Of a DNA stretch of 64,000 bases, positions 1 to 64,000 are shown one piece after another. This DNA comes from Neorhizobium vignae (GTDB lineage Bacteria > Pseudomonadota > Alphaproteobacteria > Rhizobiales > Rhizobiaceae): positions 186,001-250,000 of the forward strand of contig NZ_JNNU01000004.1 in the NCBI RefSeq assembly GCF_000732195.1. Reading direction: 5' to 3'. A program made the translations under genes and the position numbers. The notes below the pieces were generated by a model, which searched no databases, was not told the origin of the DNA, and worked only from the letters and a program-made list of their open reading frames with translations. How positions within the stretch are numbered: the first letter of the stretch is position 1; every line of letters starts with the position of its first letter.

Positions 1-225
1 GATACCTGGACGGATCGCGCCGGCTGGGAGATCGTGCTCAACCGCACCGGCACCACCTTCAAGAAACTCGACGAAGCCGACAAGACGAACCTCGACCGTG
101 AGAAGGCGATCACGCTGATGCTCGCCCAGCCCTCGATGATCAAGCGGCCTGTCCTGGAGGCGGACGGAAAGCTGATCGTCGGTTTCAAGCCGGAGGTTTA
201 TGAAGAGGCTTTTGCCGGTATCTGA
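1..225 (+). CDS. ArsC/Spx-family reductase-like protein, C-terminal end (5' truncated)
   Basis: The frame is open from base 1 and ends at TGA 223-225, so the N-terminus and any catalytic Cys lie outside the window. The visible 74 residues carry the C-terminal ArsC/YffB pattern: an IKRPVLE segment followed by a GF...YEEAF tail. In this family the conserved Arg before the Pro helps position the substrate oxyanion. The YbaK gene follows after 15 bp in the same direction. A true arsenate reductase cannot be told from the YffB/Spx-like glutathione-dependent branch without the missing half. Confidence 0.75.
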   Translation, partial: DTWTDRAGWEIVLNRTGTTFKKLDEADKTNLDREKAITLMLAQPSMIKRPVLEADGKLIVGFKPEVYEEAFAGI

Positions 226-240
226 AACCAGGATTCATCC

Positions 241-714
241 ATGTCCAAGACAACCCGTGCCACCCAGATGCTCGAAAGGGCTGGCGTCGCCTTCGCCACC
301 GTCACCTACGAATACGATCCGACTGCGGACCGGATCGGCATGCAGGCGGCGGAGGCGATCGGCGAGGAGCCCCGTCGTGTCTTGAAGACGCTGATGGCGG
401 AGGTGGACGGCAAAGCGGTCTGCGTCGTGGTGCCGTCGGACCACGAGGTTTCGATGAAGAAGCTCGCGGCCGCATTCGGTGGCAAATCTGCGAACATGAT
501 GAAGCCCGCCGATGCGGAACGGGCAACCGGCTATCATGTCGGCGGCATCAGCCCCTTCGGTCAGAAGAAGCTCGTTCCGACGGCGATCGAGATCACCGCG
601 CTCGACGAACCGCATGTCTTCATCAATGGCGGCCAGCGCGGATTGCAGGTGCGGCTGGACCCGAAGGCGGCCCGCGATGCACTGAAGGCGGTCGCAGCAC
701 CGCTGGTGGCATGA
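241..714 (+). CDS. YbaK/EbsC-type Cys-tRNA(Pro) deacylase
   Basis: 157 residues, the usual size of a single-domain YbaK protein. The family hydrolyses Cys-tRNA(Pro) mischarged by prolyl-tRNA synthetase and so protects translation fidelity in the cytoplasm. Visible hallmarks are the RVLKTLM segment with the conserved Lys near residue 49, the VVVPSDHEVSMKKLA stretch, the GYHVGGISPFG motif around residues 98-108, and the FINGGQRGLQV strand near the C-terminus. The ATG lies 15 bp after the upstream stop. The downstream hydrolase begins 4 bp after this stop, so the three genes probably share a transcript. Confidence 0.9.
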   Translation: MSKTTRATQMLERAGVAFATVTYEYDPTADRIGMQAAEAIGEEPRRVLKTLMAEVDGKAVCVVVPSDHEVSMKKLAAAFGGKSANMMKPADAERATGYHVGGISPFGQKKLVPTAIEITALDEPHVFINGGQRGLQVRLDPKAARDALKAVAAPLVA

Positions 715-718
715 AATC

Positions 719-1606
719 ATGAGTGAGATGACCTCGACGCTTCGGATTCTCGAACCCTATCCCGGCATCTTCGCCTATTATGACGGCCGAATATCGGGCA
801 AGCGGCTCCATGCGAAAACCGCGAACTGGCTGGACGACGGCGCCTATTCGCTCGGCGTCGCCTCCTATGCGATCGTCGATCGGGACGAGGCGCTGGTCTA
901 TGATACGCATATCTCGCTCGACCACGCCAAGGCGATCCGCACCCATCTGGAGGGGCTCGGCGTCACGAAGATTCGCGTGGTGCTCAGTCACTGGCACAAG
1001 GATCATATTGCCGGGAACGCGATCTTTTCCGATTGCGAAATCATCGCGCTGACGCTCACGGCCGAGAAGCTGAACGAAAACCGAGAGAAGATCGAGAGCG
1101 CCAACCCGCCGATCTCGCCGCTCGTTTTGCCGACCACCCTGTTCGACGGCCGGCTGGAGCTGACCGTCGGGCGCCGCCGGATCGAACTGCACCATTTCGC
1201 CATCCACAGCGCCGACGGCAACGTGGTCTGGATGCCGGACGAACGGCTTCTGCTCGCCGGCGACACCCTGGAAGACACCGTGACCTATATTTCGGAAGCC
1301 GCCGAGATCGGCACGCATATCGCCGAGCTCGCCCGGATGGCCTCCTGGCCGATCGCAAAAATCCTGCCGGCGCATGGCGATGCAGAGCGGATTGCCTCAG
1401 GCGGTTATGGGCCGGACCTCATCGAGGCCAACCGCGCCTACCTGCGCCACATGGCAGGCGCAATCGCCGCTGGTCAGGATATCGATCCTTCCTTGAAATC
1501 ATTCGTCGAGGAGGAAATCGCCTCGGGCCAAGTGCTCTATTTCGCGCCCTACGAGGAAGTTCATGCCAGCAACATCGCCGCGGTCAGAGCGGCGCTGTTG
1601 CTCTGA
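719..1606 (+). CDS. MBL-fold metallo-hydrolase
   Basis: 295 residues. The metallo-beta-lactamase zinc motif HxHxDH is present as SHWHKDHIAGN near residue 91, with further ligand segments LLAGDTLEDT near residue 180 and ILPAHGDA near residue 218. This marks a dinuclear-metal hydrolase. The substrate cannot be named: lactonase, thioesterase and glyoxalase II-like enzymes share the motifs. A second ATG at 728 follows a GAGTGAG stretch and could be the real start; the 719 ATG is only 4 bp from the YbaK stop and suggests translational coupling. Confidence 0.85.
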   Translation: MSEMTSTLRILEPYPGIFAYYDGRISGKRLHAKTANWLDDGAYSLGVASYAIVDRDEALVYDTHISLDHAKAIRTHLEGLGVTKIRVVLSHWHKDHIAGNAIFSDCEIIALTLTAEKLNENREKIESANPPISPLVLPTTLFDGRLELTVGRRRIELHHFAIHSADGNVVWMPDERLLLAGDTLEDTVTYISEAAEIGTHIAELARMASWPIAKILPAHGDAERIASGGYGPDLIEANRAYLRHMAGAIAAGQDIDPSLKSFVEEEIASGQVLYFAPYEEVHASNIAAVRAALLL

Positions 1607-1624
1607 AGGGGCTTTGTCCCACCT

Positions 1625-2443
1625 TCACGGCCACTTTGCCGACCATTGCTTGAGCGCGGCCAGCGCCGGTGCCGGCCATCTGCGGACCGCTGGACGCAGT
1701 ATGATCTTCTTGCCCGCGGGCTTCCAGGCGAGATAGAGCTTTCTCGCCGAATTGTCGGCGGCGATCAATGCCTCAGCCTCGGTGCACATATGCGGCGTGC
1801 AGGCTTCGCCGATGTAGAAGCCGTTCTTGAACGCACCGCTGCCGGGCCCGGTGATGGAACTCTCGAACTCCTGCCTATGCTCGCCGAGCATCGCGTTTGC
1901 CGCCTCGGCAATCGGCCCGATGCCGAGGAGGTCGGACGGATGCTGCGCCTTTTTCATGTCGTCCCACCCCATCGTCGCATTCGGCTGGAAGGCGACCTTG
2001 CCAGCCTCGGCGAAGCCTTTTTCAGGCGTCCAGATCCAGCGCAGGCTCGGCTGGCCGGCAACCGCCTGCGTCGCAAGGAGAAGATGGTCGTCGTCCTGCA
2101 CGGTGATCGAGGCGGCACCGCGGCAATCGTCTATCGGCTCATCGACGCGCGGCTCCCCACCCGGCGGGAACGAGACGATCAGAGGCGAACCCGGGCAGGC
2201 GTTGCCGCCGTCCGAACTCACCACCACGACGAAGGGTACACCTGCGACCAGACCAACATTGTCGATCAGCAGGAACCGGTTGGAATGGACTTGCCTGCCG
2301 TCGATCGTCAGTTTCTCCTCATCGTCATCGGATGCGATGACGACCTGATGATCGAACATCGTCGCCGCAAAGTCGGCCGAGAGACCGGCAGAAGCCGAGG
2401 CGCCGAACAGACCGGCACACAGCAAGGCGGTTTTCATGAACAT
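1625..2443 (-). CDS. Secreted protein of unknown function
   Basis: 272 residues beginning with a classical signal peptide (MFMKTALLCAGLFG, then small residues to about residue 22). The reading frame stays open far upstream opposite the aminopeptidase gene, but the ATG at 2443 is preceded by GAGGGA at a good distance, so I start it there; ATG 2437 is the alternative. The mature part has two Cys pairs (NACPG and DDCRG; EACTPHMC) and a conserved-looking C-terminal block LYLAWKPAGKKIILRP. It is convergent with the MBL gene and divergent from the aminopeptidase, with only 72 bp shared upstream. I do not recognise the family. Confidence 0.7.
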   Translation of the reverse strand: MFMKTALLCAGLFGASASAGLSADFAATMFDHQVVIASDDDEEKLTIDGRQVHSNRFLLIDNVGLVAGVPFVVVVSSDGGNACPGSPLIVSFPPGGEPRVDEPIDDCRGAASITVQDDDHLLLATQAVAGQPSLRWIWTPEKGFAEAGKVAFQPNATMGWDDMKKAQHPSDLLGIGPIAEAANAMLGEHRQEFESSITGPGSGAFKNGFYIGEACTPHMCTEAEALIAADNSARKLYLAWKPAGKKIILRPAVRRWPAPALAALKQWSAKWP

Positions 2444-2515
2444 GGTTCCCTCAGCTTCAATTTTGCCCCAAACCTCTTTAAGTCTCTTCGATGCAGAAAT
2501 CAGGTGAGGTCCAAC

Positions 2516-3769
2516 ATGACAATCGTGCCGAATTTTCAAACCGTCGTCGATCCTCAAAAACTCGAAAAGCTGGCGGAAGTCGCCATCAAGGTGGGCTTGC
2601 GCCTCGAGAAGGGACAGGATCTGGTGATCACGGCACCGCTCGCCGCCCTGCCGCTCGTGCGGCTCCTCACGAAATACGCGTATATCGCCGGCGCCGGCAT
2701 CGTCTCGACCTTCTATTCCGACGAAGAGACGACGCTCGCGCGCTATGAATACGCGCCCGATGCAAGCTTCGACAAGGCGTCGGACTGGCTCTACGAGGGC
2801 ATGGCCAAGGCCTATGCCAACGGCGCCGCGCGGCTTGCCATCTCCGGCGACAACCCGATGATGCTCTCCGGCCAGGACCCGTCCAAGGTGGCGCGCGCCA
2901 ACAAGGCCAATTCCATGGCCTACAAGCCGGCGCTCGAAAAGATCGCCAATTTCGACATCAACTGGAACATCGTGTCCTATCCCAACCCCTCCTGGGCGCG
3001 GCAGGTCTTCCCGGATGTCCCGGAAGACGTCGCAGTCGGCAAGCTGGCGGACGCGATCTTCGCCGCCTCGCGCGTCGATCTCGCCGATCCGATCGCGGCC
3101 TGGGCCGAACATAACGGCAATCTCAAGAAGCGTTCGACATGGCTCAATGGCGAGCGCTTTTCCGCGCTCCACTTCACCGGCCCGGGCACCGATCTGACGG
3201 TCGGGCTCGCCGACGGCCACGAATGGCATGGCGGCGCCTCGACAGCCAAGAACGGCATTACCTGCAACCCGAACATCCCGACCGAAGAGGTCTTCACCAC
3301 GCCGCATGCGCTGAAGGTGGAAGGCCATGTCTCCAGCACCAAGCCGCTGTCGCACCAGGGCACGCTGATCGACAATATCCAGGTGAAGTTCGAAGGCGGC
3401 CGGATCGTCGAGGCCAAGGCTTCGAAAGGCGAGGAAGTGCTGAACAAGGTTCTGGATACGGACGAAGGCGCCTGCCGGCTCGGCGAAGTGGCACTGGTGC
3501 CGCATTCCTCGCCGATCTCCAAAAGCGGCATCCTGTTCTACAACACCCTGTTCGACGAAAACGCCTCCTGCCACATCGCGCTTGGTCAGTGCTATTCGAA
3601 ATGCTTCCTCGACGGTGCATCCTTGAGCCAGGAGCAGATCAAGGCCCAGGGCGGCAATTCGAGCCTGATCCACATCGACTGGATGATCGGTTCCGACAAG
3701 GTCGACATCGACGGCGTCCGCGCCGACGGCTCGAAGGTGCCGGTGATGCGCAAGGGTGAGTGGGCCTGA
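2516..3769 (+). CDS. Aminopeptidase, M29 (AmpS/thermophilic) family
   Basis: 417 residues, matching the family's usual 410-420. M29 enzymes are cytoplasmic metalloaminopeptidases with two metals. Ligand segments seen are NIPTEEVFTTPH near residue 255, GEVALVPHSSPISKSGILFYNTLFDE (in part) around 325-350, HIALGQCY near 358 and SSLIHIDWMIGSD near 383. The start is ATG 2516, preceded by AGGTGAGGT; the same frame is open upstream to 1646 but that part lies opposite a signal-peptide gene and is low-quality sequence. It ends 3 bp before the convergent oxidoreductase stop. Confidence 0.92.
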   Translation: MTIVPNFQTVVDPQKLEKLAEVAIKVGLRLEKGQDLVITAPLAALPLVRLLTKYAYIAGAGIVSTFYSDEETTLARYEYAPDASFDKASDWLYEGMAKAYANGAARLAISGDNPMMLSGQDPSKVARANKANSMAYKPALEKIANFDINWNIVSYPNPSWARQVFPDVPEDVAVGKLADAIFAASRVDLADPIAAWAEHNGNLKKRSTWLNGERFSALHFTGPGTDLTVGLADGHEWHGGASTAKNGITCNPNIPTEEVFTTPHALKVEGHVSSTKPLSHQGTLIDNIQVKFEGGRIVEAKASKGEEVLNKVLDTDEGACRLGEVALVPHSSPISKSGILFYNTLFDENASCHIALGQCYSKCFLDGASLSQEQIKAQGGNSSLIHIDWMIGSDKVDIDGVRADGSKVPVMRKGEWA

Positions 3770-3772
3770 TCC

Positions 3773-4366
3773 TCACCTTAACTTCTGGAGCGTGGCCTTC
3801 ACACGCTCCAGATGCCGCCGGCGCTTGTCATCCGTGGCGCGGTCCATGTCGTGCAGCGCCAGCATGCGGAATTCGGCTTTTCTGTTGCAGAAGACAGCGA
3901 TGCCGCGCTTGAGCTGTCGGCGCACGGGATCGCCCATGTAGAACTTCACCACCCACCAGGGCGAACCTGTGGTGGTGAAGACCCAGAAATGGCGAATGTT
4001 GGTGAGCAGCGGGACGATCCGTCCGCCCGCCTTGTCGTGGCGGAAGGCGACGCCTGGCGCGAACACCCGATCGAAGAAACCCTTCAGCACCGCCGGCAGA
4101 TTGAACCACCATTGCGGGAAGACGAACACCAGCGCCTCGGCCTTCTGCAGCCGCATCACGAGATCCGCGACCCCCGACGTGTCATAGGGCACTTCGAAAT
4201 AACCGCGCCGCTCCTTTTCCGTCAGCCGCGGATCAAAATTCTCGGCATGAAGATCGAGGAGGTCGACGCTGTGACCCTGCCCTTCCAGTGTCTCGCGAAC
4301 GGTGCGAGCGACCGAATGCGCGAAACTCTCCGGCAGCGGATGGGCAAGCACCAGGAGCAAATGCAT
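3773..4366 (-). CDS. NAD(P)H-dependent flavodoxin-fold oxidoreductase (quinone reductase type)
   Basis: 197 residues of the flavodoxin_2 / NAD(P)H:quinone oxidoreductase family (MdaB/KefF-like), which binds FMN or FAD and reduces quinones by two electrons in the cytosol. Seen: N-terminal LLVLAHPLPESFAHSV flavin-phosphate loop, FVFPQWWFNLPAVLKGFFDRVF at about residues 78-99, and the TTGSPWWV segment around 130. The ATG at 4366 shares its A with the TGA of xseA (TGATG), so translation is coupled to xseA. Confidence 0.88.
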   Translation of the reverse strand: MHLLLVLAHPLPESFAHSVARTVRETLEGQGHSVDLLDLHAENFDPRLTEKERRGYFEVPYDTSGVADLVMRLQKAEALVFVFPQWWFNLPAVLKGFFDRVFAPGVAFRHDKAGGRIVPLLTNIRHFWVFTTTGSPWWVVKFYMGDPVRRQLKRGIAVFCNRKAEFRMLALHDMDRATDDKRRRHLERVKATLQKLR

Positions 4367-5973
4367 CAGAAGAGCGTGCCCTGTTTTGGCGCGCCTCCCG
4401 GCGGCTCCGGTTTCGCCGGTCGCTTCCTGGGCTGGGATGACACAGCGGACGGAACAGCAGGATCGCCACCCTCGCCCGTCATCGCCGCAATCCGGCCGTC
4501 GGCGAATTCCACGGAAATCGCCTGCCCTTCGCCAATGCCGGCGGCGCGCGTCAGCGGCCGGTCGTCCTCGCCGCGTACCACGGCAAAGCCGCGCTTCAGC
4601 ACGTTCTTGTAGGAGAGCGATTGCAGAACGCGATCCTGCGCGGTGATTGCCGCGCGGCTGCGGATAAGCGTGTGCGAGATCGCCGTATCCGCATGGCGGG
4701 CCATCGACGCGAGATGCTGGCGCTCGCGCTGCAACTGGCCGAGCAATCTTGCGGGCAGCGCCGAAAGCGAGACGCCGGCCCTGGCGACACGATTGTTCTC
4801 CTTCAGCAATTGCCGCTCCAGGCAACGGTCGCTGCGCGTCAGACGGTCGGCCAGCAATTGCCGCTGCTGGACAAGGCGGTTGGTCAGCAGTTCAAGACGC
4901 AGTCCCGACGATGCCCGCTCGAAACTGCGGCGCTTGACCACCGTCGTGCGCTCCAGCCCGCGGCCGAGACCAGCCGCCGCCTCGTCGAAACGACGGCGCG
5001 GCAAAGCCAGCAACTGGTCGATGGAGGGCAGCGCGCGGACCAGCGCCCGCACCGACTGGCGGCGCAGGTCCATCTGCCGACTGGCGGCACCCCGCAGGCG
5101 GGCCGTCAGATTGGCGACCTGCGCTTCCATGTCCGCCTTGACCGGCACCGCCATTTCGGCGGCACCCGTCGGGGTTGGCGCGCGGACATCGGCGGCGTGG
5201 TCGATCAGCGTCCAGTCGGTCTCGTGGCCGACAGCCGAGATCAGCGGGATTTGGCTGTCCGCCGCGGCGCGCACTACCGCCTCGTCGTTGAAGCTCCAGA
5301 GGTCTTCAAGACTGCCGCCACCACGCGCGACGATCAGGACGTCCGGCCGCTTGATCGGGCCGCCCGGCGCCATCGCGTTGAAGCCACGGATCGCATTGGC
5401 GACCTCATCGCCCGATCCTTCACCCTGCACCTTGACCGGCCAGACGATGACATGCACCGGAAAACGGTCGGCGATACGATGCAGGATATCCCTGATGACG
5501 GCGCCGGTCGGCGAGGTCACGACGCCTATCACTTGCGGCAGGAAGGGAAGAGGTCGCTTGCGGCTCTGGTCGAACAGGCCCTCGCCGCCTAGCCGCCTCC
5601 GACGTTCTTCGAGCAGCGCCATCAGCGCGCCCGCACCTGCCGGTTCCAGGTTCTCGATGACGATCTGATATTTCGAGGAGCCCGGGAAGGTGGTGATCTT
5701 GCCCGTCGCTATCACTTCCATGCCCTCTTCCGGGCGGAATTTGATGCGCGGGAAGGTGCCCTTCCAGATCACGGCGTCGATCCGGGCGCGATCGTCCTTC
5801 AGCGAGAAATAGGCGTGGCCTGAGGAATGCTGGCCGCGATAACCGGAGATTTCGCCACGTACGCGCACATGGTCGAACGCGTTCTCTACCGTGCGCTTGA
5901 TCGAGCCGGACAGTTCCGACACCGAAAACTCGGTGAGGTTCGTGGGCGAATCGTTGTCGAGCAAACTGGTCAT
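4366..5973 (-). CDS. xseA: Exodeoxyribonuclease VII large subunit
   Basis: 535 residues. XseA with XseB forms exonuclease VII, which degrades single-stranded DNA. N-terminal OB-fold: [18 protein letters not shown] and [21 protein letters not shown]. The catalytic core follows with [35 protein letters not shown], and [18 protein letters not shown], then the long coiled-coil (about residues 270-430) and a Pro-rich basic tail typical of rhizobial forms. xseB is not adjacent. The flavodoxin-fold gene is coupled to its stop codon. Confidence 0.97.
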
Positions 5974-6275
5974 CCTTCTCTTCTAAAGGAAGAGCGCGGC
6001 GATTTCACCAGTACCAGACAGCGGAAACGGGGATGACGTCGCCTGCAAACCTGCCGTTTTGCCGGGCTTTTCCAGCGATGCGTGAGCGCCTGTCCGCTCG
6101 CTCCTGCGCGCCCAAGTATTTGACGCTGCATCTTTTCTTTTGCCGGACACGCCACATTTCCTTCTCTGGAGAGGCAGGAAACTTCCGGCACGCGCCTTTT
6201 TAAGGCCTCGTATTTTCCCCGCCGGAGAGAGGAGGGCGACAATGAAGGGCAGCGATATTCAAGGAGATCTCGCCC
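5974..6275. other. Intergenic region between xseA and the spike-base-like gene
   Basis: About 300 bp that diverges to xseA on the left and the small phage-like gene on the right. It must hold both promoters, but I see no convincing -35/-10 pair; a TTGACG at about 6119 has no good partner. Near the right end there are two strong Shine-Dalgarno sequences, GGAGGG before an ATG at 6242 and AAGGAG before the ATG at 6276. Confidence 0.5.
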
Positions 6276-6539
6276 ATGCCAGACCGTTTCGCCAATACTC
6301 AAGCCTCGCTCTCCGGCCCCGCCGCCTCCGGATTTGCGATCACGCCCGGCGACAGCGCCGACCTGCCGGAGACGACGCGCGCGCTCTATGTGGGCACCGG
6401 GGGCCATCTGTCCGTCCGCATGCTGTCCGGAGAAACACTGACGCTTTCGAACGTACCTGCCGGCGGCGTGCTTCCGTTGCGGGTGACCCGCGTATTTGCG
6501 ACCGGCACGACGGCGGTGGCGATCACCGGGCTCGTCTAA
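6276..6539 (+). CDS. GTA-type head spike base protein-like (RCAP_Rcc01079 family)
   Basis: 87 residues. The pattern SGFAITPGDSADLPETTRAL, then YVGTGGHLSVRMLSG, NVPAGGVLPLRVTRV and an ATGTTAVAITGLV end matches what I know of the small spike-base protein of the Rhodobacter capsulatus gene transfer agent. In that particle the protein sits on the capsid and helps it attach to capsule polysaccharide. The start ATG has AAGGAG 9 nt upstream. No GTA capsid, portal or tail gene is in the window, so this looks like an orphan piece. Assignment is from memory of the family and should be confirmed by search. Confidence 0.7.
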   Translation: MPDRFANTQASLSGPAASGFAITPGDSADLPETTRALYVGTGGHLSVRMLSGETLTLSNVPAGGVLPLRVTRVFATGTTAVAITGLV

Positions 6540-6557
6540 GGGGAACGGTGGTCAGCA

Positions 6558-6833
6558 ATGCGGCGTGAACCCTTGCTGCTGCGCTTCGAGGACAGGCAGC
6601 AAGCGATGTCCGTGCTCGGCGAGATCGGCATTAAGTTCGATGCCGTCTCCGGTGACGGCATCATCCGCAAGCCGACGGGCGAAACGGCCGAATTCGAAGG
6701 CGAGGTCGTCGCCTTCACCTGCCCGGTTTCGGGCTACCATGTCCGGCTGGTCTGGCGAGGCGAAGAACTGCCTTGTTCATTGACGCCATATCTTGTGAAT
6801 GCCGGCGCTTCAGGCAAGGACCAGAGCCATTGA
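6558..6833 (+). CDS. Small protein of unknown function, beside the spike-base-like gene
   Basis: 91 residues starting 18 bp after the spike-base-like stop, same strand, so probably co-transcribed. It reads as a small beta-rich domain (LLLRFEDRQQAMSVLGEIGI, then EVVAFTCPVSGYHVRLVWRG) with two Cys. Proteins of this size and look are common among phage structural accessory genes, but I do not recognise the family and assign no function. Confidence 0.6.
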   Translation: MRREPLLLRFEDRQQAMSVLGEIGIKFDAVSGDGIIRKPTGETAEFEGEVVAFTCPVSGYHVRLVWRGEELPCSLTPYLVNAGASGKDQSH

Positions 6834-6916
6834 ACATGGCCAAGCCGCACCGAATCAGGTCGTATCACAGCCATCGCGTGGCGCATTAGTGCCTGCCACG
6901 CTGGAACGAAAGCATT

Positions 6917-6935
6917 TATTAGCAAGTCGCTAATA
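6917..6935. promoter_or_regulatory. Inverted repeat TATTAGC-N5-GCTAATA, candidate operator
   Basis: Perfect 7-bp arms with a 5-bp spacer, 38 bp upstream of the GTG start of the small membrane protein. The size and place fit a dimeric repressor site; no regulator gene is adjacent. Confidence 0.4.
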
Positions 6936-6973
6936 GGCTCAGTTTCACTGAAGGCCGATAAGGAGATATCCGC

Positions 6974-7204
6974 GTGCTTTTCCTGACCGCTGTATCGATA
7001 GGCGTTTGCGTCGGCATGATGCGGTCGGTGTTCTCGACCGCTTTCATCGCTGTCGTGATCACTGCGACATTCGCGCTTGCGACCGCCGTATCGCCTGGGC
7101 CTGCGTCCTATTTCAATCTTCTGATCGCCGTTCTCGGTTATAATGCCGGCTTGATTGCGTTCCTTGCAGGTCTTTTCGCCCTGCAGAGCCGCCAGGTGGC
7201 CTAA
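6974..7204 (+). CDS. Small integral membrane protein, unknown function
   Basis: 76 residues from a GTG start with AAGGAG 8 nt upstream, which is the main reason to believe it. Two hydrophobic spans are visible: about residues 1-32 (probably one long or two short helices) and 46-68, ending in the polar tail QSRQVA. A CVGMMRS stretch sits between. It ends 15 bp before the convergent GT-C-type gene. No family recognised. Confidence 0.55.
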   Translation: MLFLTAVSIGVCVGMMRSVFSTAFIAVVITATFALATAVSPGPASYFNLLIAVLGYNAGLIAFLAGLFALQSRQVA

Positions 7205-7219
7205 GGGCACTTCCCGCCA

Positions 7220-9073
7220 TCAATTCCTGTCCGGCAGTACCTTGTAAAGGCGGAAGCCGCTCTTGCTCGGTTGTCCGAACGGCTGGAGATAATCCGGCAC
7301 CTGACCGCGAGCGAGGTTGGCATAGAGCCCGTCCGGCTTGCGCCGGATCAGGGCATCGGTCTGCGGATCCGTCTTGCAAAAGGCGAGCGCAGTCACGTCG
7401 GCCCCCCTCAGGAAGGCTTTTGCCTCGCTCGGCTGGGCCATCCCGATATAAAGTTCGGTCAGCATGCCCTTCTGGTTGCGATGATAGGGCGCCGACAGCA
7501 CCCGATGAGGGGTGAAGCGCAAGATGTCGGCGCCGCTGTTGGAGGGTGCGACTATGACACCGGTAGGCAATGCGTTCAACGCCGTCATATCCGCCGGATC
7601 GCCGCACTCCCCGACTTCGCCGTTGGAAATGCCCGCCCTCGAAAGCGTCCGCATGTCGGCCGCCTGTTTCCAGCCATGTACCGCAAGGACGCCGCCCAAA
7701 GCCCAGACGACGGGAACGGACATTAGCACCGCGCTGACATAGGCAAAGGCGGCACTGGGATTTCCGGGGTCGGCCGCGGAGGCGCGTCGCAGGTCGCTGA
7801 TCAGCAGTGACAACGGCAGGATGGCCAGCATGTTGGAAAAGAAGGCGCCGCGCACCTGCAGCAGCGCGATCCCCCATGACGCCCCGATCAGCGCGAGAAG
7901 CACGAGATGCAGTTCGGTCTCTTCGCGCCTCAGGCTGCGGACAAGGCAGACGACGATCGCAAAAAGCCCGACGGCGTAGAACCCGCCCACCATTTCCGGT
8001 TCGGTCTGGGCCTCGGCCAGAAACGAGCGCGCCTCCGTCACGCCGTTCAACCAAAGCTCGACCAGCAGCGGGTCGAGCGTGCTCAACGGATCGGCAAGGC
8101 ATTGCGGCGCGATGATGCGGGCCGTCAAAAGGATGAGCCCGCCGGTAATGCCGGCCAGGCCGATACGGACGAGGCGGGAGGGCTGTTTCGGCAGGCTTGC
8201 GAGGAGGAAGAGTGCCGCTCCTCCCAGCGCGGAAAGGGCATAGAAACCGAGCGAAAAGTTGTCGCAGGTGACGACCGCATAGGCGCGCGGCGGTATCGTC
8301 AGGAAAAAGACCGCCGAGACGGAGAGGGCCAGCGACAGGCCGAAAGCGCGGGCCGGCCGGGAGAACGGTTGGCCATGCCAGACCCACTGAAGCGCGACGC
8401 AGACGCAGACGACGGCAACAAAAGGCGTCGTTTCGACACCGATCGCCAGTGCCAGCGCGCAGGCGATGGCAGCGACGACGTAGCTCGATGCCCGCCGTTG
8501 CGGATCGACCAGCATGGCAGCGATCCACATCACAAGCATGAGCTGGACGTTGTGATGGTCGATGGACCCGGGCTTGAAGCGGACGCAGCCGAGGACGAAG
8601 AGCGCTCCAAGGCCGAGCGCGATATGCATGGCCGCGACACCGGCCAAGCGGCGGACAGCCAGGCCAAGCGGCAGGAGCAGAAGCGGCACCAGAAGGAGAG
8701 GCCAGATCGTGACGACGACGGCCTCGGCCTTGTCCGGGGTGAGGAAGAGCGAAAACAGCCGGATCAGCAGCGCGATCGGCAGATCGATCAACCGAGACCA
8801 ATGCATCAAGGTGCCGCCCTCGAGGCCGAGCCGGTACTGGGTGAGATCGAACCAGTTCTGGCCGCCGAGAAAATCCCTAACCTCGACGAGCCGCATGACG
8901 TCGTCGTTGTCGGCCCCGACGTAATCGGTCGCACCGGGAAGAAAAAACGAGAGAGCCGCGATGGCGACGATGACCGTGTAAAGGGCAACCGCCGGCAGAA
9001 GCTGCGACAAGAGCGGCACGGCAGCCTGGTCTGTCGCCCTCGATAAGGATCTGTCTGCCATGTTTTCCGTCAT
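7220..9073 (-). CDS. Polytopic membrane protein, probable GT-C-fold glycosyltransferase
   Basis: About 617 residues with 11-13 hydrophobic spans. After the first span comes a long extracytoplasmic loop, GADNDDVMRLVEVRDFL, then DLTQYRLGLEGGTLMHWSRL. Acidic residues in the first outer loop are the catalytic hallmark of GT-C enzymes such as STT3/ArnT, which use polyprenyl-phosphate sugars. A GSIDHHNVQL motif follows near residue 190. I start at ATG 9073; ATG 9061 is as likely, and the frame is open to a TTG at 9133. It is divergent from the GT2 gene across about 125 bp, and the pair fits a three-part sugar-transfer system. Not a named family to me. Confidence 0.75.
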   Translation of the reverse strand: MTENMADRSLSRATDQAAVPLLSQLLPAVALYTVIVAIAALSFFLPGATDYVGADNDDVMRLVEVRDFLGGQNWFDLTQYRLGLEGGTLMHWSRLIDLPIALLIRLFSLFLTPDKAEAVVVTIWPLLLVPLLLLPLGLAVRRLAGVAAMHIALGLGALFVLGCVRFKPGSIDHHNVQLMLVMWIAAMLVDPQRRASSYVVAAIACALALAIGVETTPFVAVVCVCVALQWVWHGQPFSRPARAFGLSLALSVSAVFFLTIPPRAYAVVTCDNFSLGFYALSALGGAALFLLASLPKQPSRLVRIGLAGITGGLILLTARIIAPQCLADPLSTLDPLLVELWLNGVTEARSFLAEAQTEPEMVGGFYAVGLFAIVVCLVRSLRREETELHLVLLALIGASWGIALLQVRGAFFSNMLAILPLSLLISDLRRASAADPGNPSAAFAYVSAVLMSVPVVWALGGVLAVHGWKQAADMRTLSRAGISNGEVGECGDPADMTALNALPTGVIVAPSNSGADILRFTPHRVLSAPYHRNQKGMLTELYIGMAQPSEAKAFLRGADVTALAFCKTDPQTDALIRRKPDGLYANLARGQVPDYLQPFGQPSKSGFRLYKVLPDRN

Positions 9074-9198
9074 CTTGGTGCGGACTTTTCGCCTGTTTCG
9101 AGGGTCGAGGAAACCTAGCCTTAACCTTCCCAAGAAATAGTAAAGCCTGCGGCACGGGAGACTCCCGCGTTCGGTTTTCAGTGTATCGAGTGAACAAC

Positions 9199-10206
9199 AT
9201 GACCGACGCCCTGACCGGCCATTTCGACATCGCCATCCTGCTGCCCTGTTACAACGAAGCGATGACCATCGCCGGCGTGGTGCGCGGCTTCCGGGAGGCG
9301 CTGCCGGGTGCCCGGATCTTTGTCTACGACAACAATTCCACGGATGGCACAGCCCTCCAGGCCATGCTGGCGGGTGCCCTGGTGATGCGCGAGCGCCGGC
9401 AGGGCAAGGGCCATGTGGTGCGCCGCATGTTCGCCGACATCGAGGCGGACGTCTACATCATGGCCGACGGCGACGGCACCTATGCTCCCCACGATGCGGA
9501 AGAACTGGTCCGCACCCTGCTCACCGAGCGCGCCGACATGGTGGTCGGCACCCGCCGCGGGGTGCATGCGGATGCGGGGCGGCAAGGTCATGCGGCCGGC
9601 AACCGGCTGTTCAACTTCCTCTACCGGACGATGTTCGCTTCCGACTTCACCGACATCTTCTCCGGTTACCGCGCCTTCTCGCGCCGTTTCGTCAAGAGCT
9701 TTCCGGCCGTCTCCGGCGGCTTCGAGATCGAGACCGAGATGTCGGTGCATGCCTCGCTGCTGAAGCTGCCGGTCTGCGAGATCGAACTCGACTACGGAAG
9801 GCGCCCCGAAGGCTCGCATTCCAAGCTCTCGACCTTCAAGGACGGCGCCAGGATCCTTTGGATGTTCGCCATGCTGATGAAGGAGACGCGGCCGTTCGCC
9901 TTTTTCGGGCTGATCAGCGGCGCCTTCATGGCGGCAAGCCTGGTCTTCATGGCCCCCGTCCTCGTCGCCTATTTCCAGACCGGCCTCGTGGAGCGTATGC
10001 CCACCTGGGTCTTCTCGCTGGTGCTGATGCTGGTGTCGCTCTTAATCTTCACCGCCGGGCTGATCCTCGATTCCGTGTCCCGCGCCCGCGCCGAACAGCT
10101 CCGCATCCACTATATGAGCCTGCCGGCCAGCGCCCATGTGGCCGGTCCCGCGCAGGCGCCCGCCAAGCCCGCCAAGCCCGAACGGCGCAGGACCAAAGCG
10201 GCATGA
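9199..10206 (+). CDS. GT2 family glycosyltransferase, polyprenol-phosphate sugar synthase-like
   Basis: 335 residues. GT-A fold: ILLPCYNEAMTIAGVV, FVYDNNSTDGT and MADGDGTYAPHDAE, where the Asp-x-Asp binds the nucleotide sugar's metal. Two C-terminal membrane helices (about residues 230-290) resemble DPM1/GtrB/ArnC proteins, which load a sugar onto dolichyl or undecaprenyl phosphate at the inner face of the membrane. I chose ATG 9199 (GAGTG upstream) over GTG 9181. Its TGA overlaps the next gene's ATG (ATGA), so at least these two are coupled. Confidence 0.88.
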   Translation: MTDALTGHFDIAILLPCYNEAMTIAGVVRGFREALPGARIFVYDNNSTDGTALQAMLAGALVMRERRQGKGHVVRRMFADIEADVYIMADGDGTYAPHDAEELVRTLLTERADMVVGTRRGVHADAGRQGHAAGNRLFNFLYRTMFASDFTDIFSGYRAFSRRFVKSFPAVSGGFEIETEMSVHASLLKLPVCEIELDYGRRPEGSHSKLSTFKDGARILWMFAMLMKETRPFAFFGLISGAFMAASLVFMAPVLVAYFQTGLVERMPTWVFSLVLMLVSLLIFTAGLILDSVSRARAEQLRIHYMSLPASAHVAGPAQAPAKPAKPERRRTKAA

Positions 10207-10901
10207 ACCGGGAAACCACCAATCGCATCCGCTTTGTCATCGAGGACCTGCTGCCGCCGATCCTGCGGGATTCGCCGCTTTTCCTCTGGCTCGCCAAGCG
10301 CGTCTGGGGCGACCATATCAGCCACCTCGCCCGCTTTCGCGAGCGGGCGCCTTTCCTGACCGCGGAGGAATATGCGGACCTCTACCGCAACCATCCGCGC
10401 GTCCATGAAGGCACGGATAATTCGGCGGCCTGCATCCGGCGCATCAATTCCATGATCACCGGGACAAGCGTCTGCGACGTCGGTTGCGGCACGGGCGCGC
10501 TGCTCACCCATATCCGCGCCGCCCATCCCGAACTCAAGCGTCTCGTCGGCGTCGATTTCGTCGTCGAAGATGCGGCCGCCATCGAAGGCGTCGAATACGT
10601 GGCGGCCAAGATCGAAGACCTGCCGTTTGCCGACGGCGAATTCGACACGGTGGTCTGCACCCATGTGATCGAGCATGTGCTGGAATATCAGAAGGCGATT
10701 GCGGAACTGCGGAGGATCGCGAAAAGACGGCTGATCATCGTCGTGCCGCGCGAACGGGAATCCCGCTACACGTTCAACCCGCATTTCAACTTCTTCGCCT
10801 ACCCGCATTCCTTCCTGCGCGCCGCGCATCCGGTGCCGGACGTCTATGTCTGCGAGGATATCGGCCGCGACATCTTCTACAGCGAAGACCGGCCGGGCTG
10901 A
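10203..10901 (+). CDS. Class I SAM-dependent methyltransferase
   Basis: 232 residues, overlapping the GT2 gene by 4 bp. Motif I CDVGCGTGALLTHI is at about residues 92-105, the acidic end of beta-2 is VGVDFV, and motif IV is DTVVCTHVIEHVLE near 158. This is the Methyltransf_11 pattern. Lying between a polyprenol-sugar synthase and two small flippase-like proteins, it may methylate a sugar or lipid intermediate; that is inference from position only. Confidence 0.85.
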   Translation: MNRETTNRIRFVIEDLLPPILRDSPLFLWLAKRVWGDHISHLARFRERAPFLTAEEYADLYRNHPRVHEGTDNSAACIRRINSMITGTSVCDVGCGTGALLTHIRAAHPELKRLVGVDFVVEDAAAIEGVEYVAAKIEDLPFADGEFDTVVCTHVIEHVLEYQKAIAELRRIAKRRLIIVVPRERESRYTFNPHFNFFAYPHSFLRAAHPVPDVYVCEDIGRDIFYSEDRPG

Positions 10902-10910
10902 GGATATCGC

Positions 10911-11273
10911 ATGTTCGCCTCGCTTTCCCCCATCACCTGGCTCGGGCTTCTCGGAACGCCCCTGCTGATCGCCATGGGGCAGGTTCTGTTCAAGATGACC
11001 AGCTCCACCGCCGGAGACTTCTCGCTGCGCGGGCTCGCGGCGCTCGCCGCCAATCCGGTGCTGATCGCGGCGCTGGCGCTTTACGGATTCGGCACGATCG
11101 TCTGGATCTATGTGCTGAAATCCGTGCCGCTGACGCTCGCCTATTCCTTCATGGGGCTGACGTTCTGCTTCGTGCCGCTGCTGGCGCAACTGTTCTTCGG
11201 CGAGCCGCTGACGTTTCGATATGCGCTCGGGACCGCGCTGATCTTTGCCGGTCTGCTGGCGATCAACGGCTGA
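10911..11273 (+). CDS. EmrE/EamA-like small four-helix membrane protein, possible lipid-sugar flippase
   Basis: 120 residues with four hydrophobic helices (about 8-28, 38-60, 68-88, 95-118), the size and layout of SMR/ArnE-ArnF proteins. SMR-like pairs flip polyprenyl-phosphate-linked sugars in lipid A modification. It sits 9 bp after the methyltransferase. The position next to a GtrA-like gene suggests a role in the same transport step, not drug efflux. Confidence 0.75.
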   Translation: MFASLSPITWLGLLGTPLLIAMGQVLFKMTSSTAGDFSLRGLAALAANPVLIAALALYGFGTIVWIYVLKSVPLTLAYSFMGLTFCFVPLLAQLFFGEPLTFRYALGTALIFAGLLAING

Positions 11274-11280
11274 CGGCGCG

Positions 11281-11646
11281 ATGACCAGCCGCGCCCGGTT
11301 TGCCATTCTCCTCGCGCTGCTGGTCTTCATCGATGCGCTGTTGCTGCAGCTGCTGACCACGGCGACCGAGGCCGGCACGCTGATAGACCGGCTGATATCG
11401 CTCGGCGCGGGCCTCGTTGCCGCGCCGATCCTGCACAGGATCGTTCCCGCGGCCCGGGGCCAAGTACGCCAGCCGGGTTTCTGGCCGCTCGTTGCAGTCG
11501 GCCTTGCCCTCAATTACGGGATTTTTGCAGTATTGGCTTCGCGCGCGCCGCACGTGCAGCCGCTCGTGCATCTCGGCTTTTCCTGGGCCTGCACACTCAT
11601 CTTCGGTGGCTACGGCCTATATCGCATCCGCCGCTGGCAGAACTAG
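11281..11646 (+). CDS. GtrA-like small membrane protein
   Basis: 121 residues, four hydrophobic helices, C-terminal segment [13 protein letters not shown] resembling the end of GtrA proteins, which are thought to flip undecaprenyl-phosphate glucose. The start is ATG 11281, 7 bp after the preceding stop; a longer frame from GTG 11245 overlaps the EmrE-like gene and lacks a ribosome site. Its TAG overlaps the TAG of the convergent oxidoreductase in the palindrome CTAG. Confidence 0.7.
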
Positions 11647-12629
11647 ACCTTTTCCCAGCCGTCGTGGCCGCCGGCGCGATAGATCGCGTCGATGAACTTC
11701 TGGTTGGCCAGCGAATTCTCCAGCGTCACGACTTCGACCGGTTCGCCCTTGGCAGCCTTTGCAAAGGCCTCCGCCTGGCGCTTGTATTGCCGGCTGTCCG
11801 GGAAGCGGAAGATCTGCGACACCGCGTGGTTCTGGTTGGTGAGCTCGATTTCCTCGGCGCCCCAGCGGCCGGCATTGAAGGGCGACTTGACCTCGATATA
11901 GCCCTCGGTGCCGTGGAAGACCATCAGCTGGCGGGCGGCCATCTGGGTCGCGATATAGAAGGTCATCTCGAACGAACCGAAATCCGCCTTGACGCTGGAA
12001 TAGATATCCGTGCCGAAACCGGGATCGCGCTCTACGCGCGCCTGCACCCGCTGCGGCTCCTGGCCGGTCACGAAACGTGTGGTGATCGTCGGATAGACGC
12101 CGATATCCGGCAGGGCGCCGCCGCCGAGTTCCGGGATGTTGCGCATGTTGGACGGATCGCGGTTGAAATAGCTGAACGAGCCTTGCACGTGCTTCAGCTC
12201 GCCGATCGCCTTTTGGCTCAGGAGTTCGCGCACCTTCAGCCACACTGGTGCGTAAGTGACCATGAACGCTTCGCAGATCAGCTTGCCGGTGCGGTCGCGC
12301 ACCTTGATCAGCTCTTCGATCTCGCTCGCCTTGATCGCTATCGGCTTTTCGGACAGCACGTGCTTGCCGGCTTCGGCAGCCTTGATCGACCATTCGACAT
12401 GCTGGCTGGACGGCAGGGGAATGTAGACGGCGTCGATGACGTCGGAGGCCAGCATCTCGTCGTAGGAACCGAAGGCATGCGGGGCGCCGAAACGGTCGGC
12501 GAGCGCCCGCGCCTTGGCGAGATCGCGGCTGGCAAAGGCGGTAACGACGCAGTTTTCCGCGTCCTGGATCGCCGGCACCACCTGTTCATGACCGATTCTG
12601 GCAGTCGACAGGATTCCGAAACGCAGCAT
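11643..12629 (-). CDS. Gfo/Idh/MocA family oxidoreductase
   Basis: 328 residues. The N-terminal Rossmann domain begins [13 protein letters not shown] and the family motif [14 protein letters not shown] lies at about 93-106, with the catalytic Lys in EKP. The [12 protein letters not shown] segment near 172 is the usual substrate-side loop. These NAD(P)-dependent enzymes act on sugars, inositols or dihydrodiols. The ATG at 12629 has AGGGAGG 6 nt upstream; an upstream in-frame extension to 12659 does not. Substrate unknown; the neighbouring sugar cassette is on the other strand. Confidence 0.88.
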
Positions 12630-12820
12630 GTGAGCCTCCCTATGGCATTGTTGCCGCACCTTATTGGCCTACCACGGACCGCGCAACGGCCCGCCGGATG
12701 CAGCGCTTGAAAAAGTGATCGTCCGCCCAAAATAGGGACTGGTCGGCGGCGGAACATCGGCTAATCTCGGGCTCCTTTCCCAGGCTCAGCCACTCACTTA
12801 AAAAATTTTGGAGGAATATC

Positions 12821-14828
<2,008 letters not shown>

Positions 14829-14864
14829 GTTTGCCCTTGCTAACGCAACCTTGGATTTCCATCT

Positions 14865-14896
14865 TCCCGTGTTAGCATGATGAAGCTAACACGGGA
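14865..14896 (+). promoter_or_regulatory. Perfect 12-bp hairpin running into the ribosome binding site of the next gene
   Basis: TCCCGTGTTAGC and GCTAACACGGGA are perfect complements around an 8-nt loop. The 3' arm ends inside GGGAGGAG, the Shine-Dalgarno of the gene at 14905. In RNA the stem would hide part of the site. It could equally be a repressor operator, or the terminator of the upstream reductase, though no T-run follows. Confidence 0.55.
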
Positions 14897-14904
14897 GGAG
14901 ATCG

Positions 14905-15264
14905 ATGTCCGAGGAACGGGCCGTTCAGGCCGTGATCCATCTCTATGTGGACGGAATGACATTTGCGCATGAGGCTGCGCTTCGGAAGGCGTTTCATCCG
15001 AAGGCGTGCATCATCGGCAATTACGATGGGGCGGTCGAGTGGCTGTCGCTTGACGATTTCATCGGGGCGGTCACCTCTGAAGGTGCAGCCCCCGCCGGCA
15101 CGCAGCCGCTGATCCAGATCGAAACGCTCGACGTGACCGGCGATGCCGCGACCGTCAAGGTCGTCGACCAGTTCGCCGGCATGCGGTTTTCGGATTACCT
15201 CTCGCTGCTGAAGATCGACGGCCGCTGGGTGATCGTCAACAAGCTCTATTACCTGCATTCCTGA
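14905..15264 (+). CDS. Nuclear transport factor 2-like / putative lumazine-binding protein
   Basis: 119 residues of the SnoaL/NTF2-like fold. Typical pattern: VIHLYVDGMTFAHEAALRKAF at the start, then HPKACIIG, and the C-terminal DYLSLLKIDGRWVIVNKLY. Many members are small cone-shaped binding proteins or isomerases of unknown substrate. The gene stands alone behind a hairpin that overlaps its ribosome site and is convergent with the M15-like gene, 15 bp apart. Confidence 0.8.
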   Translation: MSEERAVQAVIHLYVDGMTFAHEAALRKAFHPKACIIGNYDGAVEWLSLDDFIGAVTSEGAAPAGTQPLIQIETLDVTGDAATVKVVDQFAGMRFSDYLSLLKIDGRWVIVNKLYYLHS

Positions 15265-15279
15265 ACCGTTAGCCATTGC

Positions 15280-15897
15280 TTACCGTTCAAGCGCTGGAAA
15301 CCCGATGTAGTGCTCGGAATGATCGCCTTCGTTGTTGGGCATGCCGATCTTGGTGAGCACGCCGCGCGGCTCGGCGAAACTGCGGATTCGGCGGGCGGGC
15401 TTCTCATGCCACTGGATGTTCATGGCCCAGAGTTTCGGGAAAACCATGATGGAGCTGTAGGGCAGATGATCGTGGATCCACCAGGCCATTTTCTGCCAAT
15501 CGCCCTCGTCCTGATAGTTGTCGATCAGCCACGGGAAGACGACGCAAGCGGTGGCGCCCATGAAACCCTTGGCATCGCGCCGATCCCAGATATGGTCTGC
15601 CGCCGTGTTGGCATTGGAGGAGCAGTTGAGGTTGTTGCGGTTGCCGAATTCGTTGACCTTGGCGCAACGATAACCGGAGCGCAGGTGCAGCCGCCCGAAG
15701 GTCGCCTGCAGCGGCTCCAGCAGCTCTTCGCAGAGGTGCCGACCAGCTTCGATTGCCAGGTCCGGGTCTTCCGGCATGTTCGGGATGGCGTAGAAATTGG
15801 CGATCTCCGAAAACAGGAAATCGCGGAAGAAGAAATTCTTCGACAGCCGCACCCGGCCGAGTTCCTCGAGCCCCTTCATCGATCCCGGTGTGCGCAT
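15280..15897 (-). CDS. Peptidase M15-like protein
   Basis: 205 residues from ATG 15897, preceded by GGAGGAACG; an upstream extension to 15930 lacks a site. A zinc-carboxypeptidase-like arrangement is visible: LRSGYRC near residue 90, then NTAADHIWD, close to the SGYRS...H...D layout of M15 D-Ala-D-Ala peptidases. Several Cys and Trp residues are unusual for that family. There is no clear signal peptide. I read it as an M15-fold member common in rhizobia; activity is uncertain. Confidence 0.6.
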   Translation of the reverse strand: MRTPGSMKGLEELGRVRLSKNFFFRDFLFSEIANFYAIPNMPEDPDLAIEAGRHLCEELLEPLQATFGRLHLRSGYRCAKVNEFGNRNNLNCSSNANTAADHIWDRRDAKGFMGATACVVFPWLIDNYQDEGDWQKMAWWIHDHLPYSSIMVFPKLWAMNIQWHEKPARRIRSFAEPRGVLTKIGMPNNEGDHSEHYIGFPALER

Positions 15898-15974
15898 CGT
15901 TCCTCCAACAAAAAGCCCGCCCCACATCATCCGTGAGGCAGGCTATCTTTCGGAGGTGATTCCGGCCACCCGTT

Positions 15975-18398
15975 TCAGGCGCGCAAAGTGCCGCCAGTGG
16001 TCTTCTCGACATTGGCGACGATCTTGCCGGTCAGAGTGTCGAAATCCTCGTCGGTCAGCGTGCGCTCGACCGGCTGGATCAGCACTTCGATCGCCACCGA
16101 CTTCCTGCCTTCGCCGAGCGACGCGCCCTCGAACACGTCGAAGACGTTGACGCCGGTGATCAGCTTGCGGTCGGCGGTCACCGCCGCCTTGACGATCGCG
16201 CCGGCTTCCACATCGCTCGAAACCACGAAAGCGAAGTCGCGCTTGACCACCTGGAAGGGTGAAAGCTCCAGCGGCGGCTTGGTGCGCGTCGCCTTCTTCT
16301 TCGGCTCGGGCATGGCATCGAGGAAGACCTCGAAACCGCAGAGCGCGCCGGAAACGTCCAGGGCGCCCAGCGTCTTCGGGTGGAACTCGCCGAAATAACC
16401 GAGGACGACTTTCGGACCCATCTTGATCGTGCCGGAGCGGCCCGGATGATACCATTCCGGGGCGCCCTTCTCGATCTGCACATTGCCCATCGGCAGGCCG
16501 CAGGCTTCGAGCACCGCCAGCGCATCGGCCTTGGCGTCGAAGACATCGACCGGCTTGCCGCCGCCCTTGGCGTTGTTCGACCAGAGACGGCCGGTGCCGT
16601 TGATGGAAGCCGTGCCACGGCGGATGCCGCCGGCGACGCGGCGCTGGCCTTCCGGCCTGTCGTTTTCGTAGGTGCCGGAGACTTCGAAGATCGCCACGTC
16701 ACCATAGCCCTTGTCGGCATTGCGCTGCGCTGCCGAAAGCAGGCCCGGCAGCAGCGACGGCCGCATGTCGGACATGTCTGATGCAATCGGGTTGGCGAGC
16801 TTCAGTGCCCGGGCGCCGCCGCCGAAGAGCTTTGCCTGGTCTTCCGGAATGAACGACCAGGTGACCGCTTCCAGCATGCCGCGCGAGGCAAGCGCCCGCT
16901 TGGCGGTGCGGGTGCGGATCTGCAGGGTCGTCAGGATCTTGCCATTGACGCTCGACAGTTTCTCGATCGGCTCCGGCTTGATCTGGTCGACGCCATGGAT
17001 GCGCATGACCTCTTCGACGAGATCGGCCTTGCCGTCGACATCCGGCCGCCAGGACGGAACGGTCACAGAGACGCGGTCGCCGGAACCCTCAACGACGAAG
17101 CCGAGGCGCGTCAGGATATGGCGGCTTTCCTCGGTCGAGACTTCGAGGCCGGTGAGACGCTTCACTTCCGAATAGGGGAAATCGACGACCTTCGGCTGAT
17201 AACCTTTGTAACCGACGACTTTCGCTTGCGCGGCCACGCCGCCGCAGAGTTCCAGCACCAGCTGGGTGGTGCGATCGAGGCCGGGAACCATGTATTCCGG
17301 ATCGACGCCGCGCTCGAACCGATAGCGAGCATCGGTGATGATGCCGAGCGAACGGCCGGACTTGGCGATGTTGATCGGATCCCACAGAGCCGATTCGATC
17401 AGCACGTCGACGGTATTTTCGTCGCAGCCTGAATGTTCGCCACCCATGATGCCGCCGATCGACTCGACGCCATTGTCGTCTGATATGACGACGTTATTGG
17501 GGTTCAGCTTGTATTCGCGGGTATCGAGCGCCAGCACCGTCTCGCCGTCCAATGCGCGCCGCACCGTCAGGTCGCCCTTCACCTTCGCGGCGTCGAAGAC
17601 GTGCATCGGCCGGCCGTGGTCGAAGGTCATGAAATTGGTGATGTCGACCAGCGCGTTGATCGGGCGAAGACCGATCGCTTTCAGCCGCTGCTGCATCCAG
17701 AGCGGGCTCGGCCCGTTCCTGACGCCGCGCACGAGGCGCAGACCGAAACCGGGGCAGAGCCGCTCGTCGTCGAGCACGATCTTGAGGCCGACCGAGGTCT
17801 CGCCTTCGGTCCTGAAGTCCGGCTTTGCCTGCGGCTTCAGCGAGCCGAGGCCCGACGCCGCCAGATCGCGGGCGATGCCGTGGATCGAGGTGCAGTCCGG
17901 ACGGTTCGGCGTCAGGTTGATCTCGATGACCGGATCGTCGAGGCCGGCATAGGAAGCGAACGGGCTGCCGACCGGCGCATCCTCGGGCAGATCGATGATG
18001 CCGTCGTGATTGTCCGACATGTCGAGCTCTTTTTCCGAGCACATCATGCCATGGCTTTCGACGCCGCGGATATTGCCGACGGCCAACGTCACGTCGATCC
18101 CCGGAACGTAAGTACCGGGTTTCGCAAACGCGCCGACCAGGCCGGCGCGCGCGTTCGGCGCACCGCAGACGACCTGCACCGGCTTGCCGTCGCCGGCATC
18201 GACCATCAGCACCTTGAGGCGGTCCGCAGACGGGTGCTTTTCGGCAGAGAGGACCCTGGCGATGACGAACGGCTTGTAGGCCGCCTTGTCATCGACATCC
18301 TCGACCTCAAGCCCGATCGCCGTCAGGCGCTCGCAGATCTCATTGAGGGTCGCATCCGTTTCCAGATGATCCTTCAGCCAGGAGAGTGTGAATTTCAT
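15975..18398 (-). CDS. pheT: Phenylalanyl-tRNA synthetase beta subunit
   Basis: 807 residues, standard length. The N-terminal tRNA-binding OB domain holds [19 protein letters not shown] near residue 75. The B3/B4 editing domain, the B5 DNA-binding-like domain, the catalytic-like core (ERGVDPEYM...) and the C-terminal ferredoxin-like anticodon-binding domain ([15 protein letters not shown]) follow in order. With PheS it forms the alpha2-beta2 enzyme charging tRNA(Phe). It starts 13 bp after the pheS stop, in the same operon. Confidence 0.98.
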
Positions 18399-18411
18399 TG
18401 TCGTTTCTCCC

Positions 18412-19494
18412 TTACGCGCTCAACCCGCCGAACAGCGTCGGCATGTCGAGCGGGCGGAAACCGTAGTGGTTCATCCAGCGGACGTCGGCGTTGAAGAAGT
18501 CGCGCAGGTCCGGCATGCCGTATTTCAGCATGGCGATGCGGTCCAGCCCCATGCCCCAGGCAAAACCCTGGAACTCGTCCGGGTCGAGCCCGCCGGCGCG
18601 CAGCACGTTCGGGTGCACCATGCCGCAGCCCAAAATTTCCATCCAGTCGGTGCCCTCGCCGAACTTGACGATCGGGCCGGAACGGTCGCACTGGATGTCC
18701 ACTTCGAAGCTCGGTTCGGTGAACGGGAAGAAGGACGGGCGGAAGCGCATGGTGACGCTGTCGACCTCGAAGAAGGCCTTGCAGAACTCCTCGAGGATCC
18801 AGCGCATGTTGCCGACATGCGACTTGCGGTCGACGACCAGGCCTTCGACCTGGTGGAACATCGGCGAATGGGTCGCGTCGCTGTCCTGGCGATAGGTCTT
18901 GCCCGGAATGATGATGCGGATCGGCGGCTTCTGCGATTCCATGGTGCGGACCTGCACCGGCGAGGTGTGGGTGCGCAGGACCTTGCGCTCGCCATTCTCG
19001 TCCGGCTGGAAGAAGAAGGTGTCGTGCATCTCGCGGGCCGGGTGGCCTTCGGGGAAGTTGAGCGCCGTGAAATTGTAGTAGTCGGTCTCGACGTCCGGAC
19101 CTTCGGCGATCGAGAAGCCCATGTCGCCGAAGATGGCGGTGATCTCGTCGACGATCTGGCTGATCGGATGGATGCGGCCGCGCTCGGCGGGCGAGGAGCG
19201 CACCGGCAGCGAGACGTCGACTGTCTCGGCCTTGAGGCGCGCCTCGATCGCCGCGTCCTTCAGCACTGTCTTGCGCTCGGTGATCGCGTCGGTGATCTCG
19301 TTCTTCAGCGCGTTGATCGCCGCGCCACGGGTCTGGCGCTCTTCCGCCGACATCGAGCCCAGCGTCTTCAAGAGCTCGGAGACGGAGCCCTTCTTGCCAA
19401 GCGCGCCGACGCGCACGGCCTCGATCGCCGCCTCGTCACCGGCGGCGGCGATTTCCGCTAGAAGCGAAGTTTTCAGGTTTTCCAGATCGGACAT
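18412..19494 (-). CDS. pheS: Phenylalanyl-tRNA synthetase alpha subunit
   Basis: 360 residues. N-terminal coiled coil ([20 protein letters not shown]), then class II motifs: motif 2 region [20 protein letters not shown] and motif 3 [14 protein letters not shown] near residue 320. I start at ATG 19494 with GGAAGAA upstream; the frame is open to 19728 but crosses an intrinsic terminator. The Ala of the Phe-binding pocket lies in the motif 3 strand (FAWG). Confidence 0.97.
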
Positions 19495-19552
19495 GATTTC
19501 TTCCGTTTGATGCTCGGCGAGGTGGATTGCGAGGACGTGACGGGCAAAAGAA

Positions 19553-19584
19553 AAACCCGCGCCAGCCGTAACCAGCGCGGGTTT
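19553..19584 (-). terminator. Intrinsic terminator between rplT and pheS
   Basis: AAACCCGCGC pairs with GCGCGGGTTT around a 12-nt loop. Read on the minus strand it is followed by TTTTTCTTTT, the right order to end rplT transcripts. It also lies in the pheS leader, so partial readthrough control of pheST is possible. I found no Phe-rich leader peptide with a start codon. Confidence 0.8.
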
Positions 19585-19624
19585 CCCAAAATCAGTAGAG
19601 CTAATTAAGCTTGGGAAGCGCTGG

Positions 19625-20029
19625 TTAACGAACCGCGCTTTCAAACTCGTTGGTGGTGCCGGCTTCCTTGAGGTAATCAAGAGCCTTCTTGGCAGCAGCA
19701 ACCAGAGCACCGAATGCTTCCGGCTCATGGATTGCCATGTCGGAGAGAACCTTGCGGTCGACTTCGATGCCGGCCTTGTTGAGGCCGTCGATGAAGCGGC
19801 CGTAGGTCAGGCCGGATTCGCGGACGGCAGCGTTGATACGCTGGATCCACAGGGCGCGGAAATTGCGCTTCTTGACGCGACGGTCGCGCGTGGCGAACTG
19901 ACGCGAACGATCGACGGCAGCCTTGGCGGCCCGGATCGTATTCTTGCGGCGGCCGTAGAAGCCCTTGGCTGCCTTCAAAGTCTTGGTGTGCTTGGCGCGG
20001 GAAGTGACGCCCCGTTTTACGCGTGCCAT
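19625..20029 (-). CDS. rplT: 50S ribosomal protein L20
   Basis: 134 residues (alphaproteobacterial length). [33 protein letters not shown] is the L20 N-terminal rRNA-binding extension, seen in part here as [18 protein letters not shown]20 binds 23S rRNA early in assembly and in some bacteria represses its own operon. Third gene of infC-rpmI-rplT. Confidence 0.98.
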
Positions 20030-20069
20030 GTCATGATCTCCTTAACTGATCCAAAAGTGACGAGGGGTC

Positions 20070-20273
20070 TCAGAGACCATTCGGCAGGTAGTTCTTGATA
20101 ACCTTCTTGCCATCGGGTTCGGCAAGGACCATCGTTCCGCGTGCATCGCGGATGAACTTGTTGGACCGCTTGATCATGCCGTGGCGCTTGCCAGCGGCGG
20201 CTGCAACGACTTTGCCGGTCGCGGTGATCTTGAACCGCTTCTTGGCAGCCGATTTCGTCTTCATCTTGGGCAT
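20070..20273 (-). CDS. rpmI: 50S ribosomal protein L35
   Basis: 67 residues starting [20 protein letters not shown] and ending in the conserved [11 protein letters not shown]. The frame continues upstream to 20399, but the L35 start is fixed by the family. It lies 40 bp before rplT. Confidence 0.97.
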
Positions 20274-20469
20274 TTTGCTACTCCAGTTTTGTATCGAAAC
20301 CACAGACGATGCTGGTTTCAAGCATTTAGAACAGCCACGGCATGCCCTGCCGGACCGTTCGGAACGCGCGCTTATAACCGCAGTCGGTCGAAAGCGCAAT
20401 GGGAAAGAAAAACGCGGTAAAAGCCCGGCCGAAATGCCGGCTGATCCGCTAAAAGCAGATGGTGGGCGC

Positions 20470-21006
20470 TTATTTCGGCGCCAGCACCATCATCATCTGG
20501 CGGCCTTCAAGCTTCGGCTCGGCTTCCACCTTGGCTATTTCCGTGGTGTCGTCCTTCACCTGAAGCAGGAGCTTCATGCCAAGTTCCTGGTGGGCCATTT
20601 CGCGGCCGCGGAACTTCAGCGTCACCTTGACCTTGTCGCCCTCTTCAAAGAAGCGGTTCATCGCCTTCATCTTCACGTCATAGTCATGCGTGTCGATGTT
20701 GGGGCGCATCTTGATTTCTTTGATTTCGACGATCTTCTGCTTCTTGCGGGCTTCTGCCGCTTTCTTCTGGTTCGCATATTTCAGCTTGCCCAGGTCGAGG
20801 ATCTTGCACACTGGCGGCTCGGTGTTCGGCGAGATCTCGACGAGATCGAGGCCGGCGTCCTCAGCCATCTTGAGAGCCTGCTCGGTCGGAACGATACCAA
20901 GGTTCAGGCCTTCGGCATCGATAAGCTGGACCTTGGGAATGCGAATTTCCCGGTTGGAGCGCGGCCCGTCCTTAACAGGGGCATCGGTTTTGAATGGTCT
21001 GCGGAT
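20470..21006 (-). CDS. infC: Translation initiation factor IF-3, apparent ATC start codon
   Basis: 178 residues. The first ATG in frame (20868) would cut off the N-terminal domain. Reading upstream gives a conserved IF-3 N-domain ([19 protein letters not shown], then [20 protein letters not shown]) with no ATG, GTG or TTG. The family's Met position coincides with ATC at 21006-21004, and AGGAG lies 9 nt upstream. IF-3 normally rejects non-standard starts, and E. coli infC uses ATT for self-control, so ATC fits the same feedback. ACG 21012 is a weaker alternative. A 196-bp gap separates it from rpmI. Confidence 0.93.
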
Positions 21007-21188
21007 GGTCGTATTCTCCTAGATTGTTTCGGCACCGCAGCGACACATCGAGAGCGTCCGGCTTGCGGCCGACGGCAATGTCGTGATCGCTACGGCGAAG
21101 TCAATAGCATAGCCGCGCGAAAAAATCACCTGCTGTCCTACGCCTAAGAATCTGTTTTATAGGCGCGGCAAAACCTCAGGATTCCAAC

Positions 21189-21992
21189 ATGACCGACGCT
21201 GCCAGCCTCACCCGCAAAACGATCACCGTCGGCTCCGGAACGCTTGCGCGGGATATCGCGATCATCCACCGGGCCGCGCGCAGGAAAAAGGCGGGTCCCG
21301 CCTTCGTCTGGCTCGGCGGCTACCGGTCGGACATGACGGGCACCAAAGCCGCCGAACTCGACGCGCTTGCCGGCGAACTCGGGCTTGCGGCGATCCGGTT
21401 CGACTACTCGGGCCACGGCACTTCCGGCGGCGCCTTCCGTGACGGAACGATTTCGCGCTGGCTGGAAGAGGCAATCGCCGTCCTTGACGACATCAAGCCG
21501 AAACGCGTCATCCTGGTCGGCTCGTCGATGGGCGGGTGGATCGCGCTGCGCCTCGTGCAAGAATTGAAGAAGCGCAAGAAGGCCGCGAAGGTCGACGGCA
21601 TCGTGCTGATCGCGCCGGCTCCGGATTTCACGGCGGAACTGATCGAGCCCAATCTCACCGAAGCCGAACGGCAGTCGCTTGCCGAGCGCGGCTATCTCGA
21701 GGAGCGGTCCGAATACAGCCCGGAACCCAACATCTACACGCGCGCCCTCATAGAGGACGGCCGCAGCAATCTGGTCATGACAGGGATTATAGAGACCGGC
21801 TGCCCGGTCCATATCCTGCAGGGCATGAAGGATCCGGACGTGCCTTACGCCCACGCATTGAAGCTTGTTGAATTCCTGCCGGCCGACGATGTCGTCCTGA
21901 CGCTGATCCGCGACGGAGATCACCGGCTTTCCAGGCCCCAGGACATCGAAAAATTGCGGGCTGCAGTCTCGGCCCTAATATTTAATGATTAA
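21189..21992 (+). CDS. Alpha/beta hydrolase (serine esterase, ABHD10-like)
   Basis: 267 residues. The nucleophile elbow is GSSMGGWIA near residue 102-110, the acid is in KDPDVPYAHA near 217, and the His in RDGDHRLSRP near 243; the N-terminal WLGGYRSDMTGTKA carries the oxyanion loop. These features match small-acyl thioesterase/esterases related to ABHD10. It is divergent from infC across 182 bp. Substrate unknown. Confidence 0.87.
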   Translation: MTDAASLTRKTITVGSGTLARDIAIIHRAARRKKAGPAFVWLGGYRSDMTGTKAAELDALAGELGLAAIRFDYSGHGTSGGAFRDGTISRWLEEAIAVLDDIKPKRVILVGSSMGGWIALRLVQELKKRKKAAKVDGIVLIAPAPDFTAELIEPNLTEAERQSLAERGYLEERSEYSPEPNIYTRALIEDGRSNLVMTGIIETGCPVHILQGMKDPDVPYAHALKLVEFLPADDVVLTLIRDGDHRLSRPQDIEKLRAAVSALIFND

Positions 21993-22122
21993 ATTTTGGG
22001 CTGAGACAAAAATGTTGCAGCCTTAACCATAATACGAGCGATGACCCGTTAACAAAACTCGCTGATTGACTCTTTCGCCCCTCCGCCCTTAACGTTTCAT
22101 TAGGATTTGAAGGGACGGGTCC

Positions 22123-22737
22123 ATGATGATAGCCTTGCAGGCGCGGCGCATAGCCGTGATCCTAGTTAGCGTACTTGTACCAGTGAGTGCTGCAGTTCCG
22201 GCTCCAAGGCCAATGGCCGCAATGGTCACCGGCGCCGTCACTTCCCAGCCGATCGGCCATTACGAATTCTGTCACAAATATGCGGCGGAATGTTCGATCA
22301 AGAGCCGCTCCGCTCCTTCCCCCAAAGTCAGCGCCAAGGGCTGGGCCACGGTTCGTCAGATCAACCGGGCTGTCAACGCTCGTTACATCGCCAAGACGGA
22401 CAAGGAAGTCTACGGCCGCGAAGAGGTCTGGAGCTATCCGAGCAATTTCGCCGATTGCGAGGACTTTGCGCTCGAGAAGCGCAAGGAACTCGCGGCGCAG
22501 GGCTTCGCCCTATCCGATCTCCTGATGACCGTCGTCCGCAAGCCGGACGGCGAAGGCCATGCGGTCCTGACATTGCGCACGTCCGACGGGGATTTCATCC
22601 TCGACAACCTCGATAACGAGGTGAAGCCCTGGTTCTCGACGCCCTACACCTTCCTGAAGCGTCAGGCCTCGTTCAACACGGGGCGCTGGGTCACCATCGA
22701 AAACGGCCGCGACCTGCTGGTCGGCGCATTGAAATAA
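22123..22737 (+). CDS. Bacterial transglutaminase-like cysteine protease (BTLCP), periplasmic
   Basis: 204 residues with an N-terminal signal peptide to about residue 27. The BTLCP triad is visible: Cys112 in ADCEDFALEKR, His146 in GEGHAVLTLR and Asp161/164 in ILDNLDNEV. In other proteobacteria (LapG) this family cleaves large surface adhesins under cyclic-di-GMP control, but the short rhizobial members usually lack a LapD neighbour, as here. Upstream, TTAA-N7-TTAG at 22089-22103 resembles a CtrA site. Secretion and fold are well supported; the target is unknown. Confidence 0.88.
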   Translation: MMIALQARRIAVILVSVLVPVSAAVPAPRPMAAMVTGAVTSQPIGHYEFCHKYAAECSIKSRSAPSPKVSAKGWATVRQINRAVNARYIAKTDKEVYGREEVWSYPSNFADCEDFALEKRKELAAQGFALSDLLMTVVRKPDGEGHAVLTLRTSDGDFILDNLDNEVKPWFSTPYTFLKRQASFNTGRWVTIENGRDLLVGALK

Positions 22738-22876
22738 CATGCAGCCCTGAATACGAATTGACAGTCGCCCGCATCATCCAAGTTGCGGGCGAAGGTTTTT
22801 GGTATCGCCTTATCGGAAGACATTTCCCCGGTGCACCCAACCTGCTAGGAGGGAACCTCTGAAACCGGAGCGGGTT

Positions 22877-24457
22877 GTGCGTGACGATGTGAAACCAGTC
22901 TTGCCGCACGCGGCCCGTGCAACGAGGCCCATCCTCCCGATCCTGCTGACCGGTTTGTTCGCCGTTGCCCTGCTGGCGGTCGCCGGCCTTATCATCCTCG
23001 AAAACTACCGAACTGCCCTGAAGGAAGGCGAAGCTCGCGCGCTCTCGTCTGCGCATGTGGTCGCGGCCCATCTGGAGTGGATGATCGAGGCAAGCGATCA
23101 GGCACTGCGACGCATCGGAACCGAGGTGGAAGACAGGCCGATCGATGGTTCGCCCGGCCTTGCGGCCGACCTGTCGCGGGCTGTCGGGCAACTGCCGGCG
23201 GGTTTTCAATATTCGCTTCTGGATGACACCGGCCTGGTCCGCTTTTCCAGTGCCGGCGGCAATGCCCCTGGAAATGTATCCGACAATCACAGTGAGCGCG
23301 CATATTTCAGCAGGTTGAGGGATGGCCAGGAGCTGGCCTTCACCCGGCTGCTCGACAACGAACGTGCCGGCAAGCCATCCTTCACCGTTGCACGACGGAT
23401 CGAACGAGACGGGATTTTCCGGGGCGTCGCCAGCATTACCATCCCGAACGAGAGCCTGGACGGTTTCTGGGCCTCCTTGGGGCTCGGGCCGAACTCTACG
23501 ATTCTGATCATCAGGGATGACGGGTGGCTGATCGCCCGACGGCCGGCGACTACGCGCCCGATCGATCTCAGTACCACCGCGTGGTACCCGATGACGCGCC
23601 AAATGCCCTCCGGCTTCTACCACAGTCCGGCCTCGCCGATCGACGGCCATGCCCGTATCGTCGCCTTCTGGAAGGTCTCCGGCTGGCCGCTCATCGCCCT
23701 TGCGGCCATCGCGCGGCAGGAAGTTCTAGACCAGTTCTGGCGCAATCTCTTTTCGGACACGCTGGTCATGCTGCCGTTGATGGCGCTGCTGGTCCTCGGC
23801 GCCTTCTGGATCAACCGCCTTCTCTATCGCACTGCCGTCCGCAACGAAGAACTGGAGCAGGCGGTGGAGCGCAACCGCTTCCTGCTGCGGGAAATTCATC
23901 ACCGGGTGAAGAACAATCTCCAGGCGGTGTTGGCGCTCGTGCGGCTTCAGGCCTTGCCGGTCGATGCTCGCGACGACATGACGAGGCGGATTGCCGCGAT
24001 GATCGCCGTGCACGAACAGATCTACCAGAACGATCAGTTCGAACACGTCGAGGTGGCGCCCTATGCCACCAAACTGATCACCGACATCGCCTCGGGCTAT
24101 GAGACGCCCGTCGTGCTCGACCTCAAGCTGCAGCCGCTCAGCGTGGATCGCGAGCAGGCTTTGCCGCTTGGAATGATCATCAACGAGGTCGTTTCCAACT
24201 CGTTCAAATATGCCTTTGCCGGTCGTCAAGGCGGCAGGCTTTCGGTCGAACTCCGCGAAGAGGGCGACAATCTGAGCCTCGTCATCCGCGACGACGGGCC
24301 GGGCATCGAGGCCTTCAGCCGGGCCGGCGGCATGGGCAGCAAACTGATCGCCAATTTCGTCAAGCAGCTCGGCGGGAATTTCACCACTCGCAACGACGGC
24401 GGCGCAGTGTTTACGCTCGAGGTACCCCGGACGCGGTCACCACAGGCGGCTGCGTGA
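22877..24457 (+). CDS. Membrane sensor histidine kinase, HisKA_2 type with a Cache-like outer domain
   Basis: About 526 residues from GTG 22877, which has GGAG 6 nt upstream; the frame is open a further 26 codons without a usable start. Helix 1 (about 20-42), a periplasmic Cache-like domain (45-270), helix 2 (about 285-310), then FLLREIHHRVKNNLQAVL with the phospho-acceptor His341/342, and a HATPase domain ending with NDGGAVFTLEVP. HisKA_2 kinases often act in general stress or light/redox pathways with CheY-like or PhyR-like partners. No response regulator is next to it. Confidence 0.88.
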   Translation: MRDDVKPVLPHAARATRPILPILLTGLFAVALLAVAGLIILENYRTALKEGEARALSSAHVVAAHLEWMIEASDQALRRIGTEVEDRPIDGSPGLAADLSRAVGQLPAGFQYSLLDDTGLVRFSSAGGNAPGNVSDNHSERAYFSRLRDGQELAFTRLLDNERAGKPSFTVARRIERDGIFRGVASITIPNESLDGFWASLGLGPNSTILIIRDDGWLIARRPATTRPIDLSTTAWYPMTRQMPSGFYHSPASPIDGHARIVAFWKVSGWPLIALAAIARQEVLDQFWRNLFSDTLVMLPLMALLVLGAFWINRLLYRTAVRNEELEQAVERNRFLLREIHHRVKNNLQAVLALVRLQALPVDARDDMTRRIAAMIAVHEQIYQNDQFEHVEVAPYATKLITDIASGYETPVVLDLKLQPLSVDREQALPLGMIINEVVSNSFKYAFAGRQGGRLSVELREEGDNLSLVIRDDGPGIEAFSRAGGMGSKLIANFVKQLGGNFTTRNDGGAVFTLEVPRTRSPQAAA

Positions 24458-24551
24458 GGATGGTTCACAGACCCCTGCCCACGCGTTTGGGCTCAGGGAG
24501 TATGACGCGCCGTATCCCGGCCCCTCGCTTTCGCTCAGGGCGTTCGAAACT

Positions 24552-24576
24552 GCAATCGATTCACTGGATCGATTGC
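24552..24576. repeat. Palindrome GCAATCGAT-N7-ATCGATTGC
   Basis: Perfect 9-bp arms in the 141-bp gap between the convergent kinase and mbfA genes. It may serve as a two-way transcript end or be a copy of a dispersed rhizobial palindromic element. There is no T-run. Confidence 0.45.
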
Positions 24577-24598
24577 TCGGGCTCCGCCTGACCGCTTC

Positions 24599-25582
24599 TC
24601 ACCCATTCCCGATCAAGATACCTGCGGCCAGCACCAGCGATCCGCCGAACACCACCTGGACGACTGCCCTCAGGAACGGCGTTTCCATGTAGCGGTTCTG
24701 GATAAAGGCGATCGCCCAGAGTTCGAAGAAGACGATGATCGCGGCAACGATGGTCGCGGTCCAGAAATGCGGGATGAGGTAAGGCAGCGTGTGGCCGAGG
24801 CCGCCGAGCGCCGTCATGATGCCGGAGGCAAACCCACGCTTGATCGGCGAACCGCGGCCGGAAATCTTGCCGTCGTCGTGGGCGGCTTCGGTAAAGCCCA
24901 TGGAAATGCCGGCACCGACGGAGGCCGAGAGGCCGATCAGGAACGTCGACCAGGTGTCGCCGGTCGCAAAGGCCGCCGCAAAGATCGGCGCCAATGTCGA
25001 AACCGACCCATCCATCAGACCTGCTAGTCCCGGCTGCACGTAGGTGAGGATGAACTGGCGGCGGGCGGTCTCGTCTTCCTCGGTCTTCACGTCGTCGGTC
25101 ACATGCTTGTCGCCGAGCATGCGGGCGATATCCTCATGCCCCTGTTCGGCAATCGCCAGATCGCCGAGCAGCTGCCGCGTCGAGGCGTCGGAGACCTGCT
25201 TTACCGCTTCGGTATAAAACCGGAAAGCCTGTTGCTCCATGGCTTCCGCCTGTTCCCGGATGGTGTCGAGCGGCAGGTTGCGCGTCAGCCAATCCGGCTT
25301 GCGTTCGTAGAAACCGCGCACATGTTCGCGGCGGATCAGCGGGATGCGCTCGCCGAAGCGTGAGCGGAACATTTCGATCAGCATGTTCTTGTGGGTCTGC
25401 TCGACCTCCGCCATGTCCTCGAACACCTTCGCGGAGGCCGGAAACTGGTCTTTGAGATTGTCCGCGTAGGCGAGATAGATCCGCGCATCCTCTTCTTCCG
25501 AAGCGATGGCGAGCGCCAGGATCTCCTTCTCGTCGAGGGAGGCGAATGGACGCTTGGAGCTGGAAAGAAGGCGGGCGAGCAT
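24599..25582 (-). CDS. mbfA: Membrane-bound ferritin MbfA (ferritin-like + VIT1/CCC1 domains)
   Basis: 327 residues. The N-terminal ferritin-like di-iron domain shows ALAIASEEEDARIYLAYAD, MAEVEQTHKNM, AEAMEQQAFRFY and AIAEQGHEDIA, giving the repeated Glu/ExxH ligands. The C-terminal VIT1-type part has about five helices starting at residue 185 (GLAGLMDGSVSTLAPIF). In Bradyrhizobium and Agrobacterium MbfA exports iron and protects against iron and peroxide stress, and is repressed by Irr in low iron. An Irr-type ICE sits 14 bp upstream of the start here, agreeing with that. Confidence 0.95.
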   Translation of the reverse strand: MLARLLSSSKRPFASLDEKEILALAIASEEEDARIYLAYADNLKDQFPASAKVFEDMAEVEQTHKNMLIEMFRSRFGERIPLIRREHVRGFYERKPDWLTRNLPLDTIREQAEAMEQQAFRFYTEAVKQVSDASTRQLLGDLAIAEQGHEDIARMLGDKHVTDDVKTEEDETARRQFILTYVQPGLAGLMDGSVSTLAPIFAAAFATGDTWSTFLIGLSASVGAGISMGFTEAAHDDGKISGRGSPIKRGFASGIMTALGGLGHTLPYLIPHFWTATIVAAIIVFFELWAIAFIQNRYMETPFLRAVVQVVFGGSLVLAAGILIGNG

Positions 25583-25595
25583 GGAAAACCTCTTA

Positions 25596-25611
25596 TTAGA
25601 ATAATTCTAAA
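25596..25611 (-). promoter_or_regulatory. Iron control element (ICE), Irr site for mbfA
   Basis: On the minus strand TTTAGAATTATTCTAA, a near-perfect match to the ICE core TTTAGAA-N3-TTCTAA and a perfect 7+1+7 palindrome. It lies 14-29 nt before the mbfA ATG, a place where Irr binding would block transcription or its start. Confidence 0.85.
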
Positions 25612-25733
25612 CTAAAGCCTCACCTGAAAACTTCAAGGGATTTCTGCCTTCCCGCGATTCGAAAGGCGGCGGGAGGGCGTGGCGCAATATCCGGAAAGAT
25701 TTGCTGCACCGCAGCGTAATCTTCTGGATTTTT

Positions 25734-26929
<1,196 letters not shown>

Positions 26930-26952
26930 ACAGCGTCCGAAATCGAACATCA

Positions 26953-26979
26953 AAAGCCCGGAGCATCGCTTCGGGCTTT
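26953..26979 (+). terminator. Intrinsic terminator after TRAP binding protein copy 1
   Basis: AAAGCCCG pairs with CGGGCTTT around an 11-nt loop and runs into seven T residues. It may also serve the convergent AraC-type gene, whose stop lies 10 bp beyond. Confidence 0.85.
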
Positions 26980-26988
26980 TTTTGTTTG

Positions 26989-27891
26989 TCAGCCTTCGAC
27001 CAGCTCGATATCGCCAGCCATCCTGTCGCGCAGGCGCCCGACATCGCGGGCCGGCGAGGCGCCGAACTGGCGGGAGTATTCGCGGCTGAACTGGGTGACG
27101 CTTTCGTAGCCAACCGAAAAGGCAACCCGCGCCGTATCGCCCGCTTCCGCCAGCAGCCGGCGGCGGGCTTCGTGCAGGCGGATGCTCTTCTGGTACTGGA
27201 TCGGGCTCATGGCGGTCACTTCCTTGAAGTGGCGGTGAAAGACCGAGGCGCTCATGCCCGCGAGCCGTGCCAATTCATCGATCCTGAGCGGTGCATCGAA
27301 ATGCGTGCGGATATGGCCGATCGCTCTGCGGATATGGCCAAGCCGGCTTTCCGGCCGCGCCAATTGGCGGATCGCCGCCCCCTGTGGCCCCTGCAACAGC
27401 CGGTAGAGGATTTCCCGTTCGATCAGCGGACCGAGCACGCGAACATCCTGCGGCCGTTCGATCAGCCGGGCAAAGCGCAGGAAGGCATCCGCCAGTTCCG
27501 GCGTCACGGGGCTCACCCCGAAACACGCACCGCTGCAAACAACGACATCATCCGGCATGTCGATGAGGATTTCGGCAATTGCCGCCATGTCGAGCGTCAG
27601 GCTGAGCGCAAGATACGGCTGTTCCGGGCTCGCATCGACAATCTGCCCGGAGGCCGGCACTTCGACGGACGAGACGAAATAGCTCGCACTATCGTAATGC
27701 ATCGCCTGGTCGCCGATCACCACGCATTTCGATCCCTGCAGAACAAGGCAAAGCATCGGCTCGTAGACGCTCGGCAGCATGCTGGTCGGGTTCGTGCCCT
27801 TCATGATGACAAGCGGCACCGGCGTTTCGGTGCGGCGGCCGACAGCACGTCGCGAGACCAGATCGCGGATTTCATCCATGGGCTTCGTCAT
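26989..27891 (-). CDS. AraC family transcriptional regulator (AraC_N + HTH_18)
   Basis: 300 residues. The N-terminal AraC_N-type cupin-like sensor (LPSVYEPMLCLVLQGSKCVV, HYDSASYFVSS) is followed by two helix-turn-helix motifs: IDELARLAGMSASVFHRHFKE and VAFSVGYESVTQFSREYSRQFG. I chose ATG 27891 (AGGGG just upstream), ATG 27879 being possible. It is divergent from the SDR gene over 155 bp, with the palindrome GCCAATTGGC at 27903-27912; such pairs usually mean the regulator controls the SDR. Confidence 0.9.
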   Translation of the reverse strand: MTKPMDEIRDLVSRRAVGRRTETPVPLVIMKGTNPTSMLPSVYEPMLCLVLQGSKCVVIGDQAMHYDSASYFVSSVEVPASGQIVDASPEQPYLALSLTLDMAAIAEILIDMPDDVVVCSGACFGVSPVTPELADAFLRFARLIERPQDVRVLGPLIEREILYRLLQGPQGAAIRQLARPESRLGHIRRAIGHIRTHFDAPLRIDELARLAGMSASVFHRHFKEVTAMSPIQYQKSIRLHEARRRLLAEAGDTARVAFSVGYESVTQFSREYSRQFGASPARDVGRLRDRMAGDIELVEG

Positions 27892-28046
27892 GCCCCTGAG
27901 ATGCCAATTGGCTGGCGCGGGCACAAGAGCCCCCACGCATGCGGGAGCCTCAGTCGGGAGGATTAGGCAAGAAATCGGCAGTTCTTGGCTCACGCCCGGT
28001 GGTGGCCCGCTGCCATCTGTGGCCAGCAACAACAGGAGTTTTGCAC

Positions 28047-28775
28047 ATGACCAAACAGAAGACAGCACTCGTCACCGGCGCCAACAGGAGCATCGGTTTC
28101 GAGATCGCAAGACGGCTCGCCACCGAGGGATATCGCATCTGGCTCGGCAGCCGCGATGTCGGCCGCGGCGAGGAAGCCGCCCGCAAACTGCGCGACCAGG
28201 GGCTCGACGCGCATGTCCTGCAGCTCGATGTCACCAGCGACGAAAGCGTCGCCTCGGCGATTGCGGAACTCAACCGCCAGACCGACCATCTCGACGCGCT
28301 CGTCAACAATGCCGGCATCGCCGACAGCTTTACGCACCAGCCCTTCGATGAGCCGATCGAAGTGGTAAAAGCCGTCTATGAGGTGAATACGTTCGGCCCG
28401 ATCCGCCTCACCCAGGCTGCGCTGCCCCTGCTCAAGGCATCCGGCGCGGGACGTGTCGTCATGCTGAGCAGCGAACTCGGTTCGCTCCAGGCTCTGCTCG
28501 ACCCGCAGAACCAGTTCTACGGCATCAATGCGCTCGGCTACAATTCATCCAAGACGGCGCTCAATGCCGTGACCGTATCGCTCGCCAAGGCGGCAGAACC
28601 CTTCGGCATCAAGATCAATGCCGCCGATCCGGGTTATACGAAGACCGACATGAACGGCCATTCGGGCTACCGCACCGTCGAACAGGCGGCGGAGGCGCCG
28701 GTGCGGCTTGCCATGCTCGGGCCGGACGGTCCGACGGCGGGCTATTTCTTCGACGACCAGACACTTCCCTGGTAA
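28047..28775 (+). CDS. Short-chain dehydrogenase/reductase (SDR)
   Basis: 242 residues. Cofactor motif TGANRSIGFEIA (residues 10-21), NNAG at 87-90, Asn114, Ser141/142, and the catalytic Tyr165-x3-Lys169 in YNSSKTAL. The sequence resembles carbonyl-reductase-like SDRs that act on aldehydes and ketones with NADPH. CAGGAG lies 8 nt before the ATG. Divergent from the AraC regulator. Confidence 0.92.
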   Translation: MTKQKTALVTGANRSIGFEIARRLATEGYRIWLGSRDVGRGEEAARKLRDQGLDAHVLQLDVTSDESVASAIAELNRQTDHLDALVNNAGIADSFTHQPFDEPIEVVKAVYEVNTFGPIRLTQAALPLLKASGAGRVVMLSSELGSLQALLDPQNQFYGINALGYNSSKTALNAVTVSLAKAAEPFGIKINAADPGYTKTDMNGHSGYRTVEQAAEAPVRLAMLGPDGPTAGYFFDDQTLPW

Positions 28776-28833
28776 ATCCCGCGACCCGGCCGGCCCGACG
28801 TTGGGCCGGCCACCAATGCGAGTTTTTGGAATT

Positions 28834-30027
<1,194 letters not shown>

Positions 30028-30386
30028 CCGTCCCATCGCAATGACATAAACCAAGCCCGGAGCAATCCTCCAGGCTTGGTCTTTGAAAATGCGGCCGCCA
30101 ATGTGTCAGCATTGGCTTGCTAGACGGCCAAAGCGGTTGCTAATTTCAATATTGTATCGTAAAATCATGTCGTTGATTGAGAAAAACGGCATCACCGTCG
30201 AGCTCCCGGAAAATTAAATCTCCGTGGCAGCATTGATTATCAACGGATAAAGCTTATATTGACGCTATCGAAAATTGCTTGCGACCTTTGTTCACGGGCC
30301 TGGTGCTCAGTCAGATTTCCTCTCAAATATCGATCAAAGCGGATGGAATACTGTCCGCAATCTCTAACGATTGAAAGGAAATCGTT
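30028..30386. other. Intergenic region and leader upstream of the cold-shock gene
   Basis: 359 bp. The left end has the terminator hairpin at 30050-30080. The rest is AT-richer than the surroundings, as expected for a cold-shock mRNA leader, and ends in GAAAGGAAATCGTT before the cspA ATG. A 16-codon frame at 30167-30217 has no ribosome site and I do not call it. No clear sigma-70 promoter could be fixed. Confidence 0.5.
30050..30080 (+). terminator. Hairpin after TRAP binding protein copy 2
   Basis: ACCAAGCC pairs with GGCTTGGT around a 15-nt partly paired loop, 22 bp after the stop. The T-run is poor (CTTTG). Confidence 0.5.
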
Positions 30387-30596
30387 ATGAATACTGGCAC
30401 CGTGAAGTGGTTCAATAGCACCAAGGGTTTCGGCTTCATTCAGCCTGATGACGGCGCGACGGACGTTTTCGTTCACGTTTCGGCTGTCGAACGTGCCGGC
30501 ATGTCTTCCCTGACGGAAGGTCAGAAGATCTCCTACGAGATCGTTCGCGACCGCAAGTCCGGCAAAAGCTCGGCCGACAACCTCCGGGCCGCATAA
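30387..30596 (+). CDS. cspA: Cold-shock protein, CspA family
   Basis: 69 residues, a single cold-shock domain. RNP1 is KGFGFIQ (residues 13-19) and RNP2 is VFVHVS (27-32), with Trp9 in TVKWFN. These RNA chaperones melt secondary structure in mRNA in cold or stationary phase. A terminator follows, but the next genes (unknown, rpsU) look like part of the same stress-growth group. Confidence 0.97.
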
Positions 30597-30659
30597 GGAT
30601 GTCATTCGCCTCGGCTGACCACGGATGTACTGGCAGCGACGGCTTGAATGACGGGAAGA

Positions 30660-30684
30660 GGTCGGGGTAACGCCCGGCCTTTTT
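30660..30684 (+). terminator. Intrinsic terminator after cspA
   Basis: GGTCGGG pairs with CCCGGCC (one G-T pair) around GTAACG, then TTTTTGTTTT. Confidence 0.85.
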
Positions 30685-30722
30685 GTTTTGCCCCGGCTTT
30701 CGGCCGGTCCAAGGAGAACACG

Positions 30723-31010
30723 ATGAGCGCAAATGTCTATGCCATAGGCGATAACATCGTCCTCAAGGCAGGCCTTACCCGGACCGCCACTGGCGACCGG
30801 ACATGCCGCGTCGTGGGCCTTTTGCCGGCAGCCGATCGTGGTGAAAACCAATATCGGGTACGTTTCGGCAGCGAGAATTTCGAGCGCCGGATCGTCGAAA
30901 GCGATATCGACACTTCGGAGACCGCATCGTCTGCCAAGAAGGACGAGGCTTCCGCCGATGCTCCGAGCGGGCCTTGGCTGAAGCCGTCGAGCATTCGCAT
31001 TGGCAAGTGA
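30723..31010 (+). CDS. Conserved-looking small protein of unknown function between cspA and rpsU
   Basis: 95 residues from ATG 30723 (AAGGAG 7 nt upstream). The first part reads as a compact beta domain: GDNIVLKAGLTRTATGDRTC, then QYRVRFGSENFERRIVESDI; the last 30 residues are polar and probably disordered. The beta pattern with an invariant-looking YRVRFGSENFERR is reminiscent of small SH3-like nucleic-acid or ribosome-associated domains, but that is only an impression. Confidence 0.7.
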   Translation: MSANVYAIGDNIVLKAGLTRTATGDRTCRVVGLLPAADRGENQYRVRFGSENFERRIVESDIDTSETASSAKKDEASADAPSGPWLKPSSIRIGK

Positions 31011-31061
31011 TTCAACACTTCGATCGAACGCGGGATCTGCCCGCAATGGAAAGGATTTAGT

Positions 31062-31304
31062 TTGCAGGTTCTAGTCAGAGACAACAACGTCGAGCAGGCA
31101 CTCCGGGTGCTGAAGAAGAAGATGCAGCGCGAAGGCGTCTTCCGCGAGATGAAGGCGCGCAGCGCCTACGAGAAGCCCTCCGAAAAGCGGGTACGCGAAA
31201 AGGCTGAAGCCGTTCGCCGCTACCGCAAGCTGGCGCGCAAGAAGATGCAGCGCGAAGGCCTCCTGCCGGCACCTAAGAAAGTGATCCGTCCGGCGCGCGG
31301 ATAA
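31062..31304 (+). CDS. rpsU: 30S ribosomal protein S21, TTG start
   Basis: 80 residues. [20 protein letters not shown] at the start and the basic [15 protein letters not shown] helix near the end are typical of alphaproteobacterial S21. The frame can begin only at TTG 31062, which has AAAGGA 8 nt upstream and matches the family N-terminus. S21 sits near the anti-Shine-Dalgarno and assists initiation. Confidence 0.95.
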
Positions 31305-31345
31305 CTTGTCAACCGCACGGACATCCCATCAGGAAGGAGGATAGT

Positions 31346-31567
31346 ATGGCCGCCACCAAGGACGAATTCTTCAATCCCATTAAGCTTTCCGCGCGTGACA
31401 AAGCCGCTGCGACAGATCACACCGCGCGCTCGATCATTAGTGCGGAAGCGACCCAGCGGGAAAAGAAAACCGAGAAATTGAGGCAGCTTCGTCTCGAACG
31501 GGAAGCTGCGGAGCCTGTTCCGGCCCCTGCTCGAGCCAAGGGCCGCAAGGCCCCGGCCGATCACTGA
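31346..31567 (+). CDS. Small charged protein of unknown function after rpsU
   Basis: 73 residues with GGAGG 7 nt upstream of the ATG. The middle (ATQREKKTEKLRQLRLEREA) is a predicted basic-acidic helix; the tail is Pro/Ala/Arg rich. No Cys, no membrane span. It is the last gene before a strong terminator and probably belongs with the cspA-rpsU group. Family not recognised, though similar short proteins are common in rhizobia. Confidence 0.7.
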   Translation: MAATKDEFFNPIKLSARDKAAATDHTARSIISAEATQREKKTEKLRQLRLEREAAEPVPAPARAKGRKAPADH

Positions 31568-31572
31568 ATTTC

Positions 31573-31600
31573 AAAAAGCCCGGAATTTTCCGGGCTTTTT
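31573..31600. terminator. Bidirectional intrinsic terminator
   Basis: AAAAAGCCCGG pairs with CCGGGCTTTTT around a 6-nt loop. A-runs and T-runs flank both sides, so it can end both the small gene at 31346 and the convergent MFS gene. Confidence 0.9.
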
Positions 31601-31628
31601 GCTGTGTGGCTCACAGTTGCAGAGCTGC

Positions 31629-32843
31629 TCAGGCCGCCTGAAGCTGCGCCGGCTGGCGCGGCAGCGGCGGGAAGGCGAGAGCGATCGCCACGGCTCCGAG
31701 GCCGACCAGCGCCGAGCCGAAGAACAACCAGTCATAATTGGCGAAGTGGTCGAAGGCCCAGCCGCCGGCCAAGGGCCCGAAGGCCATGCCGAGGCTCGAC
31801 AGCATGGTCGCGGCGCCGAACACGGTGCCCATGATCTTCGGTCCGAAATAGTCCCGCGCCAGCACCGCATAAAGCGGCATCACGCCGCCATAGGTGCCGC
31901 CGAAGATCACTGCCAGCATGTAGAACTGGCTGAGGTCGCTCGCCATCGTATAGGCGGCGATAACCGCGGCCTGGATCATCAGCCCGCAGATCAGCACCGG
32001 CTTGACGCCCAACCTGTCGGCAAGAACCCCAAACAGAATGCGCCCACCGAGACCGGCCGCGCCCTCGACGCTGTAGATGCTGACCGCCGCCATCGGCGCC
32101 ACGCCGCAGAACATCGCGTAGCTGACCATATGGAAGATCGGTCCGGAATGGGCCGCGCAGCAAGCGAAGAAGGTAAAGCCGAGCACCAGGAACTGCGGCG
32201 AGCGGAACACCCGCGACAGCGGCATGCCGGCACCTTCGGCCCGGGGTTCAGACGTCATGCCGCCCGCGGTCGCCACGGCCGGCGGATTGCGCACCAGGAA
32301 AGCGGTCGGCAGGAGCAGGATCCAGGCGCCGATGCCAATGAAGAGCATGGCCAGGCGCCAGTCGTCATAGGCGGTGATCAGCCAGCGGGCGAAGGGTGAA
32401 ATGGTCATCGGCGCCATGCCCATGCCGGCGGATACCAGCGAGACCGCCAGGCTGCGATGCTCGTCGAACCAGGACATGGTGACGGCGATCATCGGCGCGA
32501 AGAAGGCGCTCGCGGCAAGCCCGATCAGACAGCCATAGATCAGCTGGAAGGCTAGAAGGCTCTGTGCCTGACTGGCAAGCACCAGCGCCAGGCCGAGAAG
32601 TGCCGCTCCGATCAGCACGACGATACGCGCTCCGAAACGGTCGCTCAACGTGCCCCACATGAACCCGCCGAGGCCCATGACGACGAAATTCAGCGTCATC
32701 GCGCTCGAAATGCCGGCATGCGACCAGCCGGTCGCCTTGGCGATCGGCTCCAGAAAGATCGCCAGCGAAAACATCGTGCCGACGGCAACACAGCCCATCA
32801 GGGCGCCGGCCGCGACAATGACCCAACGATAGTTGCTACTCAT
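31629..32843 (-). CDS. MFS transporter, monocarboxylate/oxalate-formate antiporter-like
   Basis: 404 residues, 12 membrane spans. Start ATG 32843 (GGGGAGTAG upstream). The loop 2-3 motif reads GTLSDRFGARIVVLIGA, the MFS motif A. The N-terminal pattern FSLAIFLEPIAKATGW resembles the OFA/MCT branch, which moves monocarboxylates across the inner membrane. The substrate cannot be fixed. It stands alone between terminators. Confidence 0.88.
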   Translation of the reverse strand: MSSNYRWVIVAAGALMGCVAVGTMFSLAIFLEPIAKATGWSHAGISSAMTLNFVVMGLGGFMWGTLSDRFGARIVVLIGAALLGLALVLASQAQSLLAFQLIYGCLIGLAASAFFAPMIAVTMSWFDEHRSLAVSLVSAGMGMAPMTISPFARWLITAYDDWRLAMLFIGIGAWILLLPTAFLVRNPPAVATAGGMTSEPRAEGAGMPLSRVFRSPQFLVLGFTFFACCAAHSGPIFHMVSYAMFCGVAPMAAVSIYSVEGAAGLGGRILFGVLADRLGVKPVLICGLMIQAAVIAAYTMASDLSQFYMLAVIFGGTYGGVMPLYAVLARDYFGPKIMGTVFGAATMLSSLGMAFGPLAGGWAFDHFANYDWLFFGSALVGLGAVAIALAFPPLPRQPAQLQAA

Positions 32844-32990
32844 GTCTACTCCCCATATGTCACAGGTTCCGAGATCCGGACGGATTGCGCGACATCGCAA
32901 TGCCATCCTTGAACCCAGGACGTGCGAGGCCCCTCCCCGCCGACACACCAACCGATTTTTTTTCGCAACCGGATTTTGGGATCATATAAC

Positions 32991-33014
32991 AAAAAGCCCC
33001 GCACGCGGCGGGGC
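32991..33014 (-). terminator. Intrinsic terminator for the 56-residue gene
   Basis: On the minus strand GCCCCGC and GCGGGGC form the stem and TTTTTG follows, 30 bp after the stop of the small gene at 33044. Confidence 0.85.
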
Positions 33015-33043
33015 TCTCCAAATCTGTTGATCGTGGTGACGTC

Positions 33044-33214
33044 CTAGCTACTGCCGGTGTTGGGACGGTTCTTGCCGACATTGGTATTCGTCGATGCCGT
33101 CTTGCCGTCCGGGTTCTGGCCGTAATAGGTGCCGCCAAGGTGGCCACCGGCACTGGTGTTCTCAACCTGGCGTTTGGCGCGTTTCACGGCTTGTTCTACG
33201 TCACTCTTGCTCAT
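33044..33214 (-). CDS. Small Asn/Gly/Thr-rich protein of unknown function
   Basis: 56 residues with GGAGG 7 nt before ATG 33214 and its own terminator, so expression is likely. The N-terminal half (SKSDVEQAVKRAKRQVENT) is a basic amphipathic helix; the rest (GGHLGGTYYGQNPDGKTAS and on) is polar and unstructured. No signal peptide. Function unknown. Confidence 0.65.
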   Translation of the reverse strand: MSKSDVEQAVKRAKRQVENTSAGGHLGGTYYGQNPDGKTASTNTNVGKNRPNTGSS

Positions 33215-33344
33215 GTCTGCCTCCAGCTTTGGGGTTGGTGACAGAGGTTTAACTGCCCGGCACCCGAAGTGTTCCCCGCCCATTTAGCGGACCAGGCCCA
33301 AGTGCCGATACCAAAGCTTCACACGCCGCGAACAGGCTTTGCTC

Positions 33345-33388
33345 TTGACGAAGCGCAAACACGCTCCTATTAGGGAACGATCGTTTCC
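33345..33388 (+). promoter_or_regulatory. TetR-MFS promoter with overlapping operator
   Basis: TTGACG (33345-33350), a 17-bp spacer, and TATTAG (33368-33373) make a good sigma-70 promoter. A 16-bp palindrome with one mismatch, GGGAACGATCGTTTCC (33373-33388), covers the start-point region. It is a natural autoregulatory site for the TetR protein encoded 17 bp downstream. Confidence 0.7.
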
Positions 33389-33404
33389 AAATTAAGCCGA
33401 TATC

Positions 33405-34013
33405 ATGAACATCAACACCGCGACGCGCACGCCGGGTCGCCCCCGCGAATTCGAGATCGAAGCAGCGCTCGACAAGGCGATCGTCGTCTTTTCCGAGAGG
33501 GGTTATCACGCGGCCTCGATTTCGGAACTCAAGGACGCCATGGGGCTTGCCGCCGGCAGCCTCTACAAGGCGTTCAAGGACAAGAAGGCGATCTTTCTCG
33601 CAAGCTTCGACCGCTACAAGCAGGTCCGCAACGCCCTTCTCGAACAGCAACTGGCCGAGGGCGAGAACGGCCGCGACAAGGTTTCCCGCATGCTGCGCTT
33701 TTATGCCGAGGCATCGCATGGAGACAACGGACGACGCGGCTGCCTGGTCGTCGGAACGGCGATCGAGCTTGCGGTCTACGATGCCGACGCTGCCGAACGG
33801 GTCGACCGCTCCATGGCCCGGAGCGAAGCCCTGTTCGATAGCCTGATCCGCGAGGGCCAGGCGGATGGCTCCATTCCTCAGGCGATCGATCCGGCCGCCA
33901 CGGCCCGCCTTCTGCTCTCCGTCACCCAGGGCCTGAGGGTGCTGGGCAAGACCGGTCCGAACCGGGACCGGGCCTTTTCCGTGGTCGATACGGCCATGAA
34001 ACTTCTCGACTGA
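33405..34013 (+). CDS. TetR/AcrR family transcriptional regulator
   Basis: 202 residues. N-terminal HTH: AIVVFSERGYHAASISELKD, then GLAAGSLYKAFKDKKAIF, the recognition helix of this family. The C-terminal ligand domain resembles the TetR_C group that controls nearby transporters. It is 35 bp upstream of an MFS gene on the same strand and has its own promoter-operator. Confidence 0.93.
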   Translation: MNINTATRTPGRPREFEIEAALDKAIVVFSERGYHAASISELKDAMGLAAGSLYKAFKDKKAIFLASFDRYKQVRNALLEQQLAEGENGRDKVSRMLRFYAEASHGDNGRRGCLVVGTAIELAVYDADAAERVDRSMARSEALFDSLIREGQADGSIPQAIDPAATARLLLSVTQGLRVLGKTGPNRDRAFSVVDTAMKLLD

Positions 34014-34048
34014 TTTTTTATCCGATCCTTCCTCCCAAGGAGCTTCCC

Positions 34049-35263
34049 ATGACCACCAATACCGCAACCATGGCCACGCCGACGGCCGCTTCCGGACTGT
34101 CCGCCGCGATGACCTTCGTGATGGCCGCGGCCTGCGGGCTCATCGCCGCCAATCTCTATTATTCCCAGCCGCTCGCAGGCCCGATCGCCGCCTCGATCGG
34201 ACTGCCGGCGCATGCCACAGGCCTCATCGTCACGCTGACCCAGATCGGCTACGGCCTCGGCCTGCTGCTGGTCGTGCCGCTCGGCGACCTTCTCGAAAAC
34301 CGCCGGCTGATCCTCACCATGATCGGCGTCGTCACCGTGGCGCTGCTCGGCGCCGGCCTGTCGACCGCGTCGGTGCCGTTCCTTGCCGCATCGCTGGCGA
34401 TCGGCATCGGCTCCACCGCGGTCCAGATGATCGTGCCGTTCGCCGCCAGCCTGACCAACGACGCCAATCGCGGCCGCGTGGTCGGCAATGTCATGAGCGG
34501 ACTGATGATCGGCATCATGATGGCGCGGCCGGTCTCGAGCTTCGTTGCCGAGTTCTCCTCCTGGCACATCGTCTTCTTCCTGTCGGCAGCTGTCATGATC
34601 GTGCTCGGCTTCGTGCTCGCCGCCCGGCTGCCGAAGCGCATGCCGCAGACGAAGCTCTCCTATGTCGCGCTGCTCGCGTCGATGGGCAGCCTTTACGCCA
34701 CCCAGCCGGTTCTGCGCCGCCGGGCATTCTACCAGGCCTGCCAGTTCGCCACCTTCAGCCTGTTCTGGACCGTGACGCCGCTGGTTCTGGCCGGCCCCGC
34801 CTTCCATCTCAGCCAGGCCGGCATCGCGCTCTTTGCGCTTGCAGGTGTCGCGGGAGCCATCGCCTCGCCCATCGCCGGACGTCTTGCCGACCGGGATCTT
34901 GGCCGGCCCGCGACGATCTTCGGCATCGCTGCCGTCGCCGTTGCCTTCCTGATCACCCATATCGCGCCGGAAGGCTCGATCATTGCGCTCGCGCTGCTGA
35001 CTGTTGCTGCCATACTGCTCGATTTCGGGGTGACGATGACGCTCGTTATCGGCCAGCGGTCGATCTACAATCTCGGCGCGGACCTGAGAAGCCGGCTCAA
35101 CGGCCTCTACATGGCGACCTTCTTCTGCGGCGGCGCAATCGGTTCGGCCGTCGGTGCCTGGGCCTTTGCCGAAGGCGGCTGGCTGCTCGCCTCCTCGCTC
35201 GGCCTTGCCCTGCCGGTCATCGCCTTCCTCTATTTCCTGACGGAAAAGCGCGCCAAGGCTTGA
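34049..35263 (+). CDS. MFS transporter (drug/metabolite exporter-like)
   Basis: 404 residues, 12 spans. The first part, AANLYYSQPLAGPIAASIGLP, is the hallmark of the YgaY/YnfM-like branch. Motif A is replaced by PLGDLLENRRLIL. Probably repressed by the upstream TetR and induced by its substrate, which is unknown. Proton-driven efflux across the inner membrane is the likely role. Confidence 0.9.
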   Translation: MTTNTATMATPTAASGLSAAMTFVMAAACGLIAANLYYSQPLAGPIAASIGLPAHATGLIVTLTQIGYGLGLLLVVPLGDLLENRRLILTMIGVVTVALLGAGLSTASVPFLAASLAIGIGSTAVQMIVPFAASLTNDANRGRVVGNVMSGLMIGIMMARPVSSFVAEFSSWHIVFFLSAAVMIVLGFVLAARLPKRMPQTKLSYVALLASMGSLYATQPVLRRRAFYQACQFATFSLFWTVTPLVLAGPAFHLSQAGIALFALAGVAGAIASPIAGRLADRDLGRPATIFGIAAVAVAFLITHIAPEGSIIALALLTVAAILLDFGVTMTLVIGQRSIYNLGADLRSRLNGLYMATFFCGGAIGSAVGAWAFAEGGWLLASSLGLALPVIAFLYFLTEKRAKA

Positions 35264-35276
35264 GGCGATAGGACAA

Positions 35277-35317
35277 GATCACGTTCGAGGACGACCTCGA
35301 ACGTGATCGAGGTCGTC
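35277..35317 (+). repeat. Two overlapping, mutually exclusive hairpins
   Basis: Hairpin 1: GATCACGTTCGAGG (35277-35290) pairs perfectly with 35295-35308 across a 4-nt loop. Hairpin 2: GACGACCTCG (35290-35299) pairs perfectly with CGAGGTCGTC (35308-35317). The two share bases and cannot form together. It lies between the MFS stop and the hydrolase start. Confidence 0.6.
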
Positions 35318-35374
35318 AACGTGCCGGCCTCCTGCCAGGGATCAGCCTTCGTTTCTCAGATCGACGAGGCTTCC

Positions 35375-36448
35375 ATGCGACCCATCCTTCGCTTTTTTGC
35401 TCTTCTGCTGGCAGGTATCAGCAGTTCACCCGTCCTTGCCGCCGATCCCGTCGGCGTCCGGAAAATCAGCGTGGTTTCGCCCGAACACGACCGGGCACTT
35501 GCGGTAACCGTCTGGTATCCGTCAAAGGGTGACGGCGAAACGACGTCCATCGGCGACAACCGGATCTTCGAGGGATCGCCCGCGTCGAAGAACGCGTCCC
35601 TCGAAAGCGGCCGCTTCCCGCTCTTGCTCCTCTCCCATGGCTCCGGCTCGCGCGCCGAAGGCATGGCCTGGATTGCCACCAGGCTCGCCGAGGCGGGCTT
35701 CATCGTCGCCGGTCCCAACCATCCCGGCACCACGAGCGGCGATTCCACGCCGGCCGCGACACCGAAAATCTGGGAACGCACCCAGGATCTTTCCGACATC
35801 ATCACCGCATTGACCGGCGAAGCCCCCTGGAAGGCGGCAATCGACGCGGAGCATATCGGCGTTCTCGGCTTCTCGCTCGGCGGCAGTACGGCGATGGAGC
35901 TTGCCGGCGCACGTGCCGATCTCCATGCCTACAAACGGTATTGCGACGACTATCCGGCCATGATGGATTGCACCTGGTTCCGAGGCGGGCGCGGTTTTGC
36001 CGATGGCGAACAGGTCGCGGTCGAAAAATTCGATCTCGACAGCATCGACAGGACACGCTTCGAGCGATCGAACCGCGATCCGCGCATCACGACGGCTGTC
36101 ATGGTCGATCCCGGCCTTGCGACGGCTTTCACGGCGGGCAGCGTGGGAGCCATCGATATTCCGGTGGCCTTCATCAATCTCGGCAGCGTCGGGCAGATCC
36201 CGGTCGCGGTGCTTTCGGACGCGCTGGCGAAACAGGCCCCGAACGCCACTTACGCGCAGGTGAACGGCGCCAACCATTTCAGCTTCCTGCCCGTCTGCAA
36301 ACCGGGTGCGGCCGCGTTCCTGAAATCGGTCGGAGAACCCGATCCGATCTGCGACGATAGCTCCAGCCGGACGCGGGCCGATATCCACCGGGAACTGACC
36401 GGCCTCATCGTTTCGGCCTTCGAGCGAGGCCTCGGGCCTCGTCGCTGA
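35375..36448 (+). CDS. Secreted alpha/beta hydrolase (dienelactone hydrolase / PAF-acetylhydrolase-like)
   Basis: 357 residues from ATG 35375 with GACGAGG upstream. Signal peptide MRPILRFFALLLAGISSSPVLAA. Nucleophile GFSLGGSTA near residue 168, oxyanion segment LLLSHGSGS near 88, catalytic His in VNGANHFSFLP near 313. This is the platelet-activating factor acetylhydrolase-like branch, periplasmic or secreted esterases of unknown substrate in bacteria. Four Cys in the second half may form disulfides. Confidence 0.82.
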   Translation: MRPILRFFALLLAGISSSPVLAADPVGVRKISVVSPEHDRALAVTVWYPSKGDGETTSIGDNRIFEGSPASKNASLESGRFPLLLLSHGSGSRAEGMAWIATRLAEAGFIVAGPNHPGTTSGDSTPAATPKIWERTQDLSDIITALTGEAPWKAAIDAEHIGVLGFSLGGSTAMELAGARADLHAYKRYCDDYPAMMDCTWFRGGRGFADGEQVAVEKFDLDSIDRTRFERSNRDPRITTAVMVDPGLATAFTAGSVGAIDIPVAFINLGSVGQIPVAVLSDALAKQAPNATYAQVNGANHFSFLPVCKPGAAAFLKSVGEPDPICDDSSSRTRADIHRELTGLIVSAFERGLGPRR

Positions 36449-36585
36449 GCGGAAAGGCACGCTCTTCAAGCTTTCGTCGTTCGGCGGATTGGACAACCCT
36501 ATCCGCCGGTCGTCATCATCCGGATATCACTCGTCGGTAAAAGCTGCGTCCAAACAAAACCCATTTTCAGAACCGGAAATAAGCA

Positions 36586-37206
36586 ATGAAAGTTTTGATG
36601 GTCGATGTCGACGGCGTGCTCGTTCATGGACGACCCGCAGACGGCCTGCCGCTGTTTACCCATCTCGAACGCGACCTCGGCCTGTCCGTCGAGGTTCTGC
36701 AAAGGGAATTCTTCAAGCGCCACTGGCCGGATATCGTCGCCGGCCGCGAGCCGATCGAGCCACGCCTAAGCGCGGTGCTGCAGGAGATCGCGCCGCATCT
36801 CGAAGCGGAAACCTTGCTGCAATATTGGTTCGAAAACGATTCCCGGCTGGACCGGAAACTGATCGACGATCTTGCTGCGGTTCGGGAAACCGGCGTGGCG
36901 CTTTATCTCGCGACCAATCAGGAACACCGACGCGCCGCCTGGCTGATGGATGAACTCGGCCTCGCCCGCCATTTCGACGGCATTTTCTATTCCGCCAAAT
37001 TCGGCCATCGCAAACCGGCGCAGGATTTCTTCCGCCTTGCCACTGCGGAGGTGGGTGCCTCGCCCGACGAGATCCTCTTCCTCGACGACACGCTCGAAAA
37101 TGTGGAGGCCGCCCGAGTGTTCGGCTGGAACGCGGTCCAGTGGACAGCCGGGATGGTGCTGGAAACGGCCATCGCCCCGTTTACGGCCACTGAAGAAAAC
37201 CACTGA
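36586..37206 (+). CDS. HAD-superfamily hydrolase (subfamily IA)
   Basis: 206 residues. Motif I MVDVDGVLV with Asp7 and Asp9, motif II ALYLATNQEHRR near 105, motif III Lys in GHRKPAQDFF near 140, and motif IV EILFLDDTLENVEAA. A small phosphatase or dehalogenase is expected. The start has only a weak AATAAG before it. It is convergent with the Cys-rich secreted protein across a terminator. Confidence 0.9.
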   Translation: MKVLMVDVDGVLVHGRPADGLPLFTHLERDLGLSVEVLQREFFKRHWPDIVAGREPIEPRLSAVLQEIAPHLEAETLLQYWFENDSRLDRKLIDDLAAVRETGVALYLATNQEHRRAAWLMDELGLARHFDGIFYSAKFGHRKPAQDFFRLATAEVGASPDEILFLDDTLENVEAARVFGWNAVQWTAGMVLETAIAPFTATEENH

Positions 37207-37213
37207 AGCGAAG

Positions 37214-37239
37214 GGATCGGCCGGCCGAGCGGCCGATCC
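37214..37239. terminator. Hairpin between convergent HAD and Cys-rich protein genes
   Basis: GGATCGGCC pairs with GGCCGATCC around an 8-nt GC-rich loop. Both flanks are only weakly T-rich. Confidence 0.6.
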
Positions 37240-37253
37240 TGTTTCAGACCTGC

Positions 37254-37643
37254 TTACTCGACCAGGTTGATTTCCTCGGTCTCGCCGCCTTCGCAGACGT
37301 AGCAGCAGTCTTCGCAGCTCTCCTTGTTGTTCGGACCGGTGCCCCAATAGGTCTGCTTGTCGCCGGAGACCCACGCGCCGTAGCAGATGTTCTCACCCTG
37401 CTTGCAGGAGAGGTGGATCTGCTTGGATTCGCCGTCATCCAGGTAGTAGACCTGGTTGCCGCCCGGCCAGACATGCTTGCGGTCCTGGCTGTAAAGCTCG
37501 ACCTCGACGGCGTTCGGATGCTCGTTGCGCATCACGAAGCTCACGTCCGCGGACAGCGCCTGTCCGGCCGTGGAGCAGATGGTTGCAGTCAGAACCACCA
37601 GGGCTGCGCGGCGCATCGCCGGCAGCGAAATAAAAGTCAACAT
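37254..37643 (-). CDS. Small secreted Cys-rich protein of unknown function
   Basis: 129 residues from ATG 37643, which has GGGGA 4 nt upstream (ATG 37655 is possible). Signal peptide to about residue 32 (MRRAALVVLTATICSTAGQALSA region). The mature part of about 95 residues is beta-rich (VSFVMRNEHPNAVEVELYSQ) and holds at least seven Cys, including ENICYG, ESCEDCCYVCEGG. The dense CxxCCxxC cluster suggests disulfides or metal binding. Family not recognised. Confidence 0.7.
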   Translation of the reverse strand: MLTFISLPAMRRAALVVLTATICSTAGQALSADVSFVMRNEHPNAVEVELYSQDRKHVWPGGNQVYYLDDGESKQIHLSCKQGENICYGAWVSGDKQTYWGTGPNNKESCEDCCYVCEGGETEEINLVE

Positions 37644-37750
37644 GAAGTCCCCCATGATAGCGCCTGTTCAACGACGCCCATTCATATGTCCTGATTTGCA
37701 AGAATAAATCGAGATGGAGGGAGCCGTGTTGCTGGATTTTTATTTCGTCC

Positions 37751-38272
37751 TCAAGCAACCCTTTTGTAGAACAGCGTGGTGGCACAGAAACCGCCCTGCG
37801 GCCACAGGGCATAGTCCGGGATAACGCCGACGCGCTCCCAGCCGAAGCGCGGATAGATCTTTTCCGCATCGCTGCCGGTCGCCGTGTCGAGCACAAGAAG
37901 CGTGCGGCCGCGCCGTGCGGCTTCCGCTTCAACCGCCTCCATCAGCTTGCGCGACAGGCCGAGCCCGCGGGCGGAGCGATGCACGAGGAGCTTCATCAGG
38001 TCGCCGCGATGCGGCTGGTTCGGCTTCGAAGCAAGGCCCACCTGCACCGTGCCGACAACCTTGCCCTCCACTTCGGCCACGGCGAGGATGATGCCGCCCT
38101 TTTCGACCGCATCGGCAATCTCCTGCCAGTAACCGACCGCATCCTCCGGCTCGAATGGCAGCATGAAGCCGAGCGAAGCCCCGCCGTTGACGCAGTCGGA
38201 CAGGGTCTCGGAGAGATCGGCGATCGCCGTGCGGGTTTCGCCGGCATTGAGGATGCGGATGGTGACGGTCAT
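37751..38272 (-). CDS. GNAT family N-acetyltransferase
   Basis: 173 residues. The acetyl-CoA pyrophosphate loop motif A is clear: LMKLLVHRSARGLGLSRKLM with R-x2-G-x-G/A layout near residue 115, then GRTLLVLDTATGSDAE and the C-terminal YPRFGWERVGVIPDYAL. Substrate unknown. AGGAG lies 10 nt before the ATG. The XRE/cupin gene is 31 bp upstream on the same strand and may be co-transcribed. Confidence 0.9.
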   Translation of the reverse strand: MTVTIRILNAGETRTAIADLSETLSDCVNGGASLGFMLPFEPEDAVGYWQEIADAVEKGGIILAVAEVEGKVVGTVQVGLASKPNQPHRGDLMKLLVHRSARGLGLSRKLMEAVEAEAARRGRTLLVLDTATGSDAEKIYPRFGWERVGVIPDYALWPQGGFCATTLFYKRVA

Positions 38273-38303
38273 CTTGTGAAGGCTCCTGGCATCTTGGAAA
38301 GGT

Positions 38304-38879
38304 TCAGCGGCCGCGGTCGAGGATGACGGCGTAACGGGCCGGTTGGTCGGATGGATTGTGGAAGTCGAAGGCGTCGCCGATATCCATGTAGAGGCAGTCG
38401 CCGGGATGCAGCCTGTGGACGGTCTCGCCGATGATCATCTCCAGCACGCCTTCGAAGAGCCAGACATGCTGGGTCATCACCCGGCTTTCCTCGCGCGGCG
38501 GAAAGCTGACCCGCGCATGGGCGGGGAAATCCACCTCGACGATATCGACCCTGCTCGGCGTGCCCGGCGGTGAAACCGAGCGGCGCAGATAACCCGTATG
38601 CGGATCACGCCACAGCTTCTGCTCCGCCCTGCGGCTGAGCGGCGAGCTCTGAGTTTCGTCGTCGGCGAAGAAGGCGGAGAGCGAGAGGCCCAGTGCTTCC
38701 GACAGCCTTGCCAGCAGCGCCGCGGTCGGGCTCGCCTCCGCCCGCTCGATCCGGGAAATCATCGCGCGGCTGACGCCGGAGCGGCTCGCCAGTTCGTCGA
38801 GCGTCAATCCGGCCCGGGCCCGCAGGCTCTTCAGCCGCTCGCTGATGGCGCTCTCGATGTCATGATCCGTCGCTTCCAT
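38304..38879 (-). CDS. XRE-family regulator with C-terminal cupin domain
   Basis: 191 residues from ATG 38879. HTH_3: SLRARAGLTLDELASRSGVS then AMISRIERAEASPTAALLAR; the cupin follows with RVDIVEVDFPAHARVSFPPR and VHRLHPGDCLYMDIG. Such regulators (PuuR-like) sense small ligands such as polyamines or amino acids. A 15-bp operator-like palindrome lies 5 bp before the ATG. Divergent from an MFS gene, and followed by a GNAT gene, it may control efflux or acetylation of the same compound. Confidence 0.9.
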   Translation of the reverse strand: MEATDHDIESAISERLKSLRARAGLTLDELASRSGVSRAMISRIERAEASPTAALLARLSEALGLSLSAFFADDETQSSPLSRRAEQKLWRDPHTGYLRRSVSPPGTPSRVDIVEVDFPAHARVSFPPREESRVMTQHVWLFEGVLEMIIGETVHRLHPGDCLYMDIGDAFDFHNPSDQPARYAVILDRGR

Positions 38880-38884
38880 GATCT

Positions 38885-38899
38885 GAGAATTGCATTCTC
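38885..38899. promoter_or_regulatory. Operator-like palindrome GAGAAT-TGC-ATTCTC
   Basis: Perfect 6-bp arms, 5 bp before the XRE/cupin start and in the 174-bp gap shared with the divergent MFS gene. Size fits an XRE dimer; it probably mediates autoregulation. Confidence 0.6.
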
Positions 38900-39053
38900 T
38901 TATCATGGAATCAAGTGGCACTATGATGGAACCGTCGAATTTTACAAGCAATGGCGCTTCCGCGATAGCTCCTGTCATGGTCCATCGGCTATGGAGCATC
39001 ATCGGGCTTCAAGTCGGCAGGAACTGCCGACGCCCGTGCTTGCGGGGGACGGG

Positions 39054-40307
39054 ATGAGCGGCAAGATAATCGAAACGGCGTCGCCCCTGTCGATCGCCAG
39101 TATCGTCGTCTCGATGACGATCGCCGCCGTCGGCAGCGGCATCATGTCCGCCTATGTGCCTTTCGTGCTGACGCAGACGGGCGACACCTGGGCCGCCAGC
39201 GCCGCCGTTCCGACGCTCGCCTTCGGCGGCCTGGTCGGCTGCCTCGTCGGCGGGCCGCTGATCCGCCGGGTCGGGCATGCCCGCCTGTTCTCCTGCTCGA
39301 TGGCGATGGTGATCATCGCCGCCGTGCTGATCGCCACCAACCCGCCGCCGATCTGGTGGGTTTTGGCACGCGGCGTTTACGGGGCAGCGTCCAACGTCAA
39401 TTTCATCATTGCCCAGAGCTGGCTCAACCACGCCGCCTCGAACGAATGGCGCGGCCGGGCGATGTCCTTCTTCTACATGGCCTTCGTGCTGGGTCTCGGC
39501 GCCGGCGCCTGGCTGTTTGGCCGCATTCCCGCGGACGGCAATCTGGCGCCGCTTGCGGTTGTCTTCGTCACGGCGCTCGCCATCCTGCCGATCGGGCTCA
39601 CCCGCCTGCCGAACCCGCCGGCGCCTGCGAGCGTCAGCGTCAATATTCCGATGGCCTGGCGCATCTCGCCCGTCGGGCTGATCGGCGTGCTCGCGTCCGG
39701 CGGGCTTTCGATGGTGGTACAGGGTTTCGTGCCGATCTATGCCACCACCAATCACGTGACGCAGACGGATGTGGCGCTGCTGATGCTGGTGATGCAGACC
39801 GGCCTGCTGTTCGTGCAATATCCGCTCGGCATGCTGTCGGACCGCATCGACCGCCGTTTCGTGCTCCTGATCACCTGCGCGCTGATCGTCGCGGCGGGTT
39901 TTGCGGCGCTGTTCGTGTCCTTTTCTATGATGATCATTTTGATGCTCGTCTTCCTCGTCTTCGGCGGCGCGGTCGAGACCGTCTATTCGGTCGCCAATGC
40001 GCATGCCAACGACCGGGCCGACCCCGGCGATTTCGTGCCGCTTTCCTCGACTCTGCTGGTTGCCTGGTCGACGGCGGCGACTATCGTGCCCCTCGGCGTC
40101 ACCCTGCTTACTCCGGCTTTCGGCCAGCACACCTTCATCTATGCGGTAATCCTGGTGGCGATCGCCTATGGGGCTTATGTGATCTGGCGCCTCAGGGAAC
40201 GCGAGGGCGTGCCTGCCGACGAGCGGGAGAATGTCGGGCTCAGAAGCGCCCAGCTTCCGAATGCCTCCGTCATGACCGGCCCGGAGGCGGAAAACCCCGC
40301 CAAATAG
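39054..40307 (+). CDS. MFS transporter (YcaD-like)
   Basis: 417 residues, 12 spans. Start ATG 39054, with GGGGGACGGG just upstream; the frame is open to 38598 only because it crosses the divergent regulator. Motifs such as [20 protein letters not shown] and [18 protein letters not shown] are typical of the YcaD/sugar-transporter-like branch. Regulated probably by the adjacent XRE/cupin protein. Substrate unknown. Confidence 0.9.
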
Positions 40308-40323
40308 CCCGGGCTGCCGGGCT
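40306..40323 (+). terminator. Hairpin terminator overlapping the MFS stop codon
   Basis: AGCCCGG pairs with CCGGGCT around GCTG, then TTTAT. It begins inside the TAG stop. Confidence 0.6.
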
Positions 40324-40389
40324 TTATCCTCAACGAAAGGTTATCTTTCCGCTTTGCGACAGGGATTCGCGCTGCTATATGCGCGAGCC

Positions 40390-42216
40390 ATGAGCACCAA
40401 TTCCACCCGCACTCCGCTTGACCATATCCGTAACTTCTCGATCGTGGCACATATCGACCACGGCAAGTCGACGCTGGCCGACCGGCTGATCCAGACGACC
40501 GGCGGCCTGGCCGAGCGCGACATGTCGGAACAGGTGCTGGACTCGATGGATATCGAGCGCGAGCGTGGCATCACCATCAAGGCCCAGACTGTGCGCCTGC
40601 ACTACAAGGCGAATAACGGCGAGACCTATATCCTGAACCTCATCGACACGCCCGGCCATGTCGACTTCGCCTACGAAGTCTCGCGTTCGCTGTCGGCCTG
40701 CGAAGGGTCGCTTCTCGTTGTCGACGCCTCCCAGGGCGTCGAGGCCCAGACGCTTGCCAACGTCTATCAGGCGATCGACAACAACCACGAGATCGTCACC
40801 GTTCTCAACAAGATCGACCTGCCGGCCGCCGAACCCGATCGCATCCGCGAACAGATCGAGGAAGTGATCGGCATCGACGCGTCGCAGGCCGTGCTGATCT
40901 CGGCGAAGACGGGCTTAGGCATTCCCGACGTGCTGGAAGCGATCGTCCACCAGCTGCCGCCGCCGAAAAGCGAACTCGGCGAAAAAGGCCCGCTGAAGGC
41001 GCTGCTGGTCGACAGCTGGTACGACACCTATCTCGGCGTCATGGTTCTGGTGCGCATTCTCGACGGCGTGCTGACCAAGGGCCAGACCATCCGCATGATG
41101 GGCACCGACGCCAAATACCAGGTGGAGCGCGTCGGCGTTCTGACCCCGAAAATGCTGGCCGTCGACAGCCTCGGCCCGGGCGAGATCGGTTTCTTCACCG
41201 GCTCGATCAAGGAAGTGGCCGATACCCGCGTCGGCGATACGATCACCGAGGACAAGCGCCCGACCGCCAAGGCGCTTCCCGGTTTTAAACCTGCTCAGCC
41301 GGTGGTGTTCTGCGGCCTCTTCCCGGTCGATGCGGCCGATTTCGAGGACCTGCGCGCCGCGATGGGCAAGCTGCGCCTCAACGACGCCTCGTTCTCCTTC
41401 GAAATGGAAAGCTCGGCAGCTCTCGGCTTCGGTTTCCGCTGCGGTTTCCTGGGCCTCCTGCATCTCGAAATCATCCAGGAACGCCTGGAGCGCGAGTTCG
41501 ACCTCGACCTGATCGCCACGGCGCCTTCGGTCGTCTACCAGCTGACGATGAGCGACGGCACCGAACGCGAACTCCACAATCCGGCCGACATGCCGGATGT
41601 CGTCCGCATCTCGGAAATCCGCGAGCCCTGGATCAAGGCGACGATCCTGACGCCGGACGATTACCTCGGCGGCATCCTGAAACTCTGCCAGGACCGCCGC
41701 GGCATCCAGACCGAACTCACCTATGTCGGCAAGCGCGCCATGCTCACCTACGAGCTGCCGCTCAACGAAGTGGTGTTCGACTTCTACGACCGCCTGAAGT
41801 CGATCTCCAAGGGTTATGCCTCGTTCGACTACCATCTGCACGGCTATCGCGAGGGCAACCTCGTAAAGATGTCGATCATGGTCAACGGCGAGCCGGTCGA
41901 TGCGCTCTCCATGCTCGTCCACCGTTCCGCGGCGGAGAAGCGCGGCCGCGACATGTGCGAGAAGCTGAAGGACCTGATCCCACGGCACATGTTCAAGATC
42001 CCGATCCAGGCGGCGATCGGCGGCAACGTGATCGCCCGCGAAACGATCTCGGCCATGCGCAAGGACGTGACCGCAAAATGCTACGGCGGCGACGCCACCC
42101 GCAAGCGCAAGCTGCTCGACAAGCAGAAGGAAGGCAAGAAGCGCATGCGGCAGTTCGGCAAGGTCGACATCCCGCAGGAAGCGTTCATTGCGGCGCTGAA
42201 GATGAAGGACGATTGA
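40390..42216 (+). CDS. lepA: Elongation factor 4 (back-translocase LepA)
   Basis: 608 residues. G motifs: [14 protein letters not shown] (P-loop), [13 protein letters not shown] (switch I), DTPGHVDF (G3), NKID (G4) and SAKTGLG (G5). The LepA-specific C-terminal domain ends in [20 protein letters not shown]. It is a ribosome-dependent GTPase acting under ionic stress or during initiation. Start ATG 40390 fits the family; the frame opens 12 codons earlier without a site. Confidence 0.98.
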
Positions 42217-42230
42217 TCTTTCCAATGACC

Positions 42231-42259
42231 GTTTATGCGCATATGATCTGCGCATAAAC
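42231..42259. promoter_or_regulatory. ccdAB operator palindrome
   Basis: GTTTATGCGCA and TGCGCATAAAC are perfect 11-bp arms with a 7-bp spacer that contains TATGAT, a -10-like hexamer. It ends 12 bp before the ccdA start. CcdA-CcdB complexes bind palindromes of this kind to repress their own promoter. Confidence 0.75.
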
Positions 42260-42271
42260 TTGGAGCTCGGA

Positions 42272-42502
42272 ATGTCCCAGTCCGCCCGAAAAGCAGCCAA
42301 TCTTTCGCTGAACAGCAACCTTGTTTCCGAAGCACGCGAGCTGAAGATCAACGTGTCGCGGGCGGCCGAAGAAGGTATAACCAAGGCGATCAAGGCCGAG
42401 CGCGAACGCCTTTGGCGGCTGGAGAATGCGGAAGCAATCCGGCTGGAAAATGAATATATTGAGAAACACGGCTTACCACTCGCCAAGTATCGCCAGTTCT
42501 GA
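42272..42502 (+). CDS. ccdA: Type II antitoxin, CcdA family
   Basis: 76 residues. The N-terminal ribbon-helix-helix (KAANLSLNSNLVSEARELKI, NVSRAAEEGITKAI) and the C-terminal toxin-binding tail (RLWRLENAEAIRLENEYIEK) are in the CcdA pattern. ATG 42272 has GGAGCTCGG upstream. Its TGA shares an A with the ccdB ATG, the usual coupling that keeps antitoxin in excess. Confidence 0.93.
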   Translation: MSQSARKAANLSLNSNLVSEARELKINVSRAAEEGITKAIKAERERLWRLENAEAIRLENEYIEKHGLPLAKYRQF

Positions 42503-42801
42503 TGGCACGTTTTCGTGCTTACAAAATGGCATCCAGCAAATTCGTGGTGCTCGACCTTCAGGCAGACCTTTTGGATGACCTCAAGACTCGCGTCATAGTC
42601 CCGCTATACCCGGTCGCGGAGCTTTCATGGTCGATGCCACGCCTTAACCCGCGTTTTGCAATCCGCGGTGAACTGCACGTGATGGCGACGCAAAGAATGG
42701 CCGCCGTGCCGGCCCAGGATCTCGGCGAACTCATTGCTGACCTTTCCGCATATCGCGACGAGATCCTCGCGGCGACAGACTTTTTGTTTCAGGGTTTTTA
42801 A
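42502..42801 (+). CDS. ccdB: Type II toxin, CcdB family (gyrase poison)
   Basis: 99 residues. Starts MARFRAYKMASSKFVVLDLQ; VIVPLYPVAE and the C-terminal YRDEILAATDFLFQGF match CcdB. The C-terminal Trp-Gly-Ile of plasmid F CcdB that contacts GyrA is not present; the end here is FQGF, as in many chromosomal forms, so gyrase poisoning strength is uncertain. Probably intact. Confidence 0.92.
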   Translation: MARFRAYKMASSKFVVLDLQADLLDDLKTRVIVPLYPVAELSWSMPRLNPRFAIRGELHVMATQRMAAVPAQDLGELIADLSAYRDEILAATDFLFQGF

Positions 42802-43048
42802 CGAACGAGAATGCAGTCGCGGTTACCCCGGCACTCCACATAGAGGAATTGCCCCGCGTCGCCCGCCCCTCAAAAAATCCGCCAATCACTAAAACCTTAA
42901 TAAATCCTGCAAATGCTTTGAAAGCTCGCTCATGCAACGTCAATGCAGGTGATGGGTTCGTGCGCCAACGCGGCGACAGCTCAAGGGCATGACGCCAATC
43001 TTCACTGCCTGAGCCGTTAACGTGTCCTTCCCACCTGCGAGACGCTTC

Positions 43049-43996
43049 ATGAGCAGCATTTCTTACAATCAGTCGGCGGCCTCTGCGCTGTTATTGCTGA
43101 CCGGTTCCGCCAAGGCGCTGGAGCGTAACACGATCCAGGTGGCAACCGGGCGCAACGTCAATACGGCATCCGACAACGCCGCCTATTGGTCGATCGCCAC
43201 ATCCATGCGTTCGACCGGCATGTCGCTCTCGGCAGTCGGGGATGCGTCGGGCCTTGCCGCAGCGATGACGGATACGGCTTCGCTCGGCATGGAGGCCGCG
43301 ACCAGCCTGGTTTCGGAGATCAAGGCGAAACTCATTCTGGCGCGCTCGCCGGGCGTGGACCGCGACGCGATCAATGCGGAGATCGGCCAGCTCAAGGAGC
43401 AACTGGGCATGGTCGCCGAATCGTCCTCCTTCAACGGCGAGAACTGGCTGAGTTCCGCCGGGGCACCGGGCGTCAAGTCGCTGCTTGCGTCCGCATCGAC
43501 CAGCCCGGACGGCACCACGGGCCTTAACACGATCGATTTCGATACCGCCTCGACGACTCTGACCAGCAGCGGCGATGCGGCCAACGGCCTTCTGACCAAG
43601 GCCTATTCGGGCACCACCGACAACGGCACCGCCTACGAATATTATCTTCTCGATACGGGATCGCAGGGGTCGGCAACCGCCAGCGAAATCAAGATCTCGA
43701 ATTCGACGACCGAAGACGAACTGGACGGCATGATCTCCGCCACCGACAGCATGCTTTCGAGCCTCACTTCCGCCGGCGCCAAGCTCGGCTCCACGTCGAG
43801 CCGCATCAGCGCCAATACGGATTTCCTCTCCAAGCTGCAGGACGCGATCGATCGCGGCGTCGGGCGTCTCGTCGATGCCAACATGGAAGAGAGCGCTGTC
43901 AAGCTTGCGGCCACCAAGGTGCAGCAGCAGCTCCAGACGATCGGTCTCAGCATCGTCAACGAGCAGTCGAAGCGCATTCTCGACCTCTTCCGCTGA
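43049..43996 (+). CDS. Orphan flagellin
   Basis: 315 residues. D0/D1 ends are flagellin-like: SISYNQSAASALLLL, then ASDNAAYWSIATSMRS, a rhizobial hallmark, at one end, and LVDANMEESAVKLAATKVQQ with NEQSKRILDLFR at the other. The usual leucine-rich heptads are altered (SALLLLTGSAKALERNTIQ) and the central variable part is short and Ser/Thr-rich. No flagellar genes are near. It lies alone after ccdAB with a hairpin downstream. It may be a minor filament subunit or regulated differently from the main cluster. Confidence 0.88.
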   Translation: MSSISYNQSAASALLLLTGSAKALERNTIQVATGRNVNTASDNAAYWSIATSMRSTGMSLSAVGDASGLAAAMTDTASLGMEAATSLVSEIKAKLILARSPGVDRDAINAEIGQLKEQLGMVAESSSFNGENWLSSAGAPGVKSLLASASTSPDGTTGLNTIDFDTASTTLTSSGDAANGLLTKAYSGTTDNGTAYEYYLLDTGSQGSATASEIKISNSTTEDELDGMISATDSMLSSLTSAGAKLGSTSSRISANTDFLSKLQDAIDRGVGRLVDANMEESAVKLAATKVQQQLQTIGLSIVNEQSKRILDLFR

Positions 43997-44005
43997 TCCT
44001 CCCCG

Positions 44006-44041
44006 ATATCCGGCCCTCGGGTCTGCTCGGGGGCCGGATAT
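44006..44041 (+). terminator. Long hairpin after flagellin
   Basis: ATATCCGGCCC pairs with GGGCCGGATAT across a 14-nt loop, 10 bp after the stop. There is no T-run, so it may end transcription only with Rho or stabilise the 3' end. Confidence 0.55.
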
Positions 44042-44106
44042 GGCTTCTCCTTACGCACCGTTCCAGGCGCAACGCCCGGGTCTCGCCGTGCAGACGCACG
44101 GTGGCT

Positions 44107-44135
44107 GGATCCTCGGGTCAAGCCCGAGGATGACG
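44107..44135. repeat. Dispersed palindromic unit, copy 1
   Basis: Stem ATCCTCGGG / CCCGAGGAT around TCAAG, with GGATCC at one end and TGACG at the other. It is the inverted complement of copy 2, one mismatch over 29 bp. Confidence 0.75.
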
Positions 44136-44164
44136 CCGCTGGGTGGTGTGCTCCGCCCTTCCTC

Positions 44165-44193
44165 CGTCATCCTCGGGCTCGACCCGAGGATCC
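44165..44193. repeat. Dispersed palindromic unit, copy 2 (inverted to copy 1)
   Basis: Stem ATCCTCGGG / CCCGAGGAT around CTCGA, bounded by CGTC and CC. Together with copy 1 it forms a larger inverted repeat with a 29-bp middle. Confidence 0.75.
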
Positions 44194-44603
44194 ATGCCCC
44201 AAGCGCCAACCTATCCGGGCATATTCGACACCTCTCCATCAGCCTCATCAAACACTTAACCTCTCTCTCATCCCCGCCCTCCCAACCCATGCCTACAATC
44301 CCCCCGTTCCGTCACGGATACACCGGCAGGCGTGCCGGCGAGGCGGGACCGGCGCCGGGTGGGCAGGAAACGACGTAAGTCCTTCCAATCCGGGGTTCGC
44401 GGAAAATGGTCTCCCTCCGGCGACAACGGGGGAAGCAAAGGGCAACCGGACCGAGCCCCTTGCTTCTGATGCCCGAACGAGCGCGCCGGGCGTGCCTGTG
44501 CGGCACACAGGGTGGCAAACCGGATGGTTTCGCCGGATTTTCAAAAGTCCGACCGATTCCATCGGAGAAACCGGCGGAGACCCATGGAAGCCTTGCCGAT
44601 AAG

Positions 44604-44624
44604 TCCTCGGGTTAAACCCGAGGA
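44604..44624. repeat. Palindromic unit, copy 3
   Basis: TCCTCGGGTT and AACCCGAGGA, a perfect 10+1+10 palindrome with the same CCTCGGG core but no TGACG flank. Confidence 0.65.
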
Positions 44625-44707
44625 TTCGGACGGGCGCCATGGGTCAGACGAACACCGTCCGGGAAAGCCACGGCAGAGGGACCGAAGTCGCGGGCATAAA
44701 CAGCCGA

Positions 44708-44767
44708 ACGGGGCGCTGAGAGGTGTCACTTATTACTTATCTTACGAGGCAGCTTTCAGCGCCCCGT
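44708..44767. repeat. Large-loop inverted repeat (12-bp arms)
   Basis: ACGGGGCGCTGA and TCAGCGCCCCGT, perfect, around a 36-nt AT-richer loop. Confidence 0.6.
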
Positions 44768-44770
44768 CCG

Positions 44771-44810
44771 ATCCTCGCCCTCGGGCTAAACCTGAGGGTC
44801 GCCCGAGGAT
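44771..44810. repeat. Composite palindrome, copy 4
   Basis: Outer arms ATCCTCG / CGAGGAT with a nested inner hairpin CCCTC / GAGGG. The flank after it is GACG, as in copy 1. Confidence 0.6.
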
Positions 44811-44872
44811 GACGAAAAGAAACCGAGGATCGCCAAGGGATGACCATGCCTTCTTGCCAGTTCCAGCCTTTG

Positions 44873-45124
44873 TCAGTGGCGCCCCGGATGAAGCGGGCGC
44901 GGCATGTCGGAATGGGTAATCCAGACGCGCCCGTCGAAGGCCACTTCGCCGTGATCGCGCTTTCTGTTGGCGATCGTTTCGATGAGGCCCAGCTTCGAGC
45001 GCACGTCGCCGATCCTTCCGTCGTTGACCACGCAGACGGCCTGGCATGTGCCGCCGTCGCGCATGACCAGAAGCGTGTGATGGCTGTTTCGCATGATCTT
45101 GTTTGGCAATGTCACGAGCGTCAT
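44873..45124 (-). CDS. Small conserved-looking protein of unknown function
   Basis: 83 residues from ATG 45124 with AAGGAGAA upstream, which strongly supports translation. A compact domain: TLVTLPNKIMRNSHHTLLVM, GTCQAVCVVNDGRIGDVRSK, then GEVAFDGRVWITHS. Two Cys in a CQAVC pair. No signal or span. It precedes the ankyrin gene divergently by 179 bp. Function unknown. Confidence 0.65.
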   Translation of the reverse strand: MTLVTLPNKIMRNSHHTLLVMRDGGTCQAVCVVNDGRIGDVRSKLGLIETIANRKRDHGEVAFDGRVWITHSDMPRPLHPGRH

Positions 45125-45303
45125 GCTCTTCTCCTTGCTGTAACCGGACCGAACGCGTGATGCGTGGATGGCAAGGCTCGGCAAATATGGTCAACAAAAG
45201 GTTAACGGAGCGCGATTTCGATACGCGGCAGGCTCCGGCAACCGGGCGGCCGGGCCTCGATAGTGCCGGTTTCCGGAGGGAAGAGACATGAACGAGGACC
45301 AAG

Positions 45304-45987
45304 ATGTCTGCGCCTGAAAATTCCGGCCGAAGGCTGAAGGCGATGGTCGCGACGATCGCGATATCCGTAATGACCACGGGAGCCGCCATGTCCGATACCA
45401 GGGAGAGTCGCTTGATCGAAGCGGCGGAGCGCGGCGATACCGACGCAATCGGCTCATTGCTATCGAACGGCGTCAAGGTCGATGCCCGCAACGAGCGCGG
45501 TGAGACGGCGCTTCTTGCGGCGACCCATGCCAACAATATCGAGGCGGCCAAACGGCTCATGGCGGCGGGCGCCGATGTCAATGCCAAGGACCGCATCCAG
45601 GACAGCCCCTATCTCTATGCCGGTGCTCGCGGCCATCTGGAAATCCTGCGCCTGACGCTTGCGCATGGCGCGGATCTCAAGAGCACCAACCGCTACGGTG
45701 GAACGGCCTTGATCCCGGCCTCGGAGCGCGGCCATGTCGAGACCGTGAAAACCCTGATCGAGGCTGGCGTCGATGTAGATCACGTCAACAATCTCGGTTG
45801 GACGGCGCTGCTCGAAGCGGTCGTCCTCGGCGATGGCGGTGCATCCCATGTGCAGATCGTCAGGCTTCTAGTCGAGGCCGGCGCCAATACCCGGATTGCG
45901 GACAAGGAAGGCAAGACGGCATTGCAACACGCAAAGTCACGCGGCTTTGCGGACATCGCAGAAATCCTCGAAACCGCAAAACGCTAA
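45304..45987 (+). CDS. Ankyrin-repeat protein, probably periplasmic
   Basis: 227 residues. An N-terminal signal-like stretch (KAMVATIAISVMTTGAAMS) is followed by five to six ankyrin repeats from about residue 33: NERGETALLAATHANNIEA, DRIQDSPYLYAGARGHLEI, RYGGTALIPASERGHVETV, NLGWTALLEAVVLGDGG and KEGKTALQHAKSRGFADI. Exported ankyrin proteins are often partners of catalase or surface proteins, but no partner lies here. GAGGACCAAG precedes the ATG. Confidence 0.82.
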   Translation: MSAPENSGRRLKAMVATIAISVMTTGAAMSDTRESRLIEAAERGDTDAIGSLLSNGVKVDARNERGETALLAATHANNIEAAKRLMAAGADVNAKDRIQDSPYLYAGARGHLEILRLTLAHGADLKSTNRYGGTALIPASERGHVETVKTLIEAGVDVDHVNNLGWTALLEAVVLGDGGASHVQIVRLLVEAGANTRIADKEGKTALQHAKSRGFADIAEILETAKR

Positions 45988-46006
45988 CGCCGCGGCCATG
46001 GGACCG

Positions 46007-46495
46007 TCAGGTGACAGGCTTGCTCTTGCCGGCCTCGGGAACCTCGCGCAGCGGCGCCCGGCTCAACTCATTGCCGGCGGCAATCGCCTTGCGCAACAGC
46101 CGCAGCAGTTCGTCGCCCTCCGCCGCCGTCAGCCCGCGCAGCATGAGTTCCTGCGCCGCCTCGACCACCGGCGCAACGCCGCTCAAGGTCTTGCGACCCT
46201 CGTCGGTGATCTGCAATTCGCGGGCACGCCTGTCCCTCGTGCTGGCATTGCGCACCAGCAGGCCTTTCTGGACCAGCCGGTCGACGACCCCGGTGATCGT
46301 CGTCCGGTCGTAGGCGATCAGCCCGGCGAGCGTCACCTGGTCGATCCCGGGATTGGTGCTGATCGCCGCAAGCGCCGCATATTGAACGGGTGTCAGATCG
46401 TAGCCGGCTTGCTCGACCTCGGCATGGAAGACCGCCACCGCGATCTGCTGAAACCGGCGGGCGAGATGGCCCGGCATGTCATCGTTGTCTTTCAC
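46007..46495 (-). CDS. MarR family transcriptional regulator
   Basis: 162 residues from GTG 46495 (GGAG 6 nt upstream); ATG 46477 is the alternative, and the frame is open to 46576 across the operator. Winged helix: YDLTPVQYAALAAISTNPGI, VTLAGLIAYDRTTITGVVDR, VQKGLLVRNASTRDRRAREL. Divergent from the aromatic monooxygenase, with an operator-like palindrome in the shared promoter. It should repress the monooxygenase and release with an aromatic ligand. Confidence 0.9.
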   Translation of the reverse strand: MKDNDDMPGHLARRFQQIAVAVFHAEVEQAGYDLTPVQYAALAAISTNPGIDQVTLAGLIAYDRTTITGVVDRLVQKGLLVRNASTRDRRARELQITDEGRKTLSGVAPVVEAAQELMLRGLTAAEGDELLRLLRKAIAAGNELSRAPLREVPEAGKSKPVT

Positions 46496-46520
46496 CAGAT
46501 TCTCCAAAACCAACGCAAGC

Positions 46521-46549
46521 TTGACACGTATACTGATAATCAGCATACT
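46521..46549 (+). promoter_or_regulatory. Promoter and MarR operator for the monooxygenase gene
   Basis: TTGACA (46521-46526), 17-bp spacer, CATACT (46544-46549). A 21-bp palindrome with one mismatched pair, arms GTATACTGAT and ATCAGCATAC (46528-46548), fills the spacer and -10. MarR binding here would block RNA polymerase. Confidence 0.65.
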
Positions 46550-46617
46550 GATCAATATTGGATCCGCCGAATCCATTCCGCGGAGCCATCAAGAAACATG
46601 CGGAGGAAACTGGTTCC

Positions 46618-48546
46618 ATGCAATTCCATCTGAACGGGTTCGAACCCGGCGACCCGGAAATCTTTCATCCTGAGGATCGATACGCCGCTCCCGCCAAGGG
46701 GCTGCCGCTTCCTCAGGAAGTCGATGTGCTGATCGTCGGCTGCGGGCCGGCGGGCCTGACGCTTGCCGCGCAGCTCTCCGCCTTTCCCGACATCAGGACC
46801 TGCATCGTCGACCAGCGATCCGGGCCCTTGCTGCGCGGCCAGGCCGACGGTATCGCCTGCCGCACCATGGAAATGTTCAACGCCTTCGGTTTTGCCGAGC
46901 GGGTGCTGAAGGAATCCTACTGGGTCAACGAGACCTCGTTCTGGAAGCCCGACGACGCAAAGCGCGAGAACATCGTCCGCAGCGGCAGGATTGACGACAC
47001 GGAGGACGGGCTTTCCGAATTCCCGCATGTCATCCTCAACCAGGCCCGCGTGCAGGATTTCTTCCTCGACGTGATGCGCAAATCGCCGACCAGGCTCGAG
47101 CCGCATTATTCGCGGCGCCTGATCGATCTGGAAACCGACCCCGCCGCGTCGGATTATCCCGTGACCGCGAGGCTGGAGCGCCTCGACCCCTCCCACGAAG
47201 GTGAGATCGAGATCATCAGGGCCCGTTACGTCGTCGGCTGCGACGGGGCGCGCAGCACGGTGCGCAAGTCGATCGGCCGCGCGCTGCACGGCGATTCCGC
47301 CAATCACGCCTGGGGCGTCATGGACGTGCTCGCCGTCACCAGTTTTCCCGACATCCGTCTCAAGGCGCTGATCCAGTCCGCCGGCGAGGGCAGCATCGTG
47401 CTGATTCCGCGCGAAGGCGGCTATATGGTCCGCATCTATGTGGAGATGGACAAGCTCAACGAAAACGAGCGGGTCGCGAGCCGCAACATCACCGTCGACA
47501 AGCTCATCGCGGCCGTGCAGCGCATCCTGCATCCCCACACGTTCGAGGTGAAGGAGGTCGCCTGGTGGTCGGTCTACGAGATCGGCCAGCGACTGACCGA
47601 CAGGTTCGACGACGTGGCCGAAGACGCGGTCGGGCAGCGTCTGCCCCATGTCTTCATCGCCGGCGACGCCTGCCATACGCACAGCCCGAAGGCCGGCCAG
47701 GGCATGAACGTCTCGATGCAGGACGGGTTCAACCTCGGCTGGAAACTGGCGGCCGTCCTGCAGGGACGGAGCAGGCCCGAACTGCTGCACAGCTATTCCG
47801 CCGAACGCCAGACCATCGCCAAGGAACTGATCGACTTCGACCGCGAATGGTCAACCATGCTGAGCGCGCCGCTGAAATCTCCGAACGATCCGGACGGCGT
47901 CGAGCCGGCGGAAGTGCAGAAGTATTTCGTCCGTTCGGGGCGTTATACGGCGGGCACGGCGACGCGCTACACGCCGTCAGTGCTCACCGGCCAATCGACC
48001 CACCAACATCTTGCCCAAGGGCTGACGATCGGCGCGCGGTTCCATTCGGCACCGGTAATCCGCCTGGCCGATGCCAAGCCAACACAACTCGGCCATGCCG
48101 CCAGGGCGGACGGCCGCTGGCGCATCTATGCCTTTGCCGGAGCGGACGATCGTGCACAGCCGTCTTCGCGGCTGCGCGCGCTTTGCGATTTCCTCGCGGA
48201 CTCCCCCGCCTCGCCGGTGACGAGACATACGCCGGCAGGCCAGGACATCGACTCGGTGATCGATGTCCGCGCCGTCTTCCAGCAGGCCCACCGCACGCTT
48301 GCCGTCGAAACCATGCCGGCTTTCCTGCTGCCCCGGAAGGGCCGCTACGGGCTTTGCGATTACGAAAAGATGTACTGCCCCGATCTCAAGAACGGCCATG
48401 ACATTTTCGACATGCGCGGCATCGACCGGGAACAGGGTTGCATGGTGGTTGTGCGGCCGGACCAGTATATCGCTCATGTCCTGCCGCTCGATGCCCACGC
48501 GGAACTCGCCGCATTTTTCGGCGGCTTCATGCTCCCACAACGCTAG
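46618..48546 (+). CDS. FAD-dependent aromatic monooxygenase (3-hydroxybenzoate 4-monooxygenase/phenol hydroxylase type)
   Basis: 642 residues from ATG 46618 (GGAGGAAA upstream). FAD motifs: VDVLIVGCGPAGLTLAAQL (GxGxxG at 41-46), VVGCDGARSTVRKSIG (DG motif) and VFIAGDACHTHSPKAGQGMN (GD motif). The C-terminal thioredoxin-like dimerisation domain of phenol hydroxylase ends in MVVVRPDQYIAHVLPL. Length and layout match MobA, which turns 3-hydroxybenzoate into protocatechuate with NADPH and O2. Phenol 2-monooxygenase is the main alternative. Confidence 0.88.
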   Translation: MQFHLNGFEPGDPEIFHPEDRYAAPAKGLPLPQEVDVLIVGCGPAGLTLAAQLSAFPDIRTCIVDQRSGPLLRGQADGIACRTMEMFNAFGFAERVLKESYWVNETSFWKPDDAKRENIVRSGRIDDTEDGLSEFPHVILNQARVQDFFLDVMRKSPTRLEPHYSRRLIDLETDPAASDYPVTARLERLDPSHEGEIEIIRARYVVGCDGARSTVRKSIGRALHGDSANHAWGVMDVLAVTSFPDIRLKALIQSAGEGSIVLIPREGGYMVRIYVEMDKLNENERVASRNITVDKLIAAVQRILHPHTFEVKEVAWWSVYEIGQRLTDRFDDVAEDAVGQRLPHVFIAGDACHTHSPKAGQGMNVSMQDGFNLGWKLAAVLQGRSRPELLHSYSAERQTIAKELIDFDREWSTMLSAPLKSPNDPDGVEPAEVQKYFVRSGRYTAGTATRYTPSVLTGQSTHQHLAQGLTIGARFHSAPVIRLADAKPTQLGHAARADGRWRIYAFAGADDRAQPSSRLRALCDFLADSPASPVTRHTPAGQDIDSVIDVRAVFQQAHRTLAVETMPAFLLPRKGRYGLCDYEKMYCPDLKNGHDIFDMRGIDREQGCMVVVRPDQYIAHVLPLDAHAELAAFFGGFMLPQR

Positions 48547-48625
48547 CTCGTTTCCCTAGAAGGATCGGTTTCCCGGAGCCGGGCCGCAGCAAAATGGTCT
48601 CGACCCTCTCGTCGCGGAATTTCGA

Positions 48626-48662
48626 TTGACGTCCAATTTGTACAACTGTACAAATTGGACGT
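48626..48662 (+). promoter_or_regulatory. 34-bp palindromic operator over the TetR promoter
   Basis: 48629-48662 is a perfect palindrome: arm ACGTCCAATTTGTACA, a 2-bp centre, and its complement. TTGACG (48626-48631), 17 bp, and TACAAA (48649-48654) form a promoter inside it. The TetR gene starts 22 bp downstream. Strong evidence of autorepression. Confidence 0.75.
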
Positions 48663-48683
48663 ACAGTTGATAATGGATCCTCG

Positions 48684-49361
48684 ATGCGACCGAACCTGAG
48701 GGAAGCCTTGCTCAGAAACGCCGTCACCCTGTTTTCCCGCAGCGGCTACAATGCCGTGTCGCTGCGGGACATCGCCAAGGCGTCCGGAGCCAATGTCGGC
48801 AGCCTGACCTATCATTTCGGCTCGAAGGCGAAATTGCTGCGTGAGGTCTACGAGCGTCACACGGTGCCGATGAACGCCCGCCGGCGCGAACTGCTGGGCG
48901 AGGCCCTGCGGATCAGCGATGCGGATCAGCGGCTGATGGCGATCCTGCGCGCCTATGTCGTGCCGGCCTTTGTCTCCTCCTCGGAAGGCGATGGCGGCGG
49001 TGCCGAATTCACCCGCATGCGGGCAGTCCTGTCGGCAGAGGGAAACCCCGATGCGCAGGCGATCATCGCAGACGCGTTCGACGAGACCAGCCGCGCCTTC
49101 ATCAAGGCTCTCGCCGACTGCGTGCCGGGCGCGCCATTGGGCGGGCTTGTCTGGCGCAGCCAGTTCCTGCTCGGCTCCCTCTATTACGCCCTCATCAATC
49201 CCGACCGCGTCACCCGTCTTTCGGGCGGTACGGTCGACGGAAACGACCGGGAAGCCGCCGTCAACCAGATCGTCGAGGCGAGCTATGCGAGCTTTAGAAG
49301 TCTCGGGGCCGAAGCCGGACAATCCGCGGCGCCCTTGAAATACGCGACGGAGGAAAAATGA
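48684..49361 (+). CDS. TetR/AcrR family transcriptional regulator
   Basis: 225 residues. N-terminal HTH: AVTLFSRSGYNAVSLRDIAK then SGANVGSLTYHFGSKAKLLR, the last being the recognition helix. The C-terminal half is of the TetR_C_39-like group with LGGLVWRSQFLLGSLYYAL. Its stop overlaps the LigI-like gene's ATG by 4 bp, so regulator and enzyme are co-translated and likely control the same pathway. Confidence 0.92.
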   Translation: MRPNLREALLRNAVTLFSRSGYNAVSLRDIAKASGANVGSLTYHFGSKAKLLREVYERHTVPMNARRRELLGEALRISDADQRLMAILRAYVVPAFVSSSEGDGGGAEFTRMRAVLSAEGNPDAQAIIADAFDETSRAFIKALADCVPGAPLGGLVWRSQFLLGSLYYALINPDRVTRLSGGTVDGNDREAAVNQIVEASYASFRSLGAEAGQSAAPLKYATEEK

Positions 49362-50233
49362 GCCGGAATGTGCAGCAGAGCCACCACGGGGCCGACAATA
49401 CCCGGCGCAAGCCGGACTTCACGCTGCTTGACGGCAGCTGTGACGCCCACTGCCATGTGTTCGGCCCCGGCGCCGTTTTTCCCTATGCGCCGAACCGGAG
49501 GTATACGCCGGATGACGCACCGAAAGAGGCGCTGGCACAGCTCCATGACCGGCTTGGCATCGACCGCGCCGTCATCGTCCAGGCGAGCTGCCACGGCACC
49601 GACAACCGCGCCATGCTCGACGCGATCGCGGGGCGGCCTGATCGTTACCGCGGCGTGGCGATCGTCGACGACAGTTTTGACGACCGCGCCTACCAGACGC
49701 TCGACGATGGCGGCGTGCGGGGCGTGCGGTTCAATTTCGTCCGACACCTCGGCGGTGCGCCGGACCTGGAGGTCTTCAACCGGGCGATCGACCGTATCAA
49801 GGGCCGCGGCTGGCATGTGGTGCTGCATCTCGACGCCACCGACATCGTGCCGCTTTCCGACATGATCGCCCGACTACCGGTGCCCTTCGTCATCGACCAT
49901 ATGGGGCGCATCGACACCAGCCTCGGGACCGACCAGCCGGCGTTTCGGACGCTGCTGGAACTGGTGCGGCGGGAAAACTGCTGGATCAAGGTCTGCGGGT
50001 CGGAGCGGATCTCCCGGTTCCCGTTCGATACCGCGGTGCCTTTCGCCAGGGCGCTGCTGGCGGCAAGCCCCGACCGGAGCCTCTGGGGCACGGATTTTCC
50101 GCATCCGAACCTCAAGGAGCCGGTCGACGAGGCCGACCTCGTCGATCTCGTGCCGAGGTTCGCGCTGACGGAAGAGGATCGGCGACGGCTGCTCGTCGAC
50201 AATCCCGCACGTTTATACGGTTTTGCCGCCTGA
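49358..50233 (+). CDS. Amidohydrolase, LigI-like (2-pyrone-4,6-dicarboxylate lactonase)
   Basis: 291 residues. CDAHCHVFGPG with His31/His33 is the metal or catalytic His pair of the amidohydrolase_2 family; FVIDHMGR near 175 and WGTDFPHPN near 245 (Asp) complete the pocket. The N-terminal GSCDAHCHVFGP is the LigI signature. LigI opens 2-pyrone-4,6-dicarboxylate to 4-oxalomesaconate in protocatechuate 4,5-cleavage. Related lactonases in phthalate or sulfo-aromatic pathways are possible. Confidence 0.85.
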   Translation: MSRNVQQSHHGADNTRRKPDFTLLDGSCDAHCHVFGPGAVFPYAPNRRYTPDDAPKEALAQLHDRLGIDRAVIVQASCHGTDNRAMLDAIAGRPDRYRGVAIVDDSFDDRAYQTLDDGGVRGVRFNFVRHLGGAPDLEVFNRAIDRIKGRGWHVVLHLDATDIVPLSDMIARLPVPFVIDHMGRIDTSLGTDQPAFRTLLELVRRENCWIKVCGSERISRFPFDTAVPFARALLAASPDRSLWGTDFPHPNLKEPVDEADLVDLVPRFALTEEDRRRLLVDNPARLYGFAA

Positions 50234-50258
50234 GCGGCCTTTGGAGGAGGAGGAGAGA

Positions 50259-51272
50259 ATGGATTACAAAATTACGGGGAGATCGGCGGGCCGATTCCGA
50301 CAGCCGACGCGATGGATGAGATCACTGGCCGTCGCCCTGACGCTGATGCTGCCGACCGGCGCCTTGGCGCAGGATGCCTATCCGTCGAGAGACATCACCC
50401 TGGTTCTGCCCTTCGGCCCCGGTGGGATTGCCGACATTACGGCACGCCTGGTTGCCGAATCGCTCGGCAAGAAGCTCGGCAAACAGATCGTCATCATGAA
50501 CCAGCCGGGTGCCGGCGGTTCCGTCGCGGCACGGGCGGCGTTGAACGCTCCGGCAGACGGCTACACGCTCGCCCTGCTTTCGAACGGCACCGCGATCAGC
50601 GTTCCGCTCTTCAAGAACCTGCAATTCGATCCGGTCGCCGATTTCGTGCCGGTATCGAGCCTTGCCTATTTCGATTTCGTGTTCGTCACCAAGGCGGATG
50701 GCAAGTTCAAGACCCTGAAGGATGTGCTGGAAGCCGCGAAGGCCAAGCCGGGCGCGCTCAATGTCGGGACGATCAATGTCGGCAGCAGCCAGAATCTTGC
50801 GGCTGAACTTTTCAAGTCGACATCCGGGATCGATTTCACGATCGTCCCCTACAAGGCCACGCCCGATCTTCAGGTCGCCCTGCTCGGTGGTGAACTCGAC
50901 GTGATCGTCGACAGCCAGACGGCGCTGAAGGCGGCCCTGCAGCAGAACCAGGCGACCGCCATCGCCTCATCTGGCCCGGCGCGCTCCAGCCTCTCGCCGA
51001 ACGTCCCGACCGCTGCTGAAGAAGGCGTCGAGGGCTTCGACGTGACCTCCTGGAACGCCATCTTCGCACCGAAGGGCACGCCACCGGAAGCGGTGAAGAA
51101 GCTGAACGCCGCGCTGGTCGAAGTCCTGGCCGACCCTGCCCTCAAGAAGCGGTTCGCGGATTTGGGCGTCGAAGCCCGATCCAGTACACCGGAGGAGATC
51201 GGCGGCCGCCTGAAGGCCGACATCCAGAAATGGTCGGACGTGATCCAGAAGGCGGGTATCCCGAAACAATGA
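50259..51272 (+). CDS. Tripartite tricarboxylate transporter substrate-binding protein (TctC/Bug family)
   Basis: 337 residues from ATG 50259, with AGGAGGAGGAG upstream. N-terminal signal to about residue 38 (ALTLMLPTGALAQ). Bug signature: YPSRDITLVLPFGPGGIADI, then NQPGAGGSVAARAALNAPADG. These periplasmic proteins bind carboxylates or aromatic acids for TctAB or regulatory use. No TctA/TctB is in the window. Following the lactonase by 25 bp, it probably binds an aromatic acid feeding this pathway. Confidence 0.92.
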   Translation: MDYKITGRSAGRFRQPTRWMRSLAVALTLMLPTGALAQDAYPSRDITLVLPFGPGGIADITARLVAESLGKKLGKQIVIMNQPGAGGSVAARAALNAPADGYTLALLSNGTAISVPLFKNLQFDPVADFVPVSSLAYFDFVFVTKADGKFKTLKDVLEAAKAKPGALNVGTINVGSSQNLAAELFKSTSGIDFTIVPYKATPDLQVALLGGELDVIVDSQTALKAALQQNQATAIASSGPARSSLSPNVPTAAEEGVEGFDVTSWNAIFAPKGTPPEAVKKLNAALVEVLADPALKKRFADLGVEARSSTPEEIGGRLKADIQKWSDVIQKAGIPKQ

Positions 51273-51303
51273 CGCTCGACTTGGTCCCGGAGCCCATCCG
51301 GGA

Positions 51304-52110
51304 CTAATCCCCGCCTGCCTTGGGGGCCACCCAGGGCATCGGACGACGATTGAGGAAGGCCTCGATGCCGGCGCGGCCCTCGGTGCTTTCCCAACGGTCG
51401 GCGAGCAAGCCGGTGCTGTAGCCGACCGGATCTTCGATCGTCCGGCGGGCGAGATTTTGCACAAGGCTCTTGGCGCTGGCGACAGCGCCGGGAGCGCAAT
51501 CGAGGAAAGCCGAGACCTCCTCTTCCACCGCAGCATCGAGTCGGTCGGCGGTGCGAACGGCGGAAACGAGACCGATCTCGCGGGCCGTGACCGCATCGAA
51601 GCGGCGGGCGTTGAGGAACAGCCGACGGGCATGGCCCTCACCGATCCGGCGCACGACATAGGGTCCGATGGTGGCGGGGATCAGGCCGAGCCGCGTTTCA
51701 GTGAGCGCAAACCAGGCGCTTTCAACCGCAATCACGATATCGCAGACGGCCATCAGGCCGATGCCGCCGCCGAAGGCATTGCCCTGCACCCGGCCGATCA
51801 GCGGTTTCGGCAGGTCGTCGAGCGCCTTCAGCATCAGCGCGAGTTCGGTGGCGCCCTCGATCTTGCCGGCACGGTCCCTTGCCGCCTGGTCGCGCATCCA
51901 TTGCAGGTCGCCCCCGGCACAGAAGGTCGGGCCGGCGGATGCGAAAACCACGACGCGCACCGCCTCGTCGGCCGCGAGCTTGCCGGCCGCGTCCGCCAGA
52001 TCGGCAATCATCCGCGCATTCATGGCGTTGAGCTTTTCGGGCCGGGCGAGCGTCAGGGTCACGACGCCGCGGTCATCCCGTTCCAGTGTCAGCGTGTCAT
52101 AAGCGCCCAT
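51304..52110 (-). CDS. liuC: Enoyl-CoA hydratase, probable 3-methylglutaconyl-CoA hydratase
   Basis: 268 residues, crotonase fold. Oxyanion hole segments ASAGPTFCAGGDLQWM (near 68) and GNAFGGGIGLMAVCDI (near 110), with catalytic Glu in FALTETRLGLIPATIG near 138. Last gene of the leucine-degradation operon, so it should hydrate 3-methylglutaconyl-CoA to HMG-CoA. Its ATG shares its A with the liuE TGA. Confidence 0.9.
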   Translation of the reverse strand: MGAYDTLTLERDDRGVVTLTLARPEKLNAMNARMIADLADAAGKLAADEAVRVVVFASAGPTFCAGGDLQWMRDQAARDRAGKIEGATELALMLKALDDLPKPLIGRVQGNAFGGGIGLMAVCDIVIAVESAWFALTETRLGLIPATIGPYVVRRIGEGHARRLFLNARRFDAVTAREIGLVSAVRTADRLDAAVEEEVSAFLDCAPGAVASAKSLVQNLARRTIEDPVGYSTGLLADRWESTEGRAGIEAFLNRRPMPWVAPKAGGD

Positions 52111-52967
52111 CAGCGCGCTCCTCTCAGGCTGCGGGCAAAATCTTCCGCTTCGGCAAGCCGGTCGCGGTCAATACGGGTCTCGAAACCCAGCGCATGCAGA
52201 TGAGCGACCGTCTTGCCGGTCGCGACATTGCCCTCTGCTCCCGGGGCATAGGGGCAGCCACCAAGCCCGCCCGCCGCGGCATCGAAAACGCGCAGACCTT
52301 TTTCGAGCGAGACGGTGATGTTGTCGAGCGCCCGGCCGTTCGTGTCGTGAAAATGCCCGGCGAGATGTGCCGCCGGCAAGTACTTCAGCACCGCATCGAG
52401 CATGGCGGCGACCCGATCCGGGGTGCCGGTGCCGATCGTGTCGGCCAACGCCACCTCGCCGCAACCGAGCGCATGAAGCTCCGTTGCCACCCGCGCCACC
52501 TGCGCCGGTGGCGTCGGACCATCAAAGGGACAATCGACGGTGCAGGAGACATAGGCGCGGACGGGGATGCCGTCGCGGCGGGCGCTGTCGATCAGCGGCG
52601 CAAAACGCTGAAAGCTCTCCGCGATGCTGCAATTGATGTTGCGGTGGCTGAAGCCTTCCGACGCCGAGGCAAAGACGGCGACTTCATCCGCCTTGGCCGA
52701 GACGGCCCCCGCATATCCCCGCGCGTTCGGTGTCAGCACTGTGTACAGGGTGCCCGGACGACGGGTAATGCCGGCCATGACATCTGCAGCGTCGGCCATC
52801 TGCGGTACCCAGTCGGCACGCACGAAGCTCGTCACCTCGATCTTTTCGAAACCGCAGGCGGAGAGCAGGTCGACGAGGCGGATCTTGTCGGCCGTCGAAA
52901 TGAGCCGTTTCTCGTTCTGCAGGCCGTCGCGCGGCCCCATCTCGTGGATGCGGACGAACTCAGCCAT
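52110..52967 (-). CDS. liuE: Hydroxymethylglutaryl-CoA lyase
   Basis: 285 residues from ATG 52967. The N-terminal EMGPRDGLQNEKR holds the metal and Arg, HFHDTNGRALDNI gives two His ligands, and the active Cys is in GLGGCPYAPGAEGN near 255. It splits HMG-CoA into acetyl-CoA and acetoacetate. It overlaps liuD by 8 bp and couples to liuC. Confidence 0.96.
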   Translation of the reverse strand: MAEFVRIHEMGPRDGLQNEKRLISTADKIRLVDLLSACGFEKIEVTSFVRADWVPQMADAADVMAGITRRPGTLYTVLTPNARGYAGAVSAKADEVAVFASASEGFSHRNINCSIAESFQRFAPLIDSARRDGIPVRAYVSCTVDCPFDGPTPPAQVARVATELHALGCGEVALADTIGTGTPDRVAAMLDAVLKYLPAAHLAGHFHDTNGRALDNITVSLEKGLRVFDAAAGGLGGCPYAPGAEGNVATGKTVAHLHALGFETRIDRDRLAEAEDFARSLRGAR

Positions 52968-54975
52968 CTTCCGGCTCCACATCCTCGGGTTCCCCCTCTT
53001 CCGGCTCGAGGGTCAGCAGTAGGGCGCCTTCGATCACCTGTTCGCCCTGCGACACGAAGACATCGGCAAGCGTCCCATCGCGCGGGGCGGCAAGCGTTAG
53101 TTCCATCTTCATGGCTTCCATGACGACAAGGGCCTCACCCTTTGTGACAAAGGCTCCCGGCGTGGCACGAAGGAGTTTGACGAGGCCCGGCATGGGCGCG
53201 ACGATGCGATCGCTGCTGGCAGCAATCTCATCTTCACCGGCGAGAGGGTCGATGAGGCCGAAGTGCCAGTGCTCGCCATCGCCGAAGATCGTCACGTCGC
53301 GTTCGCCGGAGACCAGATGGACGCGATGTTTCCGGCCGGCCGCCTCCAGAAGACAAGCCTCGGCGCCCAAGCGAGAGAGGCGGAAATCGACCGGCTTGCC
53401 GTCGACCGTGGCCGCATAGACGCCCTCTCCGATCGATCTGAACGAGACCGGCACGTGCTGACCACGGTAGTCCAACTCGACGAAATCAGAGGCTTCGGCC
53501 CATAACCGGAATCCGGATAAACGGTCCCAGGGATCACTTCCGTTCTTCGGCTCCAGGGCGCCGGAAAGCTTCAAGGCGGCCAAGGCCAGGGCTTCGCGAG
53601 ACGGGACCTGACCGATCGTCAATTCCGCCAGATGCCTGTCGATCAGGCCGGTATCGGGCAAACCCTCGACGAAATCCGGCTGGATCGTTAGCCGGCGAAG
53701 AAATGCGGCGTTGGTGGTGACTCCGGTGGTACGAACTTCGGCAAGGGCAGCCGAGAGCAGCGAGAGCGCGGTCTGGCGGTCCGGGCCTCGAGTGACGATT
53801 TTCGCGATCATCGGATCGTAGAAGGGCGAAATGCGGTCGCCGGCGCGTACGCCGCTGTCAATGCGCGCCCGGTCTTCCGGCAGATCGAGATGGGCGAGCC
53901 TGCCGGTGGCAGGCAGAAAACCCCGCTCGGCATCTTCCGCATAAAGCCGCGCCTCGAAGGCCCAGCCGCTGATGAAAAGCTCATCCTGCAGCCGCGGAAG
54001 AGGCTCGCCGGACGCGACGCGAAGCTGCCATTCGACGAGATCGACGCCGGTGATCGCCTCGGTCACCGGGTGTTCCACCTGCAGGCGGGTATTCATCTCC
54101 ATGAACCAGAAACGGTCTGCCTTCAGCCCGTCGGAGGCATCGGCGATGAACTCGATCGTGCCGGCACCGGAATAGGAAATCGCCATCGCCGCCTTGACGG
54201 CCGCCTCGCCCATGGCAAGGCGCATGTCTTCCGGCATGCCGGGGGCCGGTGCTTCCTCGATGACCTTCTGGTGGCGGCGCTGCAGCGAGCAGTCTCGTTC
54301 GAAGAGGTGCACGACATTGCCGTGGTCGTCGCCAAACACCTGGATCTCGATATGGCGTGGATGGGCGATGTATTTCTCGATCAGGCAGGCGGGATCGCCG
54401 AAGGCGGCCGAAGCTTCGCGCTGCGCCGAGGCGAGTGCTTCCGCGAAGTCCGCTGCGCTTTCGACCCGCCGCATGCCCTTGCCGCCGCCGCCAGCGCGCG
54501 CCTTGATCAATACCGGGAAGCCGATCCGCTCGGCCTCGCCCAGGAGAAAATCCGGATCCTGCTCGGCGCCGTGATAACCCGGGACGACAGGCACGCCGGC
54601 CTTTTCCATCAGCGCCTTGGCGGCGTCCTTGAGGCCCATGGCGCGGATTGCATCGGACGATGGACCTATGAACCGGACGCCGGCGGATGTTACCGCGTCG
54701 GCGAAATCCGGGTTCTCCGAGAGGAAGCCATAGCCGGGATGAATGGCGTCGGCACCTGTCCGCAGTGCCGCATCGATGATCGCGTCGCCGCGCAGGTAAC
54801 TTTCGGCGGCAGGAGACGGGCCGATATGGACCGCCTCGCCGGCAAGCGACACGTGCAGCGCATCCCGATCGGCGTCGGAATAGACGGCGACGGTCGCGAC
54901 GCCCAGACGGTGGCAGGTCCGGATGATGCGGCAGGCGATCTCGCCGCGATTGGCTATGAGGACTTTGCGGATCAT
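52960..54975 (-). CDS. liuD: Methylcrotonoyl-CoA carboxylase biotin subunit (alpha)
   Basis: 671 residues. Biotin carboxylase domain (KVLIANRGEIACRIIRTCHR, ARAGGGGKGMRRV ATP loop, EMNTRLQVEHPVTE) then, after a linker of about 130 residues, the biotinyl domain with the attachment Lys in VVMEAMKMELTL near 633. It carboxylates biotin for LiuB. Length and operon favour methylcrotonoyl-CoA over acetyl/propionyl-CoA carboxylase. The last 10 residues are acidic Glu-Pro repeats. Confidence 0.94.
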   Translation of the reverse strand: MIRKVLIANRGEIACRIIRTCHRLGVATVAVYSDADRDALHVSLAGEAVHIGPSPAAESYLRGDAIIDAALRTGADAIHPGYGFLSENPDFADAVTSAGVRFIGPSSDAIRAMGLKDAAKALMEKAGVPVVPGYHGAEQDPDFLLGEAERIGFPVLIKARAGGGGKGMRRVESAADFAEALASAQREASAAFGDPACLIEKYIAHPRHIEIQVFGDDHGNVVHLFERDCSLQRRHQKVIEEAPAPGMPEDMRLAMGEAAVKAAMAISYSGAGTIEFIADASDGLKADRFWFMEMNTRLQVEHPVTEAITGVDLVEWQLRVASGEPLPRLQDELFISGWAFEARLYAEDAERGFLPATGRLAHLDLPEDRARIDSGVRAGDRISPFYDPMIAKIVTRGPDRQTALSLLSAALAEVRTTGVTTNAAFLRRLTIQPDFVEGLPDTGLIDRHLAELTIGQVPSREALALAALKLSGALEPKNGSDPWDRLSGFRLWAEASDFVELDYRGQHVPVSFRSIGEGVYAATVDGKPVDFRLSRLGAEACLLEAAGRKHRVHLVSGERDVTIFGDGEHWHFGLIDPLAGEDEIAASSDRIVAPMPGLVKLLRATPGAFVTKGEALVVMEAMKMELTLAAPRDGTLADVFVSQGEQVIEGALLLTLEPEEGEPEDVEPEDG

Positions 54976-54985
54976 GATGCGGCCC

Positions 54986-56593
54986 TCACATTCGGAACAC
55001 GCCGAAGCGTGTATCCTCGATCGGAGCATTCAGCGCGGCGGAGAGGCTCAGGCCCAGGACCTGCCGTGTCCTGGCGGGGTGGATGATGCCGTCGTCCCAG
55101 AGACGGGCGGAGGCATAAAGCGGATGGCTCTGCTCCTCGAACTGGTCGAGCACCGGCTGTTTGAAGGCCGCTTCCTCGTCCGCGCCCCACGTCTTGCCGC
55201 CGCGTTCGATCGCCTCGCGGCGGACGGTGGCGAGCACGCCGGCCGCCTGCGGGCCGCCCATTACCGAGATGCGGCTGTTCGGCCAGGTCCACAGGAAACG
55301 CGGGGAATAGGCCCGGCCGGCCATGCCGTAATTGCCGGCGCCGAAGGAGCCGCCGACCAATATCGTGACCTTGGGCACGGACGTGGTCGCTACCGCCGTC
55401 ACCAGCTTGGCGCCGTGCTTGGCGATGCCTTCCGCCTCATATTTGCGGCCGACCATGAAGCCGCTGATGTTCTGCAGGAAGACAAGCGGGATTTTCCGCT
55501 GCGAGCAGAGTTCGATGAAATGCGCGCCCTTCTGGGCGCTTTCGGAAAACAGCACGCCGTTGTTGGCGATGATGCCGACGGGGATGCCGAAGACATGCGC
55601 GAAACCGCAGACCAGCGTCATGCCGAACCGTGCCTTGAACTCCTCGAAACGCGAGCCGTCGACCACCCGGGCGATCACCTCGCGGATGTCGTAGGGGGTG
55701 CTTAGCGACGACGGGACGATCGCGGCGATTTCCTCCGGGTCGTAAAGCGGCTCCTCGGGGGTCGCCAGCACCACGGTATCCGGCTTGCGGGTGTTCAAGC
55801 CGGCGACGGCGCGGCGGGCGAGCGCCAGGGCGTGGGCGTCGTCGCGGGCGAGATGATCGGCGACGCCGGAAAGCCTTGTATGGACGTCGCCGCCGCCGAG
55901 ATCTTCGGCCGAGACTTCCTCGCCCGTCGCGGCCTTCACCAGCGGCGGGCCGGCGAGGAAGATCGTTCCCTGGTCCTTGACGATGATCGCCTCGTCGGAC
56001 ATCGCCGGCACATAGGCGCCGCCGGCGGTGCAGGAACCCATGACGGCCGCGATCTGGGCGATGCCTTTAGCGGACATGCGGGCCTGATTGAAGAAGATGC
56101 GGCCGAAATGGTCGCGGTCGGGAAACACCTCGTCCTGGTTCGGCAGGTTGGCGCCGCCGGAATCGACCAGATAGACGCACGGGAGCCGGTTCTCCTCGGC
56201 GATTTCCTGGGCGCGGAGGTGTTTCTTGACGGTCATCGGGTAATAGGTGCCGCCCTTCACGGTGGCGTCATTGGCGACGATCATCACCTCGCGGCCTTCG
56301 ACCCGGCCGATGCCGGTGACGATGCCGGCCGAGGGGCTCGCACCGCCGTAAAGCCCGTGGGCGGCGGTCATGCCGACCTCGAGAAAGGCAGAGCCGTGAT
56401 CGAGCAGCCGGGCGATACGTTCGCGGGGAAGCAATTTTCCGCGGCTCGCATGCCGCGCCCGCGCTTCCTCGCCGCCACCAGCTTGGGCGAGCGCCACAGC
56501 CCCCTCGACCTCGGCAAGCTTTGCCTGCATCGCGGCGCGGTTCGCTTCGGCGGCTTCGCTCCTCAGATTGACCGCAGACCGGATGACAGCCAT
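54986..56593 (-). CDS. liuB: Methylcrotonoyl-CoA carboxylase carboxyltransferase subunit (beta)
   Basis: 535 residues from ATG 56593, whose A is shared with the liuA TGA. Carboxyltransferase pattern: [60 protein letters not shown] and [20 protein letters not shown]. It moves CO2 from biotin to 3-methylcrotonyl-CoA. Ends 10 bp before liuD. Confidence 0.96.
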
Positions 56594-57756
56594 CAGGCGG
56601 TTTCCTTGAAGAGTTCGCGGCCGATCAGCATGCGGCGGATTTCCGACGTGCCGGCGCCGATCTCCATCAGCTTGGCGTCGCGCAGCAGCCGACCGGTCGG
56701 AAAGTCGTTGATATAACCATTGCCGCCGAGGATCTGGATTGCCTGCAGTGCCTGCTGGGTCGCCTGTTCGGAGGCATAGAGGCAGCAGGCGGCGGCATCC
56801 TGGCGCGTTACGGCGCCACGATCGCAGGCGGCGGCCACCGCATAGACATAGGCACGGGCGGAGTTCATCGCCGTGTACATGTCGGCGACCTTGGCCTGGA
56901 TCAGCTGGAATTCGCCGATCGACTGGCCGAACTGCTTTCGCTCGTGGACATAGGGCATGACCACGTCGAGGCAGGCATGCATGATGCCGATGCCGATGGC
57001 CGAAAGCACGACGCGCTCGTAGTCGAGGCCGGACATCAGGACGCGGACGCCGCCGCCCTCGGCTCCCATGACGTTTTCGGCCGGCACTTCGCAATCCTCG
57101 AACACCAGTTCGCAGGTGTTGGAGCCGCGCATGCCGAGCTTGTCGAGCTTCTGGGCGGTCGCAAAACCCTTGAAACCCTTTTCGACGAGGAAGGCAGTGA
57201 TGCCCTTCGAGGCCGCCGACGGATCGGTCTTGGCGTAGACGACCAGCACATCGGCATCCGGGCCGTTGGTGATCCACATTTTGTTGCCGTTCAGGACATA
57301 GCGATCGCCGCGCTTTTCGGCGCGGAGCTTCATCGATACGACATCGGAGCCGGCGCCGGGCTCGGACATGGCGAGGGCGCCGACATGCTCTCCCGAGCAG
57401 AGTTTCGGCAGGTAGCGCGCCTTCTGATCGGCATTGCCGTTGCGGTTGATCTGGTTGACGCAGAGGTTGGAATGGGCGCCGTAGCTGAGGGACGTGGAGG
57501 CTGAGGCGCGGGCCAGTTCCTCGACGGCGACCACGTGGGCGAGATAACCGAGGCCGGAGCCGCCGAAATCCGGGTCGGCGGTAATGCCGAGCAGGCCGAG
57601 CGCACCCAGTTCCGGCCAGAGATCGCGGGCAAATTCGTTGCTGCGGTCGATTTCGTCGGCGCGAGGCTTGAGTTTTTCCTGCGCGAAACGGTGGACCGTC
57701 TCACGAACAGCGTCGACCTCCTCGCCGAGCGCAAAATTCATGCTTGCGTGGAACAC
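56593..57756 (-). CDS. liuA: Isovaleryl-CoA dehydrogenase
   Basis: 387 residues from GTG 57756, chosen because GGGAGG lies 7 nt upstream; ATG 57741 has none. Acyl-CoA dehydrogenase fold: [20 protein letters not shown] near 130, and the segment [16 protein letters not shown] near 250, where the isovaleryl enzyme keeps its catalytic Glu (in LDxER rather than near residue 376). Oxidises isovaleryl-CoA to 3-methylcrotonyl-CoA with FAD and passes electrons to ETF. First gene of the operon. Confidence 0.95.
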
Positions 57757-57898
57757 CCTGCATCCTCCCGGTGTACCAAGTTTAGTATGTCAGAAAGTAG
57801 TGGGGCAGCAGCGGCAGGTCGTCAATGCCTGGTCGGCGCTCCGGCGCGACATCGCAAGATACGGTCTTCCCGTTCGCCGCGTTTGAACGAAGATTGCC

Positions 57899-58261
57899 CT
57901 ATTCGGGTAGATGATAGGGGTGAATGCCGGGAGCCCATGCATTGTTCGGCATGCGCGTGCCCGTAAAGGTCACGCCGCTCGGCGTCTTGCAGCGATAGAT
58001 CCGGGTCGGCATCACGTCGCCATAGAGGATGTCGAAACTGCCGCGGCTGCGGTAGACGTTCTCGATATCGCTGGTGCATTCATAGGCCTGTTTCTTCGCG
58101 TGTTCTTCCTCGGGCACGACGCCTGGCAGGTTGCGGAAATAGGTCTGCACATCCTTGGGGAAGGCCTTGGGCTCGGCCGCGAATACCTCAGCCGGAACCA
58201 GCGCGGCGACAAGCAGCGCCACGAGCATCACGGCCGGCAGTATCCATGCACCTTTGAGCAT
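57899..58261 (-). CDS. Small secreted protein of unknown function
   Basis: 120 residues from ATG 58261 (GAGGAG 8 nt upstream). Signal peptide with LPAVMLVALLVAALVPAEVFA. The mature part, about 90 residues, has two Cys (YECTSD, YRCKTP) and the segment DILYGDVMPTRIYRC, then VTFTGTRMPNNAWAPGIHPY. Likely a small periplasmic beta protein with one disulfide. Family not recognised; it is not part of the liu operon. Confidence 0.7.
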   Translation of the reverse strand: MLKGAWILPAVMLVALLVAALVPAEVFAAEPKAFPKDVQTYFRNLPGVVPEEEHAKKQAYECTSDIENVYRSRGSFDILYGDVMPTRIYRCKTPSGVTFTGTRMPNNAWAPGIHPYHLPE

Positions 58262-58353
58262 CAATCTACTCCTCATCCACGAACGCTGCGGACGAATCAG
58301 AGATATGGACGGCAGGATGTCCAATCCATGGGCCATAGACCACGTTTGCGTGA

Positions 58354-59214
58354 TCATCGGCAGTTATCCAGGCGGCGATAGCCGGTGGGTTGCTGGTAGA
58401 GCCAGCCGATCCGCTGGACGGCCGCCTCAAAATTCTCGCGGGCGACGCTCATCGTGTGACCGTTGGCGTGGAGAAGCGTCTCGGCATTCTCCATGATGCC
58501 GACATGACCCTTCCATAAAACGAGGTCGCCGCGGCGAAGTTCCCCTTGGCCGATCTCTTTGCCGATCGAGGCCTGCATATCGGAGTCGCGCGGGGCAAAT
58601 TGGCCGGTCATCATCAGGGCGAGTTGCACGAGCGATGAGCAATCAAGACCGAAACCGGAACGGCCACCCCAGAGATAGGGCGTCTCGAGGAATTTTTCGG
58701 CGACGGCGACGTAATCGTCACCCAAGGTCTCCGCGATGGGGAGGCAATGGCGGGCGATCACCGCCTCGCCGCTTGCCAGGACGAAATAACGCGTGCCGCG
58801 GGTTTCCGCCTCGCCGACGACGGTGACGCGGCTGCCCATGGACAGGGCGCCGACCGGCGGCTTGCGAAGCTCCGGTTCCGGATACAGGAAGGTGCGGGGC
58901 ACGGCGATGCGATGGGTGGGTTCGTCCAGGCTTCCGAGCATCGTCTCCGGCAGGTAGCCGACATAACCGTCCTGATCGGCCTGCACCCAGGCAAAACCAT
59001 CGGCACGGTCGAAGACGCGGACGGTTTCGCCCCAGAGAAGTTCGGTATCGATGCCGCGGGCAAGGTCCGGTGCCGGGCGGAGCTGGGCCACCGGCACGGC
59101 GATGCGTGCCGGTTCGCCGCGGACGAACAGGTCTGCCTCGACGCTGCCCTTCAGCGTCTCGTCTGCGAGGTCGGGACGGAAGGCGTGCAGGCGTCTGTCG
59201 AGCAGTTCGGTCAT
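58354..59214 (-). CDS. NlpC/P60 family endopeptidase with SH3-like domains
   Basis: 286 residues. Two SH3-type regions (about 35-95 and 100-155), then a C40 peptidase: Cys192 in GFGLDCSSLVQLAL, His237 in WKGHVGIM and His249/Asn251 in LLHANGHTMSV. Enzymes of this build cut gamma-D-Glu-diaminopimelate bonds in peptidoglycan fragments. There is no signal peptide, so it probably acts in the cytoplasm in recycling. It sits downstream of MarR and the M17 peptidase, all on one strand. Confidence 0.9.
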   Translation of the reverse strand: MTELLDRRLHAFRPDLADETLKGSVEADLFVRGEPARIAVPVAQLRPAPDLARGIDTELLWGETVRVFDRADGFAWVQADQDGYVGYLPETMLGSLDEPTHRIAVPRTFLYPEPELRKPPVGALSMGSRVTVVGEAETRGTRYFVLASGEAVIARHCLPIAETLGDDYVAVAEKFLETPYLWGGRSGFGLDCSSLVQLALMMTGQFAPRDSDMQASIGKEIGQGELRRGDLVLWKGHVGIMENAETLLHANGHTMSVARENFEAAVQRIGWLYQQPTGYRRLDNCR

Positions 59215-59249
59215 CTCAAAATCCCTTCGGGCGCTTCACGGCAAACCCA

Positions 59250-59591
59250 TCACTGGCGGCCTTCCCGGATGATCAAGTCGCCCAGCTTTTCCAGATAGAG
59301 CGCACCCGCCACGGTGCGCTTGATCACCACGTTGCGGCGGTCCCGCTCGTCGCGCTGGCGGTCCACCAGTCCCATCTCGCCCATCGTGTCGAGCGCGCGG
59401 GTGATGACCGGCTTGGTGACGCCAAGCGTCGCCGCCAGCCCGCGCACCGTATGCGGCGGCGGCACGAGGTAAATATGCAGCAGAATGGACATCTGGCGCA
59501 ATGTCAGATCGCGGCCGTCGTGGCGCACCTGCTCCAGCGATACCCGGTGCCAGAGGCCCAGCGCTTCCGTGGCGGTCAGTTCAACCGGCAT
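59250..59591 (-). CDS. MarR family transcriptional regulator
   Basis: 113 residues, short for MarR, covering the winged helix: LTLRQMSILLHIYLV, TVRGLAATLGVTKPVITRAL, MGLVDRQRDERDRRNVVIKR. ATG 59591 has GAGGG 5 nt upstream; GTG 59594 is alternative. It lies between two cell-wall peptide genes and may control them. Confidence 0.87.
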   Translation of the reverse strand: MPVELTATEALGLWHRVSLEQVRHDGRDLTLRQMSILLHIYLVPPPHTVRGLAATLGVTKPVITRALDTMGEMGLVDRQRDERDRRNVVIKRTVAGALYLEKLGDLIIREGRQ

Positions 59592-59676
59592 CACGACCCT
59601 CGGTTCAAAATCGGCCTTGGTTCAATATCGGGCGGACTTTAAGCCGAAGGTCTTACCGGTTTGTTTCGGAGCCGTT

Positions 59677-61071
59677 TTATTTCGCCGCCATGTCGCGGAT
59701 CGTGCGGTAGAGCGCACGGATCGCAAACGCCTCGCCGCCGACCGGTGCCTGCGGCTTTTCGGCCGCCACCCAGCCATAGATGTCGAAATGCACCCAGCTC
59801 CTGGTCGCGGTGACAAAGCGCTTGAGGAAAAGTGCCGCGGTGATCGCACCGGCCATGCCGCCCGAGGGCGAATTGGTAATATCGGCGGCGCGCGAGCGGA
59901 TATCCTTGTCGTAGCCCATCCACAGCGGCAGGCGCCACATCGGATCGGCTTCCGTGCGGCCCGCGTCCATCAGTTTGCCGGCAAGCGCTTCGTCGTCGGT
60001 GAAATAGGGCGCAAGCTCGGTGCCCAGCGCGACGCGGGCGGCCCCCGTCAGCGTCGACATATCGATCATCAGGTCCGGCGGGTTTTCGTCCGCGTAAGCC
60101 AGCGCGTCGGCAAGGACCAGCCTGCCTTCCGCATCGGTATTGTCGATCTGGACGGTGATGCCCTTGCGGCTCCTGTAGATATCGCCGGGACGGAAGGCAT
60201 TGCCGGAAATGGAGTTCTCGACCGCCGGCACCAGAACCTGCAGGTCCACTTCAAGACCCGCATCCATAATCATCAGGGCAAGGCCCATGACGTTCGCGGC
60301 ACCGCCCATGTCCTTCTTCATCAGCGCCATGTTGGCGGCACCCTTGATGTCGAGGCCGCCGGTATCGAAGCAGACGCCCTTGCCGACCAGGGTGACGCGC
60401 GGATGGCCCTTCTTTCCCCAGCGCATTTCGAGCAGGCGCGGAGGTGAGACGCTGGCGCGGCCGACCGTATGGACGAGTGGAAAGTTCCGCGTCAGCAGGT
60501 CTTCGCCGACGATAGAGGTGACGGTCGCGCCATAGTGTTCGCCGAGCGCCCGGAAAGCCGCTTCGAGCTCGAGAGGCCCCATCTCGTTGGTCGGGATATT
60601 GATGAGGTCGCGGGCGAGGAAGACGCCGGCAAGCTGGCGCTCGACATCGCCGGCATCGGCCGTGACCGGTATCGCAAGCCGGACATCCTTCTGCTTTTCG
60701 GACTTGTAGCGGCTGAAGCCATAGGTACCGAGGCCGTAACCGAGAGCAAGATGCGCATCGCCAAGCGTCGAGGTCTCGACATGCCAGTCACCCGCCGGCA
60801 GGAGCTTCGAGAGTTTTCCGGTGATGAAAGGCGCCTCGGCGGGTTCGCTGCCGAGGCCGAACAGGGCGCTGCCCACCTCACCCTCCGCCGTCGGCAACAG
60901 AAGCAGCGCGCCGGCTTCCGCCTTGAAGCCCGCCGCCTTCGCCCAGGCGAGTGCCACCGCGTCGAGCTTCCCAGCCTCGAGGTCGGAAGGCGTCACGGCA
61001 TGGACCGGCCTGGTCGCCGCTCCTTTCGCGCTGAAGGGAGAGGGACGTTCGATATATTGATAGGGTGCCAT
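59677..61071 (-). CDS. Leucyl aminopeptidase, M17 family (cytosolic)
   Basis: 464 residues. The metal and catalytic site is visible: GKGVCFDTGGLDIKGAANMA near 250, MKKDMGGAANVMG near 268, and the M17 signature NTDAEGRLVLADAL near 325. The N-terminal domain is shorter and different from E. coli PepA (503 residues), as in the rhizobial PepB-like branch. It trims peptides in the cytoplasm. Divergent from tadD across 141 bp. Confidence 0.94.
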   Translation of the reverse strand: MAPYQYIERPSPFSAKGAATRPVHAVTPSDLEAGKLDAVALAWAKAAGFKAEAGALLLLPTAEGEVGSALFGLGSEPAEAPFITGKLSKLLPAGDWHVETSTLGDAHLALGYGLGTYGFSRYKSEKQKDVRLAIPVTADAGDVERQLAGVFLARDLINIPTNEMGPLELEAAFRALGEHYGATVTSIVGEDLLTRNFPLVHTVGRASVSPPRLLEMRWGKKGHPRVTLVGKGVCFDTGGLDIKGAANMALMKKDMGGAANVMGLALMIMDAGLEVDLQVLVPAVENSISGNAFRPGDIYRSRKGITVQIDNTDAEGRLVLADALAYADENPPDLMIDMSTLTGAARVALGTELAPYFTDDEALAGKLMDAGRTEADPMWRLPLWMGYDKDIRSRAADITNSPSGGMAGAITAALFLKRFVTATRSWVHFDIYGWVAAEKPQAPVGGEAFAIRALYRTIRDMAAK

Positions 61072-61107
61072 GGAGGGAGCCTTCGGAAGCTGCTGGAATC
61101 GCTCATC

Positions 61108-61131
61108 TTAACGATCTGTTAGGGTTAACAG
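61108..61131. promoter_or_regulatory. CtrA-like half sites and inverted repeat upstream of tadD
   Basis: TTAA-N7-TTAG at 61108-61122 (CtrA consensus TTAA-N7-TTAA, one mismatch), joined to CTGTTA-N4-TAACAG at 61116-61131. In Caulobacter pilus genes are CtrA-controlled, so the site is plausible, but a one-mismatch match is expected by chance at times. Confidence 0.35.
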
Positions 61132-61212
61132 TTTATTGCTGGAGTGGAAATGCGCTATATGCCCGCTCCTTATTCGGAAGACGTGGCACCGGACCGAACG
61201 AGACCGCACCCC

Positions 61213-62046
61213 ATGACCGCTTCCGCAGCCGTGACGCTTCGCAAGACCCGCCTCGCCCAGACCGCCGCTCTCGCAATTCTCGCCGTTCTCTCGGTTACCG
61301 GCTGCGCGACAAAGCGGGATGTGGAAACGACGGGCTCCATCCCGAGGACCTCGGCCGCCTCCATGGACGGCATGAACGCGAACGATCTTGCCAGCACCGA
61401 GAAGTCTGTCGGTGCGAGCTATGCCCGGGATCCCAAGAACAAGCAGATCGGGCTGCAATACGCGACAGTGCTCGGCATGACAGGCAAGAATACGCAGGCG
61501 CTTGCCGTGATGCAGCAGGTGGTGATCGCCCATCCTGCCGACCGCGACGTGCTGGCAGCCTATGGCAAGGCGCAGGCCGGCGCCGGCCAGCTCGAACAGG
61601 CGCTCGCGACCATCAACCGCGCCCAGACCCCAGATCATCCGGACTGGCGGCTTTATTCGGCCGAAGGCGCCGTGCTCGACCAGCTCGGCCGCTCGGCGGA
61701 GGCCCGCCAGAAATACCGCATGGCGCTGGACACACAGCCGAACGAGCCGAGCGTGATGTCCAATCTGGGAATGTCCTACGTGCTTTCCGGCGACCTGAAG
61801 ACGGCGGAAACCTACATGCGCAATGCCGCCGGCCACCCCGCCGCCGACAGCCGCGTCCGCCAGAACCTGGCGCTCGTCGTCGGCCTGCAGGGCCGTTTCG
61901 CGGAAGCCGAACAGATCGCCCGCCGGGAACTCTCGCAGCAGCAGGCCGACGCCAACGTCACCTATCTGCGTTCGATGTTATCCCAGCAGAATGCCTGGGC
62001 AAAGCTCGCCGACAAGGACGGCAAAAGCAAACCCAGTACGAATTGA
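61213..62046 (+). CDS. tadD: TadD-like tetratricopeptide lipoprotein of the Tad pilus
   Basis: 277 residues from ATG 61213. Lipobox LSVTGC with Cys31. About five TPR units follow: YARDPKNKQIGLQYATVLGM, AHPADRDVLAAYGKAQAGAG, EGAVLDQLGRSAEARQKYRM, NEPSVMSNLGMSYVLSGDLK and RQNLALVVGLQGRFAEAEQI. TadD sits at the outer membrane and helps pilotin-type assembly. ATG 61150 has the better ribosome site (GGAG 5 nt away) but would put the lipobox at residue 52; I prefer 61213. Confidence 0.85.
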   Translation: MTASAAVTLRKTRLAQTAALAILAVLSVTGCATKRDVETTGSIPRTSAASMDGMNANDLASTEKSVGASYARDPKNKQIGLQYATVLGMTGKNTQALAVMQQVVIAHPADRDVLAAYGKAQAGAGQLEQALATINRAQTPDHPDWRLYSAEGAVLDQLGRSAEARQKYRMALDTQPNEPSVMSNLGMSYVLSGDLKTAETYMRNAAGHPAADSRVRQNLALVVGLQGRFAEAEQIARRELSQQQADANVTYLRSMLSQQNAWAKLADKDGKSKPSTN

Positions 62047-62069
62047 TCGGGCTACCGTCATCCCAACAA

Positions 62070-62092
62070 AAAACCGGCTTAGCGCCGGTTTT
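62070..62092. terminator. Bidirectional terminator after tadD
   Basis: AAAACCGGC pairs with GCCGGTTTT around TTAGC, followed by ACTGTTTTT. It also lies downstream of the minus-strand peptide at 62128. Confidence 0.85.
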
Positions 62093-62127
62093 ACTGTTTT
62101 TGGGATGGGTCCTCCATCGCCACGCCC

Positions 62128-62199
62128 TCAGATGAGGCGCGAGATCACCGTAATGATTCCACCGATCAGGACGAGGTTCACGCAAAGTCTTGCCAGCAT
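62128..62199 (-). CDS. 23-residue hydrophobic peptide (probable small membrane protein)
   Basis: ATG 62199 has GGAGG 7 nt upstream. The 23 residues start MLARLCVNLVLIGG and end TVISRLI, a single membrane helix with Arg near each end and one Cys. It lies between tadC and the terminator. Proteins this short are missed by standard gene callers; the start, site, composition and terminator all agree. Function unknown. Confidence 0.6.
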   Translation of the reverse strand: MLARLCVNLVLIGGIITVISRLI

Positions 62200-62354
62200 C
62201 GGGTATCCTCCAAAATCATGTGGTGCTTCGATCCGCGTTCGTAAACGGACGGAATTTTCGCTCGATGGGAGGATATTGATGGATCGCCGCTGAATACGGT
62301 CTGAAGCCGGAATTCAGGTGGCGTTCACCGTCGGCTCGGCGCCGGCCGGCTTTA

Positions 62355-63329
62355 TCAAAACTTGTCGGCGACCTGGATGCCGGCTGGGCCGAGAATGACA
62401 GCAATCAGCACCGGCAGAAAGAACAGGATCATCGGCACGGTCAGCTTCGGCGGCAGGGCGGCGGCCTTCTTTTCCGCCTCGTTCATCCGCTCGTCGCGGC
62501 CTTCCTGAGCAAGCACACGCAGCGCCGAGGCGATCGGCGTACCATAACGTTCGGCCTGGATCAGCGCCTGGGTAACAGCCCGGACGATATCGAGCTGGGT
62601 GCGGATGCCGAGATTTTCGAGCGCGGTGCGGCGGTCCTGCAGGAAGGAGAGCTCGGCCGTCGTCAGCACCATTTCCTCGGCCAGCGGCGGCGATGCCTGC
62701 GCCATTTCCTCGGCCACGCGGCGCATCGCCGCTTCCATGGAAATCCCCGACTCGACGCAGATCAGCATCAGGTCTAGCGCGTCGGGCCAGGCCCGCTTGA
62801 TGGAAAGCTGGCGCTTCTTGACCCGGTTGGAAATGTAGATGTTCGGTGCATAAAAACCGATATAGGCGACGACGATCGCCGCCAGCATCCGGATCGGGAA
62901 CGGCCGGGTGGCGAGGTTGCCAAGCACGAAAATCCAGACGATGGCGCCTGCGAGGAAAACGAAGGGCAGCAGGAACCGGGCCAGCAGGAACATGTTGAGG
63001 GCGTTCTGCGACCTCAGGCCGGCGGCACGAAGCCTGTTGACGGTGTTGTCGTCCACCAGCGCCTTGCGCAGATTGAAGCGCTCGACGATCTGCCGGACGG
63101 ACTGATTGTTCTGTGCGCGCAGCGAGGTCTTCGACTGTTCGGAATTCATGCGGGCGCGTTCGCGGGCGCGGATCTGTTCGCGCTCGGTGGAGACCGCCTT
63201 CATGCGCTTGTCGAGGTCTCCTTTTTCGAGGAACGGGCTCGCCAGCGTGTAGAGGGTCGCGAAAACCGCCACGGCCACCAGGATCGCCAGCAGTGTGGTC
63301 GGGTCGGTGAGCGTCGTTGCCAGTCCCAT
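62355..63329 (-). CDS. tadC: Tad pilus inner-membrane protein TadC
   Basis: 324 residues, T2SSF domain. Three to four spans (about 13-33, 112-160, 295-318). The core reads KRAWPDALDLMLICVESGIS, then EEMVLTTAELSFLQDRRTA and YGTPIASALRVLAQEGRDER, with the Glu and Gly positions of GspF-type proteins. With TadB it anchors the TadA ATPase. Starts 12 bp after the tadB stop. Confidence 0.94.
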   Translation of the reverse strand: MGLATTLTDPTTLLAILVAVAVFATLYTLASPFLEKGDLDKRMKAVSTEREQIRARERARMNSEQSKTSLRAQNNQSVRQIVERFNLRKALVDDNTVNRLRAAGLRSQNALNMFLLARFLLPFVFLAGAIVWIFVLGNLATRPFPIRMLAAIVVAYIGFYAPNIYISNRVKKRQLSIKRAWPDALDLMLICVESGISMEAAMRRVAEEMAQASPPLAEEMVLTTAELSFLQDRRTALENLGIRTQLDIVRAVTQALIQAERYGTPIASALRVLAQEGRDERMNEAEKKAAALPPKLTVPMILFFLPVLIAVILGPAGIQVADKF

Positions 63330-63341
63330 CGCTCCGTCCCC

Positions 63342-64000
63342 TCAGATGTCGAAGTTGATCATGTTGCGCATGACGAAAATGCCGATCGACATCCAGACGC
63401 CGGACATCAAAAGGATCAGGTGCCCGCGCGGATCGGTGAAGATGATCGAGATGTACTGAGGCGAGGTGAGGTAGACGAGCAGCGAGACGATGAAGGGCAA
63501 AGCGCCGATGATCACGGCCGAAGCCTTGGCTTCCATCGACAAGGCCTGCACCTTGGCCTTCATCTTCCTGCGCTCGCGCAGCACCTTGGAAAGATTGCCG
63601 ATCGCTTCGGAAAGATTGCCGCCGGCCTGGCCCTGGAGGGTGATGACGATCGAGAAGAAATTCACTTCCGGCAGCGGCATGGTCATCATCATGCGCGAGC
63701 AGGCTTCCGGAATGCTCAAGCCCACCTGCTGGGATTCGATCACGCGGCGGAATTCCGTCTTCACCGGTTCCTGGCCGTCGGAAGCGATCAGCCGCATGGC
63801 ATCGTTGAGCGGCAGGCCGGATTTGATCGAGCGCACCATCACGTCGAGCGCGTTCGGAAATTCCTCGAGAAACTTGTTCTGGCGACGCTTGACCAGGAAA
63901 CCGATGATCCAGCGCGGCAGCCCGACCGAACTGACGAAGGCGGCACCGACGGCGGCAAGCAGCGGCAGGCCGGCGATCAGGGCCACAAGGAAAACGAAGA
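63342..64000 (-). CDS. tadB: Tad pilus inner-membrane protein TadB, N-terminus cut by the window
   Basis: The frame runs off the right edge; about 219 codons are visible of an expected 320-340. T2SSF domain: EFPNALDVMVRSIKSGLPLN, then MMMTMPLPEVNFFSIVITLQ and GGNLSEAIGNLSKVLRERRK. A GTG at 63986 is in frame but is unlikely to be the start, since TadB usually has 100 more residues. Partner of TadC. Confidence 0.93.
   Translation of the reverse strand, partial: FVFLVALIAGLPLLAAVGAAFVSSVGLPRWIIGFLVKRRQNKFLEEFPNALDVMVRSIKSGLPLNDAMRLIASDGQEPVKTEFRRVIESQQVGLSIPEACSRMMMTMPLPEVNFFSIVITLQGQAGGNLSEAIGNLSKVLRERRKMKAKVQALSMEAKASAVIIGALPFIVSLLVYLTSPQYISIIFTDPRGHLILLMSGVWMSIGIFVMRNMINFDI

Follow-up and report, generated by a model that had tools for sequence, protein, structure and literature searches.

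What do five close-packed genes of Neorhizobium vignae do, and why should two of them look like flippases? The genes lie in a window of 64,000 nucleotides, the whole stretch of DNA that was analysed, in the order GT-C (divergent), GT2, methyltransferase (MTase), SMR-like protein and GtrA slot (Table 1). The host is a soil bacterium, kin of the root-nodule bacteria. In the gtr framework the components are a polyprenyl-phosphate-sugar synthase, a small membrane protein proposed as the flippase and a GT-C enzyme (PMC11127046). The first-pass annotation read the set as a gtr-like system of three components, enlarged by a methyltransferase and an EmrE-like protein, and the analysis bears this out: the GT-C fold is found and the genes are conserved together. 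All five genes claimed at 7220-11646 are present at about those positions, and the proposed ATGA coupling, an overlap of the MTase start (10203) with the GT2 stop (10206), is confirmed.

Table 1. Genes of the cassette and their positions in the window.
Feature	Coordinates	Strand	Length	Basis
GT-C membrane glycosyltransferase P0001, AglB/STT3/DPY19 fold (predicted)	7220..9073	-	617 aa	AlphaFold2 model and fold search
GT2 P0002, probable polyprenyl-phosphate sugar synthase, AglJ/DPMS-like	9199..10206	+	335 aa	PF00535
Class I SAM-dependent methyltransferase (MTase) P0003	10203..10901	+	232 aa	PF08241
SMR/EamA-type small membrane protein P0004, ArnE/ArnF-like, putative flippase	10911..11273	+	120 aa	EamA
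Derived GtrA P0005 in the GtrA slot	11281..11646	+	121 aa	Profile of relatives' GtrA

The gene set probably attaches a sugar to a cell-surface target. The reading that we favour, with fair confidence, is a periplasmic three-component glycosylation system to which a methylation-and-flippase module has been added. To judge from its family, the GT2 would work at the cytoplasmic face of the membrane and charge polyprenyl phosphate with a sugar drawn from a nucleotide sugar; the MTase would methylate the lipid-linked sugar in the cytoplasm; the SMR/ArnE-like protein would carry the methylated polyprenyl-phosphate sugar over the inner membrane instead of GtrA; and the GT-C, with the AglB/STT3 fold of its model, would transfer the sugar to an acceptor in the periplasm. 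The derived GtrA downstream of the SMR gene may be a weakly constrained remnant or an accessory. As for membership of the three-component type, the GT2 would belong by family (PF00535, AglJ/DPMS similarity) and the GT-C by its predicted fold, and a small flippase-like protein is present in all 52 genus loci with a GT2 (37 with GtrA, 15 with SMR and derived GtrA).

The GT-C fold, which the first-pass annotation had set as a check on the 7220 protein, is found in the AlphaFold2 model of P0001 (pLDDT 92.7, pTM 0.91), so that annotation's refuting outcome, a missing GT-C fold, did not occur. Against AglB (3wak) the model gives a VIA Z of 24.0 (563 residues, 3.7 Å), and the fold search ranks AglB (24.0) before STT3 (21.9), DPY19 (20.9) and ArnT (16.0); all 19 rows with Z of at least 18.8 are AglB, STT3/OST or DPY19 chains. 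P0001 has no Pfam match, the Pfam STT3 model is matched by 0/60 GT-C members at E 0.1, and PDB sequence searches with the GT-C, single and by profile (up to E 10), were fruitless. The 60 members form an alignment, A1, of the window's sequence and 59 of the 80 listed relatives' GT-C sequences.

The acceptor motif of oligosaccharyltransferases (OST) is WWDYG. WWD is absent from P0001, and the C-terminal domain of the members conserves other residues (PYHRN). Assignment as an oligosaccharyltransferase (GT66) was rejected: the predicted fold is AglB-like, but there is neither a Pfam STT3 match nor WWD. From sequence alone, OST-like catalytic candidates may be proposed whose order is as expected and whose spacing fits Rx6D: D57; R165, D172 and H174; E347; and R408. 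In A1, D57 is conserved in 58/60, D172 in 60/60, H174 in 57/60, E347 in 59/60 and R408 in 60/60, and position 165 is R in 30/60 and K in 14/60. The published OST set is D (EL1), Rx6DxD/E/H (EL2), E (EL5) and R (EL6) (PMC6801728). The GT-C occurs in 54/57 genomes of the genus, and the cassette points to an AglB-fold transferase family found in 29/61 genomes of the family sample, one of which (G055) was omitted, its match lying at a contig end.

Does this enzyme glycosylate proteins? The GT-Cs of the gtr and Arn systems have polysaccharide or lipid A as acceptors, which argues against it, as do the missing WWD, the different C-terminal residues and the lack of any STT3 match. The top fold matches and the AglJ-like GT2 agree with an AglB/DPY19-type protein glycosyltransferase that places a methylated monosaccharide onto periplasmic or secreted proteins; so does the Haloferax Agl pathway, where AglJ, AglB and the methyltransferase AglP are used with dolichol phosphate. 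On balance this alternative is rather unlikely, and the periplasmic gtr-type system, its acceptor left general, is preferred.

Turning to the cytoplasmic steps, P0002 is a probable polyprenyl-phosphate sugar synthase by its sequence: it matches PF00535 (E 4.4e-15), reaches 204.1 bits with NCBIfam AglJ (TIGR04182), under the equivalog cut-off of 325, and has GpgS and DPMS as PDB sequence matches. Two C-terminal hydrophobic stretches were judged by eye. The GT2 is at the GT-C locus in 52/54 genus loci, a count that excludes five distant GT-C paralogue loci without GT2 (L058-L062). P0003 matches PF08241 (E 3.1e-17), and the alignment of 59 MTases has a mean column identity of 79%.

What, then, is methylated? 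The substrate is not readable from the Foldseek fold matches or PDB sequences: the model (pLDDT 74.7) gives 889 Foldseek matches at E <= 0.001, with phospholipid, sugar and natural-product MTases intermingled. The top match, a phosphatidylethanolamine N-methyltransferase in a near-tie with many others, leans towards polyprenyl phosphate, a phospholipid head group or the acceptor as the target of an MTase merely co-regulated with the GT2. So does the separation of MTase from GT2 in 10 of the 80 named loci, Ruegeria accounting for six. We consider this unlikely in view of the ATGA overlap, of the GT2 sharing the locus in 70/80 and the genome in 79/80 (9 of the remaining 10 genomes have it at another site), and of the co-switching of MTase and putative flippase gene described below. 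The named loci come from an MTase scan that required an exact match to either of two peptide patterns and retained 80 of 99; being chosen via the MTase, they are uninformative on module frequency. Methylation of the lipid-linked sugar stays the preferred reading.

How constant is the arrangement? The MTase occurs in 15/57 genus genomes and the SMR gene in the same 15, both between GT2 and GtrA slot. The joint conservation set as a further check is found: the window's five-gene order recurs in 15/54 genus loci and in 27/70 named loci with a GT2, 11 genomes being shared, which is beyond what chance would give. The gap from GT2 to the Gfo/Idh gene measures 368-662 nt in genus loci without MTase and 1440-1461 nt in 15/15 with it. 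Among genus loci with a GT2, GtrA with its motif is present in 37/37 that are MTase-free, and SMR with motif-less GtrA in 15/15 that bear the MTase. In these locus counts the motif pattern overlooked L056, whose GtrA has the Asn; L049 was scored as GtrA-less, yet the GtrA profile matches it at E 2e-45; and L204 was counted as without MTase and SMR, both of which come after the GT-C at that locus instead of after the GT2. Of the named loci with a GT2, 39/70, L035 (= L207) included, read GT2-MTase-SMR with no GtrA found downstream, that is, within ~2.7 kb after the GT2; on some named contigs little sequence is left beyond the module.

MTase and SMR are a non-obligatory pair. An intact GtrA follows GT2-MTase at L165 and L239, where SMR is absent; L232 has the MTase alone; five further MTase loci lie away from GT2, with SMR absent (L224, L231, L235, L236) or elsewhere; L053 and L054 are GT2-SMR, with neither MTase nor GtrA; and at L199 SMR stands beside a GtrA that retains its motif. 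A methylated sugar may therefore also be handled by GtrA, and an unmethylated one by SMR. An order-wide MTase search, with at most 11 candidates scored per genome, found it in 3/249 genomes.

The two flippase-like proteins are of unequal standing. P0004 passes Pfam EamA marginally (28.6 bits against a gathering score of 28.2). Its best-scoring models are NCBIfam ArnE (42.1 bits, cut-off 92; E 8e-11) and ArnF (41.4 bits, cut-off 99; E 2e-10), Qac/EmrE models are weak, and a profile search from it matched EmrE PDB chains at E 0.006. ArnE/ArnF are described as C55-P-sugar transporters (PMC7389260).

P0005 descends, by sequence comparison, from GtrA as a derived form in the same slot. The label "GtrA-like" finds no direct support in Pfam GtrA (PF04138, 11.4 bits against a gathering score of 26.1, E 0.37) and holds with a profile of 23 relatives' GtrA, none from MTase-bearing loci (E 2.6e-8). 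An ordinary GtrA was rejected on that Pfam E value and the loss of conserved residues. The longer TTG start at 11245 in the list of open reading frames is unnecessary. With a GtrA profile retrained on module-locus proteins, which underlies locus and residue counts alike, the conserved Asn is present in 54/54 GtrA from loci without SMR vs 1/44 with SMR, and the conserved Arg in 50/54 vs 2/44; Thr-Phe residues are lost too. The Arg missing in 42/44 was aligned by us with R95 of Listeria GtcA. In Listeria GtcA, R95 to Ala abolished function and N69A still worked, so loss of the Asn alone says little. Pairwise Nei-Gojobori estimates of pN/pS (36, 8 and 3 pairs, the 8 comparison pairs picked by low GT2 divergence) put classical GtrA at 0.103 and GT2, MTase and SMR at 0.082-0.087, against 0.396 for the derived GtrA in the clade of the window; a second module clade of 3 genomes offers a weak contrast (0.182 vs 0.112 for SMR). 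What occupies the GtrA slot is therefore a GtrA of derived form and under weak constraint.

The first-pass annotation's two flippase-like proteins are present, but they are not best taken for two ordinary working flippases: with GtrA residues lost and no GtrA found downstream in 39/70 named loci, the pair looks like a replacement in progress, in which GtrA seems to be giving way to the SMR-like gene.

Did the parts of the module move together? On a tree of flanking genes (49 loci) there are 4 forced changes, and MTase, SMR and derived GtrA switch together in 4/4; taken alone, the 4 within-genus switches give p 0.125. On a GT2 tree of 124 rows, MTase and SMR change in the same direction in 7.9/9 independent pairs and in opposite directions in 0 (p 0.008), and SMR and classical GtrA change oppositely in 6.3/10 and alike in none (p about 0.03). 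This tree leaves out 10 rows, L049 included, because of stops or short matches, and L204 entered it as without MTase and SMR. Although module-bearing, L131 and L134 are closest to module-free strains in their flanks, GT-C and GT2. The resident part of the cassette consists of GT-C, GT2 and GtrA; L138 counts against this, for there the flanking genes lie closest to strains that lack the module and the GT2 to strains that have it. MTase, SMR and derived GtrA appear to be exchanged en bloc for a plain GtrA among related strains, with GT-C and GT2 mostly staying put, and strains may therefore alternate between a methylated sugar and a plain one.

Could SMR and derived GtrA form a two-subunit flippase, ArnE/ArnF-style, for the methylated donor? 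The derived GtrA is there in 15/15 module-bearing genus loci and in all four switches, its frame is open with pN/pS below 1 in both clades (0.40 and 0.18), and SMR-associated GtrA share a Gly at the classical Arg position (40/44) and keep a C-terminal Arg (41/44). The idea is doubtful all the same: no GtrA was found downstream in those 39 named loci, and the Arg aligned with the essential R95 is gone in 42/44. Transport by the SMR protein instead of GtrA is preferred. Improbable too is a minimal archaeal-style AglJ/AglB-like protein glycosylation in Alphaproteobacteria, in which a single sugar, methylated on a polyprenyl monophosphate carrier, would be flipped by an SMR protein that has displaced GtrA and be placed on proteins by an AglB-fold enzyme of a new GT family, the methyl-flippase block being swapped among strains as an on/off switch for surface methylation. 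A weak similarity to Qac/EmrE models speaks for the SMR protein as an exporter of drugs or cations, a mere bystander in the operon; this is scarcely credible, for ArnE/ArnF score highest, and in tens of loci its gene sits where GtrA is lost or stripped of conserved residues.

The favoured reading, a gtr-type system with an exchangeable module, has flippase types repeatedly swapped while the neighbouring GT2 and GT-C stay the same and the MTase is the linked change. The repeated swap provides related strains as ready-made pairs, and exchanging a single block between the two would allow tests of flippase identity and of substrate specificity. A decayed usual carrier next to another membrane carrier likewise makes the passage of sugars across the membrane testable. 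A literature search recognised no paper on this cassette; most subscription journals were outside its scope, so this is no proof of novelty.

Set beside known systems, the GtrA-slot protein is of the same descent as the GtcA/GtrA C55-P-sugar flippases; unlike them, it has lost conserved residues, one of them aligned with the residue essential in Listeria GtcA. With Arn lipid A modification (ArnC, ArnE/ArnF, ArnT) the cassette shares an SMR-type putative flippase for a modified polyprenyl-phosphate sugar. The Arn system has a deformylase where the methyltransferase stands here, the GT-C model resembles AglB (Z 24.0) more than ArnT (Z 16.0), and the SMR protein scores below the ArnE/ArnF cut-offs. 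Haloferax Agl (AglJ, AglP, AglR, AglB) offers an AglJ-family GT2, an MTase, a proposed flippase and the AglB fold, the likeness of MTase to AglP and of SMR protein to AglR being one of proposed role; unlike there, the GT2 is under the AglJ cut-off, the cassette has no further sugar transferases and the OST acceptor motif is absent. Shigella and Salmonella gtr O-antigen glucosylation (GtrA, GtrB and a serotype-specific GT-C) differs in that here the GT-C is divergently transcribed and has the AglB/STT3 fold in its model, an MTase and an SMR protein have joined the set, and GtrA is either missing or of derived form; the three component types are the same, and the cassette is probably a new form of the three-component gtr type.

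The cassette is a variation on the gtr-like system, and its five genes lie close-packed with that of the GT-C protein divergent, just as the first-pass annotation had described.

Features of the cassette and its surroundings in the window
Feature	Position	Strand	Remarks
xseA-like gene and Gfo/Idh-like gene (convergent)			bracket the cassette; both named by eye from translations
Small hydrophobic protein	6974-7204	+	convergent with GT-C
GT-C (P0001)	7220-9073	-	divergent from the four-gene series
GT2	9199-10206	+	PF00535; AglJ/DPMS-like (family scans)
Methyltransferase (MTase)	10203-10901	+	class I Methyltransf_11; start overlaps GT2 stop as ATGA
SMR-like (SMR)	10911-11273	+	barely above EamA cut-off; ArnE and ArnF best-scoring, both below cut-offs
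Small membrane protein (P0005)	11281-11646	+	no significant family in direct scan

The family scan assigned no Pfam family to P0001. The prediction that it is a GT-C enzyme is borne out by a confident model built from 60 sequences (pLDDT 92.7, pTM 0.91) and by fold searches, with a subtype that was unexpected: Foldseek places archaeal AglB at the top (E 3e-12), followed by STT3, with PglB and DPY19 lower, and VIA gives Z 24.0 for AglB (563 residues, 3.7 A), 21.9 for STT3, 20.9 for DPY19, 17.1 for PglB and 16.0 for ArnT. The catalytic residues of PglB (PMC6801728) are D56, R147, D154, D156, E319 and R375, with a His replacing D156 in AglB and Rx6DNE in STT3; P0001 bears D57, R165-x6-D172-H-H174, E347 and R408. 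Over the 60 sequences, D172 and R408 are kept in all, E347 in 59, D57 in 58 and H174 in 57, residue 165 is Arg in 30 and Lys in 14, and Cys 490 and Cys 566 are invariant. The protein was not filed as an OST: WWDYG, the motif of OSTs, is not present in the P0001 sequence, and none of the 60 members matches Pfam STT3 at E 0.1.

GT-C is found in 54 of the 57 genus genomes and in 29/61 genomes of the family sample. GT2 stands alongside it at 52 of the 54 genus loci and at 23 of the 26 other family loci fetched by GT-C (L164 and L165, fetched by MTase instead, are excluded). One family member with a very small genome (G044, locus L039, one contig of 1,504,659 bases) retains GT-C, GT2 and classical GtrA, which suggests that this core is not easily lost. 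In one genus genome lacking MTase (G347, locus L163), the GT-C match lies in three pieces, one containing stops. Five distant second GT-C paralogues (L058-L062, 25-30% identity), from several family genomes, have no adjoining GT2. The small hydrophobic protein is kept beside GT-C in many relatives, whether the MTase module is present or absent; 57 loci match it at E 1e-3, a count that takes in the window and named duplicates.

Of the 57 genus genomes, 15 have MTase, and SMR is found in precisely those 15; in the order sample, 3 of 249 genomes have MTase, including the one that the window comes from. In genus loci without the pair, the gap between GT2 and Gfo/Idh measures 368-662 nt and is occupied by a GtrA gene; in those with it, 1440-1461 nt. 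A profile of 23 classical GtrA proteins, none out of an MTase locus, matches P0005 at E 2.6e-8, and P0005 is therefore read as a GtrA of derived type that occupies the GtrA slot.

A scan of genome contigs with an MTase alignment returned 99 relatives; 80 of them were retained, in Neorhizobium, Rhizobium, Sinorhizobium/Ensifer, Shinella, Mesorhizobium, Ruegeria, Hyphomonas, Hellea, Sneathiella and others. In these loci, chosen by MTase, SMR accompanies MTase in 74/80, and GT2 and GT-C are each present in 70; where the locus lacks them, GT2 lies elsewhere in 9 of 10 genomes and GT-C in 7 of 10. Among the 70 with GT2, 39 read GT2-MTase-SMR with GtrA not found, and 27 have a motif-less GtrA (11 of these being genus-set genomes again). 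Single loci hold SMR with intact GtrA (L199), MTase and an intact GtrA in the absence of SMR (L239), MTase alone (L232) or a different gene order (L204). In L235, the gene after MTase (6001-6732) encodes none of the usual partners but another GT-C-like membrane protein (6874-8070; GT87 type by eye). In L236 (Sulfitobacter algicola, 3351-6693), LpxD-like, acyl carrier protein-like and FabF-like genes, named by eye, precede MTase, a neighbourhood reminiscent of a lipid A acyl-chain cluster.

How does the module come and go? In a tree built on the flanking Gfo/Idh protein, covering 49 genus loci of which 14 carry the module, starred branches force four changes of module state, and SMR and GtrA type switch along with the module in all four (p 0.125; only 4 pairs). 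The GT2 tree of 124 rows has 17 changes for MTase, 19 for SMR and 15 for classical GtrA; when independent pairs are taken on starred branches, the changes in MTase and SMR go in the same direction in 7.9 of 9 and oppositely in 0 (p 0.008), and SMR and classical GtrA oppositely in 6.3 of 10 and in the same direction in 0 (p about 0.03). Loci L131 and L134 are closest to module-free strains in flanks, GT-C and GT2; L138 is closest to them in its flanks, and to module strains in GT2 (84 vs 80%), with GT-C undecided at 58 vs 58%. From this co-switching and these affinities, it looks as though MTase, SMR and derived GtrA trade places with GtrA as one block, and as though GT2 and GT-C stayed put in at least two of these swaps. 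The pattern has its exceptions: besides L199 and L239, L165 is arranged like the latter, L035 has MTase-SMR without GtrA, and L053 and L054 have SMR without MTase or GtrA.

Another point concerns GtrA itself. Among the GtrA proteins found, the 54 without SMR all keep the Asn, Glu and Tyr, and 50 keep the Arg; in the 44 with SMR (32 distinct), Asn is kept in 1, Glu in 10, Arg in 2 and Tyr in 1. For Listeria GtcA, whose residues were matched to GtrA columns by a motif alignment made in this analysis, PMC7389260 counts N69, F74, F91 and R95 among the conserved residues, and reports that R95A and N132A each abolish glycosylation of both polymers and that N69A has no effect. Across 36 pairs from the 9 genomes of the window's clade, derived GtrA has a pN/pS of 0.396, against 0.083 for GT2, 0.082 for MTase, 0.087 for SMR and 0.169 for GT-C; for classical GtrA, 8 close pairs give 0.103. 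The contrast is weaker in a second clade that carries the module (3 pairs from 3 genomes), where derived GtrA stands at 0.182 and GT2, MTase, SMR and GT-C at 0.043, 0.048, 0.112 and 0.113, respectively. Judged by these lower ratios in its partners and in classical GtrA, derived GtrA is less constrained, though not necessarily dead. The first-pass reading is partly supported: the gtr-like cassette with an added methyltransferase and EmrE-like protein stands, and the two flippase-like proteins are probably not two ordinary flippases.

In the three-component framework (PMC11127046), polyprenyl phosphate is loaded by a GT2, flipping falls to a small membrane protein, and a GT-C carries out the transfer. 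Here GT2 would load the carrier likewise, the lipid-linked sugar would probably then be methylated, and a changed flippase would act before transfer by GT-C. The most useful feature is this natural, apparently repeated replacement of one putative flippase family by another. The Agl pathway of Haloferax (PMC3871713) offers a parallel in the roles of its parts: AglJ attaches the first sugar to dolichol phosphate, AglB acts as the transferase, and the pathway also has a methyltransferase, AglP, and a protein, AglR, that is proposed to be a flippase or to assist one.
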